A DNA stretch of 64,000 nt from an uncultured Ilumatobacter sp. (GTDB lineage Bacteria > Actinomycetota > Acidimicrobiia > Acidimicrobiales > Ilumatobacteraceae): the NCBI GenBank assembly GCA_905480335.1, contig CAJQPY010000030.1:1-64000 (forward strand), read 5' to 3'. The notes under the pieces were generated by a model. It saw only the letters and a program-made list of their open reading frames with translations. It was not told the DNA's origin and ran no database searches. Below, piece by piece: positions 1 to 64,000 of the stretch (position 1 is the stretch's first letter; each line of letters starts with the position of its first letter). The translations under genes and the position numbers were made by a program.

Positions 1-828
1 AGCAACACCCAAGGCTTGGGCGCCAACTGCGGGGCGAGTCGCTTCGAAGGTTTGCATGGCCGCCTGGGCGTTACCGGGCTTGCCTTCGCGCACTCGGGCG
101 AGACGCTCGTCGAGCTTCTCCTTGCCGCCAAGCAAGCAGCGGCCCGGAACTCGAACGTCTTCCAGCACGACCTCGGCCGTGTGCGACGCCTTGATGCCGT
201 GCTTCTTGTACTTCTGACCCTGCGACAACCCCTTGGTCCCGGGCGGCACGACGAAGCTGGCATGGCCTTTCGAGCCGAGCTCAGGGTCCACCACCGCAAC
301 CACCACATGGATATCGGCGATGCCACCGTTGGTGATCCACGCCTTAGTGCCGTTGAGCACCCACTCGTCATTCTTCTGGTCGTACACGGCCGAGGTGCGG
401 TAGCCGCCGACGTCGGATCCGGCGTCGGGTTCGGAGGCGGCAAATGCACCGAGCGCAAGCTCACCCTTCTCATTTGCGTAGCACTGCGGCACCCACTCCA
501 TCAGTTGCTCGGGCGTGGCCGACGAAGCGATGCCGGCGGCCGCGAGGCCAGATCCCATAATTGCCATGCCGATACCTGCATCGCCCCAGAACAACTCCTC
601 GATCGCGATCGGCATCGAGAGGCCAGTCGGGTCGTTGAACATCGACTCAGCCATAAACTCCCAGCCATACAGGCCGATTTCGCGGGCCTGCTCCACGATC
701 GGAAACGGGAACTCCTCTCTCTCATCCCATTCCTCTGCGGCGGGTCGGACCACTTCTTCAGCGAAGCCGTGGACCCACTTCTGAAGGGTCAGCTGGTCTT
801 CGTTGAGGGCCATCGAAAAATCACTCAT
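1..828 (-). CDS. acyl-CoA dehydrogenase, 5' part (runs off the window)
   Basis: FAD enzyme that oxidises an acyl-CoA at the alpha-beta bond and passes electrons to an electron-transfer flavoprotein. The 276 codons present encode the N-terminal helical domain (about residues 1-120) and most of the middle beta domain. The family signature AFAASEPDAGSD is at residues 128-139 and WITNGG at 164-169. The C-terminal domain, with the usual catalytic Glu, lies beyond position 1, so the substrate class cannot be judged. The start is ATG at 828, although GGGGAG abuts it directly; a second in-frame ATG at 813 is possible. Two similar palindromes lie just upstream at 837-874 and may be operators. Transcription runs off the window edge, away from cysS. 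Confidence 0.9.
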   Translation of the reverse strand, partial: MSDFSMALNEDQLTLQKWVHGFAEEVVRPAAEEWDEREEFPFPIVEQAREIGLYGWEFMAESMFNDPTGLSMPIAIEELFWGDAGIGMAIMGSGLAAAGIASSATPEQLMEWVPQCYANEKGELALGAFAASEPDAGSDVGGYRTSAVYDQKNDEWVLNGTKAWITNGGIADIHVVVAVVDPELGSKGHASFVVPPGTKGLSQGQKYKKHGIKASHTAEVVLEDVRVPGRCLLGGKEKLDERLARVREGKPGNAQAAMQTFEATRPAVGAQALGVA

Positions 829-836
829 CTCCCCAA

Positions 837-874
837 GTTACCCGTCAGTAACACAGGTGTCTACCCGTTGGTAG
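837..874 (-). promoter_or_regulatory. paired palindromic operator-like sites before the acyl-CoA dehydrogenase gene
   Basis: Two copies of TACCCGTyrGTA lie 23 bases apart, at 839-850 (inside the palindrome GTTACCCGTCAGTAAC, 837-852) and 862-873 (inside CTACCCGTTGGTAG, 861-874). The spacing of about two helical turns and the dyad symmetry suit a TetR-type dimeric repressor controlling the acyl-CoA dehydrogenase. The regulator is not identified. Confidence 0.5.
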
Positions 875-952
875 TTCCCGGCCGTTTCGGGCTGTCCTCG
901 ACGTCGTACTCAGACGCAGTTCGAGCAGCTAACTCACGCAACCGGGTCACGG

Positions 953-2323
953 TCAGCGACGTACGGTCGTGCCGTCCTTGGTGGTCTCGACGTTCCAGCC
1001 ATCAGCCTGGAGTTCACTGCGGATTGCATCCGCTGCCACATAATCCCGGTCAGCACGCGCCTGGTCGAGAGCGGAGGCCTTGGCCAGCACGTCGTCAGAA
1101 GCATCGCTGCCACCAGCCGAGAGTTCGAGACCGAACGCCGAGCAGATCTCCATCACTGCACCAACGAGCGAGCCCGCCGCTGCTTCACCGGCATCGATCG
1201 CCGAGTTAGCTGCGCGCACCGTATCGAACACGAGCGCCATCGCCTTGGGTGTGTCGAGATCGTCCTCCATCGCAGCGCGAAACGCAGCGATGACGGCGGG
1301 GTCCGAATCACCGATGGCGACAGCAGCGGCGCGCGAGGCGAAAGCATCAAGCCCTGCGAGCGAAGCAACGGCCTGGTCGATCCCGGCCTGGCCCATCTTG
1401 ACCGGGCTGCGGTAGTGCGACTGCAGCAGCACGAGCCGGTAGGCCCTTGGGTCGTAATGCTCGATTAGGTCAAGCAGGTTCGACACGTTGCCAATCGACT
1501 TCGACATCTTCTCGCCCTCGGCATCGACCACAAACCCGTTGTGCATCCAATGGTGCGCGAACGTCTTCCCGAGTGCAACCGCCTGGGCCCGCTCGTTTTC
1601 ATGATGCGGGAAGCGCAGGTCCTGACCCCCACAGTGCAGATCGAAGCCCTCGCCCAGAAGGTCGAGACTCATCACGACACATTCGCTGTGCCAGCCTGGT
1701 CGACCCGCTCCCCACGGCGAAGGCCACGACGGGTCGCTCGCCGTTGGCTCGCAATGCGTGAACTTCCAGAGTACGAAGTCGGCGGGGTGTCGCTTCTGAG
1801 CCGCTCCGACCACCATGCGGTCGCCGCCTCCGGCTCGCATGTCCTCCAACGACTGAAACGCAAGCGCCCCGTAGTCATCCACCGACTCGACGTCCATGTA
1901 AACCCCGTCGTCGGTGACGTACGCAGCGTCGCGCTCGATTAGCGCACCAATCAGCTCGATCATCTGCTTCACGTACTCCGTCGCATGCGGGATGTCGGTC
2001 GGCCTTTGAACACCGATCCCATCCATCGCACGAAACCACATCGCTTCACACTCTGTGGTGATCTCATCCCACGGGCGATCCTCACGAGTCGCTCGCTCGA
2101 TGATCTTGTCCTCAATGTCAGTCACGTTCGACACGAGGCGGACGTCAAGCCCGGTCCACTCGAGATAGCGACGGAGGATGTCGTAGGTGAGCGTCGCCCG
2201 GCCGTGTCCCAGATGTGCCGGTCCGTACACGGTCGGCCCACACAGGTAGATGCTGACCTTGCCCGGCTCTCGCAGGGCTAGTTCACGCACGGAACGAGTC
2301 GCAGTGTCATACAAGTGCAGCAC
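953..2323 (-). CDS. cysS: cysteine--tRNA ligase
   Basis: Class I aminoacyl-tRNA synthetase that charges tRNA-Cys in the cytoplasm. It has the HIGH-type motif HLGH at residues 37-40 and KMSKS at 272-276. The zinc ligands of the CysS family can be placed at Cys28, Cys215, His240 and Glu244 (in CGPTVYG, HSEC and FPHHENE). At 456 residues it has the usual CysS length and keeps the C-terminal DALR-like region, so it is CysS rather than the shorter mycothiol ligase MshC. The start is GTG at 2323, giving the typical MLHLYDTATR N-terminus; longer in-frame starts upstream add unrelated residues. It is divergent from valS across a structured 543-base gap. Confidence 0.95.
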   Translation of the reverse strand: MLHLYDTATRSVRELALREPGKVSIYLCGPTVYGPAHLGHGRATLTYDILRRYLEWTGLDVRLVSNVTDIEDKIIERATREDRPWDEITTECEAMWFRAMDGIGVQRPTDIPHATEYVKQMIELIGALIERDAAYVTDDGVYMDVESVDDYGALAFQSLEDMRAGGGDRMVVGAAQKRHPADFVLWKFTHCEPTASDPSWPSPWGAGRPGWHSECVVMSLDLLGEGFDLHCGGQDLRFPHHENERAQAVALGKTFAHHWMHNGFVVDAEGEKMSKSIGNVSNLLDLIEHYDPRAYRLVLLQSHYRSPVKMGQAGIDQAVASLAGLDAFASRAAAVAIGDSDPAVIAAFRAAMEDDLDTPKAMALVFDTVRAANSAIDAGEAAAGSLVGAVMEICSAFGLELSAGGSDASDDVLAKASALDQARADRDYVAADAIRSELQADGWNVETTKDGTTVRR

Positions 2324-2382
2324 GGCCTGAAGTGTACGAGTCCTGCCCCAGGCGTTTGTGTTGCCGGCGGAAGCGAGCAAGG

Positions 2383-2419
2383 AGGGGGTGCGACCCCCTG
2401 CCCGGGTGTCACGCCGGGC
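2383..2419. repeat. two adjacent GC-rich hairpins
   Basis: The first is AGGGGGT-GCG-ACCCCCT (2383-2399, 7-bp perfect stem with 3-base loop). The second immediately follows: GCCCGG (2400-2405) pairs with CCGGGC (2414-2419) across an 8-base loop. They lie 60 bases upstream of the cysS start, in the cysS leader on the minus strand. Both are seen directly; the function is unknown. Confidence 0.55.
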
Positions 2420-2592
2420 GGGGCTACGGGGTTACGAAAGATACGAAAGAAGTCTGTGAGAACTGCACCAGCATTAACCAAGGCATCTACCACGAAGCGT
2501 CTCTGTGAGCGTGTGTGCCGGCGCCGTGTAGAACCAAGTCACCAAAACACAGAGGCCGCCGTCCTCAGGGCAACGACTTCTGTCTCGTATCT

Positions 2593-2687
2593 GAGGTGTG
2601 TTTGGCTCCATTTTTGCCCCGGTAGCGGAGCGTCCATCGTGGTGCTCCACACGCCGGACTCTCCGCTACTGGGTCCAACCACACCTC
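2593..2687 (+). repeat. long nested inverted repeat in the valS leader
   Basis: The outer arms GAGGTGTGTTTGG (2593-2605) and CCAACCACACCTC (2675-2687) pair with one mismatch. The inner arms 2619-2635 and 2656-2672 form a 17-base stem with one mismatch and one G-T wobble, capped by a short GTGG/CCAC hairpin. The whole folds as a roughly 95-nucleotide rod interrupted by an asymmetric internal loop holding a T5 run (2611-2615). It ends 180 bases before valS. It could be a leader RNA structure, a small RNA, or a remnant of a palindromic repeat element. Confidence 0.6.
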
Positions 2688-2866
2688 TCACTCGGATCCT
2701 GCAGTCAAACTCCGATGCTTCTCAGACCCTTTCACGGTCGCACTGAAACTGCTCAGAGGTGACCCTAGATCTCTTGCCTCTAAGATTTGTGGGTCGGGAC
2801 AGCCGGAATCGCAACACGAACGAATCGGGCTCTGCGCGCAACGCGGTCGGTAGCCTCGCGTGCGAT

Positions 2867-5419
2867 ATGGCGAACGTTCCGGACCGGCCGACACTCGACG
2901 GCATCGAAGACCACTGGGCAGCCCAGTGGGACGCCGATGGCACCTACCGATTCGATACGTCGGCGGTTCGAGCCGACGTGTTTTCGATCGATACCCCGCC
3001 GCCGACAGTCAGCGGTTCACTGCACATGGGGCACGTGTTCAGCTACACCCATACCGACTTGATCGCCCGCTACCAGCGGATGCGCGGCAAGCAGGTCTTT
3101 TACCCGATGGGCTGGGACGACAACGGTCTGCCGACTGAGCGACGAGTCCAGAACTTCTTCGGCGTGCGCTGCGATCCGCACGAGCAGTACGAGCAGCACT
3201 TCGAACCACCGTTCCGAGGCGATCCGCCCAAAAAACATCAGGCCGTCCCGATCTCTCGGCCCAACTTTCTCGAACTCTGCGACGAACTCGTCGAGATGGA
3301 CGAAAAGGTGTTCGAGGCGCTCTATCGGCGACTCGGGCTGAGCGTCGACTGGACCCAGCACTATGCGACTATTGACAAGCGCTCGCGGTGCGCCAGCCAG
3401 CGAGCCTTCCTGCGTAATGTCGAACGCGGCGAGGCGTACAGCCAGGAAGCGCCAACGTTGTGGGACATCGACTTCCGAACGGCGGTTGCTCAAGCCGAGA
3501 TGGAAGACCGCGAACGGCCGGGCGCATACCACAAAATCCCGTTCCAGAAGGCCGATGGATCTGGCCAGATTGAGATCGACACGACTCGTCCCGAACTCCT
3601 CGCTGCATGCGTCGCACTCGTCGCACACCCCGACGACGATCGCTTCACGAAGCACTTCGGCAGCAAGGTGATTGTGCCGCTCTACGGCCAAGAAGTCGAA
3701 ATTCGGGCACACGAGCTAGCCCAGCCGGACAAGGGCACTGGCATCGCCATGATCTGCACGTTCGGCGACACCACCGACGTCACCTGGTGGCGCGAGTTGC
3801 ATCTCGGCATGCGTGTGATCATCGGCCGCGACGGCCGCTTGCTGGCCGACGCACCGGACGATGTCGACCCCGATGCATATGCGCTGATTGCCGGCAAGTA
3901 CCCCAACCAGGCGCAGCGCGCCGTCGTCGATCAGTTGACCGAGCAGGGCCTGCTCATTGGTGAGCCCCGGCCACTGCAACATCCAGTCAAGTTCTACGAA
4001 CGCGGCGATCGCCCACTCGAAATCGTCACCTCGCGTCAGTGGTACATCCGCAACGGCGGCCGCGACACTGAATTACGGACCGCCCTCGTCGAGCGTGGAG
4101 ACCAGGTCACCTTCCATCCTGACCACATGCGTCACCGCTACGAGAACTGGGTCGAAGGCCTAAACGGGGACTGGCTGATCAGTCGCCAGCGGTTCTTCGG
4201 AGTGCCGGTACCGATCTGGTACTCCCTTGACGCCACAGGTGAGCCGCAGTACGACGAACCGTTGATTCCAAACGAAGATGTCCTGCCGATCGACCCGTCG
4301 ACCGATGTGCCCGACGGCTACACCGCCGGCCAGCGAGACACACCCGGCGGCTTCACGGGCGATCCCGACATCTTCGATACGTGGGCCACGTCGTCGCTCA
4401 CACCACTGATCGCCGGCCACTGGGAAGAGGACGATGGCCTGTTTGATCGAGTCTTCCCGTACGACATGCGGCCCCAGGGCCACGACATCATCCGCACCTG
4501 GCTGTTCTCGACCATCACCCGAAGCCACCATGAGTTCAATGTTGCACCGTGGACCCACGCGGCGCTTTCGGGCTGGATTCTCGACCCCGACCGCAAAAAG
4601 ATGTCGAAGTCAAAGGGCAACGTCGTCACACCGATGGACCTGTTCGACCAGTACGGCACCGATGCGGTCCGGTACTGGTCGGCATCAGGACGCCCTGGGG
4701 TCGACACGGCGTACTCGGAAGATCAGATGAAAGTCGGGCGCAAGCTCGCTAACAAGCTGCTCAATGTCAGCAAGTTTGTGCTGTCCTTCGGTGACGTCGA
4801 CATGAACGCGCCCGTCGTCGAGATCGTGACGGAGCCGATCGACAAGTCGATGCTGGCGAAGGTCGACGAGGTGATCGCCGAGGCGACAACTGGATTCGAC
4901 GCGTTCGATTACGCCCGTGGCCTCGAACGAACCGAGTCGTTCTTCTGGTGGTTCTGCGACAACTACGTGGAACTGGTAAAGAACCGCGCCTACGAGGCGA
5001 CAGGGCCGGAAGCAGCTGCCTCTGCGCGCTGCGCGCTACGCGAGGCACTGTCGTCGATCCAGCGGCTCCTCGCCCCGTTCCTCCCGTTCGCAACGGAAGA
5101 GGCGTGGAGCTGGTGGCACGACACGAGTATCCATGCTGCCAAATGGCCAACCCCATCGGCGCTCGGCGGAGACGCAACGTTGATCGATCCGACAATTGAG
5201 GCCCTGACTCTTATTAGGCGCGCTAAGTCGGAAGCCAAGGTGAGTCAGCGCGCCGACGTAAAGACCGTCAGTATCTCTGCACCGGCATTGATGCATGCGG
5301 CCCTGGGGGCCGGGCTCAGCGACCTCGCCGCCGCCGGAACGGTTGCCGATATCTCAATCGCAGCAACTGACACCGCAAACTTGCACTGCGACGTCACGAT
5401 CGCACCTGTCCACGACTGA
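2867..5419 (+). CDS. valS: valine--tRNA ligase, short form
   Basis: Class I synthetase that charges tRNA-Val, with an editing domain that removes mischarged threonine. HMGH is at residues 53-56 after GSL, and KKMSKSKGN lies near residue 578. At 850 residues it lacks the long C-terminal coiled-coil arm of typical bacterial ValS; the last 90 residues form an anticodon-domain end with beta-rich character. This matches the alternative short ValS type known from some actinobacteria and archaea. The ATG at 2867 was chosen because it gives the conserved N-terminus (ANVPDRPTLDGIE...W) and the longer in-frame extension upstream is unlike any ValS. The leader contains a long inverted repeat. Confidence 0.95.
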   Translation: MANVPDRPTLDGIEDHWAAQWDADGTYRFDTSAVRADVFSIDTPPPTVSGSLHMGHVFSYTHTDLIARYQRMRGKQVFYPMGWDDNGLPTERRVQNFFGVRCDPHEQYEQHFEPPFRGDPPKKHQAVPISRPNFLELCDELVEMDEKVFEALYRRLGLSVDWTQHYATIDKRSRCASQRAFLRNVERGEAYSQEAPTLWDIDFRTAVAQAEMEDRERPGAYHKIPFQKADGSGQIEIDTTRPELLAACVALVAHPDDDRFTKHFGSKVIVPLYGQEVEIRAHELAQPDKGTGIAMICTFGDTTDVTWWRELHLGMRVIIGRDGRLLADAPDDVDPDAYALIAGKYPNQAQRAVVDQLTEQGLLIGEPRPLQHPVKFYERGDRPLEIVTSRQWYIRNGGRDTELRTALVERGDQVTFHPDHMRHRYENWVEGLNGDWLISRQRFFGVPVPIWYSLDATGEPQYDEPLIPNEDVLPIDPSTDVPDGYTAGQRDTPGGFTGDPDIFDTWATSSLTPLIAGHWEEDDGLFDRVFPYDMRPQGHDIIRTWLFSTITRSHHEFNVAPWTHAALSGWILDPDRKKMSKSKGNVVTPMDLFDQYGTDAVRYWSASGRPGVDTAYSEDQMKVGRKLANKLLNVSKFVLSFGDVDMNAPVVEIVTEPIDKSMLAKVDEVIAEATTGFDAFDYARGLERTESFFWWFCDNYVELVKNRAYEATGPEAAASARCALREALSSIQRLLAPFLPFATEEAWSWWHDTSIHAAKWPTPSALGGDATLIDPTIEALTLIRRAKSEAKVSQRADVKTVSISAPALMHAALGAGLSDLAAAGTVADISIAATDTANLHCDVTIAPVHD

Positions 5420-5471
5420 CCATCTCGCCGCTCTCTGACCATCAGATTACCCTTATGTAGTTTGCGGTCCG

Positions 5472-5489
5472 GTAACGATCAGTAACGAT
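5472..5489 (+). promoter_or_regulatory. direct repeat GTAACGAT x2 before the L,D-transpeptidase gene
   Basis: GTAACGAT occurs at 5472-5479 and again at 5482-5489, a 10-base period, ending 16 bases before the start codon. The same-face, one-turn spacing is typical of tandem response-regulator binding. The motif loosely resembles the direct-repeat boxes reported for the actinobacterial cell-wall regulator MtrA, but that assignment is an inference. Confidence 0.4.
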
Positions 5490-5505
5490 TGCCGCTAACT
5501 TTCCA

Positions 5506-6249
5506 ATGATGCATGGCCGTGTTGGGAACCTTCAGCTGCAGATCGGGGCAGTGGTCGTCGCCATGTCGTCTGCACTGTCAGTGGGCACCATTGCCGCTGC
5601 CCTACCGTCCGACTCGGACCCCGGCGAAACGACGTCGGTTCCAGGCGACGAAACCCTGGAGCCCGACGACTCAACGTCGACGTCGAGCAACCCGACCACG
5701 ATTCCGACGACAACAGCGGCCTCCATATTTGAGCGCCCAGCGGACCGGGATCCGCTTGCGACCGGCTCACGGCCGGGTACGACTTTTCAGACCAAAACAC
5801 CTCCACCTCCGTCGACCACCACGACGGTGCCGTCCTGGGTGCTTCCGACCAACTCCGGCTCGGGTCGTCGCGCCGTCTACTCAAAGTCGCTTCAGCGCGT
5901 CTGGGCAGTTGACAGCAACGGCACCGTGCTCAAGACCCACCTGGTGTCGGGCAAACTGACGTGGTGCGACCCGCGCGTCGGTGAGTACCGCGTCTACTCC
6001 CGCTCGCGTTACACCAACTCCATTCAGAAGCCCAGTATCAAATGGGGCTACATGATCCGATTCGCGAAAGGTTGCGGAGGCGGCAACATCGGCTTTCACG
6101 AGATCCCCAAGCAGTACGGGGTTCCGCTGCAGTCGGTCTCGCAACTCGGCACGCCACTGTCGGCCGGCTGCGTCCGCCAAGGGCTCGACGATGCCAAGTG
6201 GATGTGGAACTGGGCTTGGAACGGCACCAAGGTCGTCGTCCTCCCCTGA
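5506..6249 (+). CDS. L,D-transpeptidase (YkuD fold), exported
   Basis: Extracytoplasmic cysteine transpeptidase that makes 3-3 crosslinks in peptidoglycan or anchors proteins to it. The N-terminus has a hydrophobic segment (about residues 10-32) serving as signal or anchor, then a Ser/Thr/Pro-rich wall-spanning linker (about 38-110), then the YkuD domain (about 120-247). The catalytic signature is present: His198 in GFHEIPK, and SAGC at 219-222 with nucleophile Cys222 in LSAGCVRQG. At 247 residues it is a small single-domain member without Ig-like domains. The start is ATG at 5506, with a second ATG directly after it. It is followed by an LCP-family gene, a sensible wall-assembly pairing. Confidence 0.9.
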   Translation: MMHGRVGNLQLQIGAVVVAMSSALSVGTIAAALPSDSDPGETTSVPGDETLEPDDSTSTSSNPTTIPTTTAASIFERPADRDPLATGSRPGTTFQTKTPPPPSTTTTVPSWVLPTNSGSGRRAVYSKSLQRVWAVDSNGTVLKTHLVSGKLTWCDPRVGEYRVYSRSRYTNSIQKPSIKWGYMIRFAKGCGGGNIGFHEIPKQYGVPLQSVSQLGTPLSAGCVRQGLDDAKWMWNWAWNGTKVVVLP

Positions 6250-6329
6250 ACCATAGGTGGCGATGATCGTGCGAGATCGTCCGCACGCCGAATGAGGTGG
6301 GCTTGGACTGGCTATCGTTCCCGTCGGTC

Positions 6330-7676
6330 ATGACAGCTGAACACACGCACGACGACAAGCGGCCACCGCTTCGACGCACCTGGCCGCAGCGACTCCTGAT
6401 CGCCGGTGTTGCCTGTACTGCGGCGGGTAGTTTCCTCGCAGCTGGTCTCGTCTGGGTCACCCAGCAACAGCTCGAGGACCGTCAACTAGTGGCACTCGAT
6501 CAAACAACCAGCGTCATCGCAGCCGAGTCGTCGGAGGGCTCCAGTTCGTCCGGTGGAGACGATGGAGCAGATATGTCAGAGCCCAATCCGGCCATCCCAG
6601 TCGAGACCTTTCCGGCCGCCGAACCCGATGCTCGCAACATCCTGATCACCGGCGCCGACAACAACGCCTGCCTTGACCCCGAGTCACGGTTCGCTCCGGC
6701 CTTCGGCGATCGCGAGGGTGCCGGCGAGCGCAGCGACACGATCATGATGTGGCGCGTCAACCCAGCGACCAGCCAGGTTGCCGTTCTGTCGTTCCCACGG
6801 GATCTGTGGCTGAAGATCGACGGTCGGTCAAGCAAAGGCCGGATTAACGAGGCTTACGAACGTGATAACCCACAGCGGCTGATCAACACAATCCGGCAAA
6901 ATTTCGGAATTGAGACCGATCACTTCATGCAAATCGACTTCTGCGCCTTCAAGGAACTCGTCGATGCGGTCGGTGGTGTCGCAGTTCCGTTCGAGACACC
7001 AGTTCGCGACGGCGCCACCGGGCTGATCGTCGATGAGGCTGGATGCTTCACGTTCAGCGGCGAACATGCCCTCGCCTACGTCCGCTCGAGAAAAATCGAG
7101 TTCCTGAACGAGGACGGTCGCTGGGAGCGGGATGGGACATCCGACCTGGGCCGCATCTCCCGCCAACAGGACTTCATCCGTCGTGTCGGTGACGAACTGC
7201 TGTCCAACGTCTTCTCACCATCGGTCGTCCGCACGCTCTTCGACGTAGGTAAGGACTACATCGTCACCGACAACGAGCTGACGCTCGACCAGATTCAACA
7301 GTACGCAGGCGTCCTGCAGGCCACCGACCCCGCCGACATCACGACCTATCAGATCGAAGCCCAGGGTACGACCATCCAGGGCAACTCGGTCCTCGAACCG
7401 CGGCTCGGTGGCAGCAACATGCAAGCTGTCCTGAAGTTGTTCCGCGGCGAAGTAACGCTGGCCGATCGGCCCGAACAGATCATTGATCTCGAGACAGAGT
7501 CCGACGACGTTGCTGCCCCTCGAACCACGGTGCCCGTCGTCGACCCTGATACGCCGACTACGACCGCCGACAGCGTTCCGACCACCGAACTCGTGCCGCT
7601 CGACACGCTTCCGGTGGTCGAGACCGTCGACATCGTCTACGGCGCTGTGCCCGACTCAAACATTTCCTGCACCTGA
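6330..7676 (+). CDS. LytR-CpsA-Psr (LCP) family wall glycopolymer ligase
   Basis: Membrane-anchored phosphotransferase that moves lipid-linked glycopolymers (in actinobacteria, arabinogalactan or similar) onto peptidoglycan. A single N-terminal membrane segment spans about residues 21-43. An acidic Ser/Gly-rich linker follows, and the LCP domain spans about 100-280. Family motifs visible include RSDTIMMWRVNP, LSFPRDLWLKI (Arg and Asp of the pyrophosphate site) and GRINEAY. The C-terminus is Thr/Pro-rich and low complexity. The start is ATG at 6330; an upstream GTG at 6297 adds only 11 residues. Its stop codon lies inside a hairpin shared with the convergent VWA gene. Confidence 0.9.
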   Translation: MTAEHTHDDKRPPLRRTWPQRLLIAGVACTAAGSFLAAGLVWVTQQQLEDRQLVALDQTTSVIAAESSEGSSSSGGDDGADMSEPNPAIPVETFPAAEPDARNILITGADNNACLDPESRFAPAFGDREGAGERSDTIMMWRVNPATSQVAVLSFPRDLWLKIDGRSSKGRINEAYERDNPQRLINTIRQNFGIETDHFMQIDFCAFKELVDAVGGVAVPFETPVRDGATGLIVDEAGCFTFSGEHALAYVRSRKIEFLNEDGRWERDGTSDLGRISRQQDFIRRVGDELLSNVFSPSVVRTLFDVGKDYIVTDNELTLDQIQQYAGVLQATDPADITTYQIEAQGTTIQGNSVLEPRLGGSNMQAVLKLFRGEVTLADRPEQIIDLETESDDVAAPRTTVPVVDPDTPTTTADSVPTTELVPLDTLPVVETVDIVYGAVPDSNISCT

Positions 7677-7692
7677 CCTGCTCGGTCAGGTG
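7670..7692. terminator. bidirectional hairpin overlapping two convergent stop codons
   Basis: CACCTGACC (7670-7678) pairs perfectly with GGTCAGGTG (7684-7692) around the loop TGCTC. The TGA of the LCP gene (7674-7676) and the stop of the VWA gene (7686-7688) both lie in the stem. There is no T-tract on either side. Confidence 0.5.
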
Positions 7693-8501
7693 TCAAGCAC
7701 GCGGGTGAGCGCTTCGGCTGTGTCCGACGGCCCAGCGACCGTGGTGAGGCGGGCACCGGTCATACGGGCCAGCAACTCTGCTTCCTCGCTGTCCGCGTCC
7801 GGGGCCACGATCACGAGTTCGTCCAGCCCAACGGCCGCACCGATGGCATCACCATCGACCGTCGCCCGACAATCGGAAAGCAGCACGGTGATTTTACGCT
7901 CAGCCGACGACCGGGACAGCTGTTCTCCTGCCGCCCTTAGCGCACCCGCGACGTCGGTCGTGCCGAACCCGCGAAGCGCGAGCACTGCATCAACGACCGC
8001 TTCGTTCGACTTTCCCGTGTCCTGAGACTTCGCTGCGACAACGTCCTTGCCGAACGACAGGACGGAGTAGTCGTCTGGTGCCCGCCACGCGACGGCTGAT
8101 GCCGCGACGGCGTTAGTCGCTAGGGATTTTCCAGCCATTGATCCGCTGCGGTCGACCAGCAAACAGATCGCCGTTGCAGGAGTCGACCAAGAACGCACTC
8201 GCAAGTCATCAGGATCGACGGCACTCCCCCGGCTGCGCGCTGTCAATACGGCGTCAAAGCTTGCGTCCAGATCAAGGTCACCACCATCGGGTCGGTAGCG
8301 CTGGGTCGTCAACTTGCCCGTCCCACGAGAGAGGGCCGGACCGCGCTTGGCGACGTCAAGGAATAGACGGCCCGCCAGGCGTCGCGCAAGTTCACGCAAT
8401 CGCTGATCGGTCGCACCCGTCAAGTCGGCGAGCATCGCGAGCATCTCGTCGGGATCGTCCTGCATCGCCTGTTCGACAGCGGCCTCGTCAATCTCGCCCA
8501 C
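7686..8501 (-). CDS. VWA-domain protein, partner of the MoxR ATPase
   Basis: Von Willebrand A domain protein likely to work as a metal-dependent adhesion partner of the adjacent MoxR ATPase in maturing an enzyme complex. The MIDAS motif DRSGS is at residues 117-121 of the 271-residue form. Downstream residues include GTTD and LLSD, matching the remaining MIDAS positions. The start is GTG at 8501, the only ATG/GTG/TTG available. The frame is open upstream to 8663 and encodes a charged, protein-like stretch, so the real start may be the CTG at 8624, which overlaps the moxR stop as CTGA. That would add 41 residues. Confidence 0.8.
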   Translation of the reverse strand: MGEIDEAAVEQAMQDDPDEMLAMLADLTGATDQRLRELARRLAGRLFLDVAKRGPALSRGTGKLTTQRYRPDGGDLDLDASFDAVLTARSRGSAVDPDDLRVRSWSTPATAICLLVDRSGSMAGKSLATNAVAASAVAWRAPDDYSVLSFGKDVVAAKSQDTGKSNEAVVDAVLALRGFGTTDVAGALRAAGEQLSRSSAERKITVLLSDCRATVDGDAIGAAVGLDELVIVAPDADSEEAELLARMTGARLTTVAGPSDTAEALTRVLDT

Positions 8502-8620
8502 TTCAGGTGAGATGTCATCGAATTGAGGTTGCTGACCGAGTTCACGGCGCGACGTTGTCTTCTTCCGAGCTGTTGCGACCTCGTCGTCAGCTTCGTCACC
8601 CTCCTTAGCAGGGGGTGACT

Positions 8621-9592
8621 TCAGTTCAAGGTCGTGGCCCCGATCGGGGCGGTCGCTTTTCCCTCAGGATCGCCTCCGTCATCGCTTGTCGAGCGATTGA
8701 ACACCGACTCCCACAGCTCGGTGATGATGTCCTCAGGCGACCTGGTCGTACCTTCACGCACGCGGACGCGGCCAGACAGCGCGACGAGTGCGGCATCAAG
8801 CGCTACCTTCGGCGACAATATGGGGAGCTTGCGGAGTTCGGCCAGGGAGTTCGCAACGAAGACCATGTCGATCGCACCGCGCACCGACGATCCCACTCGG
8901 ATGTCGGCGTGTGAGCGAGTTGAGCGCACCAGTTCGACGGCAAGCTCGACCCAGGAGTCGTCGTCGACAGCGGCGGCTCCGGACAAGACGGCGCGGCGCA
9001 CGATCGTTGTCTCGTCGGCTGTCGACTGATACCCGACTGCGATACGGCACATCCGGTCGTAAACCGCCCCGGAAATTCTGGCGGTGCCAACAGCATCGAA
9101 CGGGTTCATCGCTGCGACGAGCAGGAACCCGGGAGCGGCTTCGAGGCGGCCTAGTCGGGGCACGGTGATCTCACGCTCGCTCATCACAGTGATCAACACG
9201 TTCAGCGTTTCTTCGGGCACACGGTTGAGCTCTTCGATATACAGCAGCGAGCCGTTGCGCAGCGCCGACGCCAGTGGACCTGGGACAAAAATCTCCGGGT
9301 CGTACCCATCGCTGAGTACGCGGGCCGGATCGAAGTGTCCGACCACGCGCGCTGGGGTCAGCTCGGCATTTCCCTCAACGAACTCAAAGCCGATCCCCAG
9401 TTCACGAGCGACAGCACGCAGAAGCGTCGACTTTCCGGTGCCGGGCGGGCCTTCGATCACGATGTGACGGTCGGACGCGATAGCTGCCACGGTCAGCTCA
9501 ATCTCGCGTACGCGTCCGACAACCGACGCCGACAGGTGATCGACGAGTTCGTAGAGTTCACTGCCCGCCGGCGCGGACTGCACGTCACCCAT
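8621..9592 (-). CDS. MoxR-family AAA+ ATPase
   Basis: Hexameric ATPase chaperone of the MoxR group, typically paired with a VWA protein to insert metal or cofactor into, or activate, a client enzyme. Walker A GPPGTGKST is at residues 48-56 and Walker B LLYIEE at 116-121, followed by the sensor AAMNPFD and a C-terminal lid. The start is ATG at 9592; it overlaps the 3' end of the upstream alcohol dehydrogenase gene by 8 bases, so the two are translationally coupled. The following VWA gene begins at or just beyond its stop. The order dehydrogenase-MoxR-VWA suggests the dehydrogenase, or its pathway, is the client. Confidence 0.9.
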   Translation of the reverse strand: MGDVQSAPAGSELYELVDHLSASVVGRVREIELTVAAIASDRHIVIEGPPGTGKSTLLRAVARELGIGFEFVEGNAELTPARVVGHFDPARVLSDGYDPEIFVPGPLASALRNGSLLYIEELNRVPEETLNVLITVMSEREITVPRLGRLEAAPGFLLVAAMNPFDAVGTARISGAVYDRMCRIAVGYQSTADETTIVRRAVLSGAAAVDDDSWVELAVELVRSTRSHADIRVGSSVRGAIDMVFVANSLAELRKLPILSPKVALDAALVALSGRVRVREGTTRSPEDIITELWESVFNRSTSDDGGDPEGKATAPIGATTLN

Positions 9593-10736
9593 GCAGAACG
9601 ACCCCGCGGATGTTCTCGCCCTCGCGCATGGCTCTGTATCCCTCATTGATGTCGTCAAGTGAGTAGGTCTTCGTGATCAATTCGTCAAGCTTGAGTTGGC
9701 CCTCCCGGTACATCCCGAGCAGGCGCGGGATGTCGGCTCGCGGATTGAGAGAACCGAAGATCGTCCCCTTGATTTCCTTGTTCCACATCGCAAGCTCGAA
9801 CAGGTTGACCGACGACTCGGTCTGCGTGATTGGTGCGATACCGGTGACAACGATCGTGCCGCCCTTTCCTGCGAGTCCGGTCCCGAGCTGCATCATGTCG
9901 CCGTACAGCACCCCCGGCGTCATGATCACCTTGTCGGCCATGTGACCCCAGGTCATCTCCTGAACCTGTGCGAACGCCTCCTCCATTGACGCAAACGCAT
10001 GCGTTGCGCCGAACTCCATCGCCTTCTCGCGCTTGAACTCAACCGGGTCGATCGCAATGACGTGGCGCGCCCCGGCGACCTTGGCACCCTGCACTGCGTT
10101 CATTCCGATGCCTCCGGTTCCGACCACGACGACGGTGTCGCCGGCCTGCACGTTGCCCCGTTCAGTTGCAGATCCGAACCCGGTTGCCACACCGCACGAG
10201 ACCAGGGCGACGACCTCAAGTGGCAGGTCCTTCTCGACTTTGACGACTTGGGAGTCGGCGACGCACGTGTGGTGAGCAAATGTGCCGAGCTTGGCCAACA
10301 TGTTCAGGTCAGTGCCGTCATCGAGACGATGACGGCTCGTCTCGTCGGTGATCATGCCTTTGCGAAAGGTGCCGCCGCTCGCGTCACACAGGTTTTGTCG
10401 GCCAGTTGAGCAGTAGCGGCAGCGGCCACACGACGGGACGAACGATGCCGAAACGTGGTCTCCGACGTCAACACCGGAGACCCCGGGGCCGACCGCAGCG
10501 ATCACTCCGGCACCTTCGTGACCACCGATCATCGGCCACATGCTCTCGATGCCGAGTTCCTCCCAGGCTTCCTCAGGCGGCACCATGTCGCCGGTGATCA
10601 TGTGCTCGTCGCTGTGGCACAGCCCAGCAGCCATCCACTCGACGACGACCTCGCCCGTCTTAGGGTCGTCGACCTCAATGTCGACCACATCCCAGTCCTG
10701 GTTTAAGCCATGCAACACCGCTGCTCTCGTCTTCAC
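9585..10736 (-). CDS. NDMA-type zinc alcohol dehydrogenase (first copy)
   Basis: Medium-chain zinc alcohol dehydrogenase of the group that holds its NAD tightly and needs an external acceptor (assayed with NDMA, physiologically linked to mycofactocin). The catalytic zinc site is Cys40, His73 and Glu74 in GLCHSDEH and GGHEGAG. The structural zinc site is Cys103, Cys106, Cys109 and Cys117. The Rossmann motif GTGGIGMNAVQGA follows. It has 383 residues, slightly longer than its neighbour because of an insertion around residues 53-66 (PPEEAWEELGIES). It heads a coupled run with moxR and VWA genes. A second paralogue lies 218 bases upstream. The substrate is unknown, probably a short primary alcohol. 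Confidence 0.9.
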   Translation of the reverse strand: MKTRAAVLHGLNQDWDVVDIEVDDPKTGEVVVEWMAAGLCHSDEHMITGDMVPPEEAWEELGIESMWPMIGGHEGAGVIAAVGPGVSGVDVGDHVSASFVPSCGRCRYCSTGRQNLCDASGGTFRKGMITDETSRHRLDDGTDLNMLAKLGTFAHHTCVADSQVVKVEKDLPLEVVALVSCGVATGFGSATERGNVQAGDTVVVVGTGGIGMNAVQGAKVAGARHVIAIDPVEFKREKAMEFGATHAFASMEEAFAQVQEMTWGHMADKVIMTPGVLYGDMMQLGTGLAGKGGTIVVTGIAPITQTESSVNLFELAMWNKEIKGTIFGSLNPRADIPRLLGMYREGQLKLDELITKTYSLDDINEGYRAMREGENIRGVVLHG

Positions 10737-10954
10737 ACTGACTCCCTCGGTCTCATTCGTACCAGTCGTTTCCTGCGCGCAACCTAGTGCCCGGTTTCCG
10801 CGGCGCCGAGATCGGAATAGGTGTTGGCGTGAGCCATCGGCGAACGTCTTGGTCCAGCGATCGCCGGGCCAACATCGACCACCACAAGAAAAGGCATCAT
10901 GTCGCTCAGGGCCCGCGCAGTTGTGTGAAGCGATGCGGTTCCTGCCGGGGTCGC

Positions 10955-12067
10955 TCAGTCGTAGACCATCACGCCACGGATATTTTTGCCAGCGCGCATG
11001 TCGTCGTAGCCGTCGTTGACCTGATCGAGTGTGTACGTCTTAGTCACGAGGCCATCGAGGTCGAGTTGGCCCTCTCGATAGAGGCCGAGCAGCTTCGGGA
11101 TGTCGGCCCGAGGATTGCCCGAACCGAACAGGGAACCGACGATCTGTTTCTCCATGAGCGTGAGGTCGAGCAGGCTCATGTTGGCCGACATTTCCATCGC
11201 CGGGTGGATGTTGGTGACGACGACGCGTCCACGCTTGGCAGCCAGTCCCAATGCCTCGGCCATCAACTCGCCTGAGCCAACGCCCATGGTCAGAATGACC
11301 TTGTTGGCCATCGTGCCCCACGAAGCTGCTCCAAGCGGCTCCATCGCCTCCGTCATCGAAGCAGCTGTGTGGGTGGCGCCGAACTCCATTGCCTTCTCAC
11401 GCTTCGACTCGACCGGGTCGATCGCCCAGATCTGCTTGGCGCCGGCGAGTTTGGCGCCCTGGATCGCGTTGGCGCCGATGCCACCGACCCCAACAACTGC
11501 CACGACATCCCCCGGTGACACCTCGGCGGCGTACACCGACGAACCCCAGCCCGTAACTACGCCACAGCCGAGCAGGCATGCGCGATCGAGCGGCACGTCC
11601 TTCTCGATCTTGATGCAACTCGCTTCATTGACGACGGTGTCGTGGGCAAACGTGCCAAGCATGCACATCAGCTTGAGATCGTCATCAGCACGATGGTGAC
11701 GCGATGTCATGTCTGACGCCTGCAGCCCGGCACCCATGATCGCGCCGAGGTCGCAGAGGTTTTGATGACCGGTCGAACAGCTCGGACAGCGGCCACAAGA
11801 CGGAATGAACCCAAACACGACATGGTCACCCTCCTCAAGCCAGCTGACGCCCGGCCCGACCTTGGTGACGACACCGGCACCTTCGTGTCCACCGATCATC
11901 GGTAGTTCGAAGGGCAGATCACCGGTGACCAGGTGTTCATCGGAGTGACACATGCCTGAGGCAGCGAGCTTGACGCGAACCTCGCCTTCTTTCGGATCGT
12001 CGAGCTCTATGTCCTCGACGCTCCACGGCGTGTTCGTTTCCCAGAGAATTGCGGCCTTGGTCTGCAT
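10955..12067 (-). CDS. NDMA-type zinc alcohol dehydrogenase (second copy)
   Basis: Paralogue of the neighbouring dehydrogenase, with the same architecture. Catalytic zinc ligands are Cys40, His61 and Glu62; structural zinc ligands are Cys91, Cys94, Cys97 and Cys105; the coenzyme loop is GVGGIGANAIQGA. It has 370 residues and lacks the insertion of the first copy. The start is ATG at 12067, giving the conserved MQTKAAILWE N-terminus; the longer upstream reading is not protein-like. The 218-base gap to the next gene holds no ORF I can support, so the two copies may be separately expressed. Members of this family co-occur with mycofactocin genes, which are 5.7 kb away. Confidence 0.9.
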   Translation of the reverse strand: MQTKAAILWETNTPWSVEDIELDDPKEGEVRVKLAASGMCHSDEHLVTGDLPFELPMIGGHEGAGVVTKVGPGVSWLEEGDHVVFGFIPSCGRCPSCSTGHQNLCDLGAIMGAGLQASDMTSRHHRADDDLKLMCMLGTFAHDTVVNEASCIKIEKDVPLDRACLLGCGVVTGWGSSVYAAEVSPGDVVAVVGVGGIGANAIQGAKLAGAKQIWAIDPVESKREKAMEFGATHTAASMTEAMEPLGAASWGTMANKVILTMGVGSGELMAEALGLAAKRGRVVVTNIHPAMEMSANMSLLDLTLMEKQIVGSLFGSGNPRADIPKLLGLYREGQLDLDGLVTKTYTLDQVNDGYDDMRAGKNIRGVMVYD

Positions 12068-12256
12068 ACTGCAGACAGTAGGCGCGATACGACCGCCATC
12101 TTTCACGCAGGCACAAACACCGGGCCCGGTTCCGCTCATGTTCGGTTGGAACTCAAACGGATCGTGACGGTTGGCGACATGATCTGGCAGACCTATGAGA
12201 CGAGAGGTCCTCAGGGCGCTTGGCACCCCGAAGTACCCCTCTGGCACACTGGCAGC

Positions 12257-12775
12257 ATGGGATCCGACGACCTGTTCGCCGACGCCTTGCTCGCGATGAT
12301 CTGCGACATGACTGACCTCGAGTTACACAACGTCGCCGAAGTCGTGCGCCGAGTCCAGATCGAACGTGCGATCGGCGGCGGCGACGAGGACGCGATCATT
12401 GCCTCGGCGTTCGAGACCGCCTTCGGCCGTGACGGGCTCGCCGTACTGCCGTGGATCGAGGGCAACGTCGTCGTGTGCCCGGGCGGAATGGTGTCAAAGT
12501 CGAAGGCGAGCCACAAATGTCGGTTCGTCAGCGTCGACGACACCTGGATCTGGGAGTCGCATCTACTGCTCCGTGAAGACAAACGCTCATCGCCAGGAAC
12601 TGACGAAGGATTCCGCGCTGTTGCGCTGTTGCCCGTCGTCGACGGCACCGGGATTGACGTCGTGAGCGGTAGGGCCCGCAGCGGCCAACATTCCGTGGAT
12701 CACGTCGTTAGCTACGAGATTCGTGGCGGCGAACTAGTCAGGGTGTCGCAACGCACCGTCAACGCCCGCCACTAA
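12257..12775 (+). CDS. hypothetical protein, 172 aa
   Basis: Not recognised. A soluble, acidic protein without signal peptide or membrane segment. The first half is helical (residues about 1-50: DDLFADALLAMICDMTD...). The second half is beta-rich and has a DTWIWESHLLL stretch. Codon use matches neighbouring genes and the frame is well supported from ATG at 12257. It is divergent from the second alcohol dehydrogenase and nearly abuts the convergent M16 peptidase gene (8-base gap). Confidence 0.7.
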   Translation: MGSDDLFADALLAMICDMTDLELHNVAEVVRRVQIERAIGGGDEDAIIASAFETAFGRDGLAVLPWIEGNVVVCPGGMVSKSKASHKCRFVSVDDTWIWESHLLLREDKRSSPGTDEGFRAVALLPVVDGTGIDVVSGRARSGQHSVDHVVSYEIRGGELVRVSQRTVNARH

Positions 12776-12783
12776 ACGGACCG

Positions 12784-15729
12784 TCAGTCGACAGGCGTCA
12801 CGCGGACCTCGATGTAATCGGTCGATGACGTCCACGCTGCAATGGCGGACTGCACGTCGTCGGCGGTGATCGTTGCGATCAGCCGCGGCTGATTTGTGAA
12901 ATCGTCGAACGACGCGTTGCCACCCGGATCGACAAGCACTGCGAGGACCTCACCGTTGATCTGGGCATTGTTGATGAAATCAAGCTGCTCAGCGACCGTT
13001 GCGATGGCATTCGCGAACTCCTGCGCCGACGGGCCGGCGGCGCGAAGCAACCCCAACTGCTCAAGCACTGCGTCCGACACCTCTTCTGCGAGGTCGGGAG
13101 CGGTCGAAACCGAGATGTACGTCTCGACCGCCGGCGTTTCGCCGCCACCGATGTCGACTGCCGCAAAGGGCGAGTACGAATCGCCGAGTTCCTCGCGAAT
13201 AAAGTCGGTGAGGCGGTTACCGATTACCTCGCGCACAGTGCGGGCAAGCACGTCGTCGCGTCGTGCCGACGAAGCCGATGCCGTATACAGGAATGACACG
13301 TTCGCGGCGTCCCCCTGGCCGGCCTCCGTCTCTACGACGACCACTCCAGCGGGCGGCGGCGGCTCATCGAAAGTCAGTGGCTCACTCGTGCCTGCCGCGG
13401 GCAGCGAGCCAACGTACGCTCGCGCCAGCTCGACGGCGTCATTGATGTCGTAGTCGCCACTGAACGAGAACGACCAGTCGCCGACGTCACCAAATCGCTC
13501 AGCAGCGATGCGCTCGATGCCATCTGCATTAACTGTCGCCAACGTTGCCGGTGTCGGGAGCAGGAAGCGCGGGTCGTCGTACCGGGCGTTGAGTAACGCA
13601 TCGAACTCGGCGTATCCCGCATCGATAGATGGATCCTCGGCGAACGGAAGCCGACCGTCGACGTATCGATCAACTGCCACCCCGTCTGCGCGAGGCGTGG
13701 TCATCATGAGATGGATCAGCTGGAACAACACCTCAAGGTCGTCGGTAGCTGCAGTGCCGAACATGCCATCGGTGAACGGGTCGACCGATGGCGAGAACGA
13801 GACGGCCTTGTCATCAAGAAACGCATCGAGCGCTACGCGGTCAAAGTCGCCGACACCACTATCGCCAATGACCTCTCCGAGAGCTTCGGCGTCAGGGATG
13901 TCGGCATCGGCAACTGCGTCGAGCCCACCTGGGCTCCGCGCCTCGAAGAACACCTCGCGCTCGACGATGGACGTCGTATTGAGCGATACCTTCGCTCCAT
14001 TCGGAAATTCAAGGACGACCGGATCGAGCGCCTCTGTGAACGGATCAGTCACAAGCGGCACGGCGGACAACTCCTTAACCGGGTTTGGTCGGGCCATCAG
14101 CGCATCAGCGGTCTCCGCCTCCGCGACAGGTGGCGCCAAATCGCGACCCGCCGCTCCGTCGATTGCAGCGATGAGCTCCTCGGTCGAGCCAACCATCTCG
14201 AACTCAGCCTCGGGCACGGCGATGAACGCATGCACACCGGCGGTGGCGAGGCGCTCAACGAACACATCGGCGACTGAGGCAGGTGTGGCTGCGTCGAGAA
14301 CCGCACTAACGAAAGCGAACTCCTGCTCGGCAGGGACGTACCACTCATCTTCGAGCACGTGCCGGACATACTCGTCGGCGTACGAGACGTCCTGTCGCGA
14401 ACCGCTGCTCTCAAAACTCTGCTCAGCTGCGCTTCGACGCGCGCCGACAGCGCGATCGAACTCCGATTGCGTGAAACCGAATCGCTCGACGCGTTCGAAC
14501 TCGTTGGCAATGGCCTGAACAGATTCGTCGATGCCATCGCCACCGGCATCGACAGCGATCTCCGGTGCATCCAGGCCTCGCACCCACGACGCGGATGACA
14601 GACCGGCACGTTCGAATGGGGCATCTCCGCGGAGTGCTTCATTGTCAAGGCGTGTCGCAATCATCTGGAACGCAAGGCCTTCCAGGATCGAATCCTGCTC
14701 ATCAACCTCGATTGATTCGGGAATGGCTCGCCTGCTCGGTAGCGGTAGGGCGATCCGGACGAACCCCTCCGCCAACTCCGGATCCCCGACCACCTCGACC
14801 TGAGTCGTCGTCGCCGACTCGACGAGCACGTCAGTTCGAGCGGGGCTCTGGCCACGTGATGTGGCATCAGCGAAGCGATCGACAATCCATTTTTCCACCT
14901 GCTCGGGATCGATCTCCCCCACCACGATTACCGAGGCCAACTCCGGTCGATACCAATCATCGTAGAAGCGGCGGAGATCTTCGGCCGTAACCGACTCGAT
15001 GGCCTCCTGGCCTCCGATCGGGCTCCGACCGTCGTACGCGCTGCCGGCGAGATGAAACTCCGCGAACTCATCGAGCACCCGCCCGGTCGACGTCTGGCTA
15101 CGAGAGCGCCACTCGTCAAGCACGATGCCGCGTTCTGCCTCGACGTCGTCAGGGCTGATGGTTGCGAACGACAGCCAGTCCTCGAGGATGTCAAGTCCAG
15201 TTTCGACGACGTCATCATCGTTCGGAACAGTCAGTTCGTAAACCGTCTCGTCGTAGCTCGTACTCGCATTGATGTCTGCGCCGAACCCTGCGCCGAAACT
15301 ACGCAGGACGTCGATGAGCTCATTCTTCGGGAACCGCTCGGTGCCGTTGAACAGCATGTGCTCCAGGTAATGGGCGCCACCGAGCTGAAGCTCGTCTTCG
15401 AGCACGGATCCCGCATTGACGGCAAGTCGCAGCTCGGCCTTCCCACCGGGATTGTCGTTGTCACGAATGAGATAGCGAAGCCCGTTGTCGAGTGTCCCGG
15501 TCACGGTGTCTGAATCCGGCGCTGTCAACGAGGGCAGGCCGGCTGAGGTTGGCGAGGTCACCGGCGTCGAACTCAATTCGGTCGGCTCGGTCAGGGCAGG
15601 CATCTCCGACCCCTCGGTCTCGACTCCCGAGTCGCTGGTGACGTCGTTCTCGCTGGAACAGGAAACCAATGCCACCGCCACCGCGATCGTCATCATCAGG
15701 GTTGGTCGTCTGCTGCACCGTCCGCTCAT
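12784..15729 (-). CDS. M16-family zinc peptidase, lipid-anchored
   Basis: Insulinase/pitrilysin-type metallopeptidase with two M16 halves in one 981-residue chain. The N-terminus is a lipoprotein signal (residues 11-24, lipobox LVSC with Cys24), followed by a Ser/Thr/Glu-rich tether to about residue 75, so the enzyme sits outside the membrane. The inverted zinc motif HYLEH is at residues 120-124, and the third ligand is a Glu in VEAERG near 197-199. The C-terminal half, as is usual, lacks an HxxEH. The start at 15729 was chosen because it supplies the signal peptide; further upstream the frame stays open but is not protein-like. Its role may be clearance of exported peptides. Confidence 0.9.
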   Translation of the reverse strand: MSGRCSRRPTLMMTIAVAVALVSCSSENDVTSDSGVETEGSEMPALTEPTELSSTPVTSPTSAGLPSLTAPDSDTVTGTLDNGLRYLIRDNDNPGGKAELRLAVNAGSVLEDELQLGGAHYLEHMLFNGTERFPKNELIDVLRSFGAGFGADINASTSYDETVYELTVPNDDDVVETGLDILEDWLSFATISPDDVEAERGIVLDEWRSRSQTSTGRVLDEFAEFHLAGSAYDGRSPIGGQEAIESVTAEDLRRFYDDWYRPELASVIVVGEIDPEQVEKWIVDRFADATSRGQSPARTDVLVESATTTQVEVVGDPELAEGFVRIALPLPSRRAIPESIEVDEQDSILEGLAFQMIATRLDNEALRGDAPFERAGLSSASWVRGLDAPEIAVDAGGDGIDESVQAIANEFERVERFGFTQSEFDRAVGARRSAAEQSFESSGSRQDVSYADEYVRHVLEDEWYVPAEQEFAFVSAVLDAATPASVADVFVERLATAGVHAFIAVPEAEFEMVGSTEELIAAIDGAAGRDLAPPVAEAETADALMARPNPVKELSAVPLVTDPFTEALDPVVLEFPNGAKVSLNTTSIVEREVFFEARSPGGLDAVADADIPDAEALGEVIGDSGVGDFDRVALDAFLDDKAVSFSPSVDPFTDGMFGTAATDDLEVLFQLIHLMMTTPRADGVAVDRYVDGRLPFAEDPSIDAGYAEFDALLNARYDDPRFLLPTPATLATVNADGIERIAAERFGDVGDWSFSFSGDYDINDAVELARAYVGSLPAAGTSEPLTFDEPPPPAGVVVVETEAGQGDAANVSFLYTASASSARRDDVLARTVREVIGNRLTDFIREELGDSYSPFAAVDIGGGETPAVETYISVSTAPDLAEEVSDAVLEQLGLLRAAGPSAQEFANAIATVAEQLDFINNAQINGEVLAVLVDPGGNASFDDFTNQPRLIATITADDVQSAIAAWTSSTDYIEVRVTPVD

Positions 15730-16225
15730 CCTGCACGACCCTACGGACTTGCTCCCAACGATGGGGGTCGGCACCACTTCTTGCGGTCGGACATGCAACC
15801 GTTCACGCAGTCTGGCCGTCAGCGGTTGCTCGGGTCTTTGCAGTGACAACTCGACGAGCGCTGTTGTCATCGGGGTCGTCGGCCCATGCCGGCGTCGCGA
15901 TGCGGCCCGAGCTAGGCCGGTGCGGATCGGGGTTACGTCGGACGTGCTCGTCGGCGTTGCCCTGCAACCCTCGGTGCTGTTCATGACGGGCAGCAACATC
16001 GCAAACGATGGAGCAGCCGTCGGCGTCGAGATGGGCTGCGGACTTAAAGCGGAGGTGATCGTGCGCGCCGAGGTCCGGTCTGTCATTAACGAGGCATCGC
16101 CGCTGGCAGCCGTTGGATCGATCGTTGCAGTAGAGGTCGCAGGCGAATAGCGCTACCTGCCGGCTGGGATCGCAGTCGGTATCGCTGGCTTGCGGGCCGA
16201 AGCCGGCGGAGCACCTGCCTAGTCG
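15730..16225. other. gene-poor stretch upstream of the M16 gene
   Basis: About 500 bases with several overlapping open frames but none I can support. A Cys-rich minus-strand frame (15803-16249) and a plus-strand frame reading to 16150 lack homology I recognise and lack start signals. It may be the long leader of the M16 gene or a decayed gene. Confidence 0.4.
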
Positions 16226-16498
16226 ATGCTCGTCCCCATCGCCGTCCACGCGTGCGACAACCCGTTCGCCTCGAGCCGCGGGCTTGGACGCCTAGTCGCA
16301 GGAATGCTTGTCGTCGCACTAGTGGCGATCGTCATCGTCACGCTCTCGTTCGCAGTCGTTCTCGCCTGGTCCCTCACCGCCGAATCAGGTGCCACAGTCA
16401 CCGCCGTGGGCATCGCAACTGCCCTCGCAGGGTGGTGCGTAATACAGGCAGCAGCGGGTCGCCGCTCAACGTTGGCGTCGCCACGGACGCGAGGTTGA
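16226..16498 (+). CDS. possible small two-helix membrane protein
   Basis: A 90-residue frame from ATG at 16226 with two hydrophobic segments (about residues 22-48 and 55-74) separated by a short acidic-polar turn, then a basic tail. The hydrophobic pattern argues for a real small membrane protein, but there is no clear ribosome binding site and I recognise no family. It converges on the MOSC gene with an 8-base gap. Confidence 0.35.
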   Translation: MLVPIAVHACDNPFASSRGLGRLVAGMLVVALVAIVIVTLSFAVVLAWSLTAESGATVTAVGIATALAGWCVIQAAAGRRSTLASPRTRG

Positions 16499-16506
16499 CG
16501 TTGCAA

Positions 16507-17226
16507 TCATTGCTGCACTCTGACCTCATCTCCTAGCGCGATCACACCGGGCTCAGCGATAACGCAACCGACTGCGAGGAATGTCGCTCGTTCAGCAGTG
16601 ATCGTCTTCAACACCTGAAGATCACGATCCAGCCCTGGCTGCGGGCGCGACACCATCACGCATCGATCAACCTGTTTCGTTACGTTGAGCGTCAGGTCAC
16701 CAATCGAGACTCGCTGACCGACGAAATCGTCTTCACCGGGCGCGTCGACGATGACGTTCGTCCGAAATCGTCGACGGTCCCAGTTGCCCAGAGTCGCCGT
16801 CGAGACGAGCGAGAGGCGTGTCTTCGCTGAGTCGTGAAATGCGCCACCCGGCCCAGTCCAGCTCACCCATTTCGCGTCGTTTTCGGCGTCAAGCGGAACC
16901 TCGTAGACGCCACCTGTGTCGGCGTTGTGCTCATCTGTCGAGCGGAGTTCAACGTCGCGGCTCAGCCATGCAGAGAGTCGGGCACTCCCGTCCGCGCCGA
17001 ACTCTGATCCGTCGGGCAACACGATGACCAGATCATCAGCGTCGAACCGAGCCGACGCAAAGAGCAGTTCCGGCGTGCGGCGCGCCGTGAGTGTGGTCCC
17101 GGTCGCATGGTCATAAATCGACCAACCTCGGTCGCCTGCGATCCCGAACTCCGTGACCTCTGCTGAGAGCAGCGTCTCACCTCCCATCGATTTAACGGGG
17201 GATCGCCAGATCTCGGTCACTCGCAT
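16507..17226 (-). CDS. MOSC-domain protein
   Basis: Member of the MOSC family (molybdenum cofactor sulfurase C-terminal fold), with an N-terminal beta-barrel domain (about residues 1-90, RSPVKSMGGE) and the MOSC domain (about 110-235). The conserved Cys189 in VDRCVMVSRPQPG is the residue that binds molybdenum in mARC-like enzymes. It probably performs Mo-dependent reduction of N-oxygenated compounds or sulfur transfer; the substrate is unknown. It is divergent from the deoxyribosyltransferase gene with only 13-40 bases between starts. Confidence 0.85.
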   Translation of the reverse strand: MRVTEIWRSPVKSMGGETLLSAEVTEFGIAGDRGWSIYDHATGTTLTARRTPELLFASARFDADDLVIVLPDGSEFGADGSARLSAWLSRDVELRSTDEHNADTGGVYEVPLDAENDAKWVSWTGPGGAFHDSAKTRLSLVSTATLGNWDRRRFRTNVIVDAPGEDDFVGQRVSIGDLTLNVTKQVDRCVMVSRPQPGLDRDLQVLKTITAERATFLAVGCVIAEPGVIALGDEVRVQQ

Positions 17227-17266
17227 CGTCGAGACAGTAATGGCGCGCTCGCCTACGGTGTGGCCG

Positions 17267-17701
17267 ATGTCTTCAATCGCCGGACCACCACTCGTCTACG
17301 TTGCGGGGCCGCTGTTCGACGACGGCGAGCGGTGGTGGATCGAACGCGTTGAGCAGACAATTGCAATGTCGGGGTTCGCGACGTTTCTGCCGCATCGCGA
17401 CAACCCGGTCAAGACGGTCGACAACGTCAAGGAGATCTTCGCGAACGACAAAAACGGTATTGACCGGTGCGAGATTGTCGTCGCCAGCCTCAACGGAGTG
17501 ACGACCGACGACGGCACCGCCTGGGAACTCGGGTATGCATTTGCAACCAACAAGCACATAGTCGGCTTGCACACCGACTGGCGGCGACGATTCGACAACG
17601 AAGTTGTCAATCTGATGATCGAGTGCTCGTTGAACGAGATGGTTCACTCCCTCGACGAGCTGACCGCATCGCTCGCCGCCTGGCAAACGTTCCGCTCCTG
17701 A
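17267..17701 (+). CDS. nucleoside 2-deoxyribosyltransferase family protein
   Basis: Small (144 aa) NDT-fold enzyme, expected to cleave or exchange the base of 2-deoxynucleosides or related N-glycosides. The glycine-rich start YVAGPLF (residues 11-17) and the nucleophile-bearing segment DDGTAWELGYA, with Glu87, are typical. The start is ATG at 17267; an in-frame ATG at 17240 adds nine residues. It lies 77 bases upstream of the mycofactocin precursor gene on the same strand, but a functional link is not established. Confidence 0.8.
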   Translation: MSSIAGPPLVYVAGPLFDDGERWWIERVEQTIAMSGFATFLPHRDNPVKTVDNVKEIFANDKNGIDRCEIVVASLNGVTTDDGTAWELGYAFATNKHIVGLHTDWRRRFDNEVVNLMIECSLNEMVHSLDELTASLAAWQTFRS

Positions 17702-17778
17702 CCCGTCTTCCGTGGCGCGACGCAGGGTGTAGTGCGACGGCTTGCTCGTCGGTCGTTGGAGCCGGGTACTCTTGCGTA

Positions 17779-17886
17779 ATGGACGAAATTGAGGCCATCG
17801 AAGTGCACGACGAGACCGACGAGCTTGTCGAGGAAGAGCTGCTCGTCGAGGAGATCTCCATCGATGGAATGTGCGGCGTCTACTGA
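17779..17886 (+). CDS. mftA: mycofactocin precursor peptide
   Basis: A 35-residue peptide, very acidic (many Glu/Asp), ending in DGMCGVY. This is the conserved MftA C-terminus, whose last Val-Tyr pair is decarboxylated and crosslinked by MftC and later released as the redox cofactor core. The start is ATG at 17779. The last 23 bases overlap the start of mftB in another frame, so the two are translationally coupled. The gene is too short for routine ORF calling, but its identity is clear from the C-terminal motif and the following mftB-mftC. Confidence 0.95.
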   Translation: MDEIEAIEVHDETDELVEEELLVEEISIDGMCGVY

Positions 17887-18160
17887 CGCCAGCGTCGTGC
17901 TCGACTCCTCGCTTGATCTGCACCCACAGGTAGCGCTCCGGCACGAGCCGTTCGGCGCGCTGGCCTACCACTACGACACGCGCAAGCTCGTCTTCCTGAA
18001 ACACCCGGACGTGGTGCGCGTCGTGCGGTCGCTCGCCGACCACGCCACCGTCGCCGACGCACTGGCCGCATGCAAAATTGACAAGCGGCGCTGGCCATCG
18101 TTCGACAAAGCCCTCACCTCTCTCTACGAATCGGAGATGCTCCATGAGCGCAGCAACTAA
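17864..18160 (+). CDS. mftB: mycofactocin RRE peptide chaperone
   Basis: A 98-residue RiPP-recognition element (PqqD-like winged helix) that binds the MftA leader and presents it to MftC. It shows the family features PQVALRHEPFGALAYHYDTR followed by a LVFLKHP strand and a helical C-terminal half. The start ATG at 17864 lies inside the end of mftA, and its stop lies 17 bases inside mftC; this double overlap gives tight stoichiometric coupling of the three genes. Confidence 0.92.
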   Translation: MECAASTDASVVLDSSLDLHPQVALRHEPFGALAYHYDTRKLVFLKHPDVVRVVRSLADHATVADALAACKIDKRRWPSFDKALTSLYESEMLHERSN

Positions 18161-19289
18161 CGCACCGACGCTCGTCGAGCAGCTCAAAGGTGGCCTCGAT
18201 GCCCCCATCTGCCTCACGTGGGAACTTACTTACGCGTGCAACCTTGAGTGCGTCCACTGTCTATCGTCGTCCGGACGCCGCGACCCTCGCGAGCTCAGTA
18301 CCGACGAAGCCAAAGCAGTCCTTGACGAGTTGCACGACCTCCAGGTCTTTTACATCAACATCGGCGGCGGCGAGCCAATGATTCGTCGCGACTTCTTCGA
18401 GCTTGTGGAGTACTCGATCAACAAGGGCATCGGGGTGAAGTTCTCGACCAATGGTGCCTTCATCGACGCCGACAAAGCAAGACGGCTTGCGGCAATGGAT
18501 TACCTCGACATACAGATCAGCCTCGACGGCACCGACGCAGTCACCAACGACGCCGTTCGGGGCAGCGGATCGTATGCAACGGCGATTCAGGCAATGGAGC
18601 GCCTCCGTGACGCAGGGTTCGGCGAATTCAAGATCTCGGTGGTCGTCACTCGGCACAACGTCGACCAGCTCGACGAGTTCAAGGCACTGGCCGACAGCTT
18701 CGGCGCCCAACTGCGGATCACGCGCCTGCGCCCATCGGGTCGCGGCGCCGACTCATGGCACGACCTTCATCCCACGCAGCCGCAGCAACGCCAGATCTAC
18801 GACTGGCTGCTCGCACACGGCGACAACGTGCTCACCGGTGATTCGTTCTTCCATCTCAACGCGCTTGGCGATGAGGCTCTTCCCGGCCTGAACATGTGCG
18901 GTGCTGGTCGCGTGGTGTGCCTGATCGACCCAATCGGTGACGTGTACGCCTGCCCATTCGTGATTCACGACGAGTTCAAGGCCGGATCGGTCCGAGACAC
19001 CGGCGGCTTCAGTTCAATCTGGAAGCACAGCGAACTCTTCACCGAACTCCGCGAGCCCCAATCGGCTGGAGCCTGTGCGTCCTGTGGGAGCTACGACGCC
19101 TGTCAGGGTGGCTGCATGGCCGCAAAATTCTTCGTTGGCATTCCACTCGATGGTCCCGACCCCGAGTGCGTCGATGGTTACGGGGAGGCAGCCATGCTCT
19201 CCGCTTCATCGGACGACGTCACGCCGCCGAAACCGATGATGGACCACTCGAGGCTGGCGCGCGTGCCGGTCAAGATCAGCGCCCGCTGA
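18144..19289 (+). CDS. mftC: mycofactocin radical SAM maturase
   Basis: Radical SAM/SPASM enzyme that oxidatively decarboxylates the C-terminal Tyr of MftA and then forms the Val-Tyr crosslink. The SAM-cluster motif is CNLECVHC (Cys32, Cys36, Cys39), with GGGEP following near residue 75. The C-terminal SPASM region supplies the auxiliary cluster Cys residues in NMCGAG, YACPF, CASCGSYDACQGGC and the final PECVDGYG. Length 381 residues, normal for MftC. The start ATG at 18144 overlaps mftB. The usual partners mftD, mftE and mftF are not in this window; plsY follows 78 bases downstream. Confidence 0.95.
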   Translation: MSAATNAPTLVEQLKGGLDAPICLTWELTYACNLECVHCLSSSGRRDPRELSTDEAKAVLDELHDLQVFYINIGGGEPMIRRDFFELVEYSINKGIGVKFSTNGAFIDADKARRLAAMDYLDIQISLDGTDAVTNDAVRGSGSYATAIQAMERLRDAGFGEFKISVVVTRHNVDQLDEFKALADSFGAQLRITRLRPSGRGADSWHDLHPTQPQQRQIYDWLLAHGDNVLTGDSFFHLNALGDEALPGLNMCGAGRVVCLIDPIGDVYACPFVIHDEFKAGSVRDTGGFSSIWKHSELFTELREPQSAGACASCGSYDACQGGCMAAKFFVGIPLDGPDPECVDGYGEAAMLSASSDDVTPPKPMMDHSRLARVPVKISAR

Positions 19290-19367
19290 TCAACAGCGCG
19301 TGCCCAGAAAAGCCGCTTGCGATTGTCCGCATCGGTCCACACACCTGCAAGGATCCACGCCGTGCCC

Positions 19368-19949
19368 ATGGTTCTGATCGTCGTCGCCTACCTTCTCGGC
19401 ACCTTCCCCAGCGCGACGCTCATCGCTCGAGCAAACGGAATCGACATTGCAACGTTCGGGTCAGGAAACCCTGGGGCCTCAAACGTCACCCGTGCACTCG
19501 GATGGCGCAAGGGCATCTGGGTTTACGTGCTCGACGCCCTCAAAGGTGTCGCTGCCACCGTCATCCCACTCATGATCGTGACCGACGGACGACCGCTTGC
19601 GTATGTGTGCGGCGCCGCAGTGATTTTGGGTCACATGTTTCCGGTGTTCCGAAAGTTCCATGGTGGGAAAGGTGTCGCAACGGGGTCCGGTGTGTTGCTT
19701 GCGCTCCACCCGGTCCTCGCCCCATTCGCAGTCGCTCTGTGGTGGATCGTGTCCCGGATCACGGGCAAGGCCGCAGTTGGCTCGCTCGTGGCCGTCGCCC
19801 TCGTTCCGGTTGGCCTCGCGGTCCTCGGACGACCTGCGTGGGAGTTCGCCGCAGTCGGCGGCCTCAGCGCCCTGATCCTTGCGAAGCACTGGCGCAACTT
19901 TGCCCGCATCCTTCGTCGTGAGGAACCAGCGTTAAGCAGTATCCGCTAA
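19368..19949 (+). CDS. plsY: glycerol-3-phosphate acyltransferase PlsY
   Basis: Integral membrane enzyme that acylates glycerol 3-phosphate with acyl phosphate, the first step of phospholipid synthesis. It has 193 residues with about five membrane helices and the three conserved loop motifs: GSGNPGASNVTR near residue 27, KFHGGKGVATGSG near 95, and KHWRNFARI near the C-terminus. The start is ATG at 19368 (GTG at 19362 is an alternative). It may be transcribed with mftC. Confidence 0.92.
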   Translation: MVLIVVAYLLGTFPSATLIARANGIDIATFGSGNPGASNVTRALGWRKGIWVYVLDALKGVAATVIPLMIVTDGRPLAYVCGAAVILGHMFPVFRKFHGGKGVATGSGVLLALHPVLAPFAVALWWIVSRITGKAAVGSLVAVALVPVGLAVLGRPAWEFAAVGGLSALILAKHWRNFARILRREEPALSSIR

Positions 19950-19994
19950 ACGACCGATTCGGCGGCGAAGCTCTGGCCCGGTGACAATCGGCCG

Positions 19995-20753
19995 ATGAGC
20001 ACGATCAGCAAGTTCAACATGACCGGCAAGGTCGCCGTAGTGACCGGAGGCTCTCGGGGCTTGGGACGCCAGATGGTATTGGCGTTCGCCGAGCAGGGTG
20101 CCGATGTAGTGATCGCCAGTCGCAAGATCGAGAACTGTGAGGCTGTGGCTGGCGAGGTCAAAGCGCTCGGGCGAACCGCCCTACCGATCGCATACCACGC
20201 CGCCGACTGGGAGGCCGCCGACAACTTGGCGGACACGGTGTACGACCGATTTGGACGTTGCGATGTGCTCGTCAATAACGCCGGGATGTCCCCGCTGTAT
20301 TCGAGCGTCGACGCGATCAGCGAATCGCTGTTCGACAAGGTCGTCGGAGTCAACCTCAAAGGTCCATTCCGTCTCTCCGCGAACATCGGCGCCCGAATGG
20401 TCGATTCCGGTGGCGGCTCAATCATCTTCGTGTCATCAATTGCCTCGACTCGACCGACCGCTCAAGAGATCGTGTACGGCGCAGCCAAAGCAGGCGTGAA
20501 CAACCTGACATACGGCCTCGCTCGAACGTTCGGTCCAACGGTTCGTGTCAACTGCATCGTTCCCGGACCGTTCCTCACCGACATCTCCAAAGCGTGGGAC
20601 ATGAACCAGTTCGAGTCGGCGGCCCACACGGGGTATGCGCTCGGCCGAGGCGGCGAACCTGACGAGATCGTCGGCGCTGCGCTCTACCTCGCCACCGATG
20701 CATCCTCGTATACAACCGGAGCAACCATCGAGATCGACGGCGGACCCCACTGA
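19995..20753 (+). CDS. short-chain dehydrogenase/reductase
   Basis: Classical SDR of 252 residues with a Rossmann fold. The coenzyme motif TGGSRGLG is at 17-24, NNAG at 94-97, catalytic Ser147/148, and Tyr161 with Lys165 in YGAAKAG. The Asp-free loop after strand 2 (ASRKIE) favours NADP(H). The C-terminal segment ATIEIDGG is standard. The substrate is unknown. It is followed by a terminator and then an acyl-CoA ligase gene on the same strand, so a role in acyl or steroid metabolism is possible but not shown. Confidence 0.88.
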   Translation: MSTISKFNMTGKVAVVTGGSRGLGRQMVLAFAEQGADVVIASRKIENCEAVAGEVKALGRTALPIAYHAADWEAADNLADTVYDRFGRCDVLVNNAGMSPLYSSVDAISESLFDKVVGVNLKGPFRLSANIGARMVDSGGGSIIFVSSIASTRPTAQEIVYGAAKAGVNNLTYGLARTFGPTVRVNCIVPGPFLTDISKAWDMNQFESAAHTGYALGRGGEPDEIVGAALYLATDASSYTTGATIEIDGGPH

Positions 20754-21031
20754 GTCCGCAGCTGCGGGCCGCTGCGGAACTGCTTTGCGTTAGGTTGGGG
20801 ACGGATCAGGAGCCCGTACAGCCCTCGGACACGTCATGGCGGATCTGCCGAAATTGCGCTCAAAATCCCCGTCGAGGGTTCTGATGTGCTGCCAAGACTT
20901 CATTCCCTTGCCAAGAGTCCGGCTCTGGGCAGTTTTTGTTTGAGCAAGGAAGACGCGCTCTTGCGGTATCCGGCGCCCATGCGACCGGCTGCATGACGAT
21001 CGGCACAACCTCGTGCCCTACGATCATGCTC
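20754..21031. other. SDR to acyl-CoA ligase intergenic region, no gene seen
   Basis: 278 bases without a supported gene. It holds a 7-bp hairpin (CCGCAGC/GCTGCGG) a few bases after the SDR stop, and a terminator-like hairpin with T-run at 20911-20941. The acyl-CoA ligase promoter should lie between 20941 and its start. Confidence 0.5.
20911..20941 (+). terminator. Rho-independent terminator after the SDR gene
   Basis: CCAAGAG (20911-20917) pairs with CTCTGGG (20923-20929) with one mismatch around TCCGG, followed within three bases by a T-rich tract (TTTTTGTTT, 20933-20941). Confidence 0.65.
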
Positions 21032-22657
21032 ATGGAGATGCATTTCGCCACCGTGTGGGAATCGATCGCTGACGCGATCCCCGATCAAATTGCCATCACG
21101 CATGCCGACGACTCGCGCACGTGGGCCGAGTTCGACGACCGCGCTGCGCGTATTGCCCAGGCGTTCACCGACGCAGGCCTAGGCCCCGAGTCGAAGGTTG
21201 CGTTGTACATGTACAACTCCAACGAATACATGGAGTCGCACTACGCCGCGTTCAAGATGCGCGGCGTTGCTATCAATGTCAACTACCGATACCTCGACGA
21301 AGAACTCTGGTATCTCCTCGATAACTCCGATTCCGAAGCAATCGTGTTCCACCGATCGCTTGCCGATCGCGTTGCGCGTGTTGTCGACCGGTTGCCGAAG
21401 CTGAAGCTGATGATCGTCGTCGACGACGGCCCTGGTGATGCAGTGCCAGGCGAGATTGCCTACGAGCAGGTGATCGCCGACCATGCCCCGATGGAACGCA
21501 TTGAGCGCAGCGAAGACGACCTCTACATGTTGTACACCGGCGGTACTACCGGAATGCCGAAAGGCGTGATGTACCAGATCGGCGGGCTTGCTGAAGGGTT
21601 CATCATGCAGGGCTTTCCCATGATCGGCCTCGAGCCGCCGGCTGATGCTTCTCAAGTGGCGCAGATGGTCAAAACTGCGGTCGAGAACGGCCCGCGAATG
21701 GTGTCGATCCCGTGTGCTCCGCTCATGCACGGCACCGGGTGTTGGCTCGGCTGGTTCATTCCAATGTGCGCAGGCGGTGAAATTGTGACCCTCACAAGCC
21801 GCAGTCTTGACGCCCACGAAGTGCTTCAGAAGATTGAGGACCACAAAGTGACCTCGCTCACGATCGTCGGCGACAGCTTTGCAAAGCCGCTAGTCCGGGC
21901 GATTGACGAAGGGAAGCCAAGTGGCGGCGCGTACAACCTCGCTTCGGTGGGTCTGTTCACGTCGTCGGGAGTGATGTGGACCACCGAGGTCAAGCAACAG
22001 ATGCTCGAACGGATCGAGCAGGCCGTTCTTGTCGATGCCATGGGTTCGTCGGAGGGGTCGATGGGGACTCAGATCACCATGAAGGGCGTGTCGATGGACA
22101 CGGCAAAGTTCACGCAGATGCCCACCACCAAGGTATTCACCGATGACGACCGCGAGGTCACCCCAGGCTCCGACGAGGTCGGCATGGTTGCCGCCGGCGG
22201 CAACGTGCCGATCGGCTACTACAAAGACGAAGAGAAGTCGGCACGAACATTCCGGGTGATCGACGGAGTCAGATATTCCTTCCCCGGTGACCTTGCAATG
22301 GTGGCGGAGGACGGCACCCTCGTTTTGCTTGGTCGTGGCAACCAGGTGATCAACACTGGCGGCGAGAAGGTATTTCCCGAAGAGGTCGAGGAAGCGGTAA
22401 AGCGCGTCGATGGCATCCTCGACTGTCTGGTTGTCGGTATCGATAACGAGAAGTTCGGCCAGGCGGTCACAGCTGTTGCGTCGACTGCCGAGGGCATCAC
22501 CATCGACGAGGCAACCGTGATCTCTGCGGTCAAGAACGACCTCGCCGGCTTCAAGGCACCGAAGTCGGTGGTGTTCGTTCCGACTATCCCCCGTGCTCCG
22601 AATGGCAAGGCCGACTACAAGGCGGCACGTATCCTTGCCGAAGGCGCCTCCGCGTAG
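21032..22657 (+). CDS. fatty-acid/acyl-CoA ligase (ANL superfamily)
   Basis: ATP-dependent ligase that adenylates a carboxylate and transfers it to CoA. The P-loop-like signature YTGGTTGMPKG lies near residue 165, and the C-terminal hinge/A8 motif GRGNQVINTGGEKVFPEE near 430. The C-terminal catalytic Lys is in NGKADYK. The chain has 541 residues from ATG 21032; ATG at 21038 is equally possible. The sequence resembles mycobacterial FadD ligases acting on long or ring-derived acids, but the substrate cannot be told. It converges on a dienelactone hydrolase gene with a 13-base gap. Confidence 0.9.
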   Translation: MEMHFATVWESIADAIPDQIAITHADDSRTWAEFDDRAARIAQAFTDAGLGPESKVALYMYNSNEYMESHYAAFKMRGVAINVNYRYLDEELWYLLDNSDSEAIVFHRSLADRVARVVDRLPKLKLMIVVDDGPGDAVPGEIAYEQVIADHAPMERIERSEDDLYMLYTGGTTGMPKGVMYQIGGLAEGFIMQGFPMIGLEPPADASQVAQMVKTAVENGPRMVSIPCAPLMHGTGCWLGWFIPMCAGGEIVTLTSRSLDAHEVLQKIEDHKVTSLTIVGDSFAKPLVRAIDEGKPSGGAYNLASVGLFTSSGVMWTTEVKQQMLERIEQAVLVDAMGSSEGSMGTQITMKGVSMDTAKFTQMPTTKVFTDDDREVTPGSDEVGMVAAGGNVPIGYYKDEEKSARTFRVIDGVRYSFPGDLAMVAEDGTLVLLGRGNQVINTGGEKVFPEEVEEAVKRVDGILDCLVVGIDNEKFGQAVTAVASTAEGITIDEATVISAVKNDLAGFKAPKSVVFVPTIPRAPNGKADYKAARILAEGASA

Positions 22658-22670
22658 ACGCCAAAGGCAT

Positions 22671-23420
22671 CTAGGACTGGAGCTTCTCAGCGAAGAAGTC
22701 GAGGACGCGTTCGACGCTTGCATCGTCTCGCTGCTCGGTGAGAACCGAGTGGTCCGACCTCGCGTTACTTGGGAGTTCTATTGCGATGAACGCGTCCCCA
22801 AGCTTTTCGCGCAACGTCGCAAACCTCGAGCCGACCAGCTTGTCGCCAGTGAATCGAAGCCCGAGCACCTGACACCCGTCGGCCGCACGTTGAATCACTG
22901 CCGCCTCGTCATCCGGCGACAGGTTGAGGTCAGCACCACGGCTCTTGCTGATCGAGAACGGCATCGACGGTTGAGACAGCACGGGCGCAAGCATGATCTC
23001 ATCGACCATCATCCCGAGCGCAAACCCTCCTGAGAAGCACATCCCCACGGCTCCGACACCGGGTCCCCCGACTTCCTCATGGAGGTTTCGGGCAAGCGCG
23101 CGGAGCCACGAAATTACCGGCGACGTTTGATTCAGGGCAAACGTAGTGAATTCGCGTGCAACGCACACCTTCGCCATCGATGTTGCCATGTAGGTCCTAC
23201 TCGACGGCCTGCGCGGTGTTCCGACAAGATCGGGCATCAGCACGGTGAAGCCGCGTGCGACGACTTCGTCGGCGAACTGGGCGACTTTCGGAGTGATCCC
23301 CGGAATCTCATGGATCACGACGACACCCGGTCCGCTTCCTTTCCGGTACGTCGCGTGGGTGATCCCTGCGGAGGTGAACTCCCCGCGCTCCCAGCCGTCC
23401 AGCACGTCATGTTCGCTCAT
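22671..23420 (-). CDS. dienelactone hydrolase family protein
   Basis: Alpha/beta hydrolase of the DLH family, 249 residues, with cysteine nucleophile Cys128 in the elbow GMCFSGG. The acid probably lies in the FTGDK segment, and the histidine in SDHSVL near residue 223. It would hydrolyse a lactone or ester; true dienelactone activity is not shown. Cytoplasmic, no signal peptide. It is the downstream neighbour of the phosphotransferase gene on the same strand (24-base gap). Confidence 0.88.
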   Translation of the reverse strand: MSEHDVLDGWERGEFTSAGITHATYRKGSGPGVVVIHEIPGITPKVAQFADEVVARGFTVLMPDLVGTPRRPSSRTYMATSMAKVCVAREFTTFALNQTSPVISWLRALARNLHEEVGGPGVGAVGMCFSGGFALGMMVDEIMLAPVLSQPSMPFSISKSRGADLNLSPDDEAAVIQRAADGCQVLGLRFTGDKLVGSRFATLREKLGDAFIAIELPSNARSDHSVLTEQRDDASVERVLDFFAEKLQS

Positions 23421-23444
23421 TCGACCAGTCTCGCAGGCTTAGCC

Positions 23445-24476
23445 TCAACGCGATAGAGCATCGAGTGCTTCGGAAGCGAGGCGCTCGGTGCCAAGTTTGA
23501 AGCCGCTCATCGTCTCAGTGTCGATCTCTTGGTCGCCCATGGCTCCATGCAGAAAGCGGGCGTACACGCCCTCTGAGATAACTGCAAGGCGCCACGACGA
23601 GAACGCCACGTAGTACCCGATGTTCGAGAGATCCCGACCGGTGCGCAACGCATACCGCTCAAGGAGATCGGCGTAGGTTGGAAAACCGTCGATTCCCGTC
23701 GGGTCATTCGGGCGGGCCTGCTCGTGGCCTGGGTCCGACCAGTAGACGCCGAGGTAGCCGACGTCAGCCAGTGGATCGCCAAGGGTGCAGAGTTCCCAGT
23801 CGAGAACACCCGTGACGCAACCAGCGGCGGTGTCGACCAAGCAGTTACCGAACCGGTAGTCGCCGTGGGCGATCGAAACGCTGTGCTGTGTCGGCAGGTC
23901 GCCGGCGAGGCGGCGTGCAACCTCGTCAATCGCCGGCAACTCGCGTGTTTTCGACTTTTCCCACTGCGTGGTCCACCGACGCACCTGCCGCTCGACGTAC
24001 CCGTCCCGCTTCGCCAGATCACCCAAGCCGACGGCATCGACGTCAACTGCGTGCAGGTCCGCCAAGACGTCGATCAGATGCTCACCAGCGCGGCGTCGCT
24101 GATCGAGACCCATGGGTGCCGCCTTGTCAGCGCTGTCGAGCACTGCGCCATCGACATAGCTCATCACATAAAAAGGCACACCGTTCACGTCGTCGTCGGT
24201 GCACACGCCCATGGTCCGCGGCACAGGAACGTCGGTTTGCCCGACCGCTGAGATGATCGTGTGCTCGCGCACCATGTCGTGCGCTGAGGCGAGCACTTTG
24301 CCCGTCGGCGGTCGACGCAGAACAAATACATCACCCTCCCCACTTGTCACCCGGTAGGTGAGGTTGGATCGGCCACCCGTGATCAACTTGAAGTCGTATG
24401 GCCCACTGATCCCGTCAACGTGTTCGTCGAGCCACGCAGTAACCCGGTCGGTGCGAATCGGTGACGTAGCGCTCAT
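23445..24476 (-). CDS. APH-like phosphotransferase (ACAD10/11 type)
   Basis: Aminoglycoside-phosphotransferase-fold kinase, 343 residues. The Brenner motif HGDYRFGN (His204, Asp206, Asn211) and the metal motif LDWELCTLGDP (Asp226, Glu228) are intact. The glycine-rich ITGGRSNLTY near residue 32 binds ATP. This subgroup is found next to acyl-CoA dehydrogenases and ligases in actinobacteria and resembles the kinase half of ACAD10/11, which phosphorylates 4-hydroxyacyl-CoAs. An antibiotic-resistance role is unlikely. The start is ATG at 24476; upstream sequence in frame is not protein-like. Confidence 0.85.
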   Translation of the reverse strand: MSATSPIRTDRVTAWLDEHVDGISGPYDFKLITGGRSNLTYRVTSGEGDVFVLRRPPTGKVLASAHDMVREHTIISAVGQTDVPVPRTMGVCTDDDVNGVPFYVMSYVDGAVLDSADKAAPMGLDQRRRAGEHLIDVLADLHAVDVDAVGLGDLAKRDGYVERQVRRWTTQWEKSKTRELPAIDEVARRLAGDLPTQHSVSIAHGDYRFGNCLVDTAAGCVTGVLDWELCTLGDPLADVGYLGVYWSDPGHEQARPNDPTGIDGFPTYADLLERYALRTGRDLSNIGYYVAFSSWRLAVISEGVYARFLHGAMGDQEIDTETMSGFKLGTERLASEALDALSR

Positions 24477-24526
24477 CGGCTCGAACGTAGACGGTGCGAC
24501 AGACCTACCTCGGTTCGGGCGAGGCG

Positions 24527-25696
24527 TCAGCCGGGGCGGCCGACGCCGGAAACTTTGCCCCAGTTGACGCCGGCAACTTTCACGACACTGCCGGTGTTGG
24601 GAGCGTGCACAAACTGGCCCCCACCGAGGTACACGCCGACATGGCTGATCGGGCTGTAATAGAAGATCAGATCGCCCGGTTGGGCCGATCCCTTCGCGAC
24701 ATGCGGGATTGACGCGTACTGCGCACGCGATTGATGCGGCAGGTAGACGCCTGCCTGGGCCCACGCATACTTCGTGAGACCCGAGCAGTCGAACGCCACG
24801 CCGGGACTTGAGGTTGCGTAGCGATAGGGGACGCCCTGCTGGCCCAGCGCAGCGTTTACGGCAACGCCGGCCCGCGAGCTCGGGGGCGGGGCGGCCGATG
24901 CTGGGATGCTGCTGCCGCCACCGGAGTTGTTACTACCCCCACCCGAGTTCGTAGTGCCAGAATCGCTGACGCCACCACCCGAGTTCGAGTTACCACCTGA
25001 ATTGGAGTTGTTGCTCGCCTGGTTTTGTGCTGCTGCGAACTCGGCTTGAACGCGAGCAGCCGACTCGGCAGCCCGTCGGGCTTGTTCCTGAGCGATCAGC
25101 TGACCCAGCTCAGCTTCTGCGTCGATCCGGGCTTGCTCGTACTGGCCGGTCAGCCGCTCGGTGTCCTCTTGTGCGTTGACGAGCGACGCGGCGAGGGTTT
25201 CGGCTTCGGCAACTTTGCCGTCAAGCTCCTCACGATCGTCCTCAAGGTCGCTGACGAAGGCGTCGAGTTCGTCGGTGCTGATATCACCGGCACTGAGCGC
25301 AACACGAGCAAGCTGGTCACGCTGCAGCACGTCGTTGATGTCGCCCGTGTCTTCGAACAGCGGGCCGAGCGGGGTGGTGCCAGAACCGACAAACGAACGA
25401 ACGGCCATGTCGCCGAGGTCCGCACGCAGCTCGGTGAGCTCTGCTTCTTTCACCACAATGTCCGCCTCGAGCTCGACGATCTCCACATCGAGTGCCGCCT
25501 TCGCATCGATTGCCTCGACGTAGTCGGCGGCGATGTCGTTCGCCTGCTCTTCGAGTCGTTCGAGTTCATCGACGATGCTCTCGACGCGTGCGCGCTGCTG
25601 GTCAACCGGGCTCGCTGTGGCAACGTGCGGGTTCATCGCCGGAACGACGAGCGCCACCATGAGCGCAATCGGGGCAACACGCATCAGCCGCTTCAC
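24527..25696 (-). CDS. secreted NlpC/P60 peptidoglycan endopeptidase with coiled coil
   Basis: Exported cysteine peptidase that cuts peptidoglycan stem peptides, RipA-like in layout. A signal peptide spans residues 1-30 (basic n-region, hydrophobic core, cleavage near TASP). A long Glu/Ala-rich coiled coil follows (about 32-225), then a Ser/Gly/Asn repeat linker (about 228-265), then the NlpC/P60 domain (about 275-389). The catalytic triad is Cys304 in FDCSGLT, His352 in SHVGVYLGGG and His364 in FVHAPN. The coiled coil probably occludes the active site until a partner binds. The start is GTG at 25696, giving the best signal peptide; ATG at 25684 is possible. Confidence 0.92.
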   Translation of the reverse strand: MKRLMRVAPIALMVALVVPAMNPHVATASPVDQQRARVESIVDELERLEEQANDIAADYVEAIDAKAALDVEIVELEADIVVKEAELTELRADLGDMAVRSFVGSGTTPLGPLFEDTGDINDVLQRDQLARVALSAGDISTDELDAFVSDLEDDREELDGKVAEAETLAASLVNAQEDTERLTGQYEQARIDAEAELGQLIAQEQARRAAESAARVQAEFAAAQNQASNNSNSGGNSNSGGGVSDSGTTNSGGGSNNSGGGSSIPASAAPPPSSRAGVAVNAALGQQGVPYRYATSSPGVAFDCSGLTKYAWAQAGVYLPHQSRAQYASIPHVAKGSAQPGDLIFYYSPISHVGVYLGGGQFVHAPNTGSVVKVAGVNWGKVSGVGRPG

Positions 25697-25850
25697 GGTC
25701 GCCAACTCTACCGAATATGACGAAGGTGTTGCGAAACGACGTAGAAATTCATATTTCGAATCGAGTTCGTCGCAATCGTCCCAAATCGCGTGGTTTCACA
25801 GGAAAAGCAGCCGTAGCTCGAAAACTCGATGACGCGTCAGGCCCAAGCGC

Positions 25851-27446
25851 TCATTCCCACTCAATGGTGCCGGGTGGCTTGGAGGTGATGTCATAGACCA
25901 CTCGATTCACACCGTCGACTTCGTTGATGATCCGCTGACTCATGATCTCAAGCGTCTCGTACGGCACCCGGGCCCAGTCTGCGGTCATTGCATCGTCACT
26001 GGTCACAGCACGGATTACCACCGGATGTCCATAGGTGCGCTCGTCGCCCATCACCCCAACCGAGCGGACATCGGCGAGGAGCGCGGCGTACGACTGCCAG
26101 ATCGCCCGTTCCAGACCGGCTGCGTGAAGTTCGTGGCGCACGATTGCATCAGCCTCCTGGAGCACGGCAACCCGCTCCGCTGTGACCTCACCGATGATCC
26201 GAACACCAAGGCCAGGACCCGGGAAAGGCTGGCGCCAGACCATCTCATCAGGCAATCCGAGTTCGGTGCCCAGCGCCCGGACCTCGTCCTTGAAGAGATC
26301 TCGGAGTGGCTCAATCAGTTCAAGTTCCATGTCGTCGGGGAGCCCGCCAACGTTGTGATGACTCTTGATTACCGACGCAGTGCCGTCGGTGCCTCCGGAC
26401 TCGATCAGGTCTGGGTACAGGGTTCCCTGCACCAAGAACTTCGCTTCGGTGAGACCGCCAGTGTGCTTCTCGAACACGCGAATGAATCGCTCCCCGATCG
26501 CCTTGCGTTTCGCTTCGGGCTCCGTGAGGCCGGCAAGCGCCTCAAAGAAAGACGTCCCCTCATCCGCGTGAATAAGCTCAATCCCGAGGTTACGACGGAA
26601 GGTCTCGACTACCTGCTCCGACTCGCCTTTACGCATCAGCCCAGTGTCGACGTAGATGCACGTGAGCTGCGCACCGACCGCCTTGTGAACGAGTGCCGCA
26701 GCGACCGATGAATCGACGCCTCCGGACAGGCCACAGATCACTCGTGCATCGCCGACCCGTTCGCGGATTTCGGCGACCTGTCTGTCGATCACCGACGACA
26801 TTGCCCAGTCTGCGCCGATGCCGGCACGCTCATGGACGAATCGCGCCATCGCCGCCATGCCGAACGGCGAATGGACGACTTCGGGGTGGAACTGGACCCC
26901 GTAGATCTTGCGCTCATCGTTCTCCAGCACCGCGACCGGCGCGCCTGGCGAGCTAGCCGTTGCCACAAACCCGTCGGGCACTTCGATGATGCCATCGAAA
27001 TGGCTCATCCAGCATTCGTGGTACTCCGGGGCGTCATCGGGGAGAATCAGTGAATCACCGAAACGCTTGAGCTGTGTCCGCCCGTACTCCCCCGCCATCC
27101 CGCGTCCGACCACGCCACCGAGCTGCTGAGCAATCAGTTGGGCGCCGTAGCAGATACCGAAGATCGGGATTCCTAGGTTGAAGATCGCCGCATCAAGCTG
27201 CGGCGCACCTTCAACGTGCACACTTGCTGGACCGCCCGACAGGATGATCGCCGCAGGCGCCCGCTTAGCGACTTCGGCAGCAGAGATTCGATTCGGAACG
27301 ATTTCGGAGAACACGTGAAGCTCGCGCACACGCCGAGCAATCAGCTGCGCGTACTGGGCACCGAAGTCGACCACGAGCACGGTTTCGTGATCGGCCTGAA
27401 CAGCGGTGTGATCGAAGGAGGTCTGCGCTTGACTCAAGGCATGCAT
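25851..27446 (-). CDS. guaA: GMP synthase (glutamine-hydrolysing)
   Basis: Converts XMP to GMP using glutamine and ATP. The class I glutamine amidotransferase domain (about residues 22-215) carries nucleophile Cys99 in GICYGAQ and the FHPEVVHS His/Glu pair. The ATP pyrophosphatase domain has the PP-loop [11 protein letters not shown]. The C-terminal dimerisation domain ends in the conserved [11 protein letters not shown]. Length 531 residues, as usual. The start is ATG at 27446, which shares the palindrome ATGCAT with the start of the divergent membrane-protein gene. Confidence 0.95.
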
Positions 27447-27818
27447 CGTAGAGGCACGGTCCGCATCAGGACCGCACTTACCGCCGCTGGTGCCACGCTC
27501 CTGATCGTGCTCCTCGGCTCGATCACCATGGCATCTCCGCATTCATTTGCCTTCGCCACGCCAATTGAGCCAACACCTCCGGTCACCGTCAGCGACTTTT
27601 ACCCCGAGGACAGCAACCTGAGTGACTGCGTTGGTTTGGTCGAACGTCCGGGCTGCGGCAGCGAGGAGCGCGGCGGATGGCGGCAGACAGTCGTCTTCAT
27701 CGCTCTGGCTGCAGGGATGGCAGTAATCTTCTGGCGAATCTCGGTCGGTGTCCGACGCAACCGCAGCGTACCGCCAGGCTACGACCGGACGTCAGATTCC
27801 GACGGGCCGCACGCGTGA
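27441..27818 (+). CDS. small membrane protein, unknown function
   Basis: A 125-residue protein not assigned to a family. An N-terminal hydrophobic segment (about residues 9-32) acts as a signal or anchor. A short extracytoplasmic loop holds two Cys ([12 protein letters not shown]), possibly disulfide-bonded. A second membrane helix (about 78-100) leads into a basic cytoplasmic tail. The start ATG at 27441 overlaps the guaA start codon on the other strand. Its stop TGA overlaps the GTG start of the next gene as GTGA, so it is translationally coupled to the PLP decarboxylase. Confidence 0.65.
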
Positions 27819-29218
27819 CGCCCGACGAGTTCCGCCAAAACGGACACGAACTGATCGACTGGATTGCTGATTACATCGTCGGCGTCGGCGATCGCCCGGT
27901 CCAAGCAACCGTCAAGCTGGGCGACGTACGGGCTGCATTGCCAGAGCATCCGCCGACCTCACCCGAGACCTTTGAGGCTGTAATGGCTGACGTTGACCGA
28001 GTGATCATGCCGGGTGTCACCAATTGGCAGCACCCGAAGTGGTTCGCGTACTTCCCGGCCAACAACTCTGCTCCGTCAATCCTTGGCGAGTTGCTGTCGG
28101 CTGGACTCGGTGTCCAGGGCATGAGCTGGGTGACATCGCCGGCATGCACCGAGCTCGAGGCCCTGATGCTCGACTGGATGCAGGAGTTGCTCGGCCTGCC
28201 CGCTCAATTTCGCTCGACCAGCGAGACCGGCGGCGGCGTGATCCAAGGCTCTGCGAGCGAGGCGACGCTGGTCGCGATCCTCGCAGCACGATTCCGCGCG
28301 ACCTCAGGTGCCGTCAATGCCGACGGCAACACGACGAAATTGGTCGCGTACGCAACTGCACATTCCCACTCGAGCATCGAAAAGGGGCTACGCATCGCTG
28401 GGGTCGGAACCGATCGTTTCCGCATCGTGCCGCACGACGACAAGTTTGCGATGCGCTCCGATGAGCTCGAGAAGATGATCGCTGCCGACCGTGCAGTCGG
28501 ACTCGTTCCCTTCTTTGTTGCTTCCAATCACGGCACAACTTCGTCGGGCGCATTCGACCCAACCGCGCTGATCGGGTCAATCTGTCGAAAGGCCGACGTC
28601 TGGCTCCATGTCGATGGGGCGTGGGCTGGCATCGCCGCCCTCGCGTCGGAGTTCCAGTGGGTGAACGACGGCATTGAGTTCGCCGACTCATACTGCACCA
28701 ACCCCCACAAATGGATGGGCGTTAACTTTGACTGCAGCACCTTCTGGACCAACGATCGTTCTTCGCTCCTCGGTGCTCTCAGCATTCTCCCCGAATATCT
28801 GCGCTCCACCGCCGCTGACTCTGGTGCCGCGATCGACTACCGGGACTGGCAGGTCCCGCTCGGGCGGCGTTTCCGAGCCCTGAAGCTGTGGTTCGCGATC
28901 CGTTGCGAGGGCATCGACGCATTCCAGCGGATGATCCGCAGTCATGTTGCGATGACCCAAGAATTGGCAGCGTGGGTAGCCGCCGACGACCGCTTCAAGG
29001 TCGTTGCTCCACACCCTCTTAGCTTGATCTGTCTTGCGCTTGCGGACGGCGACGCTGCGACCGACGCACTCATCGCGTCGGCCAACGCCAGCGAAGCGGG
29101 CCACTTCACCCGCACGGAGCTCGACGGGCGGTCCGTGATGCGAATCTCGATAGGGGCGCGAACCACCACACCTGCCCATGTCCGCGCCATGTGGGACAAC
29201 CTCCGCGCTCTCCCCTGA
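27815..29218 (+). CDS. PLP-dependent aromatic-L-amino-acid-type decarboxylase
   Basis: Group II pyridoxal-phosphate decarboxylase, 467 residues, of the aromatic amino acid/tyrosine/tryptophan decarboxylase branch. The cofactor-binding segments HSHSSIEKG, HVDGAWAG and the Schiff-base Lys in NPHKWMGVNFDCS are present. The N-terminal WQHPKWFAYFPANNS segment that forms the substrate cleft is also typical. The product would be an amine; the substrate cannot be decided from sequence alone. The start is GTG at 27815, overlapping the preceding stop. Confidence 0.88.
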   Translation: MTPDEFRQNGHELIDWIADYIVGVGDRPVQATVKLGDVRAALPEHPPTSPETFEAVMADVDRVIMPGVTNWQHPKWFAYFPANNSAPSILGELLSAGLGVQGMSWVTSPACTELEALMLDWMQELLGLPAQFRSTSETGGGVIQGSASEATLVAILAARFRATSGAVNADGNTTKLVAYATAHSHSSIEKGLRIAGVGTDRFRIVPHDDKFAMRSDELEKMIAADRAVGLVPFFVASNHGTTSSGAFDPTALIGSICRKADVWLHVDGAWAGIAALASEFQWVNDGIEFADSYCTNPHKWMGVNFDCSTFWTNDRSSLLGALSILPEYLRSTAADSGAAIDYRDWQVPLGRRFRALKLWFAIRCEGIDAFQRMIRSHVAMTQELAAWVAADDRFKVVAPHPLSLICLALADGDAATDALIASANASEAGHFTRTELDGRSVMRISIGARTTTPAHVRAMWDNLRALP

Positions 29219-29262
29219 GGCTGGTTGGCGCGTGACGCCGACGAACATGCGACGATGCGTAT

Positions 29263-30045
29263 ATGGCTGGCTCCGCGCGTCCTGTTGCACTCATCACAAT
29301 GGCCACCGGCTACGTAGGTCCGGCGTTGGCACGCACGATGGCCGAACGCGGCTATGACCTCGTGCTGCAAGGTGCTGCAGGTGATGACAGCATGGTCGCT
29401 GTCGAGCGGTCATTTGAGGAGCAGGTGCCGCCACTCGAGGCCCTCGGCGCGACGGTCCAGACGGTAAGTGACATCGACCTCACGAGCGCCGAAGGGAACG
29501 CCGCGTTGGTCGCTCAGGCGCTCGATCGATTCGGGCGGCTCGATTCCGCCTGCTACGTCACAGGCGTGATTGTCGTCGGCAAGTTCCTTGAGATGACATT
29601 GAAGCAATGGGAACAGATAAAACGCAGCAATCTTGACATGGTGTTCCACGCGCTCCAGGCAGCCATTCCGCCAATGGTCGGCGCCGGCGCGGGCCAGATC
29701 GTCGTGTTCACTTCTTCCACCGGTGGTCGGCCCGAGCCCATGACTTCGATCTATGGCGGCACGCGAGCCGGCGCGAACGGCATCGTTCGAGCAGTCGGTC
29801 TGGAACACGCCCGAGACGGCGTCCAAGTCAACGCCGTCGGGACGAACTTTATGGACTTCCCCGGCTTCATCGCGGCCTCGGGCGCCGACGATCCCGAACG
29901 ACGCAAACGAATCGAGGCCCAGACACCGATGCGCCGACTCGGCACGATGGACGAGTTAGCAAACGTGACGGCTGTCCTCCTTGATGGAACCAACCGATTC
30001 CAGACCGGCCAGTTTTTCGACTTCTCCGGTGGTTGGGGAGCCTGA
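29263..30045 (+). CDS. atypical SDR-fold protein with altered catalytic motif
   Basis: Rossmann-fold SDR relative of 260 residues from ATG 29263. The normal TGxxxGxG coenzyme motif is replaced by MATGYVGPAL. The catalytic YxxxK is YGGTR, with Arg in place of the Lys, while the Ser (FTSSTGG) and Tyr remain. The C-terminal part RFQTGQFFDFSGGW is like other SDRs. The protein may be a weakly active or non-catalytic SDR, or may use a different mechanism. It follows the decarboxylase gene by 44 bases on the same strand and could be co-transcribed. Confidence 0.75.
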   Translation: MAGSARPVALITMATGYVGPALARTMAERGYDLVLQGAAGDDSMVAVERSFEEQVPPLEALGATVQTVSDIDLTSAEGNAALVAQALDRFGRLDSACYVTGVIVVGKFLEMTLKQWEQIKRSNLDMVFHALQAAIPPMVGAGAGQIVVFTSSTGGRPEPMTSIYGGTRAGANGIVRAVGLEHARDGVQVNAVGTNFMDFPGFIAASGADDPERRKRIEAQTPMRRLGTMDELANVTAVLLDGTNRFQTGQFFDFSGGWGA

Positions 30046-30074
30046 CCGCAACGTCGCCGTCGTCGGCGACCGTT

Positions 30075-30410
30075 TTAGTGATCGACGCACTCCAGGTATC
30101 GAGCGCACTGCTCACAAAGCGGGAGCAGCACAAGTTGTCCGAGCGCTTTCGTTTGGATCGCCTGAATGACACCGCGCATCCCAGAGACCAGCGCGACAGC
30201 GATCATGAATAAGACGAGCACCAACAACAGACCCAAGTTGAGCCCATCGGGTCGTACGAGCGCGTTGTTCAAGATCCGTTGGAAGAGGAGCGGGTTGACG
30301 ACCCTGAGCACGGCACCGGCATCCACCAGGAGTCCTACGACAGCCGCCCACCACCGGGGTGGCCTGAGCGGGGGCGACGCGTCCCCACGAGAACGCATGG
30401 CTGGATCCAC
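30075..30410 (-). pseudogene. remnant of an ABC exporter gene (N-terminal membrane part)
   Basis: A 111-residue frame whose first 90 residues look like the start of an ABC-type exporter. It has a Pro/Arg-rich cytoplasmic lead, TM1 (about residues 20-38), the loop VVNPLLFQRILNNAL, TM2 (about 58-78), and then QAIQTKALGQ, which normally leads into the coupling helix. After ALGQ the sequence diverges and stops. No ATP-binding domain is present anywhere nearby. The most economical view is a truncated, decaying gene; a functional small membrane protein is less likely. Confidence 0.55.
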
Positions 30411-30487
30411 GACACGCGGGGCGCTTTAGCGCTGATGTCGCACGCCGTCAGTTGCGGAGTTTTGTCATGGCCGCACCGTAAATGTCG

Positions 30488-31189
30488 TCACCGATACCGT
30501 CCGCTACCGGCCGCAACCGAGCCCGGTTGACGCGGCAACGTCAACAGGTCGACCAACATCCGGGCGGTTGCTCCCCACACTGTCTCGTCGTCGAGATAGA
30601 AGAAGTGCAGCGGCCGGTCAAGTGGCGGGATCCCCCAACGTTCTCGATGGTACGTGCCTGGACGCGTCAATTCAGCGACTGGTGTCCACATCACCCGGTC
30701 AGCTTCGCCCGTGCGTGGCTCAAGCTCGATCCGCTCGTCCAGCGTTGCGACAACAGGCACGATGTAGCTCTTCGACACGATCGTCGAGAGGTGCTCCAAC
30801 TCCCCGACAACTTGCGGTCTGCCAACGTCGAGTCCAACTTCTTCCTCGGCTTCACGCAGCGCTGTTTCAACCGGCGTCTCGCCAGGATCACACCGCCCGC
30901 CCGGGAAGCTGATCTCACCACGATGACTCCTCATCTGCATCGAACGCCGTGTCAGTAGCACCTCGGCGCCGGTCGGTCCTTCCGACAAGACGACCAGAAC
31001 GGCCGATTGGCGAGCGTCGGGAAACGTCGGCAGGGGTGGCGCCGACTCGGATGCGACCGGAGTGACGAGTTCGTCGACATTCCAACGAACCTTGGGGTCC
31101 CACGGCGGGTCATACTCCTCGACGGTGTGGTGCGGGCGCGGGATGACCTGCCTTCCACCCGGCCGCCTGATCGAAGCGGGGTCAATCAC
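30488..31189 (-). CDS. Nudix hydrolase, CoA pyrophosphatase type
   Basis: Cleaves coenzyme A or acyl-CoA at the pyrophosphate. The Nudix box GGRCDPGETPVETALREAEE starts near residue 97, continuing EVGLD. It is preceded by the UPF0035/CoAse signature LLTRRSMQMRSHRGEISFPG. 233 residues, cytoplasmic. The start is GTG at 31189, which overlaps the stop of the upstream membrane-protein gene as GTGA; ribosome handover is likely. Confidence 0.9.
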   Translation of the reverse strand: MIDPASIRRPGGRQVIPRPHHTVEEYDPPWDPKVRWNVDELVTPVASESAPPLPTFPDARQSAVLVVLSEGPTGAEVLLTRRSMQMRSHRGEISFPGGRCDPGETPVETALREAEEEVGLDVGRPQVVGELEHLSTIVSKSYIVPVVATLDERIELEPRTGEADRVMWTPVAELTRPGTYHRERWGIPPLDRPLHFFYLDDETVWGATARMLVDLLTLPRQPGSVAAGSGRYR

Positions 31190-31701
31190 GAGTCGTCGTC
31201 GGCCGACGGGCTGCTGCGACGGTCGTCGATCGCCGTCTTCTTCAGTCGCTTTGCAGCGAGGTAGGTCTCCGCAGCCGAACGGCCCGCAGAGCGGCCGACC
31301 TGCTCTGCGTCAGGTGTCGACGTCTGACTGCGCCGCTGTTTGCGCTCGTTCTTCGTCGCGAAATCAGTGTTCCACCATACGAAAGCGAGGACGATCCCCA
31401 GCAGGCCGATCAGGATCCGCCCGTTGCTTTCGATCTCGATCCACGGCTGAACCACAGCAACGGCGACGAGTCCGATCACGATGAGGTCAAGAATACGGTG
31501 AACACGTCGGTGGACGATCCGGAACGCAGACGCAGGGCCGATAGCAATTGCTGCATTGAGCATCACGATGGCACCCAGGACCGCCGGTACCGCCGGAGTC
31601 GGACTCCCGAAGCCTGCCGAGATGAACACTGCGCCGATGATGTATTCGACTACTTGGTGCATCCAGAACGGGCGCATCGCTCCATGTCCGAGTTGATCCA
31701 C
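31186..31701 (-). CDS. multi-pass membrane protein, unknown function
   Basis: 171 residues with four predicted helices (about residues 15-31, 36-54, 70-88, 95-112) and a long basic, Ser/Arg-rich cytoplasmic tail. I recognise no family. The start is GTG at 31701, with ATG at 31677 possible. It is coupled to the CoA pyrophosphatase gene by a 4-base overlap and is divergent from the P450 gene. Confidence 0.7.
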   Translation of the reverse strand: MDQLGHGAMRPFWMHQVVEYIIGAVFISAGFGSPTPAVPAVLGAIVMLNAAIAIGPASAFRIVHRRVHRILDLIVIGLVAVAVVQPWIEIESNGRILIGLLGIVLAFVWWNTDFATKNERKQRRSQTSTPDAEQVGRSAGRSAAETYLAAKRLKKTAIDDRRSSPSADDDS

Positions 31702-31760
31702 GACGTCGAGGGTACCGAGCTTCGCGGTACCCCACCGGACCGGTCAGTAACGTCTCCGAA

Positions 31761-32990
31761 GTGCCTCCCACTACTGAACGGTTCGCTCACTTCAACCCGT
31801 CGGATCCGGCGTTCATCGCAGACCCGTACCCGGTGCTCGCCGAATTGCGCGAGACGACACCGATCTTCTGGAACAACGCAAGCCAACAGTGGATGCTGAC
31901 TCGATTCGACGACGTCGCAGCAACGCTGCGTGATCGCCGACTCGGACGCGCCTACACCCACCGGTTCACTCATGCCGAACTCGGTCGCCCCGAACCCGAC
32001 CCGCGCTGGGCAGATTTCAACGAGCATGAGGAATGGTCCGTGCTGGCCCTCGAACCACCCGACCACACCCGTTTGCGTCGTCTCGTGCAGAAGGTCTTCA
32101 CACCGCGGGCGGTTGCCGGTCTCGGCGGCCCCATTGCCAAATCAGCTGAAGCTTTACTCGACCGCTGCGCCGAGCTGGATACGTTCGACCTGTTGGCTGA
32201 TTTTGCCCAACCGTTCTCTGTAGGTGTGATCTGTTCAATGTTGGGCGTGCCAAAAGCCGATGCTCAGGCGCTCCTCGACTGGTCGCACGCGATCGTCAAG
32301 ATGTACGAGCTGGAGGCCGACGACGAGACGAAAATCGCTGCGAACCAGGCTGCTGCGGAGTTCATCGCGTACACCCGATCGCTGATCAAGGATAAGCGCC
32401 GGCAACCCGATGGCCTGCTTGTTTCCGAGCTCGCCCGCGTCGAGGACGAAGGCGACACGCTGACCGAAGCGGAGATCGTGTCGACAACGATGGTCCTGCT
32501 CGAAGCCGGGCACGAGGCAACGGTGAACACGCTTGGAAACGGCTTTCGAGCGCTGATGCATCATCGGGACCAATGGCGACGACTGACAAACGGAGAGGTG
32601 ACGGCGATGGCTGCGGTCGAGGAGCTTCTTCGTTGGGACTCACCGCTGCAGATGTTCGAGAGGTGGGTTCTCGACGACGGGGTGGAGATCGCCGGACAGG
32701 AAATCGGCGTCGGCCAAGAAGTTGCGATGCTCTTCGGCGCAGCGCAACGGGATCCGCGCCGCTTCGACGATCCCGACCGTTTCGACATCGGCCGCAACGA
32801 CGCCGCCCACATCGGATTCGGTGGCGGAATCCACTTCTGCGTCGGTGCTCCGCTGGCACGGCTCGAGCTTGCCACCTCAGTCGCGGGCATTGTGGATCGA
32901 TTCCCCGACCTCACGCTCGCCGAGGAGCCCCGGTATCACCCCACATTCGTGATCCGCGGACTAACTGAGCTCCGCCTCGCGGCTCGGTGA
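31761..32990 (+). CDS. cytochrome P450
   Basis: Soluble bacterial P450 of 409 residues. The I-helix oxygen-activating motif is AGHEATVN, the K-helix ExxR is EELLR, and the heme loop FGGGIHFCVGAPLAR carries the proximal ligand Cys360. The substrate is unknown. No ferredoxin or reductase gene is adjacent. The start is GTG at 31761; upstream lies ACCGGTCAGTAAC (31739-31751), nearly identical to half of the operator-like sites before the acyl-CoA dehydrogenase. It converges with groL. Confidence 0.93.
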   Translation: MPPTTERFAHFNPSDPAFIADPYPVLAELRETTPIFWNNASQQWMLTRFDDVAATLRDRRLGRAYTHRFTHAELGRPEPDPRWADFNEHEEWSVLALEPPDHTRLRRLVQKVFTPRAVAGLGGPIAKSAEALLDRCAELDTFDLLADFAQPFSVGVICSMLGVPKADAQALLDWSHAIVKMYELEADDETKIAANQAAAEFIAYTRSLIKDKRRQPDGLLVSELARVEDEGDTLTEAEIVSTTMVLLEAGHEATVNTLGNGFRALMHHRDQWRRLTNGEVTAMAAVEELLRWDSPLQMFERWVLDDGVEIAGQEIGVGQEVAMLFGAAQRDPRRFDDPDRFDIGRNDAAHIGFGGGIHFCVGAPLARLELATSVAGIVDRFPDLTLAEEPRYHPTFVIRGLTELRLAAR

Positions 32991-33060
32991 GGATCGACTG
33001 ATCTCGAACTATCACTGACAGCTGGCGCAGCGTTCGCCCGGCGCTCAGCGAAAACGCGAA

Positions 33061-33090
33061 CGAGCGGACCGGCGAATGCCGGTCCGCTCG
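33061..33090. terminator. bidirectional terminator between P450 and groL genes
   Basis: A 12-bp perfect stem, CGAGCGGACCGG (33061-33072) with CCGGTCCGCTCG (33079-33090), around a 6-base loop. On the minus (groL) strand it is followed by TTCGCGTTTTCG, a weak T-tract. The dyad serves both convergent genes. Confidence 0.75.
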
Positions 33091-33166
33091 TGTCGGAAAT
33101 GATGAGTGCCGACCAGTCGTAGGAACGAGAGAGTCGGTCAGGCCGGAGCAGCGCCCCGGCCGAGTC

Positions 33167-34828
<1,662 letters not shown>

Positions 34829-34856
34829 CTACGAATGAATGCGATGCGATTGGTGT

Positions 34857-35147
34857 TCAGCCGACGATGGCGAGCACGTCACGGCTGTTGAGCACGAGCA
34901 GATCCTCGCCACCCGAGCTGACTTCGGTGCCGCCGTACTTTGAGTAGAGGACGGTGTCGCCGATGTTGATCCCGACTTCAATCAGTTCACCGGTGCTGTC
35001 CGAGCGCTTGCCTGGCCCGACGGCGAGAACTTCACCTTGCTGAGGCTTTTCTTTGGCGGTGTCTGGGATGACGAGGCCGGAAGCAGTCTGCGTCTCAGGT
35101 TCTGCGGGCCGGACCACGATGCGGTCATCGAGTGGCTTCAAATTCAT
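34857..35147 (-). CDS. groS: co-chaperonin GroES
   Basis: 10-kDa heptameric lid of the chaperonin, 96 residues. It shows the family pattern [16 protein letters not shown], the mobile-loop region ([15 protein letters not shown]) and the [11 protein letters not shown] strand. The start is ATG at 35147. It is the first gene of groS-groL, preceded by a promoter with a -35/-10 pair and two CIRCE-like operators. Confidence 0.97.
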
Positions 35148-35207
35148 GGGTTCATGCCTCCATTGGCAAGTCACAGTGTTGCGGTTGAAACAAGCTCGGG
35201 GGGGCAC

Positions 35208-35234
35208 TTGGCACTCTCCCGAAGCGACCGCTAA
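35208..35234 (-). promoter_or_regulatory. CIRCE-like operator 1 (HrcA site)
   Basis: TTGGCACTC (35208-35216), nine bases, GACCGCTAA (35226-35234). Compared with the CIRCE consensus TTAGCACTC-N9-GAGTGCTAA, the half-sites match 8/9 and 7/9 with exact N9 spacing. It overlaps the last base of the -10 hexamer and lies just downstream of it. Confidence 0.7.
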
Positions 35235-35262
35235 GGCTAGGGCCTGGATCCAGGATTGGCAA
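35234..35262 (-). promoter_or_regulatory. groS-groL promoter
   Basis: On the minus strand, TTGCCA (35262-35257) and TAGCCT (35239-35234) are separated by exactly 17 bases, a good sigma-70-type -35/-10 pair about 87 bases upstream of groS. Both hexamers touch the CIRCE-like sites on either side. Confidence 0.6.
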
Positions 35263-35282
35263 CCGGCAATCGAGAGTGCCAA
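35256..35282 (-). promoter_or_regulatory. CIRCE-like operator 2 (HrcA site)
   Basis: TTGGCAACC (35256-35264), nine bases, GAGTGCCAA (35274-35282). The half-sites match CIRCE at 6/9 and 8/9 with N9 spacing. It covers the -35 hexamer. Its strong half is the inverse of the strong half of site 1: the two form an 11-bp perfect inverted repeat (35208-35218 and 35272-35282). Confidence 0.6.
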
Positions 35283-35325
35283 CGGCAATCTGCTACCGCC
35301 GGTGCCACTACCGGCACCGGGAGGA

Positions 35326-35901
35326 TCAGGAGGTCGCGACCACGCGGAGCGTTGCGAGGGTCTCGGCCATTGGAAGTCCGATCACGTTGGTGACGCTCCC
35401 GTCGACGCGTTCGACGAACGCTGCGGCAGCCCCCTGGATCCCGTACGCCCCCGCCTTGTCGCTCGCCTCGCCTGTTCCGACGTACCACTCAATGGTCTGC
35501 GACGTCAGCTCGACAAACACGACGGTGGTAGAGACAACGAAGCTCCGCACGACCGAATCGCTCCGGATGGAGACACCCGTGTGAACTTGGTGGGCCCGGT
35601 CCGACAACATCCGCAGCATCGCTACAGCGTCGACGTCGTCGACGGGTTTCTCCAGCAAACGACCGTCGACTTCGACTGTCGTGTCTGCGGCGATGACGAT
35701 CTCTTTGCCCTGAATTACCGCAGCCGACTTCTCGAGAGAGAGCCGGCGGACGTACTCGGTTGGTTTCTCGTAGTCGCGAGGTGTTTCGTCGATTTCTGCC
35801 GGTCGGACATGGAACTCAATGTCGGCACGAGCGAGCAGTTCCTGGCGGCGCGGCGATGCTGAGCCGAGCACGAGCGAGACTCCGTGACGAAGACCGATCA
35901 T
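35326..35901 (-). CDS. maf: Maf-family nucleotide pyrophosphatase
   Basis: House-cleaning nucleotide triphosphate pyrophosphatase, 191 residues, acting on dTTP/UTP or modified pyrimidines. The signature [12 protein letters not shown] opens the protein (about residues 12-23). [11 protein letters not shown] and [14 protein letters not shown] complete the active site. The start ATG at 35901 overlaps the stop of dus as ATGA. Confidence 0.92.
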
Positions 35902-37067
35902 CCGCCCGAGAGTGCCATGACGTCAGCGTCGTCCGGCACGGAAGTGTCGGTATCGAGACCCCGACGAGTCTGCCCATTGAGCCAACCCTCAGGAATTGCC
36001 ACTTTGATCGGACCGTTGGTGTGACCGCGCTTAATTCGCTCGCCGCCCGCGACGACAGTCGTCTCAGGGCCGACCTTGTCGAGCATTGCCGCCAGAACGT
36101 CATCGAGCTCCGCGAGTGACTTAATCAGCGAGAACCGTCGACGAATTTCGGAGCCGACCGGATACCCGCTCATGTACCAACCGGTGTGCTTGCGAAAATC
36201 GCGCATTGCGTGGTCCTCACCCAGATGTGTGGCGAGCATCGCAGCGTGGTCGACCATCACCGCAGCGACCGCCCCGAGCGAGCGGCTCGGTGGAACTGGA
36301 CGGCCGTTGAGCGCGTCGACGAGGTCGCTGAACAACCACGGGCGCCCAAGGCACCCCCGCCCGACGACGACGCCGTCACAGCCGGTTTGCTCCATCATCG
36401 CAACAGCGTCGTCCGCCTCCCAGATATCACCGTTACCGAGCACGGGAATCGACCCGCCAAGAGAGACCATGTGTTCCTTCAGTTCACCGATTGCCTCCCA
36501 CCGAGCCTCCCCGGAGTAGTGCTGCTCGACCGTCCGAGCATGCATTGCGATCGACGTGACTCCCTCTTCAGCGCACACCTCGCCGGTGCGCTTGAAAGTA
36601 AGCCAGTCGTCGAACAGACCCATCCGGAACTTCGTCGTCACTGGGATCCCATATGGTTCGGCTGCGGCCACCGCAGCTCGAACGATCGCTCTGAGGAGTT
36701 CGGGGCGGGCGGGAACGGCTGCGCCACCGCCGCGCCTGGTTACCTTTGCGGCCGGGCAGCCAAAGTTGATGTCGACATGATCGATACGGCCGTCGTCGCA
36801 GAGTTGACGAACGGCTTCGCCCATGATCACTGGGTCGCTGCCGTAGAGCTGCTGGCTGCGCGGATGCTCGTCGGGCGCAAAATTGATCATCCGGTGCGTT
36901 TTCGGGTTCACCTGAACGACCGGAGTCGCCATCACCATCTCGTTGACGTATGCCAGACCAGGCGCGAAGCGCCGACATAACTCGCGAAATGGCGCATTCG
37001 TCACCCCGGCCATCGGCGCCAGGACGACAGGAGCTGCCAGCTTGTGTCGGCCGATCGAGTACGTCAT
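35898..37067 (-). CDS. dus: tRNA-dihydrouridine synthase, DusB-like
   Basis: FMN enzyme that reduces uridines in tRNA D-loops. APMAGVTNAPFR is at residues 17-28, and the catalytic Cys104 is in NFGCPA. The FMN-phosphate region GNGDIWEADDA and VVVGRGCLGRPW are present. 389 residues; the 50-residue C-terminal extension is Gly/Asp-rich and variable. It lies between the FAS1-domain gene and maf, with which it overlaps by four bases. Confidence 0.93.
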   Translation of the reverse strand: MTYSIGRHKLAAPVVLAPMAGVTNAPFRELCRRFAPGLAYVNEMVMATPVVQVNPKTHRMINFAPDEHPRSQQLYGSDPVIMGEAVRQLCDDGRIDHVDINFGCPAAKVTRRGGGAAVPARPELLRAIVRAAVAAAEPYGIPVTTKFRMGLFDDWLTFKRTGEVCAEEGVTSIAMHARTVEQHYSGEARWEAIGELKEHMVSLGGSIPVLGNGDIWEADDAVAMMEQTGCDGVVVGRGCLGRPWLFSDLVDALNGRPVPPSRSLGAVAAVMVDHAAMLATHLGEDHAMRDFRKHTGWYMSGYPVGSEIRRRFSLIKSLAELDDVLAAMLDKVGPETTVVAGGERIKRGHTNGPIKVAIPEGWLNGQTRRGLDTDTSVPDDADVMALSGG

Positions 37068-37094
37068 CGCTGATCTACGATACTCGGGTCGCCT

Positions 37095-38528
37095 TTACTG
37101 TAGCTCCAATACGGCGTTGATGACCTGCACGATGCCACCGACAACGACGTTGTCCTTAAAGATGATTCCAGCATCGCCAACAGTCAGCGGCGTGGCCTCT
37201 GCGTCGATCTGCTGTGGTGCTCCGTTGTCGACGCTGACCTCCTTGAGGTTAGCCAGATCGTTCAGCGTCAGGGATTCACCGGTCGACAGGTGGGCCTGCA
37301 GCAAGGCCTTGACAACTTCATCATCGGTGAGGTCGGGGCCATTTGGATCGTCACGAAGAGTATTAATCGCTGCGTTGTTGGGAGCAAACAGCGTGTATGG
37401 CTGATCGGAGGCTTCTACCTCGGCGAGCAAACCCACTTGTTCGAGCAAATTCTTGATCTCGGTGAGCTCGAGCGAATCGAGCACTTCGCCAAGTGTTGGG
37501 TCGGCCGGGGCGATCGTCGTCGTGGTTGTTGTCGTCGTCGTGGTCGTGGTCGTGGTTGTCGTTGTCTCGGGGACCGTCGTCGTTGTCTCGGGGACCGTCG
37601 TGGTTGTCGTCGTGGTTGTCGTTGTCTCGGGGACCGTCGTCGTTGTCTCGGGGACCGTCGTCGTCTCCGGCACAGTCGTTGCCGGCGGTGTCGCCAACAG
37701 GTTGCCAAGCGTGCACTCGACTCGGTCGCCGGCTTGAAAGCGCACGTTCGGGAACGTGTAGGAGCCAATGCCCGCCCGCGAATCGTTGACCTCGCCAGTA
37801 CGTACCTCCGCCGTGACGACGAGTGCGCTTATCAATCCGTCGCGTTCCAGAGTGCACGTCGCATTCAACCCAGCCACCACCGAATCACCTTCCGCCTCGA
37901 CGAACTCCTCAAGTTCGACCGTCGACGACCATGTCGCCACGTCGGCGTCACCGGATGGGGCCCAACGAAATTCGGTGCGCCCCGTCGCATCCGTCTGTCG
38001 GGTTGCCGGCTGCCCGACGACACCGTCACCAGGCACGATCCAGAGGTACGCGTCAGGGGCCGATTGCTGCGCTGTGACCACTGCGCTAACAGTGACAGCG
38101 AGCGGCCCACCGGCCGCATTGTTTCTCACCATCACGAGCGACACCGGTTCAGATTCAAGGTCGCCTCCACCTCCGTCGTTCCGGCTGCCCACCAGGAACA
38201 GCAACGCGATCACGCCGCCAACCAGCAGCACCCCAGCCATAACCGCAGCAAGCGCACCAGGACGCTTAAACCACGGCAGCTCCGGCAGTTGCTGAGCCGG
38301 CACAATCGGGGTACCGGGCCCGCCTGGCGCCCCGGGCGGAGGCACCGCACCAGTCGGCGGCGGCACCACATCCGAGTTGTCAGCAGCGGGACTGGGCATC
38401 CCCGGCATGACCTGAGTGGAGTCGACCGGCGGCACAGAGCTCGTTGCGTCGCCCGGTCCGGACGCAAGGTCCCCGAGCCCGGTCTCCGAGCCGTCGGACG
38501 GCTGCGTCGGTGGGAAGTCGTTCGACAT
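37095..38528 (-). CDS. membrane-anchored FAS1 (fasciclin) domain protein with Thr-rich repeat linker
   Basis: 477 residues in four parts: a Pro-rich cytoplasmic segment (1-90), a single membrane helix (91-114), an extracytoplasmic beta-rich domain (about 125-265) and a C-terminal FAS1 domain (about 345-477) recognised by the LFAPNNAAI and LLQAHLSTGE motifs. A long VPETTTT-type linker precedes the FAS1 domain. FAS1 domains mediate adhesion at the cell surface. The start is ATG at 38528. The linker is encoded by a DNA tandem repeat and is probably variable in length between strains. Confidence 0.88.
   Translation of the reverse strand: MSNDFPPTQPSDGSETGLGDLASGPGDATSSVPPVDSTQVMPGMPSPAADNSDVVPPPTGAVPPPGAPGGPGTPIVPAQQLPELPWFKRPGALAAVMAGVLLVGGVIALLFLVGSRNDGGGGDLESEPVSLVMVRNNAAGGPLAVTVSAVVTAQQSAPDAYLWIVPGDGVVGQPATRQTDATGRTEFRWAPSGDADVATWSSTVELEEFVEAEGDSVVAGLNATCTLERDGLISALVVTAEVRTGEVNDSRAGIGSYTFPNVRFQAGDRVECTLGNLLATPPATTVPETTTVPETTTTVPETTTTTTTTTTVPETTTTVPETTTTTTTTTTTTTTTTTIAPADPTLGEVLDSLELTEIKNLLEQVGLLAEVEASDQPYTLFAPNNAAINTLRDDPNGPDLTDDEVVKALLQAHLSTGESLTLNDLANLKEVSVDNGAPQQIDAEATPLTVGDAGIIFKDNVVVGGIVQVINAVLELQ
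37511..37680 (-). repeat. tandem repeat encoding the Thr/VPETTT linker
   Basis: The 50 bases 37551-37600 recur exactly at 37611-37660 (60-base period). Each contains two copies of a 21-base unit coding VPETTTT on the minus strand, flanked by GTC/GTG runs coding poly-Thr. It is prone to slippage or recombination and to assembly error. Confidence 0.85.
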
Positions 38529-38610
38529 GCCGGAATTCTTGCACGCTGAGAGCAGCGAGCTCAGCACCCTCTGGTTCAGCTGGGACGGTGCCGAACCAAC
38601 ACGATCGACC

Positions 38611-39642
38611 TCAGTCGATGAGCGGAAGTTTTAGATTCGGGATCGCCCCCACGTTAAGCGACGTCGGCCCGTCGGAGCGCAGCCGGTGCCACCCGGCTGC
38701 TGCGATCATGGCAGCGTTGTCCGTGCACAAGGATCGACTCGGAAGGAACCCCTGAATCCCATCAGCTTCGCAGGCTGTCAGCAGTTCCTCGCGGAGCAGC
38801 GAGTTTGCCGCCACCCCTCCGCCCAGAACAATGCCAGTGGCTCCCACCTGTGCCGCAGCTTTGCGCGCCTTGTGAACGAGAACATCGACAACAGCCATCT
38901 GGAACGATGCCGCAATATCGGCATCGCCAACGTCGGGATGCTTGCGGACAAAATTCACGACCGACGTCTTGAGCCCCGAGAACGAGAAGTCGAGTCCGAC
39001 CTCTCTCATCGCACGCGGGAACTGAATCAAATCCGGATCGCCAAACATCGCAGCCTCGTCGATCGCCGGCCCTCCGGGATAACCCAGGTCGAGAAACCGC
39101 GCGACTTTGTCGAATGCCTCGCCCGCTGCGTCGTCGATTGTCTGGCCAAGCATGCGATACCTGCCGTGGTCCTGCATCTCGACGAGCATCGTGTGACCCC
39201 CCGACACGAGCAAGACGACGAGCGGGAATTCCAGCGTCGGGTCCTCGAGCGACGCCGCGTACAGGTGGGCCTCCATATGGTTGACACCGACGAACGGCTT
39301 GTTCCACGCCAACGCCAACGACTTAGCTGCCGAGACGCCAACCAGGAGCGCGCCCACAAGTCCCGGCCCGACCGTGCACGCAATCGCGTCGATCCGTGTC
39401 TCGTCGACTCCTCCCTCAACGATCGCCCGGGCAACGACGGGATTCAGCGCATCGAGATGCGCACGGGACGCGATTTCGGGGACAACACCTCCGAAGTCGG
39501 CATGCAGATCGATCTGTGTCGAGACGACATTCGAGACCACGTCGTCTCCGCCCATCACCAACGCTGCCGCCGTCTCGTCACAGCTGGTCTCGATCCCAAG
39601 CACAAGCGTGGACTCATCGACGATGAAAGCCTCGTCGGTCAT
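38611..39642 (-). CDS. tsaD: tRNA N6-adenosine threonylcarbamoyltransferase TsaD
   Basis: Transfers threonylcarbamoyl to A37 of ANN-decoding tRNAs (t6A). The iron-binding motif HMEAH is at residues 122-126. The ATPase-fold motifs GIETSCDET, LLVSGGHTML and GGGVAANSLLR are intact. 343 residues. Its start ATG (39642) overlaps the rimI stop as ATGA. It ends the run nnrDE-alr-tsaE-tsaB-rimI-tsaD. Confidence 0.96.
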   Translation of the reverse strand: MTDEAFIVDESTLVLGIETSCDETAAALVMGGDDVVSNVVSTQIDLHADFGGVVPEIASRAHLDALNPVVARAIVEGGVDETRIDAIACTVGPGLVGALLVGVSAAKSLALAWNKPFVGVNHMEAHLYAASLEDPTLEFPLVVLLVSGGHTMLVEMQDHGRYRMLGQTIDDAAGEAFDKVARFLDLGYPGGPAIDEAAMFGDPDLIQFPRAMREVGLDFSFSGLKTSVVNFVRKHPDVGDADIAASFQMAVVDVLVHKARKAAAQVGATGIVLGGGVAANSLLREELLTACEADGIQGFLPSRSLCTDNAAMIAAAGWHRLRSDGPTSLNVGAIPNLKLPLID

Positions 39643-40211
39643 CGGGCTCCTCGGATCTCAGCAAGTCGTGCCGCATAGGCGACATCTTGAATGTCGTGGC
39701 ACCACATGACGATCGCATCCTCAACGTTGTCGTAGTAGCGCTTGCGGATGCCTGCGGGTACGAACCCGAACGCGCGATACAACTCCTGGGCGCCAGTACT
39801 CGACACACGAACCTCAAGCGTCCACGCAGTGCAGGCGCGCTCCATTGCTTCAGCTGCGAGTGCGAGCATCAGCGCGGTTGCCACGCCGCTGCGCCGCGCA
39901 TCCGGATGCACGGCGATATTCGTGACGTGGGCTTCGTCGACCGCGAACCAAAGACCAGCGTGGCCGACGATTCGCCCTTTTCCGCGACCGACGATCGGTC
40001 GGCGGGCGGTCAGGTATAGGCGCGAACCGTCGCGCATCTGATCGATCTCGCTGTGGAACACCGCCTGTGACCACGGGGTGGGATACGCATGGCGTTCAGT
40101 TTCCAGGACACCGTCCTTTAAGTCCCGCTTACGCATGGGCGCAACGACGAGCTCACTCGGGCCCGGCGCTTTGTCGGGTCCACGTCCAAGCATCCGTTCG
40201 ATCACGCTCAT
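39639..40211 (-). CDS. rimI: ribosomal-protein-S18-alanine N-acetyltransferase-like GNAT
   Basis: GNAT-fold acetyltransferase, 190 residues. The acetyl-CoA loop HPDARRSGVATALM and the C-terminal ELYRAFGFVPAGIRKRYYDN are typical of RimI, which acetylates the N-terminus of S18. An N-terminal extension of about 25 residues precedes the domain. The placement between tsaB and tsaD, with four-base overlaps on both sides, is the classic bacterial arrangement. Confidence 0.92.
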   Translation of the reverse strand: MSVIERMLGRGPDKAPGPSELVVAPMRKRDLKDGVLETERHAYPTPWSQAVFHSEIDQMRDGSRLYLTARRPIVGRGKGRIVGHAGLWFAVDEAHVTNIAVHPDARRSGVATALMLALAAEAMERACTAWTLEVRVSSTGAQELYRAFGFVPAGIRKRYYDNVEDAIVMWCHDIQDVAYAARLAEIRGAR

Positions 40212-40900
40212 CGGGCCGACCGGGTCTTCCAGTTGATCAATGCGTCAGGAGCGCGCAGGTAGACCGGTTCGATCTCACGCGGGTTGACCCATTCCTCACG
40301 CAGCGCCCGCGCATGAGCGAGTTGGACGAGCGGGCTTGCGGACGGGTAGGCATCGCCGCCGATCTCACAATGGAAACCGTCAAGGATCTCGTCGGCGTAA
40401 CGGCGAGCACCGTCGCCAACGCAGAGCGCTTCTTCGTTGCGTGCCATCAGATCGGCGACCACCTCGTCGATTGGGCCAACCTGAGGTGGCGCCACCTGTT
40501 GGATCCCGCCCGGCACTTGCTTGTACATCGCGTAAAAGACTTCGCCTTTCCGAGCATCGATTACCGGCACGACGACGCGATCGGTGTGGCGGCAGGGAAA
40601 TGCGAGCAGGTCGAGCGACGAGATCCCGATCATCGGGATACGCAACGCCTGAGCGACCGCCTTGGCCGATGCAAGCCCTACTCGCATCCCGGTGAACAGA
40701 CCAGGACCGACATCAACTGCGACAACGCTGATCTCATCCAAATCGATCCCGGCCTGTCGACACGTGAACTCGATTGCCGGTACGAGCGTCTCGGCATGGC
40801 GGCGCCCTTTCGTGATCTCGAGCAGACCGATGACACCTTCATGCCCACCGATCGCCACACTCACCCGCTCGGTAGCCGTTTCGATTCCGAGGATCAGCAT
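40208..40900 (-). CDS. tsaB: tRNA threonylcarbamoyladenosine biosynthesis protein TsaB
   Basis: Pseudo-ATPase scaffold that binds TsaD in t6A synthesis, 230 residues. It opens with LILGIETATERVSVAI and carries VDVGPGLFTGMRVGLASAK near residue 63. The HMEAH-type iron site of TsaD is absent, as expected. It overlaps tsaE by seven bases and rimI by four. Confidence 0.94.
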   Translation of the reverse strand: MLILGIETATERVSVAIGGHEGVIGLLEITKGRRHAETLVPAIEFTCRQAGIDLDEISVVAVDVGPGLFTGMRVGLASAKAVAQALRIPMIGISSLDLLAFPCRHTDRVVVPVIDARKGEVFYAMYKQVPGGIQQVAPPQVGPIDEVVADLMARNEEALCVGDGARRYADEILDGFHCEIGGDAYPSASPLVQLAHARALREEWVNPREIEPVYLRAPDALINWKTRSAR

Positions 40901-41424
40901 CGGTGAGCTCCTAGCCCATCGATCAGTCGTTGCCAGCGGCCCGCCCAGCTCCCTCCGACCACTCCAACCTCAATCCGTCGCACACCGTCAGAGGCGAGCA
41001 CGTCGCTGTCGTCGTCGATTACCGACTGGAGATGAATCACGAGGTGGTCGCCAAACACATCGACGACTTCGCCCCATTCGACCAAGACGATCCCGGCAAA
41101 GTCGGCGAGTTCGCCCAGCGCAAGATCGGATACCTCGGCAGTCCGCTCGAGGCGATATAGATCGGCATGATGCAAGGTCACCTTGCCGGCTCGAGGGCCG
41201 CTGTCGACGGGGTAGCTGTGGACGAGTGTGTACGTGGGCGACGTGATCCGGTCGGTGACGCCGAGTGCCCGGCCGAAGCCCTGTGCGAAAGCAGTCTTGC
41301 CGGCACCCATCTCGCCCGAGAGCACGATGATGTCACCCGGGCGCGCAAGTTCTGCCACCGCCGCAGCGATCGCGTGTGTCTCGGCGATCGAGTTGGCCTG
41401 CAGCGCAAGAGTGTGCTCGGACAT
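40894..41424 (-). CDS. tsaE: tRNA threonylcarbamoyladenosine biosynthesis ATPase TsaE
   Basis: P-loop ATPase regulating the TsaB-TsaD complex, 176 residues. Walker A is GEMGAGKT near residue 37, TSPTYTLVH follows, and the late motif is LVEWGEVV. The start ATG at 41424 shares a base with the alr stop. The C-terminal 35 residues are variable. Confidence 0.94.
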   Translation of the reverse strand: MSEHTLALQANSIAETHAIAAAVAELARPGDIIVLSGEMGAGKTAFAQGFGRALGVTDRITSPTYTLVHSYPVDSGPRAGKVTLHHADLYRLERTAEVSDLALGELADFAGIVLVEWGEVVDVFGDHLVIHLQSVIDDDSDVLASDGVRRIEVGVVGGSWAGRWQRLIDGLGAHRC

Positions 41425-42566
41425 CAGAGTTCGATGTTACGGCGCGGAACCCGTGGGATGCGCTTCGACACGCCGCAGACAATCTCGTAACCGATCGTGT
41501 CGAGCGCTTCCGCCCATTCGACGGCTCGGATCTCGTCACGGTGGCCTTCCGGTCCAACCTGCGACCCGAGCAACGTGACGTCATCGCCGACGTTCACATC
41601 GTCATCTCCACAATCGACCATCAGTTGATCCATCGTCACCACGCCAACGATCGGCCGGCGCCGACCTCCGATCAGCACCTCACCACCCACGGCGGACAGG
41701 CGACGAGGTACCCCGTCGGCGTAGCCGATCGGGATGGTTGCCACCGTCGTGTCACCGGAGAACCTATGGCGGAGGCCGTACGAAATACAGCTGCCTGACC
41801 GCACCTTCTTGACGAACGACACCCTCGCTCGAAGCGCCATTGCCGGGACGAGGTCGGCGCACAAGTGGTCCACACCATGCCCGGGCGAGATCCCGTACAC
41901 CGCAATACCAGCGCGAGCAAACGACAAGCGCGCATCAGGACGGGCCAGCGCCGCCGCCGAGTTGGCGGCGTGAACATACGGCACGGCGGGCAGTTGTTCG
42001 TAGACCTTGCGGAACTCCGCCAACTGCGTATCGGTGAATTTGATTGATGCTGCGTCGTCGCCGTCGGCGACAGCTAAGTGCGTGAAAATGCCAGCGAGCA
42101 GCAGGGCAGGCTCACGCTGAGCGATCTCTGCGGCCATCGTCGCCGCCGCACGTGGGTGGATACCAACCCGCTGCATCCCTGTGTCGATCTTGAGATGGAC
42201 GGCGAGCTCCTTCGGACCCTCAGCAGCAAGGGCATCAAGAAAGCTGCGGCGGTACACCGTCGGTGTCAGCTCGTACTTGACGATGCGCGCTGCTGCCTCC
42301 GGAGGCTGTTCGCTGAGAATCAGGATCGGGTCATCGATGCCTGCCTTGCGCAGTTCGATTCCCTCGTCAACCAAGGCAACACACAGGCCTTCGGCTCCAG
42401 CGCCGACCGCTGCACGGGCGACGTCCACCGCACCATGTCCGTAGCCATCTGCCTTCACCACGGCCCAGAGTTCTGACGGTGCGACACGCTCACGCAACAC
42501 ACGAACGTTGTGTGCAATCGCATCGAGATCGATGTCGGCCCAGGCCCAGCGGATCGGCTCGCTCAT
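41424..42566 (-). CDS. alr: alanine racemase
   Basis: PLP enzyme that makes D-alanine for peptidoglycan, 380 residues. The Schiff-base Lys38 is in VVKADGYGHGA. The second catalytic base, Tyr, is in ISYGLRHRF, and the C-terminal phosphate-binding/dimer motif is VTMDQLMVD. The start ATG at 42566 overlaps the nnrDE stop as ATGA. Confidence 0.95.
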   Translation of the reverse strand: MSEPIRWAWADIDLDAIAHNVRVLRERVAPSELWAVVKADGYGHGAVDVARAAVGAGAEGLCVALVDEGIELRKAGIDDPILILSEQPPEAAARIVKYELTPTVYRRSFLDALAAEGPKELAVHLKIDTGMQRVGIHPRAAATMAAEIAQREPALLLAGIFTHLAVADGDDAASIKFTDTQLAEFRKVYEQLPAVPYVHAANSAAALARPDARLSFARAGIAVYGISPGHGVDHLCADLVPAMALRARVSFVKKVRSGSCISYGLRHRFSGDTTVATIPIGYADGVPRRLSAVGGEVLIGGRRRPIVGVVTMDQLMVDCGDDDVNVGDDVTLLGSQVGPEGHRDEIRAVEWAEALDTIGYEIVCGVSKRIPRVPRRNIEL

Positions 42567-43924
42567 CGCAGCGCACCGACCGCCTGAGGAATGAGGTCGA
42601 CAATGTCACCGGCCAGCAGCCCCTCATCCGGACCCAGTGCCGCAGCGGCACCATGCAGCCATGCCGCCGCCGCGTCCGAAGGCTCGACCCCGGCAGCTAG
42701 GCCAGCGCCGATCAGGCCGGCAAGGACATCTCCGGACCCGGCGGTGGCGAGCCGTTGATCACCCCGATCGACGAGCAACACCCGCCCACCGGGCGACGCG
42801 ACCACGGTAGTTGGCCCTTTGAGCAGCAACGTTGAGTCGAACTCTGCGGCGGCCGCACGCGTCGCCGCGATGCGATCGTCCCCGGGACGCCTGCCAGTCA
42901 GGAGCCCGAATTCACCGTCATGCGGGGTGAGAACCGTCGCAACGTCGCGATCCCTGAACAGCGGACCAGGGCCATTGCCGCTCCACGACGCAGCGAACAG
43001 CGCGTCGCCGTCAACCACCAACGGTACGGGAGCCTCGCCGATACACGCATGCACAGCGGAGAGCGTCTGATCTTCGCGGCCAAGGCCCGGTCCGATCACC
43101 ATCGCACCGAACCGTCCGATGTCGGAGAGCACCTCCGCACAGAAGCCACCCACCGGAATCGCATGCTGAACGATCTCGCTTCGGGTTCGGGGTCTACAAC
43201 CTGGTGCCGAGAGCGATACCAGCCCGCTACCGCCCCGAGCTGCTGCCGCCGTGCACAACTCGGCAGCGCCGGGCATGCCGGGGCTCCCAGCGATCACCTT
43301 CACTGCGGCATGCCATTTGTGTGCATCGATCGAACGAGCTGGCCACCAACGCTCGACATCATGCTGTTCGACGAGGTGGCAGTTGATGGAGCCAATGTCG
43401 AGCCCGATGTCGGCGATCACGACGTCGCCAGCCATCGTGGCGCCGCGACCGAAGAGCAACCCGGGCTTCAGCGCCTGGAACGAAATCGTGCGGTCAGCGC
43501 GCAGCACGCCGCTTCGGCAAATCCCGGTAAGCGCGTCGATGCCGCTTGGGACATCGACAGCGAGCACAGCAGCCGAGCCGATACCCGGCGCCTGCCACGG
43601 TCGGTCGGGGTCGGGCCGATACCCCGTGCCGTAGGCCGCATCGATTACGAGGTCGGCAGCGGGCAACTCCGGCGGACACGCCATCGCGTCAAACACACGC
43701 ACTCCAAGACCACGCGCCGCCAGTCGTTCTGCTGCGTCCCGACCATCGGAACCGTTATTGCCCTGGCCTGCGATGACATTGACCACGCGGCCGTAGGTTC
43801 CGCCGAGAATGTCGATTGCTTCCCGCGCCACCGCAGCCCCTGCCCGGCGGATGAGTTCGTCGACTGGCTCCGGTGCCGCAACATCGATCGCCCGCATCTC
43901 GTCGGGCGTCACCACCGGGATCAT
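42563..43924 (-). CDS. nnrD: bifunctional NAD(P)HX epimerase/dehydratase
   Basis: Repairs hydrated NAD(P)H: the YjeF-N epimerase domain (about residues 1-200, with GQGNNGSDG and VDVPSGID) is fused to an ADP-dependent dehydratase domain (about 210-453, with GPGLGR, LTPHDGEFGLLTG and TAGSGDVLAGLIGAG). 453 residues, close to the normal fused length. The start is ATG at 43924; the in-frame extension upstream overlaps the previous gene and lacks family character. It also corresponds to nnrE for the N-terminal half. Confidence 0.93.
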   Translation of the reverse strand: MIPVVTPDEMRAIDVAAPEPVDELIRRAGAAVAREAIDILGGTYGRVVNVIAGQGNNGSDGRDAAERLAARGLGVRVFDAMACPPELPAADLVIDAAYGTGYRPDPDRPWQAPGIGSAAVLAVDVPSGIDALTGICRSGVLRADRTISFQALKPGLLFGRGATMAGDVVIADIGLDIGSINCHLVEQHDVERWWPARSIDAHKWHAAVKVIAGSPGMPGAAELCTAAAARGGSGLVSLSAPGCRPRTRSEIVQHAIPVGGFCAEVLSDIGRFGAMVIGPGLGREDQTLSAVHACIGEAPVPLVVDGDALFAASWSGNGPGPLFRDRDVATVLTPHDGEFGLLTGRRPGDDRIAATRAAAAEFDSTLLLKGPTTVVASPGGRVLLVDRGDQRLATAGSGDVLAGLIGAGLAAGVEPSDAAAAWLHGAAAALGPDEGLLAGDIVDLIPQAVGALR

Positions 43925-43982
43925 GGGTCGAGTCTGCCAGAGTGTCGGAGGCTGAGTCACGCCACCCTCTCTGATCGCCCCG

Positions 43983-45734
43983 TCAGCCAATCAAGGTGTC
44001 GCGCAACTCACGCTTCAGAAACTTTCCGTTCGCATTCCGCGGCAAAGCATCGTCCATGAACCAGATCCGCTCGGGGATCTTGAACTTCGAGAGCCTGCCT
44101 GTGAGGAATTCCGTGAGCCCGGCGTCATCGAGCGTTGAACCAGGCGACCGGACGATCGCAACACCCACGACTTCGCCGAGACGATCATCGGGGACGCCAA
44201 ACGCTGCTGCTTCTGCGACATCGGGATGCTCGTAGATTACCGCTTCGACCTCGGAGCAGTAGACGTTCTCGCCGCCGCGCAGCACCATGTCCTTGGCGCG
44301 ATCGACGATGAAGACGAACCCGTCGTCGTCGATCGTCGCAATGTCGCCGGTGCGGAACCAGCCATCACGAATCGCGTCGGCGGTCGCTTCGGCACGATTG
44401 AGATAGCCCTTGATTACAACAGAGCCGCGCACGCACAGTTCCCCCCGTTCTCCTGGCTCGGTGACTTCCTCGCCGGCATCATTGATGAGCTTGGAGTCGA
44501 GGACGGGAACGACACGACCACACGACGACGGCTTCGCTGTGTACATCGACCCGGAGTTAGCCGTCACGATGCCATGAGTTTCGGTGAGGCCGTACCCCGT
44601 ACTCGGCGCACCTTTCGTCAACGACTTGTCGATCTTGTCGACGAGGTCGGGTTGTAATGGCGCGCCGCCGCCGCCCATGCCGAGGACGGTCGAGGTGTCG
44701 CGCGTGGACCAGTCGGGGTGCATCAGCATCTCGCGACTCATCGTGGGGACTCCCGAGAAGTTGGTGACGCCCTCTCGTTCAATCAACTCGAGTGCTCGCC
44801 CGGCATCCCATTTGTGCATGAAGACAATCCGCGCACCGGAGATGGTCGCTGGATGAAGCAGGCAGTTGTTAGCGGTCACGTGGAACAGCGGTGTCGGTGC
44901 CATGAATACGCTTTGTGTGCTGCCGGCCGACTGCTCGTCGTCGCTCAGATCGGGTGTACCGGCGGCGGCGCCCACCTTTTTCGCCGCTGCGGCCGACACC
45001 GCTGCCATGAACGCGAGGTCCAACAAGTTGTGGACCGAACCGCGGTGGGTGAGTTGGGCACCCTTTGGGAACCCCGTGGTCCCGGAGGTGTAGAAGATGC
45101 ATGCATCGTCGTCAGGGTCAAGGTCAACTTCGGGAAAGGTCGCTGGTGCAGTGCTGGGGTCGATCATGTCCTCCCAACGAGCAGCATCCGCGGGGAGTTC
45201 ACCGTCGTGGCGCACCGTGATGACGTGCAACGGCGTACCTTCGTCACCATGTCGAAGTTCGTCAAGGATCGGCGTGACCCGGTCGACGCGCTCGGTGTCA
45301 CAGATGAGCACCTTTGGTCGAGAGTCGGACAGCCCGTACTTCATCTCATCGGTCGTCCACCAGGCGTTCATTCCGACGCAGGCGGCTCCGATCGACACGA
45401 TCGCCCAGTACGAGAACACCCACTCGGGAAAGTTTCGCATCGAGATCGCAACGCGGTCGCCGTGGCGCACGCCGAGGTCGTCGACGAGATGTTGCGCCAG
45501 CGCTTTGATGATCGCGTCGGACTGGGCGTAGGTGAAGCGCTCATCTTCGAACACGACGTAGTCCGCATCGCCGTGTCCCGACGCCATCTCCCACACGAAA
45601 CGCATCGACGGTGGCGCAGAGTCGAACACTCGCATCGGGACGCCACGCACCTCAATCTCGGTCATCGCGAACGGGCCTCCTGGAGCGGTCAGTTCGTTCC
45701 AGGCTTCGGTGTACTCGTCGATCATGGTTTCCAT
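43983..45734 (-). CDS. acyl-CoA ligase (ANL superfamily)
   Basis: A second ATP-dependent fatty-acid/aryl-CoA ligase, 583 residues. The core signature FYTSGTTGFPKGAQLTHRG lies near residue 205. YGLTETHG is the A5 motif, and DRAKDMVLRGGENVYCSEVE the hinge. The C-terminal catalytic Lys is in NANGKFLKREL. The start is ATG at 45734 or 45725; the longer open frame overlapping acpS is discarded. Its place between acpS and nnrDE in a wall/lipid gene run suggests a housekeeping lipid role, but the substrate is unknown. Confidence 0.9.
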   Translation of the reverse strand: METMIDEYTEAWNELTAPGGPFAMTEIEVRGVPMRVFDSAPPSMRFVWEMASGHGDADYVVFEDERFTYAQSDAIIKALAQHLVDDLGVRHGDRVAISMRNFPEWVFSYWAIVSIGAACVGMNAWWTTDEMKYGLSDSRPKVLICDTERVDRVTPILDELRHGDEGTPLHVITVRHDGELPADAARWEDMIDPSTAPATFPEVDLDPDDDACIFYTSGTTGFPKGAQLTHRGSVHNLLDLAFMAAVSAAAAKKVGAAAGTPDLSDDEQSAGSTQSVFMAPTPLFHVTANNCLLHPATISGARIVFMHKWDAGRALELIEREGVTNFSGVPTMSREMLMHPDWSTRDTSTVLGMGGGGAPLQPDLVDKIDKSLTKGAPSTGYGLTETHGIVTANSGSMYTAKPSSCGRVVPVLDSKLINDAGEEVTEPGERGELCVRGSVVIKGYLNRAEATADAIRDGWFRTGDIATIDDDGFVFIVDRAKDMVLRGGENVYCSEVEAVIYEHPDVAEAAAFGVPDDRLGEVVGVAIVRSPGSTLDDAGLTEFLTGRLSKFKIPERIWFMDDALPRNANGKFLKRELRDTLIG

Positions 45735-45787
45735 GATCGCAGCGTGATCCAAGCCAGACCAATTGCCACGTTCGATACGCCGTAGCG

Positions 45788-46159
45788 TCACTCTGCGATG
45801 ACGTAAGCACCAGCAGTCGACGCTGAGTGCGTGAGGCTGAGGTGCCACCTCTCTACGCCGGCTTCGGCAGCGAGGTCCAATGCTCGACCAGTGATCGCCA
45901 ATGACGGTTCGCCTGATGCTGCCCGATCCACCCAGACTTCGTGAAAGCCGAATGCTCCGAGGCCAAGCCCGAGCGACTTCATCACCGCTTCCCGTGCCGC
46001 AAATCGCGCCGCAAGCGACGGCACCGGGTCGGTCTTGGGTGCCACGTAGGCCAGTTCGACCTCGGTGAACAGGCGGGTCCGCATCGACGGTGTCCGTTCG
46101 AGTGACGTTCGGAACCGTTCGATGTCGACCAGATCGATTCCGATCCCGACAATCGCCAC
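45788..46159 (-). CDS. acpS: holo-[acyl-carrier-protein] synthase
   Basis: Transfers 4'-phosphopantetheine to acyl carrier protein. 123 residues, standard for AcpS. The magnesium-binding Asp9 is in GIGIDLVDIERF, and the second motif is FAAREAVMKSLG. The late segment LSLTHSASTAGAYVIAE is also typical. It starts three bases after the glmS stop, so the two are probably co-translated. Confidence 0.95.
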   Translation of the reverse strand: MAIVGIGIDLVDIERFRTSLERTPSMRTRLFTEVELAYVAPKTDPVPSLAARFAAREAVMKSLGLGLGAFGFHEVWVDRAASGEPSLAITGRALDLAAEAGVERWHLSLTHSASTAGAYVIAE

Positions 46160-46162
46160 CGT

Positions 46163-49100
46163 TCAACGCCTCCAGAGTTCGGCGGTCTCGACGACCGGCC
46201 CGACGAGCAGTTGCTCGACGGCGATCTCGCCGAGCAGCGCTTCGTCGAACGAACCCTCGGTTTCGTAGACGGTGTCGACGAGGCGGTCGTAGCGGCGGTC
46301 GTAGCCCTGCAGCACACCACGCATCACCGCAGCCGGGCGAGTGTCGTGGAACTTCACGTGCAACAGTGTTAACCCGGTCGTCTCGCCGCCCTTGACCTCC
46401 GGGACAAAGATCACTGTTCGGCCGTCGCTGCGACCTCGACCGACGAGCACATCACGTTCGGACGCAACCCGGTGCTTGGTGCCAAGCAACGGTGCAACCC
46501 CCTCGACACGGCTTTGCAGGTCCCGGGAAATCCCGCCGCGGTCGATGATCGCAACGGTGTTGCGATCGGAATCGATGTCATATCTCGTGAAGCCGCGAAC
46601 TGCGGCCACCGACGGGTCAAGGTCGGCAAGAACCTTGAGCGTCCGATAGCTCAGGACGTCGCGACCAGCGCCAGCTGATAGCAGGGCTTGGACAAGAGGA
46701 CAATCGATGACCCCTTCATCGCTGCGTGAGATTCCTACCGTCACGGTTTTCGCCTGGTGCTTGATCGTGTCGACCGGCCGTGTCAACTCGTCGATCGCCG
46801 TGGTGAGCGCCCCGACGAGGTCGTCAATCAATGACGACGGCGTCGCAACCCTTCCTGACACGCGCTGGTAGGAAGAAACGGGTTGGTCGGACAGCACGTG
46901 ACCGAGCATTTGGGAGAGCCGCACGGCGGTCGATGCCTCGAGGTGCCCGTCGTAGAGTCCGCTCCGAATCCCATCATGGAAGCGGTCGGCATTCGGAACA
47001 AGATCGTGACGCAGGCGCGCAAGGGCATCGTCGCCGGACAGCTGATCGCCTACCAGTTCCTCAACTCGCTCACGGACGCCGCGCAGCGGGTGAGCAGATG
47101 CGTCGATGGCGAGAGCCGCCTCGTAGCCGAAGAGATGCCCCGCCATGGCGGACAACACGAAGCCGAGCGTCGGATCGACCTTGGGAACCTCTATCACGGC
47201 GTCGGCGTCGAAGCGCGTCTCTCCCTCGGTGGCGAAAACGATCGGTGTCGCCTTGTGCGCCTTAAAGATCGCGACCTCCTTCGCCACGTCGTCGGCGGTC
47301 GACCCTTCAAGGCCGGCGGCGCAGACGAGAATTAGCGGCTCGGACGAAAGATCAATGTGTTTCTTATCCTCCGTGGAGTCACAGGCCATCGATTTGTAGC
47401 AGAGCTCGCTGAGCTTGATCCGGACCTCTTCGGCGGCCACTTTGTTCGGCCCGTTGCCGACAACCGCCCAGTACCGCTTGAACGGGGCGAAACGGCGCGC
47501 CGCATCTGCGATTGATTCGCGCCGCTCGAGGGTTGCACGCATCGCGTCTGGAAGTGAGCGCAGCGAGGTGAGGAGCTGGGTACGTCGGCGAGCGTCACCT
47601 CGACCGGTTGCTTCAGCGATCGCACACGACAGGAGAGCCCCGGCCGCGACCTGCGCGTAGAACGCCTTGGTCGATGCGACACTCATCTCGACGTCGCGTC
47701 CGTCGGAGGTGTACATCACCCCGTCGGCCTTGTCGGTGAGGTCCGAACCTCGCCGGTTGACGATGCTGATCACATGCCCACCGCGGGACCGGATCAGATC
47801 AACCGTGCGGTTCGTGTCGGTCGTGGTCCCCGACTGACTGACCGCGATGGCCAGCGTGTCGCTCATGTCAAGTCGGAGGTGAAACCCGGACAACTCGGTT
47901 GCCGTAATCGCATCGACGTCCAATGCAGACTCGAGCAACTCGTCGAGGATCGCCGCAGTGCTCTGCCCGGCCACCGCCGCAGTCCCCTGGCCAATCACCC
48001 GGACGCGGTTGATCGTGCCGTCGGCAAGCTTCGCTGCGACCTCGGGGGGCAATGCCATCTCGCCGACGACCGCTGACAATGACCCATCAGTCGCAGTTGC
48101 GATCTTGCCGCGCAGCGTCTTCGCGAAACTCGTCGGCGACTCCGAGATCTCCTTCAGCAGAAAGTGTGGCGCATCACCGCGGTCGATATCGCGAGTCGTG
48201 ACTTCTGCTGTGACAACATCACCTGGTTCGACCGGAGTTGATGTCCCGTCGTAGGCGTAGCGGCGGATTCCGTCGAGTTCACCAGCAACATCGGCGTCGA
48301 TAGCGATGATCTCACCGCCATCTTCTCCGTCCATCCGAACGTATGTGGCCGTCTCTTCGACCACGCCATACGGTTCGCTGGCGACGATGTAGCAGTCGTC
48401 GGCGAGGCCGACGTACAGGCCCTGCCCGCTTCCACGGAGCGCGAGCAGCAAGGTCGATGGGGATGCCGCTGCCATCGCGCCGATTGCGACGGAACCTTCG
48501 AACATCGACACGGTCCGCCGAAAGGCTTCGACGGTCTCGACGCCGGCGGCGAGGTGACGGGAGGTGATGGTCGGAATCACCTTCGCGTCGGTCGTGATCG
48601 GGCCGGCGATCCCAAGGTCGTATTCGGCACGGAGATCGCCGTGGTTGTCGACGTCTCCGTTCAGGGCTGCCACGACGTACGGGGCCTCAGCCTGCGCCTT
48701 TCCGCCACGCTCCAACTCTTGGGAATTGAGTGGGTGGGTGTTCGGCTCGCTGATGATGCCGACACTCGCCCAGCGCGTGTGTCCAATTAGGGCGGTGCGG
48801 GCCTGTGGCGATGACACCGCTCGCCGAAATAGGGCATCGGCGGCAAGCGTCGATCGCAGGGCTGCTGTGTTGTCGCCGAGTTCGCCGATCTCGGCAGCCT
48901 GCTTGTACGCGAACGATAGGACCGGAAGACCGTCGGCGCCCTGTGTGGCCACGACTGATCCGTTCTCAAAGAGGAGGTCGTTGCCCCGCTCGGCAATCAA
49001 TGCCGAGAGCGTGTCGGAGTCGATGTCGTGATCCCAGACGTAAAGATGAATGCCCGCCGAGTCCCGGCCGCGAACTTCGAGGCGATCGATTGCCGAGAAT

Positions 49101-49546
49101 GCCTGTTGGGCCACCAGATACGCAGCCAGTGCCCCAGCGCTCGCGTTGCGGCCGGCGAGCGCCTCAACTTCGCGAGCAGTGCGAAACCGGTCGTTGCGGA
49201 TCGCCCACAGGACGTCGGCGAGCTCGAATAATTCGGCGTTCGCGGTCTCGAGTGCATCGGCGGACAACCCGCCTGCGTTGACGTCGAGTTCAGCTTCTCG
49301 CTCGGAACGGAACCGGTCGAGTCGATTCAGACGGGACGAGAGCGCCGCAACGAGTTCCGGCTGATCGCTCAGAGCAAATACGCCGGGAAGACCGTGCAGG
49401 GCTGTGTCGACCTCGCGGCTCGCTGCTGCGACCGCAGCAACGTCTGGGATCGACTCGATTGCGGCGTCAAGCCCGCCCAACAGATTTTCGGTGCGCGGTG
49501 TCGGCCGAGTAGGAGGTCGACTGAGAACGCCGATGATGCCGCACAT
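46163..49546 (-). CDS. glmS: oversized glucosamine-6-phosphate synthase (GlmS-like)
   Basis: Glutamine-fructose-6-phosphate aminotransferase-like protein of 1127 residues, against about 600 for usual GlmS. The N-terminal nucleophile Cys2 is in MCGIIGVL, but the next conserved motif, RGRDSAG, comes at 159-165 instead of about 25-32: a helical insertion of about 130 residues interrupts the glutaminase domain. GHTRWASVG and NGDVDNH follow. Two SIS domains carry AVSQSGTTTDTN, EMSVASTKAFYAQ and VVGNGPNKVAAEE. About 250 extra residues close the protein. The start is ATG at 49546, giving Cys at position 2. Neighbours glmM and acpS support an aminosugar role. Confidence 0.85.
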   Translation of the reverse strand: MCGIIGVLSRPPTRPTPRTENLLGGLDAAIESIPDVAAVAAASREVDTALHGLPGVFALSDQPELVAALSSRLNRLDRFRSEREAELDVNAGGLSADALETANAELFELADVLWAIRNDRFRTAREVEALAGRNASAGALAAYLVAQQAFSAIDRLEVRGRDSAGIHLYVWDHDIDSDTLSALIAERGNDLLFENGSVVATQGADGLPVLSFAYKQAAEIGELGDNTAALRSTLAADALFRRAVSSPQARTALIGHTRWASVGIISEPNTHPLNSQELERGGKAQAEAPYVVAALNGDVDNHGDLRAEYDLGIAGPITTDAKVIPTITSRHLAAGVETVEAFRRTVSMFEGSVAIGAMAAASPSTLLLALRGSGQGLYVGLADDCYIVASEPYGVVEETATYVRMDGEDGGEIIAIDADVAGELDGIRRYAYDGTSTPVEPGDVVTAEVTTRDIDRGDAPHFLLKEISESPTSFAKTLRGKIATATDGSLSAVVGEMALPPEVAAKLADGTINRVRVIGQGTAAVAGQSTAAILDELLESALDVDAITATELSGFHLRLDMSDTLAIAVSQSGTTTDTNRTVDLIRSRGGHVISIVNRRGSDLTDKADGVMYTSDGRDVEMSVASTKAFYAQVAAGALLSCAIAEATGRGDARRRTQLLTSLRSLPDAMRATLERRESIADAARRFAPFKRYWAVVGNGPNKVAAEEVRIKLSELCYKSMACDSTEDKKHIDLSSEPLILVCAAGLEGSTADDVAKEVAIFKAHKATPIVFATEGETRFDADAVIEVPKVDPTLGFVLSAMAGHLFGYEAALAIDASAHPLRGVRERVEELVGDQLSGDDALARLRHDLVPNADRFHDGIRSGLYDGHLEASTAVRLSQMLGHVLSDQPVSSYQRVSGRVATPSSLIDDLVGALTTAIDELTRPVDTIKHQAKTVTVGISRSDEGVIDCPLVQALLSAGAGRDVLSYRTLKVLADLDPSVAAVRGFTRYDIDSDRNTVAIIDRGGISRDLQSRVEGVAPLLGTKHRVASERDVLVGRGRSDGRTVIFVPEVKGGETTGLTLLHVKFHDTRPAAVMRGVLQGYDRRYDRLVDTVYETEGSFDEALLGEIAVEQLLVGPVVETAELWRR

Positions 49547-49709
49547 ACCGCGCCAGGTTACCGATCGGTTCCGTTCGAGAACGCGCAACGACGTCGGCGA
49601 GAGTCGCGTGTTCATCATGCGGCGGCCGCACCGCGTGCGTTACGACGAGCGGAACGGGTGCTGCGAGCAATTCAACCATGGTGGCGATGACTGCGAACAC
49701 GGCAAGCAA
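49467..49709 (-). CDS. doubtful small ORF overlapping the glmS start
   Basis: An 80-residue frame from TTG 49709 with a hydrophobic N-terminus (about residues 1-25) and a polar tail overlapping the first 80 bases of glmS in another frame. A neighbouring frame upstream also encodes a hydrophobic stretch after the glmM stop, so a frameshifted membrane-protein remnant is possible. Not recognised; likely spurious. Confidence 0.15.
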   Translation of the reverse strand: MLAVFAVIATMVELLAAPVPLVVTHAVRPPHDEHATLADVVARSRTEPIGNLARYVRHHRRSQSTSYSADTAHRKSVGRA

Positions 49710-49847
49710 GCCCAGCGGAGTATTGATTCTCCGCTGATGATCGACTCAGAAATCACTACGAGGGAGATTTTACCGAAGGACGGTCCGGCCACCAGGCCCA
49801 AGACCGCACCGAGGAGCGGCCCGATCGCCGCTTTGAACGAGCCGCCC
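49547..49847. other. glmM-glmS intergenic region
   Basis: 301 bases between the glmM stop and glmS start. Apart from the doubtful ORF at 49467-49709, I see no gene. No glmS ribozyme core was recognised. Confidence 0.45.
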
Positions 49848-51188
49848 TCAGCCGAAGCGTTGGCGGGCGATTTCGGCGAGCGCATCGGCACTCGCCTGCG
49901 CGCGTTCAGCAGTCGGCGCCTCAACCATCACGCGGATCAGCGGTTCGGTCCCGCTCGCCCGCAGCAGCACGCGCCCCGACGCTCCGAGCTCGGATTCGGC
50001 GCGAGCTACATCGTCGGCCATTAGCTCGGCTACATCCGAGACACGGGTGGCAATCCGCAAGTTAACGAGCACCTGCGGGAGCGACATCATCGTCTCCGCA
50101 GCGATTTCTGCCAGCGGGCGCCCCGCCCGTTGCACGACATCGAGCAACGCAAGCGCTGTGAGCAGCCCGTCACCGGTTGTCGCATGGTCAGAAAAGATAA
50201 CGTGGCCGCTCTGCTCCCCGCCGAGCGAGTAGGGCCCCGCCGCAAGCGCCTCAAGTACGTAACGATCGCCGACGCCGGTCACCACAACATGGATGCCGGC
50301 TTTCTCCATCGCCAGTTTGAAACCGAGGTTGGTCATCACCGTCACCACGACCGTGTTGTGCGCAAGCAAACCTCGACTGCGAAGATCGAGCGCACAGATC
50401 GCTATGACGTGGTCGCCGTCGACGATATTGCCCTGATGGTCGACGGCAATCAACCGATCCGCGTCACCGTCGAGCGCGATACCGATGTCCGCCCCATGCG
50501 CCACAACCTCCGTTGCGACGAACTGGGGGTAGGTCGCACCACATCTGTCGTTGATGTTGCGACCATCGGGCGCGTCGGCGACGACGATTACCTCGGCACC
50601 GGCCCGGCGCAGCGCAGCGGGAGCCACTGCGGATGCCGCACCATTGGCCGCATCGAGGACAACCTTGAGGCCGTTGAGGTCGCGGCCTTCAAGGACCTTC
50701 AACACGTGATCGACGTAGCCGGAGCTTCCGTTGACTGCTACGACGGCCGGTTCCGTTGTGCGTAAAGACCCCACCGGACTACGACGCCTGGGATTGTCGA
50801 GCGCAGCGAGTTCCGCCTCGATCCGGGCCTCGACGTCGTCGGTGAGCTTGGTCCCGCCGGGCGCAAACAGCTTGATGCCGTTGTCCTGATACGGATTGTG
50901 CGACGCCGAAACCATCGCTCCCATTGCGTCAGAGCGCTGGGCCTCGAACGCAACTAGCGGCGTGGGCACGACACCGAGACGGACCACGTCGATCCCCTCG
51001 GCGTTGAATCCTTCGGTGAGGGCGACGTCAAATGCCGGAGTCGACTCGCGTGTATCGCCGCCGATCACCACGGTTCGGGCGCCATCTGCCCCCAGAACGC
51101 AAGCCGCCGCCCGTGCGAGACGGACGGCGAACTCAGTTGTCAGTTCCTCGTGTGCGACGCCGCGAACACCATCGGTGCCGAACTTCAT
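49848..51188 (-). CDS. glmM: phosphoglucosamine mutase
   Basis: Interconverts glucosamine 6-phosphate and 1-phosphate for UDP-GlcNAc synthesis. 446 residues from ATG 51188, starting FGTDGVRG. The phosphoserine loop is VSASHNP (Ser96), the metal loop DGDADR, the sugar loop GGEQSGHVIF, and the phosphate-binding loop RASGTEPLIRVM. It is downstream of rpsI by 13 bases, a common actinobacterial order. Confidence 0.96.
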   Translation of the reverse strand: MKFGTDGVRGVAHEELTTEFAVRLARAAACVLGADGARTVVIGGDTRESTPAFDVALTEGFNAEGIDVVRLGVVPTPLVAFEAQRSDAMGAMVSASHNPYQDNGIKLFAPGGTKLTDDVEARIEAELAALDNPRRRSPVGSLRTTEPAVVAVNGSSGYVDHVLKVLEGRDLNGLKVVLDAANGAASAVAPAALRRAGAEVIVVADAPDGRNINDRCGATYPQFVATEVVAHGADIGIALDGDADRLIAVDHQGNIVDGDHVIAICALDLRSRGLLAHNTVVVTVMTNLGFKLAMEKAGIHVVVTGVGDRYVLEALAAGPYSLGGEQSGHVIFSDHATTGDGLLTALALLDVVQRAGRPLAEIAAETMMSLPQVLVNLRIATRVSDVAELMADDVARAESELGASGRVLLRASGTEPLIRVMVEAPTAERAQASADALAEIARQRFG

Positions 51189-51201
51189 CGCAACAGCAGG
51201 C

Positions 51202-51594
51202 TCAGCGCTTCGTGAACTGAGGTGCCTTGCGAGCCTTCTTGAGGCCGTACTTCTTGCTCTCCTTCTTTCGCGGGTCACGCGTAAGAAGGCCGGAGGTCTT
51301 CAGGATGTGCCGCGACTCAGGGTCAAGTTCCACGAGCGAGCGTGCGATCGCCATGCGCAGTGCGCCGGCCTGACCGCTGGCACCTCCGCCGTGGATGGTC
51401 GCGTTCACGTCGTACGCCTCACGGGTCTCGGTCACGTTCATCGGCTCCGCGACGACCATCTGCGACGCGTCGGTCGGGAAGTAGGCCTCCAGGGTCTTGC
51501 CGTTGATCGTGAACTGGCCGGTGCCGGGGCGCAAGGAAGCGCGGGCGACGGCACGCTTGCGGCGGCCGGTGGTCTGGGTGAGCGGTGCAGTCAT
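51202..51594 (-). CDS. rpsI: 30S ribosomal protein S9
   Basis: 130-residue small-subunit protein whose C-terminal tail reaches the P-site tRNA. The family sequence TGRRKRAVARA opens it, GGGASGQAGALRMAIARSL is central, and it ends in the conserved KAPQFTKR with the terminal Lys-Arg. It is co-transcribed with rplM. Confidence 0.97.
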   Translation of the reverse strand: MTAPLTQTTGRRKRAVARASLRPGTGQFTINGKTLEAYFPTDASQMVVAEPMNVTETREAYDVNATIHGGGASGQAGALRMAIARSLVELDPESRHILKTSGLLTRDPRKKESKKYGLKKARKAPQFTKR

Positions 51595-51642
51595 GTAATT
51601 CTCGTTCTCTCGTTGTCGTCAGTCGTAAAGTCAGCGGACCGC

Positions 51643-52095
51643 TCAGCGGGCCTTCGCATGGTCGATGGCCATCGGCTTCGGCGACTGCGAGCCATGTGGG
51701 TGTTCGCCGCCGGCGTACACCTTCAGCTTCGTCAGCTGTTGGCGGCCAAGCGGGCCCTTGGGAAGCATTCCGCGAATCGACTGGCGCACGGCCTCGGCAG
51801 GCTTACGGGCATGGAGCTTGGCGTACGACTCGGACTTAATCCCACCGGGGTATCCCGAGTGGCGGTACTTCATCGTGCGCTCGGCTTTGCCCGAGGTCAT
51901 CACGATCTTGTCGGCATTGATCACGATCACATGGTCACCGGTGTCGATATGCGGGGCGTAGATCGGCTTGTGCTTGCCCTTGAGCACTCGGGCGACTTCG
52001 GTGCACATCCGCCCGAGGACGAGGCCCTCTGCATCAACGACGTGCCATTCGCGCTGCGCCTGAATTTCGCTCTGTTTCGGACTGTAGGTCGTCAT
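51643..52095 (-). CDS. rplM: 50S ribosomal protein L13
   Basis: 150-residue large-subunit assembly protein. W(H)VVDAEGLVLGRMCTEVA, GDHVIVINADKI and the RGMLPKGPLGR loop are all present. The start is ATG at 52095. It is the first gene of rplM-rpsI-glmM. A leader of up to 570 bases separates it from truA. Confidence 0.97.
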   Translation of the reverse strand: MTTYSPKQSEIQAQREWHVVDAEGLVLGRMCTEVARVLKGKHKPIYAPHIDTGDHVIVINADKIVMTSGKAERTMKYRHSGYPGGIKSESYAKLHARKPAEAVRQSIRGMLPKGPLGRQQLTKLKVYAGGEHPHGSQSPKPMAIDHAKAR

Positions 52096-52665
52096 TTCGG
52101 GGCCTCTCTCTGTGGTCGATCTCAACCAGTGGATTCGACTGCGTCCGACACAAGCCGACCCGCAGCATCCGAGGATGGGTCATCAGTTGAACACCCGCTC
52201 CAGGGAACCCCGCAATGCTACGGCGGGCCCCGGCTGCCACCAACCCGGCACGTATCGTCAGAATCTACGAAGATCGGACCCAACGCGGTCCGAATGCACC
52301 ATCTCCTGCATAAACGTGCTGGACATGACCGAATCTAAACGGCCAAAGTCGTTTAGATTCCGTCAACATTGACCGCAAAACTGTGGCCGCCCTCGACATT
52401 GACCCGGCTGCCACGCACTCAAACACGGCAATACCCAGGGCCAGTAAGGGCCCGCAGATCGGCTGTGTGGCGCACGGGGTCGGATAGCCGTACTAGCGCG
52501 ACCGCTTGACCATGTCCGGGTGCACGGCCTTCCACGGATGGACGTATCCCCTGTCATTCGGCTGACGCCGATACCAACGTCTGACCCGGCAGACACCCGC
52601 TGCCAAACGATCGATCTTCCAACATCGAACCCGGGTCGCCTCGCGTGCGCTCCACCACGCTACGT
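52096..52665. other. truA-rplM intergenic region
   Basis: 570 bases with no supported gene. It holds an 11-bp A/T-rich perfect hairpin at 52331-52360. A minus-strand frame ending at 52493 has a protein-like tail (WYRRQPNDRGYVHPWKAVH) but no start or recognisable family. The rplM promoter should lie here. Confidence 0.45.
52331..52360. repeat. perfect 11-bp inverted repeat upstream of rplM
   Basis: GAATCTAAACG (52331-52341) and CGTTTAGATTC (52350-52360) around an 8-base loop. The AT-rich stem contrasts with the GC-rich surroundings. It could be an operator or the terminator of the preceding ribosomal run; no T-tract follows. Confidence 0.6.
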
Positions 52666-53472
52666 TCAGGCGTCCCAACGGACGCCGTCGTAGCCGACAT
52701 TCCAAAGCACGAGGCCAGTCGGGGGCGCCACTGGCCCTGCGGCCGACCGATCGAGCGCGGCCAGCGTTACCGGAATCGACGCCGCCTTCCGGCGACCACG
52801 TCCGACGTCGACGAGCGTGCCGACAATGCTGCGTACCATCTGATGACAGAAGCTGGTGGCGGCGATCTCGAAACGCAGCAGCGAGCCCGAGGGCTCCTGA
52901 TCGACTCGTAACCACTCGGCGCGTTGCAGGATTCTTACAAGCGACTTGTCGGATTGCCCCTCGGCCACCTTCGGGCGCCGACAGTAACTCGCGAAGTCGT
53001 GCTGACCGACGAAGTGAGCAGCGGCGGCATTCATCGCATCGACATCGAGCTGTTCGGGTACGTGCCAACAAGTGCGCGCCAACAACGGATTCGGCTGCGG
53101 GTGGTTCCACACGGCGTAGCGATACGTCCGCGATGTCGCCGAGAAACGAGCATCGAAATCATCGTCGACCCATTCGGCCGAACGGATTGCGACCATAGGC
53201 GCGCACATCCGGTTGACAGAACGCTCAAGCCGCACCAGATCAGTAGACGCCGGGATTCGGCCTGTCACGACCTGACCCCATCCGTGCACGCCTGCGTCGG
53301 TCCGGCCGGCCGCTGTCAATGCAAGATCGCTCTGCAGGATCTGTTCGAGCGTTCCACGGAGCAAGGCCATCACCGTGGCAACGGGAGGCGACTCCGCAAA
53401 GCCGTGGAAGTCGGTCCCGTCATAGGAGACCACCAGCGCAACATTGCGCGTGGGTTCGGATCGTGTCGTCAT
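52666..53472 (-). CDS. truA: tRNA pseudouridine synthase A
   Basis: Makes pseudouridines 38-40 in the tRNA anticodon arm. 268 residues; the catalytic Asp is in AGRTDAGVHGWGQ near residue 58, preceded by VSYDGTDFHGFA and followed by the SATSRTYRYAVWN strand. The order rplQ-truA is the usual one. Confidence 0.95.
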   Translation of the reverse strand: MTTRSEPTRNVALVVSYDGTDFHGFAESPPVATVMALLRGTLEQILQSDLALTAAGRTDAGVHGWGQVVTGRIPASTDLVRLERSVNRMCAPMVAIRSAEWVDDDFDARFSATSRTYRYAVWNHPQPNPLLARTCWHVPEQLDVDAMNAAAAHFVGQHDFASYCRRPKVAEGQSDKSLVRILQRAEWLRVDQEPSGSLLRFEIAATSFCHQMVRSIVGTLVDVGRGRRKAASIPVTLAALDRSAAGPVAPPTGLVLWNVGYDGVRWDA

Positions 53473-53573
53473 GGCAGCTAAGTCTCACCACACACAACGA
53501 GCTGAGGCCACTCCGGGCAGACGAGCGAAGCGAGATGTGCCACTCACCCGCATCGGCGGACCGGCCGCTCGGG

Positions 53574-53942
53574 TCAGACGAGTTCGATGCGTGCCATCTC
53601 GGCGTTGTCGCCGTGGCGCGTGCCGAGCTTCAGGATGCGGGTGTAGCCACCATTGCGATCCATGTAGCGCGGGGCGATGTCATGGACGAGCTTGTACGTC
53701 ATCTCACGGTCCCCGAGCTGGCTCTGGATCTGACGGATCCGGTGGACCTGCATCGGGCCCTCCTCCTGCGCCTTCTTCGCCTTCGTGATTAACTTCTCGG
53801 CGATCGGGCGGAGGTGCTTGGCCTTCGCCTCGGAGGTTGAGATGCCTTCAGCTGCAAACAGCGACGCGGTGAGGTTGGCCATCATTAGCTTCTGGTGCGA
53901 AGCCGACGAACCGAAACGGCGGGAGCGGCGTGGGGTAGGCAT
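53574..53942 (-). CDS. rplQ: 50S ribosomal protein L17
   Basis: 122-residue protein at the exit tunnel. It opens MPTPRRSRRFGSSASHQKLM, continues with LITKAKKA and ends in the YTRILKLGTRHGDNAEMARI signature. It sits between rpoA (27-base gap) and truA. Confidence 0.96.
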   Translation of the reverse strand: MPTPRRSRRFGSSASHQKLMMANLTASLFAAEGISTSEAKAKHLRPIAEKLITKAKKAQEEGPMQVHRIRQIQSQLGDREMTYKLVHDIAPRYMDRNGGYTRILKLGTRHGDNAEMARIELV

Positions 53943-53969
53943 GATTCGTGTCCTTCTTAGTCCGGCGGC

Positions 53970-54902
53970 TCAGCCGCGCAGCGTCAGGCCGCGCTCATCG
54001 AGCTTGGCCTTCACTTCATCGAGGCTCTTCTGGCCGAAGTTGGTGATGTTGAGCAGGTCATCTTCGGTCTTGGTGAGCAATTCTCCCACCGTGTTGACCT
54101 GAGCCCGCTTGAGGCAATTGTTCGGACGCTCCGACAGGTCGAGGTCTTCGATCGGCAGGTCGAGGTCGGGGGAGCTGACGGCGACATCCACGATTTCGCC
54201 AAGCTCGAGGCCCTGCGGTTCATCGGACATCGAGGCAACGAGTTCAGTGAGCGCCTGAAGTGTGGCGCCGGCCGATGCCAGTGCTTCGGCGGGCGCAATC
54301 GACCCGTCAGTCTCGATCTCGATGACCAGGCGATCGTAGTTCGTGGACTGCTCGACCCGGGTCGGCTCGACCTCGAACGACACACGACGGATCGGGCTGA
54401 AGATCGCGTCGATCGGGATCATTCCGATGGTGCGAGTGTCGTCTTCGCGCTTGCTCGACAAATAGCCCCGACCCTGCTCAATAGTCAGATCGACCGCAAG
54501 TCGGCCCCTCGTGTTGAGCGTTGCTATGTGGAGGTCACCATTGAGTACCTCAACGTCTGAGGAGCACTCAATGTCGGCCGCTGTGACGTCGGCCGCTCCC
54601 CGCACGTCAATGCGAGCAGTGACGGCCTCGTCACTCGTCGAGGTGACGACAATGTCTTTCAGGTTCAAGATGATGTCGGTGACATCTTCGGTCACGCCCG
54701 CGATCGTGTCGAACTCGTGAAGCGACTCGTCGAAGCGAACGACGGTTACCGCAGCACCGGGAATCGACGACAGAAGCGTGCGGCGCAGTGAGTTGCCGAG
54801 CGTATGGCCGAAGCCGGGCTCGAGTGGTCCGACCGCAAACTGCTGGCGGTTGTTCGATTCCTCACCGATGGATTCGATGGTGGGGCGCTGCATGACGAGC
54901 AT
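53970..54902 (-). CDS. rpoA: RNA polymerase alpha subunit
   Basis: 310-residue assembly platform of RNA polymerase. The N-terminal domain (about 1-230) contains GPLEPGFGHTLGNSLRRTLL, and the C-terminal UP-element/activator domain (about 245-305) ends SLDEVKAKLDERGLTLRG. The start is ATG at 54902 (ATG at 54893 is also possible). It is flanked by rpsD and rplQ as usual. Confidence 0.97.
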   Translation of the reverse strand: MLVMQRPTIESIGEESNNRQQFAVGPLEPGFGHTLGNSLRRTLLSSIPGAAVTVVRFDESLHEFDTIAGVTEDVTDIILNLKDIVVTSTSDEAVTARIDVRGAADVTAADIECSSDVEVLNGDLHIATLNTRGRLAVDLTIEQGRGYLSSKREDDTRTIGMIPIDAIFSPIRRVSFEVEPTRVEQSTNYDRLVIEIETDGSIAPAEALASAGATLQALTELVASMSDEPQGLELGEIVDVAVSSPDLDLPIEDLDLSERPNNCLKRAQVNTVGELLTKTEDDLLNITNFGQKSLDEVKAKLDERGLTLRG

Positions 54903-55004
54903 TTGTGCCAGGACCTTTCCGGGTATTCGGGACGTATTCGAGACAGTATTCGAGGGGGTTGAACGAGGGCGGGATAAACAGCGGCATGGCGCCGCCGTCA
55001 AGCG

Positions 55005-55622
55005 CTACTTGGAGTAGAGCTCGACGATAAGCGATTCGCGTACCGGGATGTCGATGTGGTCGCGCTCGGGGAGGCTCCGCACCGTGACTTCCTTGCCGCC
55101 ATCGCCCTGTTCGAGCCAGCCAACGAGTGAGCGGTCAAGGGTGTCAATGTTGTGTTGGATAACGATCATCTTTGCAGCCTTCGGCGACAGCGACACGACG
55201 TCACCCTTTCGGGCGGTGTAACTCGCTATGTCGAGGCGCTTGCCATTCACGTTGATTAGTCCGTGGTTCACGAACTGGCGAGCCTGGGGACGGGTCGACG
55301 CCCAGCCGGCGCGATAGACGACGTTGTCGAGACGCTGCTCGAGCAGCCGCAGCAGGTTCTCACCGGAGGGCCCATCGAGGCGCACCGCTTCGTTGTAGGT
55401 CTTCTTGAACTGACGCTCGAGGACACCATAGATGTACTTTGCCTTCTGCTTCTCCTGCAGTTGGGCGAGGTACTCGGAGCCGGCGTTACGGCGACGGGTG
55501 CGACCGTGCGCTCCTGGGGGGAACGGACGGCGCTCAAGGATCTTGCGACCCTTCTCATTCTCGAAGATATTGGTTGACAGACGGCGCGAGATGCGCAGTT
55601 TGGGTCCGGTGTAACGAGCCAT
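55005..55622 (-). CDS. rpsD: 30S ribosomal protein S4
   Basis: 205-residue primary assembly protein with an S4 RNA-binding domain (about residues 95-155, RLDNVVYRAGWASTRPQARQ). The N-terminus MARYTGPKLRISRRL lacks the zinc Cys cluster, so this is the zinc-free form. Confidence 0.97.
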   Translation of the reverse strand: MARYTGPKLRISRRLSTNIFENEKGRKILERRPFPPGAHGRTRRRNAGSEYLAQLQEKQKAKYIYGVLERQFKKTYNEAVRLDGPSGENLLRLLEQRLDNVVYRAGWASTRPQARQFVNHGLINVNGKRLDIASYTARKGDVVSLSPKAAKMIVIQHNIDTLDRSLVGWLEQGDGGKEVTVRSLPERDHIDIPVRESLIVELYSK

Positions 55623-55638
55623 GACTCAGCGTCCTTTC

Positions 55639-56034
55639 TCAGCCGCGCCGGCGCTTGGGTGGCCGGCAACCATTGTGGGGAACAGGGGTGACATCCTTGA
55701 TCGACACAACTTCGATACCGGTCTGCTGGATGCTGCGAACGGCGGCGTCACGGCCGGAGCCGGGACCCTTGACCTGCACTTCAGCGCGGCGCAAGCCGTG
55801 CTCTTGAGCGGCGCGCGCGGCCTTCTCGGCCGCCAACTGCGCGGCAAAGGGGGTGCTTTTGCGGCTCCCCTTGTATCCGGCGACACCAGAACTCGCCCAG
55901 GCGATCACGTTGCCCTGCGGGTCGGTGATCGAAACGATCGTGTTGTTGAACGAGGACTTGATGTGGATCACACCGGTTGTGACGTTCTTCCGGTCGCGCT
56001 TACGCGGACGGCGGGTTGGGGTCTGCTTTGCCAT
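55639..56034 (-). CDS. rpsK: 30S ribosomal protein S11
   Basis: 131-residue platform protein. It has [40 protein letters not shown] and the C-terminal [11 protein letters not shown], all canonical. It is in the alpha-operon order rpsM-rpsK-rpsD-rpoA. Confidence 0.97.
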
Positions 56035-56052
56035 GTCGATCTTTCTCCCGGA

Positions 56053-56433
56053 TTACTTCCGGACGGCCTTCTTCTTGTTGGCGACGGTGCGCTTCGGTCC
56101 CTTGCGGGTGCGGGCGTTGGTGTGTGTGCGCTGCCCGCGGACGGGAAGACCCTTGCGGTGACGGACGCCCTGCAGGCAACCGATCTCAATCTTGCGCTTA
56201 ATGTCGCCCTGCACGTTGCGGCGTAGGTCGCCTTCGATGGTGAGGTTCTGATCGACGTAGCCGCGGATCTTGTTGACTTCGTCCTCAGTCAGATTCGACA
56301 CCTTCGTGTTGGGGTCAAGTTCTAGGGACTGACAGATGGTCCGAGACGTCGTGAGACCGATCCCGAAGATGTAGGTGAGAGAGACCTCCAACCGCTTCTC
56401 GCGGGGGATGTCGACGCCGGCGATACGTGCCAT
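56053..56433 (-). CDS. rpsM: 30S ribosomal protein S13
   Basis: 126-residue head protein contacting tRNA and the inter-subunit bridge. It opens [20 protein letters not shown] and contains [20 protein letters not shown] and a basic tail. It lies 41 bases downstream of rpmJ. Confidence 0.97.
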
Positions 56434-56474
56434 GTTGCTTGTCTACCTTGCTACTTCCTGGGCTGTTCCTGGGC

Positions 56475-56588
56475 TCAACCCTGCCGCTGCTTGTGGCGGG
56501 GGTTTGTGCAGATGACCATGATTCGACGATGGCGACGTATCACCTTGCAGTTGTCACACATCGGCTTGACGCTGGGACGTACTTTCAT
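56475..56588 (-). CDS. rpmJ: 50S ribosomal protein L36
   Basis: A 37-residue protein, shorter than common ORF cut-offs, read on the minus strand from ATG 56588: [20 protein letters not shown] and onward to RHKQRQG. The zinc ligands CDNC and C..PRH are intact, so this is the zinc-binding form. It lies between infA and rpsM as in most bacteria. Confidence 0.96.
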
Positions 56589-56657
56589 GGTTGCTTCTCT
56601 ACTCGTTCGTTCGGATCGTGCGTTGTTCGAATTTCGGAGACGGTCTCTCGGGCCGGC

Positions 56658-56882
56658 TCACTTGTACCGATAGGTGATGCGACCTCGGGTGAGATCGTAC
56701 GGAGTTAGTTCCACCTGGACCTTGTCGCCTGGAAGGATACGGATGTAGTGCATCCGCATCTTTCCGGAAATGTGCGCGAGTACCTCGTGTCCATTGTCGA
56801 GTTCGACCTTGAACATGGCATTCGGCAGCGATTCGAGGATTTTACCCTCGAGTACAATCGCATCTTCCTTTGGCTTGGGCAG
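56658..56882 (-). CDS. infA: translation initiation factor IF-1, apparent CTG start
   Basis: Small OB-fold factor that blocks the ribosomal A site during initiation. 74 residues, with [37 protein letters not shown] and ending [11 protein letters not shown], all canonical. In this frame no ATG, GTG or TTG exists between the upstream in-frame TGA and the conserved AIVLEG core. The only sensible start is CTG at 56882, preceded by AGGAG six bases away, giving the expected [14 protein letters not shown]-terminus and normal length. The gap to rpmJ is 69 bases. Confidence 0.93.
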
Positions 56883-56994
56883 GGGATTCTCCTCACCTGA
56901 TCGTGCTCACCGCCTCGACAGAGGCCTCTGCTGCTAGCGATGAGTTCGGTTTTCACTGTTTTGGCGGATTGGGATCGAACGGCATAACTCGACC

Positions 56995-57012
56995 CGGTCT
57001 GCGAACAGACCG
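56995..57012 (-). terminator. TTCG-loop hairpin between tetR and infA
   Basis: On the minus strand CGGTCTG-TTCG-CAGACCG is a perfect 7-bp stem with a UUCG tetraloop, 60 bases past the tetR stop. No T-tract follows, so termination is only suggested. The infA promoter would lie between here and 56893. Confidence 0.45.
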
Positions 57013-57072
57013 AAAAACGATGCTAACGGTCGATCGGCGCGACTCCACGCGCGAAATCCCCAGCGACGTGAG

Positions 57073-57759
57073 TCACGCGTGCTGCGCCGGCAAACTCGAC
57101 TTCGGTACGGGACGAACCAGGTCACCCCGTACGACCGCCATCACGCTGTCGATGGCGCAGCGCTGCCGCTGAAGCGAATGGCTCGCTCCGTCAGTGAGGC
57201 CAACGAGGATCAGCCGAATGAATTCCTGGAGCAGTGCAGCATCCTGACGACGCACCTCACCGGACGCGATTCCCGCTTCGACGATTCCCAGGAAAAACCG
57301 CTCGCGATCCGTCATAGCTGCGCCGAGGGATTCGCCGATTTCGGGGTGTCGACGGGTGTCGGCGCGCACCGCCCCGACAAATTTGGTCAACGACGGATCC
57401 TCGCGGTTCATATCGTGTGCCGCGTTAAGCACCGCCTCGAGCTTGCCGATGAAGGTCTCCTGCGACAATTCCGCCTCCTGGAAGCGGCCGTAAATGCGAC
57501 CCTGCATATCGCGGTGGACCTCGATATAGAGGTCAAGCTTTGACTCCACGTAGTGGTAGAGAGCTCCGGTGGTCACCCCCGCCGCAGCGGCCAAGTCCTT
57601 GTTCGTCACCGAGCCGTAGCCGCGCTCACCGAAAAGATTGCGGGCACCGCTCAAGATCGCCTCGCGCGTCTCGGACGACTTCGTGTCAGGTGGCCGGCCA
57701 CGTCGTCGTGGTGCCTCATTGTGTTGTGCCTCCACCCCTGCGAGTATGACGGACGGCAC
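57073..57759 (-). CDS. TetR-family transcriptional regulator
   Basis: 228-residue repressor-type regulator. The N-terminal helix-turn-helix (about residues 22-75) reads AREAILSGARNLFGERGY-like, followed by TNKDLAAAAGVTTGALYHYV. The C-terminal ligand-binding domain is helical with a variable tail. The start is GTG at 57759, because GGAGGA lies seven bases upstream; GTG at 57735 is possible. It lies 35 bases after the DCC-type gene, in the slot between adk and infA where map is usually found. Confidence 0.85.
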   Translation of the reverse strand: MPSVILAGVEAQHNEAPRRRGRPPDTKSSETREAILSGARNLFGERGYGSVTNKDLAAAAGVTTGALYHYVESKLDLYIEVHRDMQGRIYGRFQEAELSQETFIGKLEAVLNAAHDMNREDPSLTKFVGAVRADTRRHPEIGESLGAAMTDRERFFLGIVEAGIASGEVRRQDAALLQEFIRLILVGLTDGASHSLQRQRCAIDSVMAVVRGDLVRPVPKSSLPAQHA

Positions 57760-57794
57760 ATCTCTTCCTCCCAGCGGACGGACCGAGCGAATCG

Positions 57795-58193
57795 TCACCT
57801 CGGCTCGTGCGACGTTGACGCAACGCACTCACCAGGATGAGCGACGCACCAAGGGGTCTCTCCTGGCAGGCGATGCCTATTCGCCGCAAACCATCCGTAG
57901 ATCTGGTCAAGTAACCATGAAACGCCAGGAAGTCGAAATGGCCACAACGGAATCCTGGAGTTCCAGGCGACAGCGAGCATCAGTGCGATACCTCGCGGCC
58001 CTCCCGCTGCGGAGTCGCCTGCAACGGTCCACACCGCTTGGTCAGTCTGAGCTTGACTCAAACCAGTCCGTTCCCAGATGCCGTGCGCCTGTGCTGCGAC
58101 GACATCGACGCGCTGCCTGCGGTCCAACTTGTCGAGCCACCTGGCCGAACGGGTACAGAAGCCTCAATAGCCGTCGAAGACAAGAGTGGCCAT
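57795..58193 (-). CDS. DCC-family thiol-disulfide oxidoreductase with in-frame TGA at the redox Cys (candidate selenoprotein)
   Basis: Reading from ATG 58193 through one in-frame TGA (58166-58164, codon 10) gives an unbroken 132-residue DUF393/DCC protein. It opens MATLVFDGY-X-GFCTRSARW, where the family has DGxCGFC. The TGA occupies exactly the first redox cysteine and the second, Cys13, is kept. The family C-terminal part LPLWPFRLPGV-type segment followed by YGWFAANRHRLPG and two late Cys is intact up to the TGA stop at 57797-57795. A hairpin with a GGU loop lies 15 bases after the TGA. Selenocysteine insertion is the favoured reading. Alternatives are a nonsense mutation, or initiation at the downstream TTG 58127 giving an inactive fragment. 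It is co-directional with adk (46-base gap). Confidence 0.75.
58132..58148 (-). promoter_or_regulatory. SECIS-like hairpin downstream of the in-frame TGA
   Basis: On the minus strand TCGGCC (58148-58143) pairs with GGC-T-CGA (58138-58132 including G58138) around the loop AGGT (58142-58139), leaving one bulged U. The apical GGU starts 22 nucleotides after the TGA. Bacterial SECIS elements have a GU-bearing apical loop 16-37 nucleotides after the UGA and, in E. coli fdhF, a bulged U in the upper stem. Here the bulge is on the 3' side in my folding. This is a hand folding, not a computed one. Confidence 0.5.
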
Positions 58194-58239
58194 TGTTGGG
58201 CCTGTTTCGGGCAACGCGCTAGATCCAGTCACCGTCTAC

Positions 58240-58905
58240 TCACACGCGACTTTGCTCGACGGCCTGCACGAGCCGCTCAAACACTGCGTCGGGGTGTCCG
58301 ATCCCGTTGACCACTGAGAGTTGGTTCTGATCGCCGTAGTGACGAATTAGCGGAAAGGTCTGCTCTTCGTAAATGTCGAGACGACGGTTGACCGAATCGG
58401 GTGTGTCATCGTCGCGTTGCATGACGTCACCACCACACACATCACAGATCCAGGGGCTTGGGTCGTTGCCACTCGCCGTGTAGTTGGTGCCGCAGTCCCG
58501 ACAGACACGACGCGAGGAGATCCGCTCCAGAACGATCTCGCGAGGAACGTCGAGATCGAGGACAACATCGATCGGCTTCCCGATTTCAAAGGTGATCTCG
58601 TCGAGCGCGTCCGCCTGCTCGATCGTGCGCGGGAACCCGTCGAGGATGTAGCCGCGCGTGTCTGCGTCGGCAGCCTTCAACCGATTACGGACGATCCCGA
58701 TCATGATGTCGTCAGACACCAGGCCGCCGGCATCCATGACCTTCTTCGCCTCGATACCGAGCGGGGTACCCTCGCGCACCGCTGACCGCAGCATGTCTCC
58801 AGTGGAGATGTGCGGCACGACGAAGTGGCGGCTGAGGCGCACGCACTGCGTCCCCTTTCCGGCACCCTGTCGCCCGAGGATGATGAGGCGGGCGCCCGGG
58901 ATCAT
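58240..58905 (-). CDS. adk: adenylate kinase
   Basis: Interconverts ATP + AMP and 2 ADP. 221 residues from ATG 58905. The P-loop is GRQGAGKGT (residues 11-19), and DGFPRT is the AMP-site motif. The lid has four zinc ligands, CRDCGTNY and WICDVCGG. Standard long form. It lies 10 bases after secY; the usual next gene, map, is missing and a DCC-type gene and tetR follow. Confidence 0.96.
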   Translation of the reverse strand: MIPGARLIILGRQGAGKGTQCVRLSRHFVVPHISTGDMLRSAVREGTPLGIEAKKVMDAGGLVSDDIMIGIVRNRLKAADADTRGYILDGFPRTIEQADALDEITFEIGKPIDVVLDLDVPREIVLERISSRRVCRDCGTNYTASGNDPSPWICDVCGGDVMQRDDDTPDSVNRRLDIYEEQTFPLIRHYGDQNQLSVVNGIGHPDAVFERLVQAVEQSRV

Positions 58906-58915
58906 GGGCTGCGGC

Positions 58916-60241
58916 CTACTTGAGGAAGCCCTCATAATTGCGCAACGTCAGCTGGCTGTCGATCTGACGCATTAATTCAAGCGCCACGCCGACAGAGATC
59001 AGAACGCTCGTGCCGGCGAACCCGAAGGTATTGATGCCCGCCGCCAGGAGTAGCAAGTACGGCAGGACCGCAATGACAGCGATGAAGACAGCACCAGGCA
59101 ACGTGATGCGGTTAACGGCTTTGGCGAGGTACTTCTCCGTCTGCGGTCCGGGGCGCACTCCCGGGATGAACCCGCCCTGCTTGCGGAGCTGATCAGCCTG
59201 GCGAACCGGGTCGAACGCAATCGAGTTGTAAAAATAGGCGAATGCCACGATCAGCAGTGCGAAAATGGTGATGTAGACGAGGTTGGACGGATTAACGATG
59301 TACTCGGTGATCCAGCTCTGCACGCCCGAGCGCCAGCTGTCGGGATCAGCACCACCGAGCACGTTGGAGAAGATCACCGGAAGCAACAGGATCGAACTCG
59401 CGAAGATGATCGGGATCACGCCGGACTGATTCACCTTGAGGGGGATGTATGTGTTCTGACCGCCCATCATCCGGCGGCCGACCACACGTTTGGCAAACTG
59501 CACCGGTATTCGCCGCTGGCCAAGTTCGACAAACACGACGGCCACCACGATGCCGACCGTGAGCAGAATCATGGCGACGAACCAAAACTCCTTGTTGAGC
59601 TGGAGGATTCCCCAGAAACCGCCGGGCAGTGAGGCAACCACGGACGCAAAGATGATCATCGACATGCCGTTACCGATACCGCGTTGGGAGATCAGTTCAC
59701 CGAGCCACATCAGAACGGCAGTCCCGGCGACGAGCGTCGGGATGATCAGGTACCCCCGCGGCCAGATGCCACCGGATAGCAGGGGCACGTTCGTCGGTGG
59801 ACCGGAGGTAAAGAATGCCTGCCCCTGTCCGGTCCCGAAGATGAAGACGAGGCCGGTCGCCTGCAGCGTGGCCAGTCCGATTGTCACGTACCGCGTGTAC
59901 TGCGTGATCTTGCGCTGTCCGACGGCGCCCTCCTGCTGAAGTTGCTCGAGCTTGGGGATGACGACACCCAAGACCTGCATGATGATGCTCGCGGTGATGT
60001 AGGGCATGATGCCCAGCGCAAAGATCGAGAACGATTCAAAGGCGCCGCCGGAGAAAAGATTCAGGAAGCCCAGCGCCCCTTGCTGGTCGGCAGAGGCCCG
60101 GAGCTGCTCAATCGCGATCGGGTCGACTCCGGGGACCCGGATGGCCACGCCCAGACGGTATACGGCCACCATCAAGACAACAAACAGGAGTTTGTTTCGA
60201 AGGTCGCTGATTTTGAAGACGTTCAGCAGGTTGGAGAGCAT
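58916..60241 (-). CDS. secY: protein translocase subunit SecY
   Basis: Central channel of the Sec translocase, 441 residues with ten membrane helices. The plug/TM2 region GGAFESFSIFALGIMPYITA is present, and the cytoplasmic-loop residues FAKRVVGRRMMGGQNTYIPL. The TM7 NQSGVIPIIFA segment is canonical. It is separated from rplO by 471 bases, more than usual within this operon. Confidence 0.97.
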   Translation of the reverse strand: MLSNLLNVFKISDLRNKLLFVVLMVAVYRLGVAIRVPGVDPIAIEQLRASADQQGALGFLNLFSGGAFESFSIFALGIMPYITASIIMQVLGVVIPKLEQLQQEGAVGQRKITQYTRYVTIGLATLQATGLVFIFGTGQGQAFFTSGPPTNVPLLSGGIWPRGYLIIPTLVAGTAVLMWLGELISQRGIGNGMSMIIFASVVASLPGGFWGILQLNKEFWFVAMILLTVGIVVAVVFVELGQRRIPVQFAKRVVGRRMMGGQNTYIPLKVNQSGVIPIIFASSILLLPVIFSNVLGGADPDSWRSGVQSWITEYIVNPSNLVYITIFALLIVAFAYFYNSIAFDPVRQADQLRKQGGFIPGVRPGPQTEKYLAKAVNRITLPGAVFIAVIAVLPYLLLLAAGINTFGFAGTSVLISVGVALELMRQIDSQLTLRNYEGFLK

Positions 60242-60445
60242 TGATGACTTTCAGACAGGGTCAAGGAGAACGAGCGCGTCAGCGCAGACCAGCGGCGAGG
60301 CTATCAGCCAGCATGCGCCCTTCCCGAGCGACCGCTAGCTCAAGACAATCATGCAACCAAGCGACAAGAAAGCCCCATTTGGGGCGTCGGTGGCAGGTGC
60401 ACCCGTCAGGGAACCCGTTCATCGCCAAGGGTAATGCAGGATCAG

Positions 60446-60586
60446 CTAGTTGAGCTTCGAAACGTCATTGCGCGAATCGCCACCGAGCAGAGACTTGGTT
60501 GTTTCGCACCATCCCCCGAGGCTGTCGTCGGTCATCACTCCCCTCTCGTGCTCCTCAAGGAAGAGATGGAAGATCGTCCCTAGCAA
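60446..60586 (-). CDS. possible small protein upstream of secY
   Basis: A 46-codon frame from TTG 60586, or 29 residues from ATG 60535, which is preceded by the purine-rich GAGAGGGGAGTG. The peptide begins MTDDSLGGWCETTKSLLGGD and ends DVSKLN. It has a protein-like composition but no family I recognise. It starts just past the strong hairpin. It could be a leader peptide or chance. Confidence 0.2.
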   Translation of the reverse strand: MLGTIFHLFLEEHERGVMTDDSLGGWCETTKSLLGGDSRNDVSKLN

Positions 60587-60596
60587 CTGGTGTCAC

Positions 60597-60645
60597 ATGA
60601 ACATGCGAAGGCCCGCACCAACGGCGCGGGCCTTCGCATGTTCAT
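60597..60645. terminator. 20-bp perfect hairpin after rplO
   Basis: Bases 60597-60616 are perfectly complementary to 60626-60645, with a 9-base loop ACCAACGGC. On the minus strand it follows rplO and precedes secY. No T-tract follows on either strand, so it may be a Rho-dependent or U-less terminator, or an RNase III-type processing site. Confidence 0.6.
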
Positions 60646-60712
60646 ATTGCTGCGGAATCACGACGCTGTAAGCCCGCAAGGTACCAAGCGGAGCGAGACG
60701 CGTCGTGCCGAA

Positions 60713-61222
60713 CTATCGGTTCATAAATTGGTTGCCCTGGGAAGCTGGGCGACCGGCCTTGCCTTCTTCATTGAACGGCAATGTGATCATGGTAACCGAG
60801 CCGCCAGCAGCCTCGATCGCCGCGACCGCCGCCTTAGACGCACCGTGTGCACTGATGTTGACCTTCGCCGAAATCTCACCACGAGCAAGAATCTTGACGA
60901 AGGCGCCCTTGCGCACTAGTCCGTGCACGACGAGCATCTCCGGCGTGATGTCGGGACCGACTTTTTCGACCAGATCGTTGAGGGCGTGCAGGTTGACCGC
61001 CTGGTACTCAACGCGGAACGGGTTATTGAAGCCCTTGAGCTTCGGCACACGCTGCTTGAGCGGCATCTGTCCGCCTTCGAAACCGCGTGCAACTGTGTTG
61101 CGGGCGCGCTGTCCCTTGGTGCCTCGACCGGCGGTCTTACCGCCCTTGCCGCCGGTACCTCGACCGACGCGCTTGGCCTTCTTGGTTGAGCCCTCTGCAG
61201 GCTTAAGGTCATGGACCTTCAT
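60713..61222 (-). CDS. rplO: 50S ribosomal protein L15
   Basis: 169-residue assembly protein. It opens MKVHDLKPAEGSTKKAKRVG, and the Gly/Arg-rich GRGTGGKGGKTAGRGTKGQ loop and GFEGGQMPLKQRVPKLKGF are canonical. The C-terminus is slightly extended past the usual end (PASQGNQFMNR). The last gene before a strong hairpin. Confidence 0.96.
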   Translation of the reverse strand: MKVHDLKPAEGSTKKAKRVGRGTGGKGGKTAGRGTKGQRARNTVARGFEGGQMPLKQRVPKLKGFNNPFRVEYQAVNLHALNDLVEKVGPDITPEMLVVHGLVRKGAFVKILARGEISAKVNISAHGASKAAVAAIEAAGGSVTMITLPFNEEGKAGRPASQGNQFMNR

Positions 61223-61223
61223 A

Positions 61224-61406
61224 TCAGTTGTCCTCGCTCACGTCGATGAGGTGGGGCACGCGCGCGATCATGCCGCGGATCTCCGGGCGGTCGGGCAGCG
61301 TGTTGGTCTGGCCGATCTTGCCAAGGCCGAGTGCGCGCAGCGTGCCGCGGTGCTTCGGTTTGGTTCCGATCGCCGACCGGGTCTGAGTGACGGTGATGTC
61401 AGCCAT
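61224..61406 (-). CDS. rpmD: 50S ribosomal protein L30
   Basis: 60-residue protein with TQTRSAIGTKPKHRGTLRAL and the DRPEIRGMIARVPHLI end typical of L30. It starts at 61406, sharing a base with the rpsE stop, and ends one base before rplO. Confidence 0.96.
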   Translation of the reverse strand: MADITVTQTRSAIGTKPKHRGTLRALGLGKIGQTNTLPDRPEIRGMIARVPHLIDVSEDN

Positions 61407-62095
61407 CAGCTGTCTCCTGTTCCGGCAGCAGTGGTCACCTCGGCGGACCCATCCTCATTAGCATCCGATGCACCGCCCGACGAGCCAGCCGTCGGGGCTT
61501 TGAACCGGTCCTTGTTGCTTTCGGCGTAGGCGTTGAGCAGACCCTTCGGGACGAACTCGTCGGGCCGCAGGCCGCGACGCGTCGCAACATCGTCGGGACG
61601 CTGTAGCTGCTTCAGACCCTGGATGGTGGCGCGGGCAACATTGATGTGGTTGGCCGACCCAAGCGACTTGCAGAGCACATCGTGGACTCCAGCCTCTTCG
61701 AGGATGACGCGAGCAGCGCCACCGGCGATGACACCGGTACCCGATGCTGCAGGCTTGATCATCACACGACCGCCGCCGGTACGTCCGAGGACCTCATGGA
61801 TGACAGTGCCACCGGCCATGGGAACGGTGAACAGGTTGCGACGAGCTTCTTCGGTGCCCTTCTGAATGGCCAAGGGCACCTCCTTCGCCTTGCCGTAGCC
61901 GAGACCAACTCGACCATTGCCATCACCGATCACGACCAGTGCGGTGAAGGAAAACCGGCGACCGCCCTTAACGACTTTGGCCACGCGGTTGATGGTGATG
62001 ACGCGCGATTCGCGCAGGCCGTCCGGATCGGGAGCGCGTTCACGCCCACCGTCACGGCCGCCACGGCCACCCTGGTTGTTTCCTCCGAAACCCAT
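61406..62095 (-). CDS. rpsE: 30S ribosomal protein S5
   Basis: 229-residue protein with a double-stranded-RNA-binding-like N domain ([20 protein letters not shown]) and the central [20 protein letters not shown]. The last 35 residues form a Gly/Ser/Ala/Glu extension absent from most S5 proteins, and an N-terminal Gly/Arg-rich lead precedes the domain. Start ATG at 62095 overlaps the rplR stop by one base. Confidence 0.96.
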
Positions 62096-62463
62096 CAGAA
62101 CTCCAGTCCTGCGTCACGTGCAGCAGACGCCACGGCAGCGATACGACCGTGGTAGGCGAATCCACCGCGGTCGAACACGACCGTGGTGATACCGGCGGCC
62201 TTGGAACGCTCGGCTACGAGCTCCCCGACCTTGGTGGCGGCGGCGACCGATGCGGTCGATCCTGCCGCACGGACGTCGGCTTCGGTGGTCGAGGCGGCGG
62301 CGAGGGTGGTACCCAGGTCGTCGTCGATCACTTGCACCGACAAGTGCTTGTTCGAACGGAACACCGCAAGGCGAGGCCGGGCGGCGGTTCCGTGGATCTT
62401 CTTGCGGACACGTCGGTGACGACGAATCCGGCCGTTGCGGCGGGCTGCTGCGACTTTGCTCAT
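62095..62463 (-). CDS. rplR: 50S ribosomal protein L18
   Basis: 122-residue 5S rRNA-binding protein with [34 protein letters not shown] and the C-terminal [20 protein letters not shown] signature. It begins two bases after the rplF stop. Confidence 0.96.
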
Positions 62464-62465
62464 GA

Positions 62466-63014
62466 TTACTTCTTTCCGGCTTTGCCGGCCTTGCGGATGA
62501 TGCGCTCGCCGGCGTAGCGGACTCCCTTGCCCTTGTAGGGCTCGGGCTTCCGGAGGCTTCGAATGTTTGCGGCAACTTGCCCGACGATTTCGTTGTCGAT
62601 TCCGGTCACGATGACCGAGGTCTGCTGCGGCACTTCGAAGACAATGCCCTCGGGGGCCTGAACGTCGATGGTGTGGCTATAGCCGAGGTTCATGCGGAGC
62701 TTGTTTGGGCCCTGCTGCTCAGCGCGGTAGCCGACGCCGTGAATCTCGAGTTCCTTACGGAAACCCTCCGTTACGCCGATCACCATGTTATTGACCAGAC
62801 TGCGAGTCAGGCCGTGGAGCGCCTTGGTCTTGTTCTCTTCGTTCGGTCGCGTGACGGTGATCGTGTCGCCGTCCTGCTCGATTGCGATACCGGCGTTGCC
62901 GGGAATCACGCGCTCAAGGGAGCCCTTGGGGCCCTTGACCGAGATGTGTCCTGGTGTCAGCTTGACGTCGACGCCGGCCGGAACGGTGATAGGTGAATTT
63001 CCAATACGGGACAT
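62466..63014 (-). CDS. rplF: 50S ribosomal protein L6
   Basis: 182-residue protein near the factor-binding site, with two related domains. [17 protein letters not shown] opens it and [20 protein letters not shown] ends the second domain, both canonical. Confidence 0.97.
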
Positions 63015-63032
63015 GTCGTTCCTACTTCCTGC

Positions 63033-63434
63033 TCACCAGACGTAGCAGAGGACCTCGCCGCCCACCTTGCGCTTACGCGCTTCGCGGTCGGTCATGAGGC
63101 CGTTCGAGGTGGACAGGACGGCCACACCGAGACCACCAAGAACGCGAGGAATCGCGTTGGCCTGGCGGTACACGCGCAGACCGGGGGTCGAGATGCGGCG
63201 GATTCCGCTGATCGTGCGATCACGATCTTCGGAGTACTTCATCTGGATGGTCAGCACCTTGCCAGGGCCCTTGGGCGCGTCGGCGGTGGCGAATCCGGAT
63301 ATGTAACCCTCCGCTTGGAGAACGTCGGCGAGTGCGACCTTCTGCTTCGAAGAGGGCATACGCACTTCGTCATGCATCGCAGTGTTCGCATTTCGAACCC
63401 GGGTCAGCATGTCGGCGATTGGATCAGTCAGCAT
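63033..63434 (-). CDS. rpsH: 30S ribosomal protein S8
   Basis: 133-residue primary rRNA binder. [20 protein letters not shown] at the N-terminus and the C-terminal [16 protein letters not shown]-like motif (here [11 protein letters not shown]) followed by GGEVLCYVW are canonical. Confidence 0.97.
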
Positions 63435-63456
63435 GATTTTGTGATTCCTTTCCGGC

Positions 63457-63642
63457 TCACCACGAGCTCTTCGTCAAACCGGGGATCTCACCGGCGTGAG
63501 CGAGCTCACGGAGGCAGACCCTGCACAGTCCGAACTTGCGGTAAACGGAACGAGGGCGGCCGCAGCGTCGGCACCGCGTGTAGGCGCGGACCTTGAACTT
63601 CGGCTTCTTGTTGGCCTTGTTGATGAGTGCTTTCTTTGCCAT
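63457..63642 (-). CDS. rpsZ: 30S ribosomal protein S14 type Z
   Basis: 61-residue zinc-binding form of S14. The two CxxC pairs are [20 protein letters not shown]. As the short zinc form sits in the spc operon, it is the main S14 of this organism. Confidence 0.97.
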
Positions 63643-63665
63643 GTCAGTCTCTTCTCAGGCCCTGT

Positions 63666-64000
63666 TCACTTGCTCTTCTTGCCGTACATCGGACGCTTGC
63701 GACGCTTCTTGCGCGGCGCGTTGGCCGCATCCTCGCCCTTCTTGAAGGGGAACCCGAATGCATCGAGCAGGGCGTAACCGCCTTCGTTGCTCGTTGCGGT
63801 GGTGACGATGGTGATGTCCATGCCACGAGGGTGATCGATCTTGTCTGGGTCGATCTCGGCGAACATTGACTGCTCGTTTAGCCCGAAGGTGTAGTTGCCC
63901 TGCCCGTCCCAGGAGTGTGCAGGCAGCCCACGAAAGTCGCGGATACGGGGGATCGCAACCGACACGAGCCGGTCGAGGAATTCCCACATGCGGTCGCCGC
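63666..64000 (-). CDS. rplE: 50S ribosomal protein L5, 3' part (runs off the window)
   Basis: C-terminal 110 codons of the 5S rRNA-binding protein L5; the 5' end lies beyond position 64000. [20 protein letters not shown] and the FPEI-type segment ([20 protein letters not shown]) identify it. The C-terminus carries an unusual basic tail ([15 protein letters not shown]) that continues about 15 residues past the normal end. Confidence 0.96.

Follow-up and report, generated by a model that had tools for sequence, protein, structure and literature searches.

A predicted UxxC selenoprotein of the DCC1-like (PF04134) family in Ilumatobacter, with TGA-containing relatives in a Rubrobacter-type lineage

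The DCC1-like thiol-disulfide oxidoreductases form the family PF04134, whose older name is DUF393, and their redox motif is DxxCxxC. Selenoproteins with related motifs are described outside this family. Specifically, a catalogue from 2026 (PMC13188914) covers, in its Table 1, 119 prokaryotic selenoprotein families or subfamilies, including UxxC proteins of the thioredoxin (Trx), glutaredoxin (Grx), DsbA/DsbG-like and thiol-disulfide isomerase-like types, and lists the doubly substituted motif UxxU for a Prx-like oxidoreductase, the metal-binding protein NF041115 and the FmdB family. None of the rows of that table has an entry for PF04134, DUF393 or DCC; moreover, DCC, DUF393 and COG3011 are absent from the main text of PMC13188914, PMC2398784, PMC9312934 and PMC1088965, and DCC from the main text of PMC12013277 and PMC1794560. 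A full-text search, with subscription papers, preprints and supplements outside its scope, returned no literature linking a selenoprotein with a DCC thiol-disulfide oxidoreductase, DUF393 or PF04134; Ilumatobacter and selenocysteine occur together in one soil metaproteomics paper, and the DCC family as thiol-disulfide oxidoreductases in two papers.

The locus described here lies in a stretch of 64,000 nucleotides (the window) on contig C30 of an uncultured Ilumatobacter genome (G000; 2,950,962 bases in 51 contigs, 94% complete). The window gene is best read as coding for a UxxC selenoprotein of the DCC1-like family, in which an internal UGA is decoded by SelB with the help of a hairpin on its 3' side and C26 acts as the resolving residue; the probability of this reading, with all of its parts, is put at roughly 0.93. 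The features established, as far as sequence comparison can establish them, are the conserved TGA, the machinery for selenocysteine (Sec), a frame that is both open and constrained, the Sec/Cys exchange and the structured RNA in a second lineage (f84).

The reading frame and its surroundings

On the minus strand, 58193-57795 translates as MATLVFDGY-TGA-GFCTRSARW..., and its sole internal stop is a TGA that replaces the first Cys of DGxCGFC, giving the motif DGYUGFC, after which 122 codons remain open up to a terminal TGA (Table 1). With the TGA taken as a residue, the frame matches PF04134 over the whole domain (profile positions 1-112 of 113, E 1.1e-15, 59.3 bits vs a cut-off of 27.8), and this is the only match of the family in the genome. 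The initial annotation had proposed an intact DUF393/DCC oxidoreductase frame whose only in-frame TGA sits on the N-terminal catalytic Cys, and translation and profile search bear this out. Its start codon, ATG 58193, fares less well: in the N-terminal alignment of seven homologues the similarity extends upstream of the ATG (SALPETGPT / GQLPDRRPE...), and because of this the GTG of Table 1 is, on the evidence of the alignment, the more likely start, with no obvious ribosome-binding site seen by eye. Both the DCC gene and adk terminate at TGA, and therefore UGA is not globally reassigned, as the same annotation had argued.

Table 1. Features of the DCC1-like locus (positions in the window)
Feature	Position	Strand	Evidence or remark
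Predicted selenoprotein gene, DCC1-like thiol-disulfide oxidoreductase	57795..58232	-	likely start GTG 58232-58230; PF04134; N-terminal alignment
In-frame TGA, predicted Sec (U of UxxC)	58164..58166	-	same codon TGA in L094, L097, L098, L104 and 12 f84 loci; Cys in other matches inspected
Resolving Cys codon (C of UxxC; C26), putative	58155..58157	-	TGA in 10/12 f84 relatives
SECIS-like hairpin UCG-GCC-[AGGU]-GGC-U-CGA	58132..58148	-	apical loop 58142-58139, 21 nt after TGA; weak in window gene
C129 codon, first Cys of C-terminal C(x6)C pair	57846..57848	-	invariant in 8 sequences of A1
C136 codon, second Cys of C-terminal pair	57825..57827	-	invariant in 8 sequences of A1
TGA stop codon of the DCC gene	57795..57797	-	translation
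adk (adenylate kinase)	58240..58935	-	PF00406 E 3.7e-50; lies directly ahead of GTG 58232
ORF of a TetR-type regulator, uncertain start, overlapping the DCC gene end	57073..57828	-	PF00440 E 6.2e-14; downstream neighbour

A motif search places an adk-type ORF upstream of the DCC gene in eight of the nine examined loci of the window's family (the window, L017, L094-L098 and L104), the sole exception being L100 on a short contig, and finds no adk motif within about 2 kb in any of the 15 other loci examined. Inspection by eye of 55005-60241, without a family search, puts the DCC and TetR genes between adk and ribosomal-protein-like ORFs, and the DCC gene apparently sits inside a secY-adk ribosomal protein cluster. 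In L100, L117 and L119, the Cys DCC gene is directly preceded by an ORF with a similar end of the type ...GI.A.M.I.FRY..SG, which is perhaps a conserved membrane partner.

Distribution of TGA and Cys at the redox codon

Six of the ten genomes of the genus carry a DCC orthologue. The redox codon is TGA in four of them, namely the window genome, Ilumatobacteraceae Ww598 (G003, locus L104), uncultured Ilumatobacter ERR2206764_bin.78 (G004, L097) and uncultured Ilumatobacter FRAM18_bin014 (G006, L094), and a Cys codon in G001 and G007, the latter keeping Cys although Sec genes are present; no orthologue was found in the other four, one of which (G008) is 99% complete. With Ilumatobacter sp. SAT196 (L098), TGA occupies exactly the redox codon in five genomes, the window's and four named Ilumatobacter or Ilumatobacteraceae. 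Inspection of all 25 matches of the search that identified these orthologues gave four TGA and 21 Cys. At the level of the family, 12 of 221 genomes match at E 1e-15 or better, with TGA confined to the four genomes G000, G003, G004 and G006 and with Cys at the motif in loci L090-L093; at the level of the class, five of 395 match at E 1e-20 or better, and only the window genome has TGA. A scan of named genomes confirmed 451 loci, the best 80 of which contain TGA in four cases and TGC or TGT in 76; the scan is no unbiased census, one of its two search patterns having required Cys, and the codon count was made with the pattern that permits any residue at the motif position. The stops in L020/L176, L025, L030, L032, L033 and L178 were rejected as Sec candidates: the motif has Cys and the stop lies near the end of the match.

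A second lineage emerges from a scan of 396 Actinomycetota genomes, 41 of which have a DCC match at E 1e-12 or better; the 30 loci returned comprise 17 with Cys and 13 with TGA, the latter being the window's and those of f84, a count that leaves out 12 further match rows. In the family labelled f84, the first redox Cys is replaced by TGA in all 12 matching genomes (f84 genomes without a match are not counted), and in ten of these (L182-L191) the second redox Cys is TGA as well, which gives UxxU genes whose two in-frame TGAs are spaced by 9 nt; L179 and L181 keep the second Cys. Both forms match PF04134 (7.3e-13 and 1.9e-13). Four of the 12 genes (L179, L181, L187, L189) end with TGA, and UGA is therefore still a stop in f84. 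The name "Rubrobacter family" used for this group rests on its only identified member, G816, a genome of two contigs in which the first 20 kb of the 263,859-base contig match the plasmid NZ_CP045122.1 of Rubrobacter marinus at 100% identity.

These occurrences bear on the alternative, raised by the initial annotation itself, that a base-call error produced the TGA. Starting from a DCC gene with Cys, a single change of TGC or TGT would indeed suffice, whether as a sequencing or assembly error or as a nonsense mutation of recent date, and the window codon, from an assembly in 51 contigs, is known here only as assembled sequence; both are very unlikely, because TGA recurs at this codon in 12 f84 genomes, the two-contig R. 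marinus among them, and in four further Ilumatobacter-type assemblies. Moreover, the terminal branch of the window protein (0.36) is similar to that of its nearest Cys orthologue, L017 (0.40), and so gives no sign of decay. The placement of the TGA is not due to chance, given its recurrence at this codon in both lineages. Relatives also preserve the frame downstream of it and form Sec/Cys pairs at the codon.

Selenocysteine machinery and the RNA downstream of the UGA

All four components of Sec decoding named in the initial annotation (selA, selB, selD and tRNA-Sec) are present in the window genome, each above its curated cut-off. Specifically, selA (C6:41969-43135, 398.8 bits) adjoins selB (C6:43162-44223, 275.4 bits vs a cut-off of 242.25), tRNA-Sec scores 66.5 bits against a gathering score of 47 and is called tRNA-SeC with anticodon tca by ARAGORN, and selD (C31:56738-57658, L082, 365.7 bits) contains one internal TGA, so that SelD, with the motif SHGAG-U-GCK, is predicted to be a second selenoprotein of this genome. 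A GGCGCAC-GUC-GUGCGCC hairpin is seen about 33 nt after the UGA of selD. Only matches over the cut-offs were counted, weaker ones being widespread in control genomes; for tRNA-Sec, all 14 controls gave a match and five exceeded the cut-off. With the window genome included, selA passes in 10/10 genus genomes, tRNA-Sec in 9/10 and selD in 9/10, each selD having one internal TGA; selB passes in nine of 11 relatives (nine genus and two family genomes), the two matches below the cut-off (G004 and G005) both ending at contig ends. Because these matches exceed their cut-offs, the genus is taken, by homology, to decode Sec; the genome of L098 lies outside these counts. In R. marinus, selA, selB and tRNA-Sec (tca) are clustered at L274:15763-18866, and selD was not found in the searched part of the chromosome, about 2 of 4.16 Mb; this is the whole of the f84 evidence on machinery, the other 11 genomes lying outside the search. 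For R. xylanophilus, tRNA-Sec is described (PMC5330540) and five selenoproteins are counted, SelD among them by name (PMC1794560), and it is not excluded that the DCC gene is already among those five under another name.

Decoding of the UGA without selenium, by readthrough or by reassignment to Cys or Trp, would also account for a frame that is open on both sides of the TGA. The use of TGA as a stop by the DCC gene and adk speaks against global reassignment, and a complete Sec machinery, a selD with the same kind of TGA and the restriction of the relatives' internal TGAs to redox Cys positions leave this explanation very little credence. The inference of a UxxC selenoprotein is supported by that machinery together with the conserved TGA and the Sec/Cys pairs. 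In the selenoprotein reading, SelB with Sec-tRNA(Sec) would decode the UGA as selenocysteine, and a hairpin 3' of it, within the coding sequence, would aid the decoding.

The published bacterial SECIS model calls for a minimum free energy (MFE) of -7.5 or lower and for an apical loop of 3-9 nt that has G within its first two positions and lies 16-37 nt downstream of the UGA (PMC13188914). In f84, the bases 12-54 from the first UGA have a mean MFE of -21.81 vs -15.55 (sd 0.89) for a null of 300 synonymous within-gene codon shuffles, and the alignment folds at -12.31 vs -0.20 for shuffles (sd 0.52, minimum -3.73). Taken gene by gene, p<0.05 is reached by seven of 12 f84 genes, 2/72 Cys homologues outside the window's family and 0/4 within it, with mean z of -1.98, 0.07 and -0.60, respectively; the rows are related, so the group differences overstate independence. 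A bulge interrupts the f84 hairpin at base 22, pair 20-41 shows compensatory change between G-C (8 of 12) and C-G (3 of 12), and the RNA signal predicted for this family is convincing.

In Ilumatobacter the signal is less clear. The five Ilumatobacter-type Sec genes fold no better than their synonymous shuffles (mean z -0.32, none at p<0.05), the four Cys relatives lying slightly below them, and the energy constrained to the SECIS model likewise reaches p<0.05 in none of the five and in one of four Cys genes (G024, 0.04); the latter test has low power, as only 4/9 selD positive controls pass it. L094, L097, L098 and L104 share a hairpin of the form GCG-(Y)-NCGN-[UGGAU]-NCGN-CGY with a bulge at base 22, as in f84, a loop UGGAU at 24 nt and energies of -7.4 to -10.9. 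All seven pairs form in each of the four genes, with a chance under synonymous codon choice of 0.023-0.037 per gene, and pairing persists where bases differ, the loop-closing pair being C-G, C-G, G-C and U-A and the lowest upper pair U-G, U-A, C-G and C-G. The structure was picked from the same sequences on which it was scored, and the Cys orthologue L095 forms six of the seven pairs, so that the predicted signal in these four genes is suggestive. The window gene makes only two of the seven and has a different, weaker hairpin of its own, in which all six pairs form (chance under synonymous codons 0.15) and which has a minimal energy of -6.4 kcal/mol, reaching -10.7 only with flanks. A SECIS in the window gene, for which the initial annotation had made no claim, is thus not demonstrated and remains an inference, this hairpin being the weakest part of the evidence.

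Constraint, chemistry and comparison with known selenoproteins

From the codon after the TGA onward, the closest Sec pair, L094-L097, has a dN of 0.19 and a dS of 0.84 (ratio 0.22, 119 codons), and the seven other Sec pairs with finite dS give ratios of 0.12-0.21, most dS values being near saturation; in the remaining two of the ten pairs, both involving the window, dS is saturated. Pairs with the Cys genes L017 or L095 range from 0.13 to 0.60 where finite. Judged by these ratios, the frame downstream of the TGA is under purifying selection. This also weighs on the possibility that the UGA is a true stop, with the downstream part either made from an internal TTG or left as a pseudogene remnant: a TTG-start ORF does exist (110 aa, 58127-57795) and just passes the PF04134 cut-off (28.6 vs 27.8 bits), yet its product would lack the redox motif, the two flanks of the UGA are conserved together (in four of the five genomes, and over a shorter stretch in all five), and the constraint holds in the eight of ten Sec pairs with estimable dS. 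The probability left to it is negligible.

On a protein tree of 58 rows, which leaves out for size 35 further, mainly mycobacterial rows, the 17 Sec rows are not one clade, and the best tree requires a minimum of five Sec/Cys changes, a minimum of two being forced by well-supported branches; L164, with fewer than 100 aa after its internal stop, was left out of both trees. The rows of the window's family do not separate into Sec and Cys groups, and the window row is the first to branch in the genus with weak support (98/70 on one tree, 80/19 on the other). The simplest reading of these topologies is that Ilumatobacter and the Rubrobacter family changed from Cys to Sec separately, that Ilumatobacter saw further exchange, and that the changes fell in lineages already decoding Sec. 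The trees also leave room for a single ancient Sec origin followed by many losses, and gain and loss in Ilumatobacter remain unresolved.

The AlphaFold2 model of A1, computed with Cys (mean pLDDT 89.5, pTM 0.84), has a strand at 15-19 and a helix at 24-36, which places U23-x-x-C26 where the first helix begins. Foldseek similarity is weak, the best hit being an SspA (E 0.018), followed by Grx, GST and Trx folds, and a PDB sequence search with A1 found no relative (best E 0.079). Sec would take the place of the attacking Cys in a thioredoxin-like beta-alpha-beta arrangement, the probable reaction being a thiol-disulfide exchange in which Sec attacks and C26 would resolve the selenenyl-sulfide. 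The insertion of Sec itself is inferred, as are the catalytic direction, the substrate and the electron donor. Eight aligned sequences, with Sec counted as Cys, share 26 invariant columns, including C26 and C129/C136; the latter pair may relay electrons, an inference from conservation alone. The invariant PWCxxHxxxC at 57825-57848 is a candidate second redox site.

If correct, these predictions extend the selenoproteome by an oxidoreductase family that has received little study, and the natural Sec/Cys pairs within one genus make the benefit of Sec over Cys directly testable in one enzyme. The UxxU relatives raise the question of whether one SECIS hairpin can drive Sec insertion at two UGAs 9 nt apart, as is possibly the case in f84. 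Annotation that takes every TGA as a stop would truncate such proteins at the redox motif, and for this reason the genes are probably misannotated, an inference with no annotation of the loci behind it. The DCC1-like proteins are most likely a new selenoprotein family, and the change from Cys that gave rise to it probably took place more than once. The more demanding proposition combines an unpublished family, at least two origins from Cys within Actinomycetota, in Ilumatobacter and in the Rubrobacter family, and, for the Rubrobacter family, a single SECIS that serves both UGAs of a diselenide-capable UxxU; as a whole, it is held with reasonable confidence.

Compared with PF04134 as described, the window protein agrees in its near full-length profile match and in the DGx[C/U]GFC motif, and differs in that the first redox Cys is a predicted Sec, both being predicted Sec in ten of the 12 f84 genes. 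With the UxxC selenoproteins (Trx, Grx, DsbA/DsbG-like and thiol-disulfide isomerase-like; PMC13188914, Table 1) it shares Sec at the N-terminal position of CxxC and the common occurrence of Cys homologues; unlike these, it belongs to another Pfam family and stays below the cut-off of every NCBIfam model, and its structural similarity to them is weak. Lastly, the two Sec residues of most f84 proteins resemble those of the UxxU selenoproteins (Prx-like, NF041115 and FmdB), whereas the domain identifiers are different and a single Sec is predicted for the window protein.
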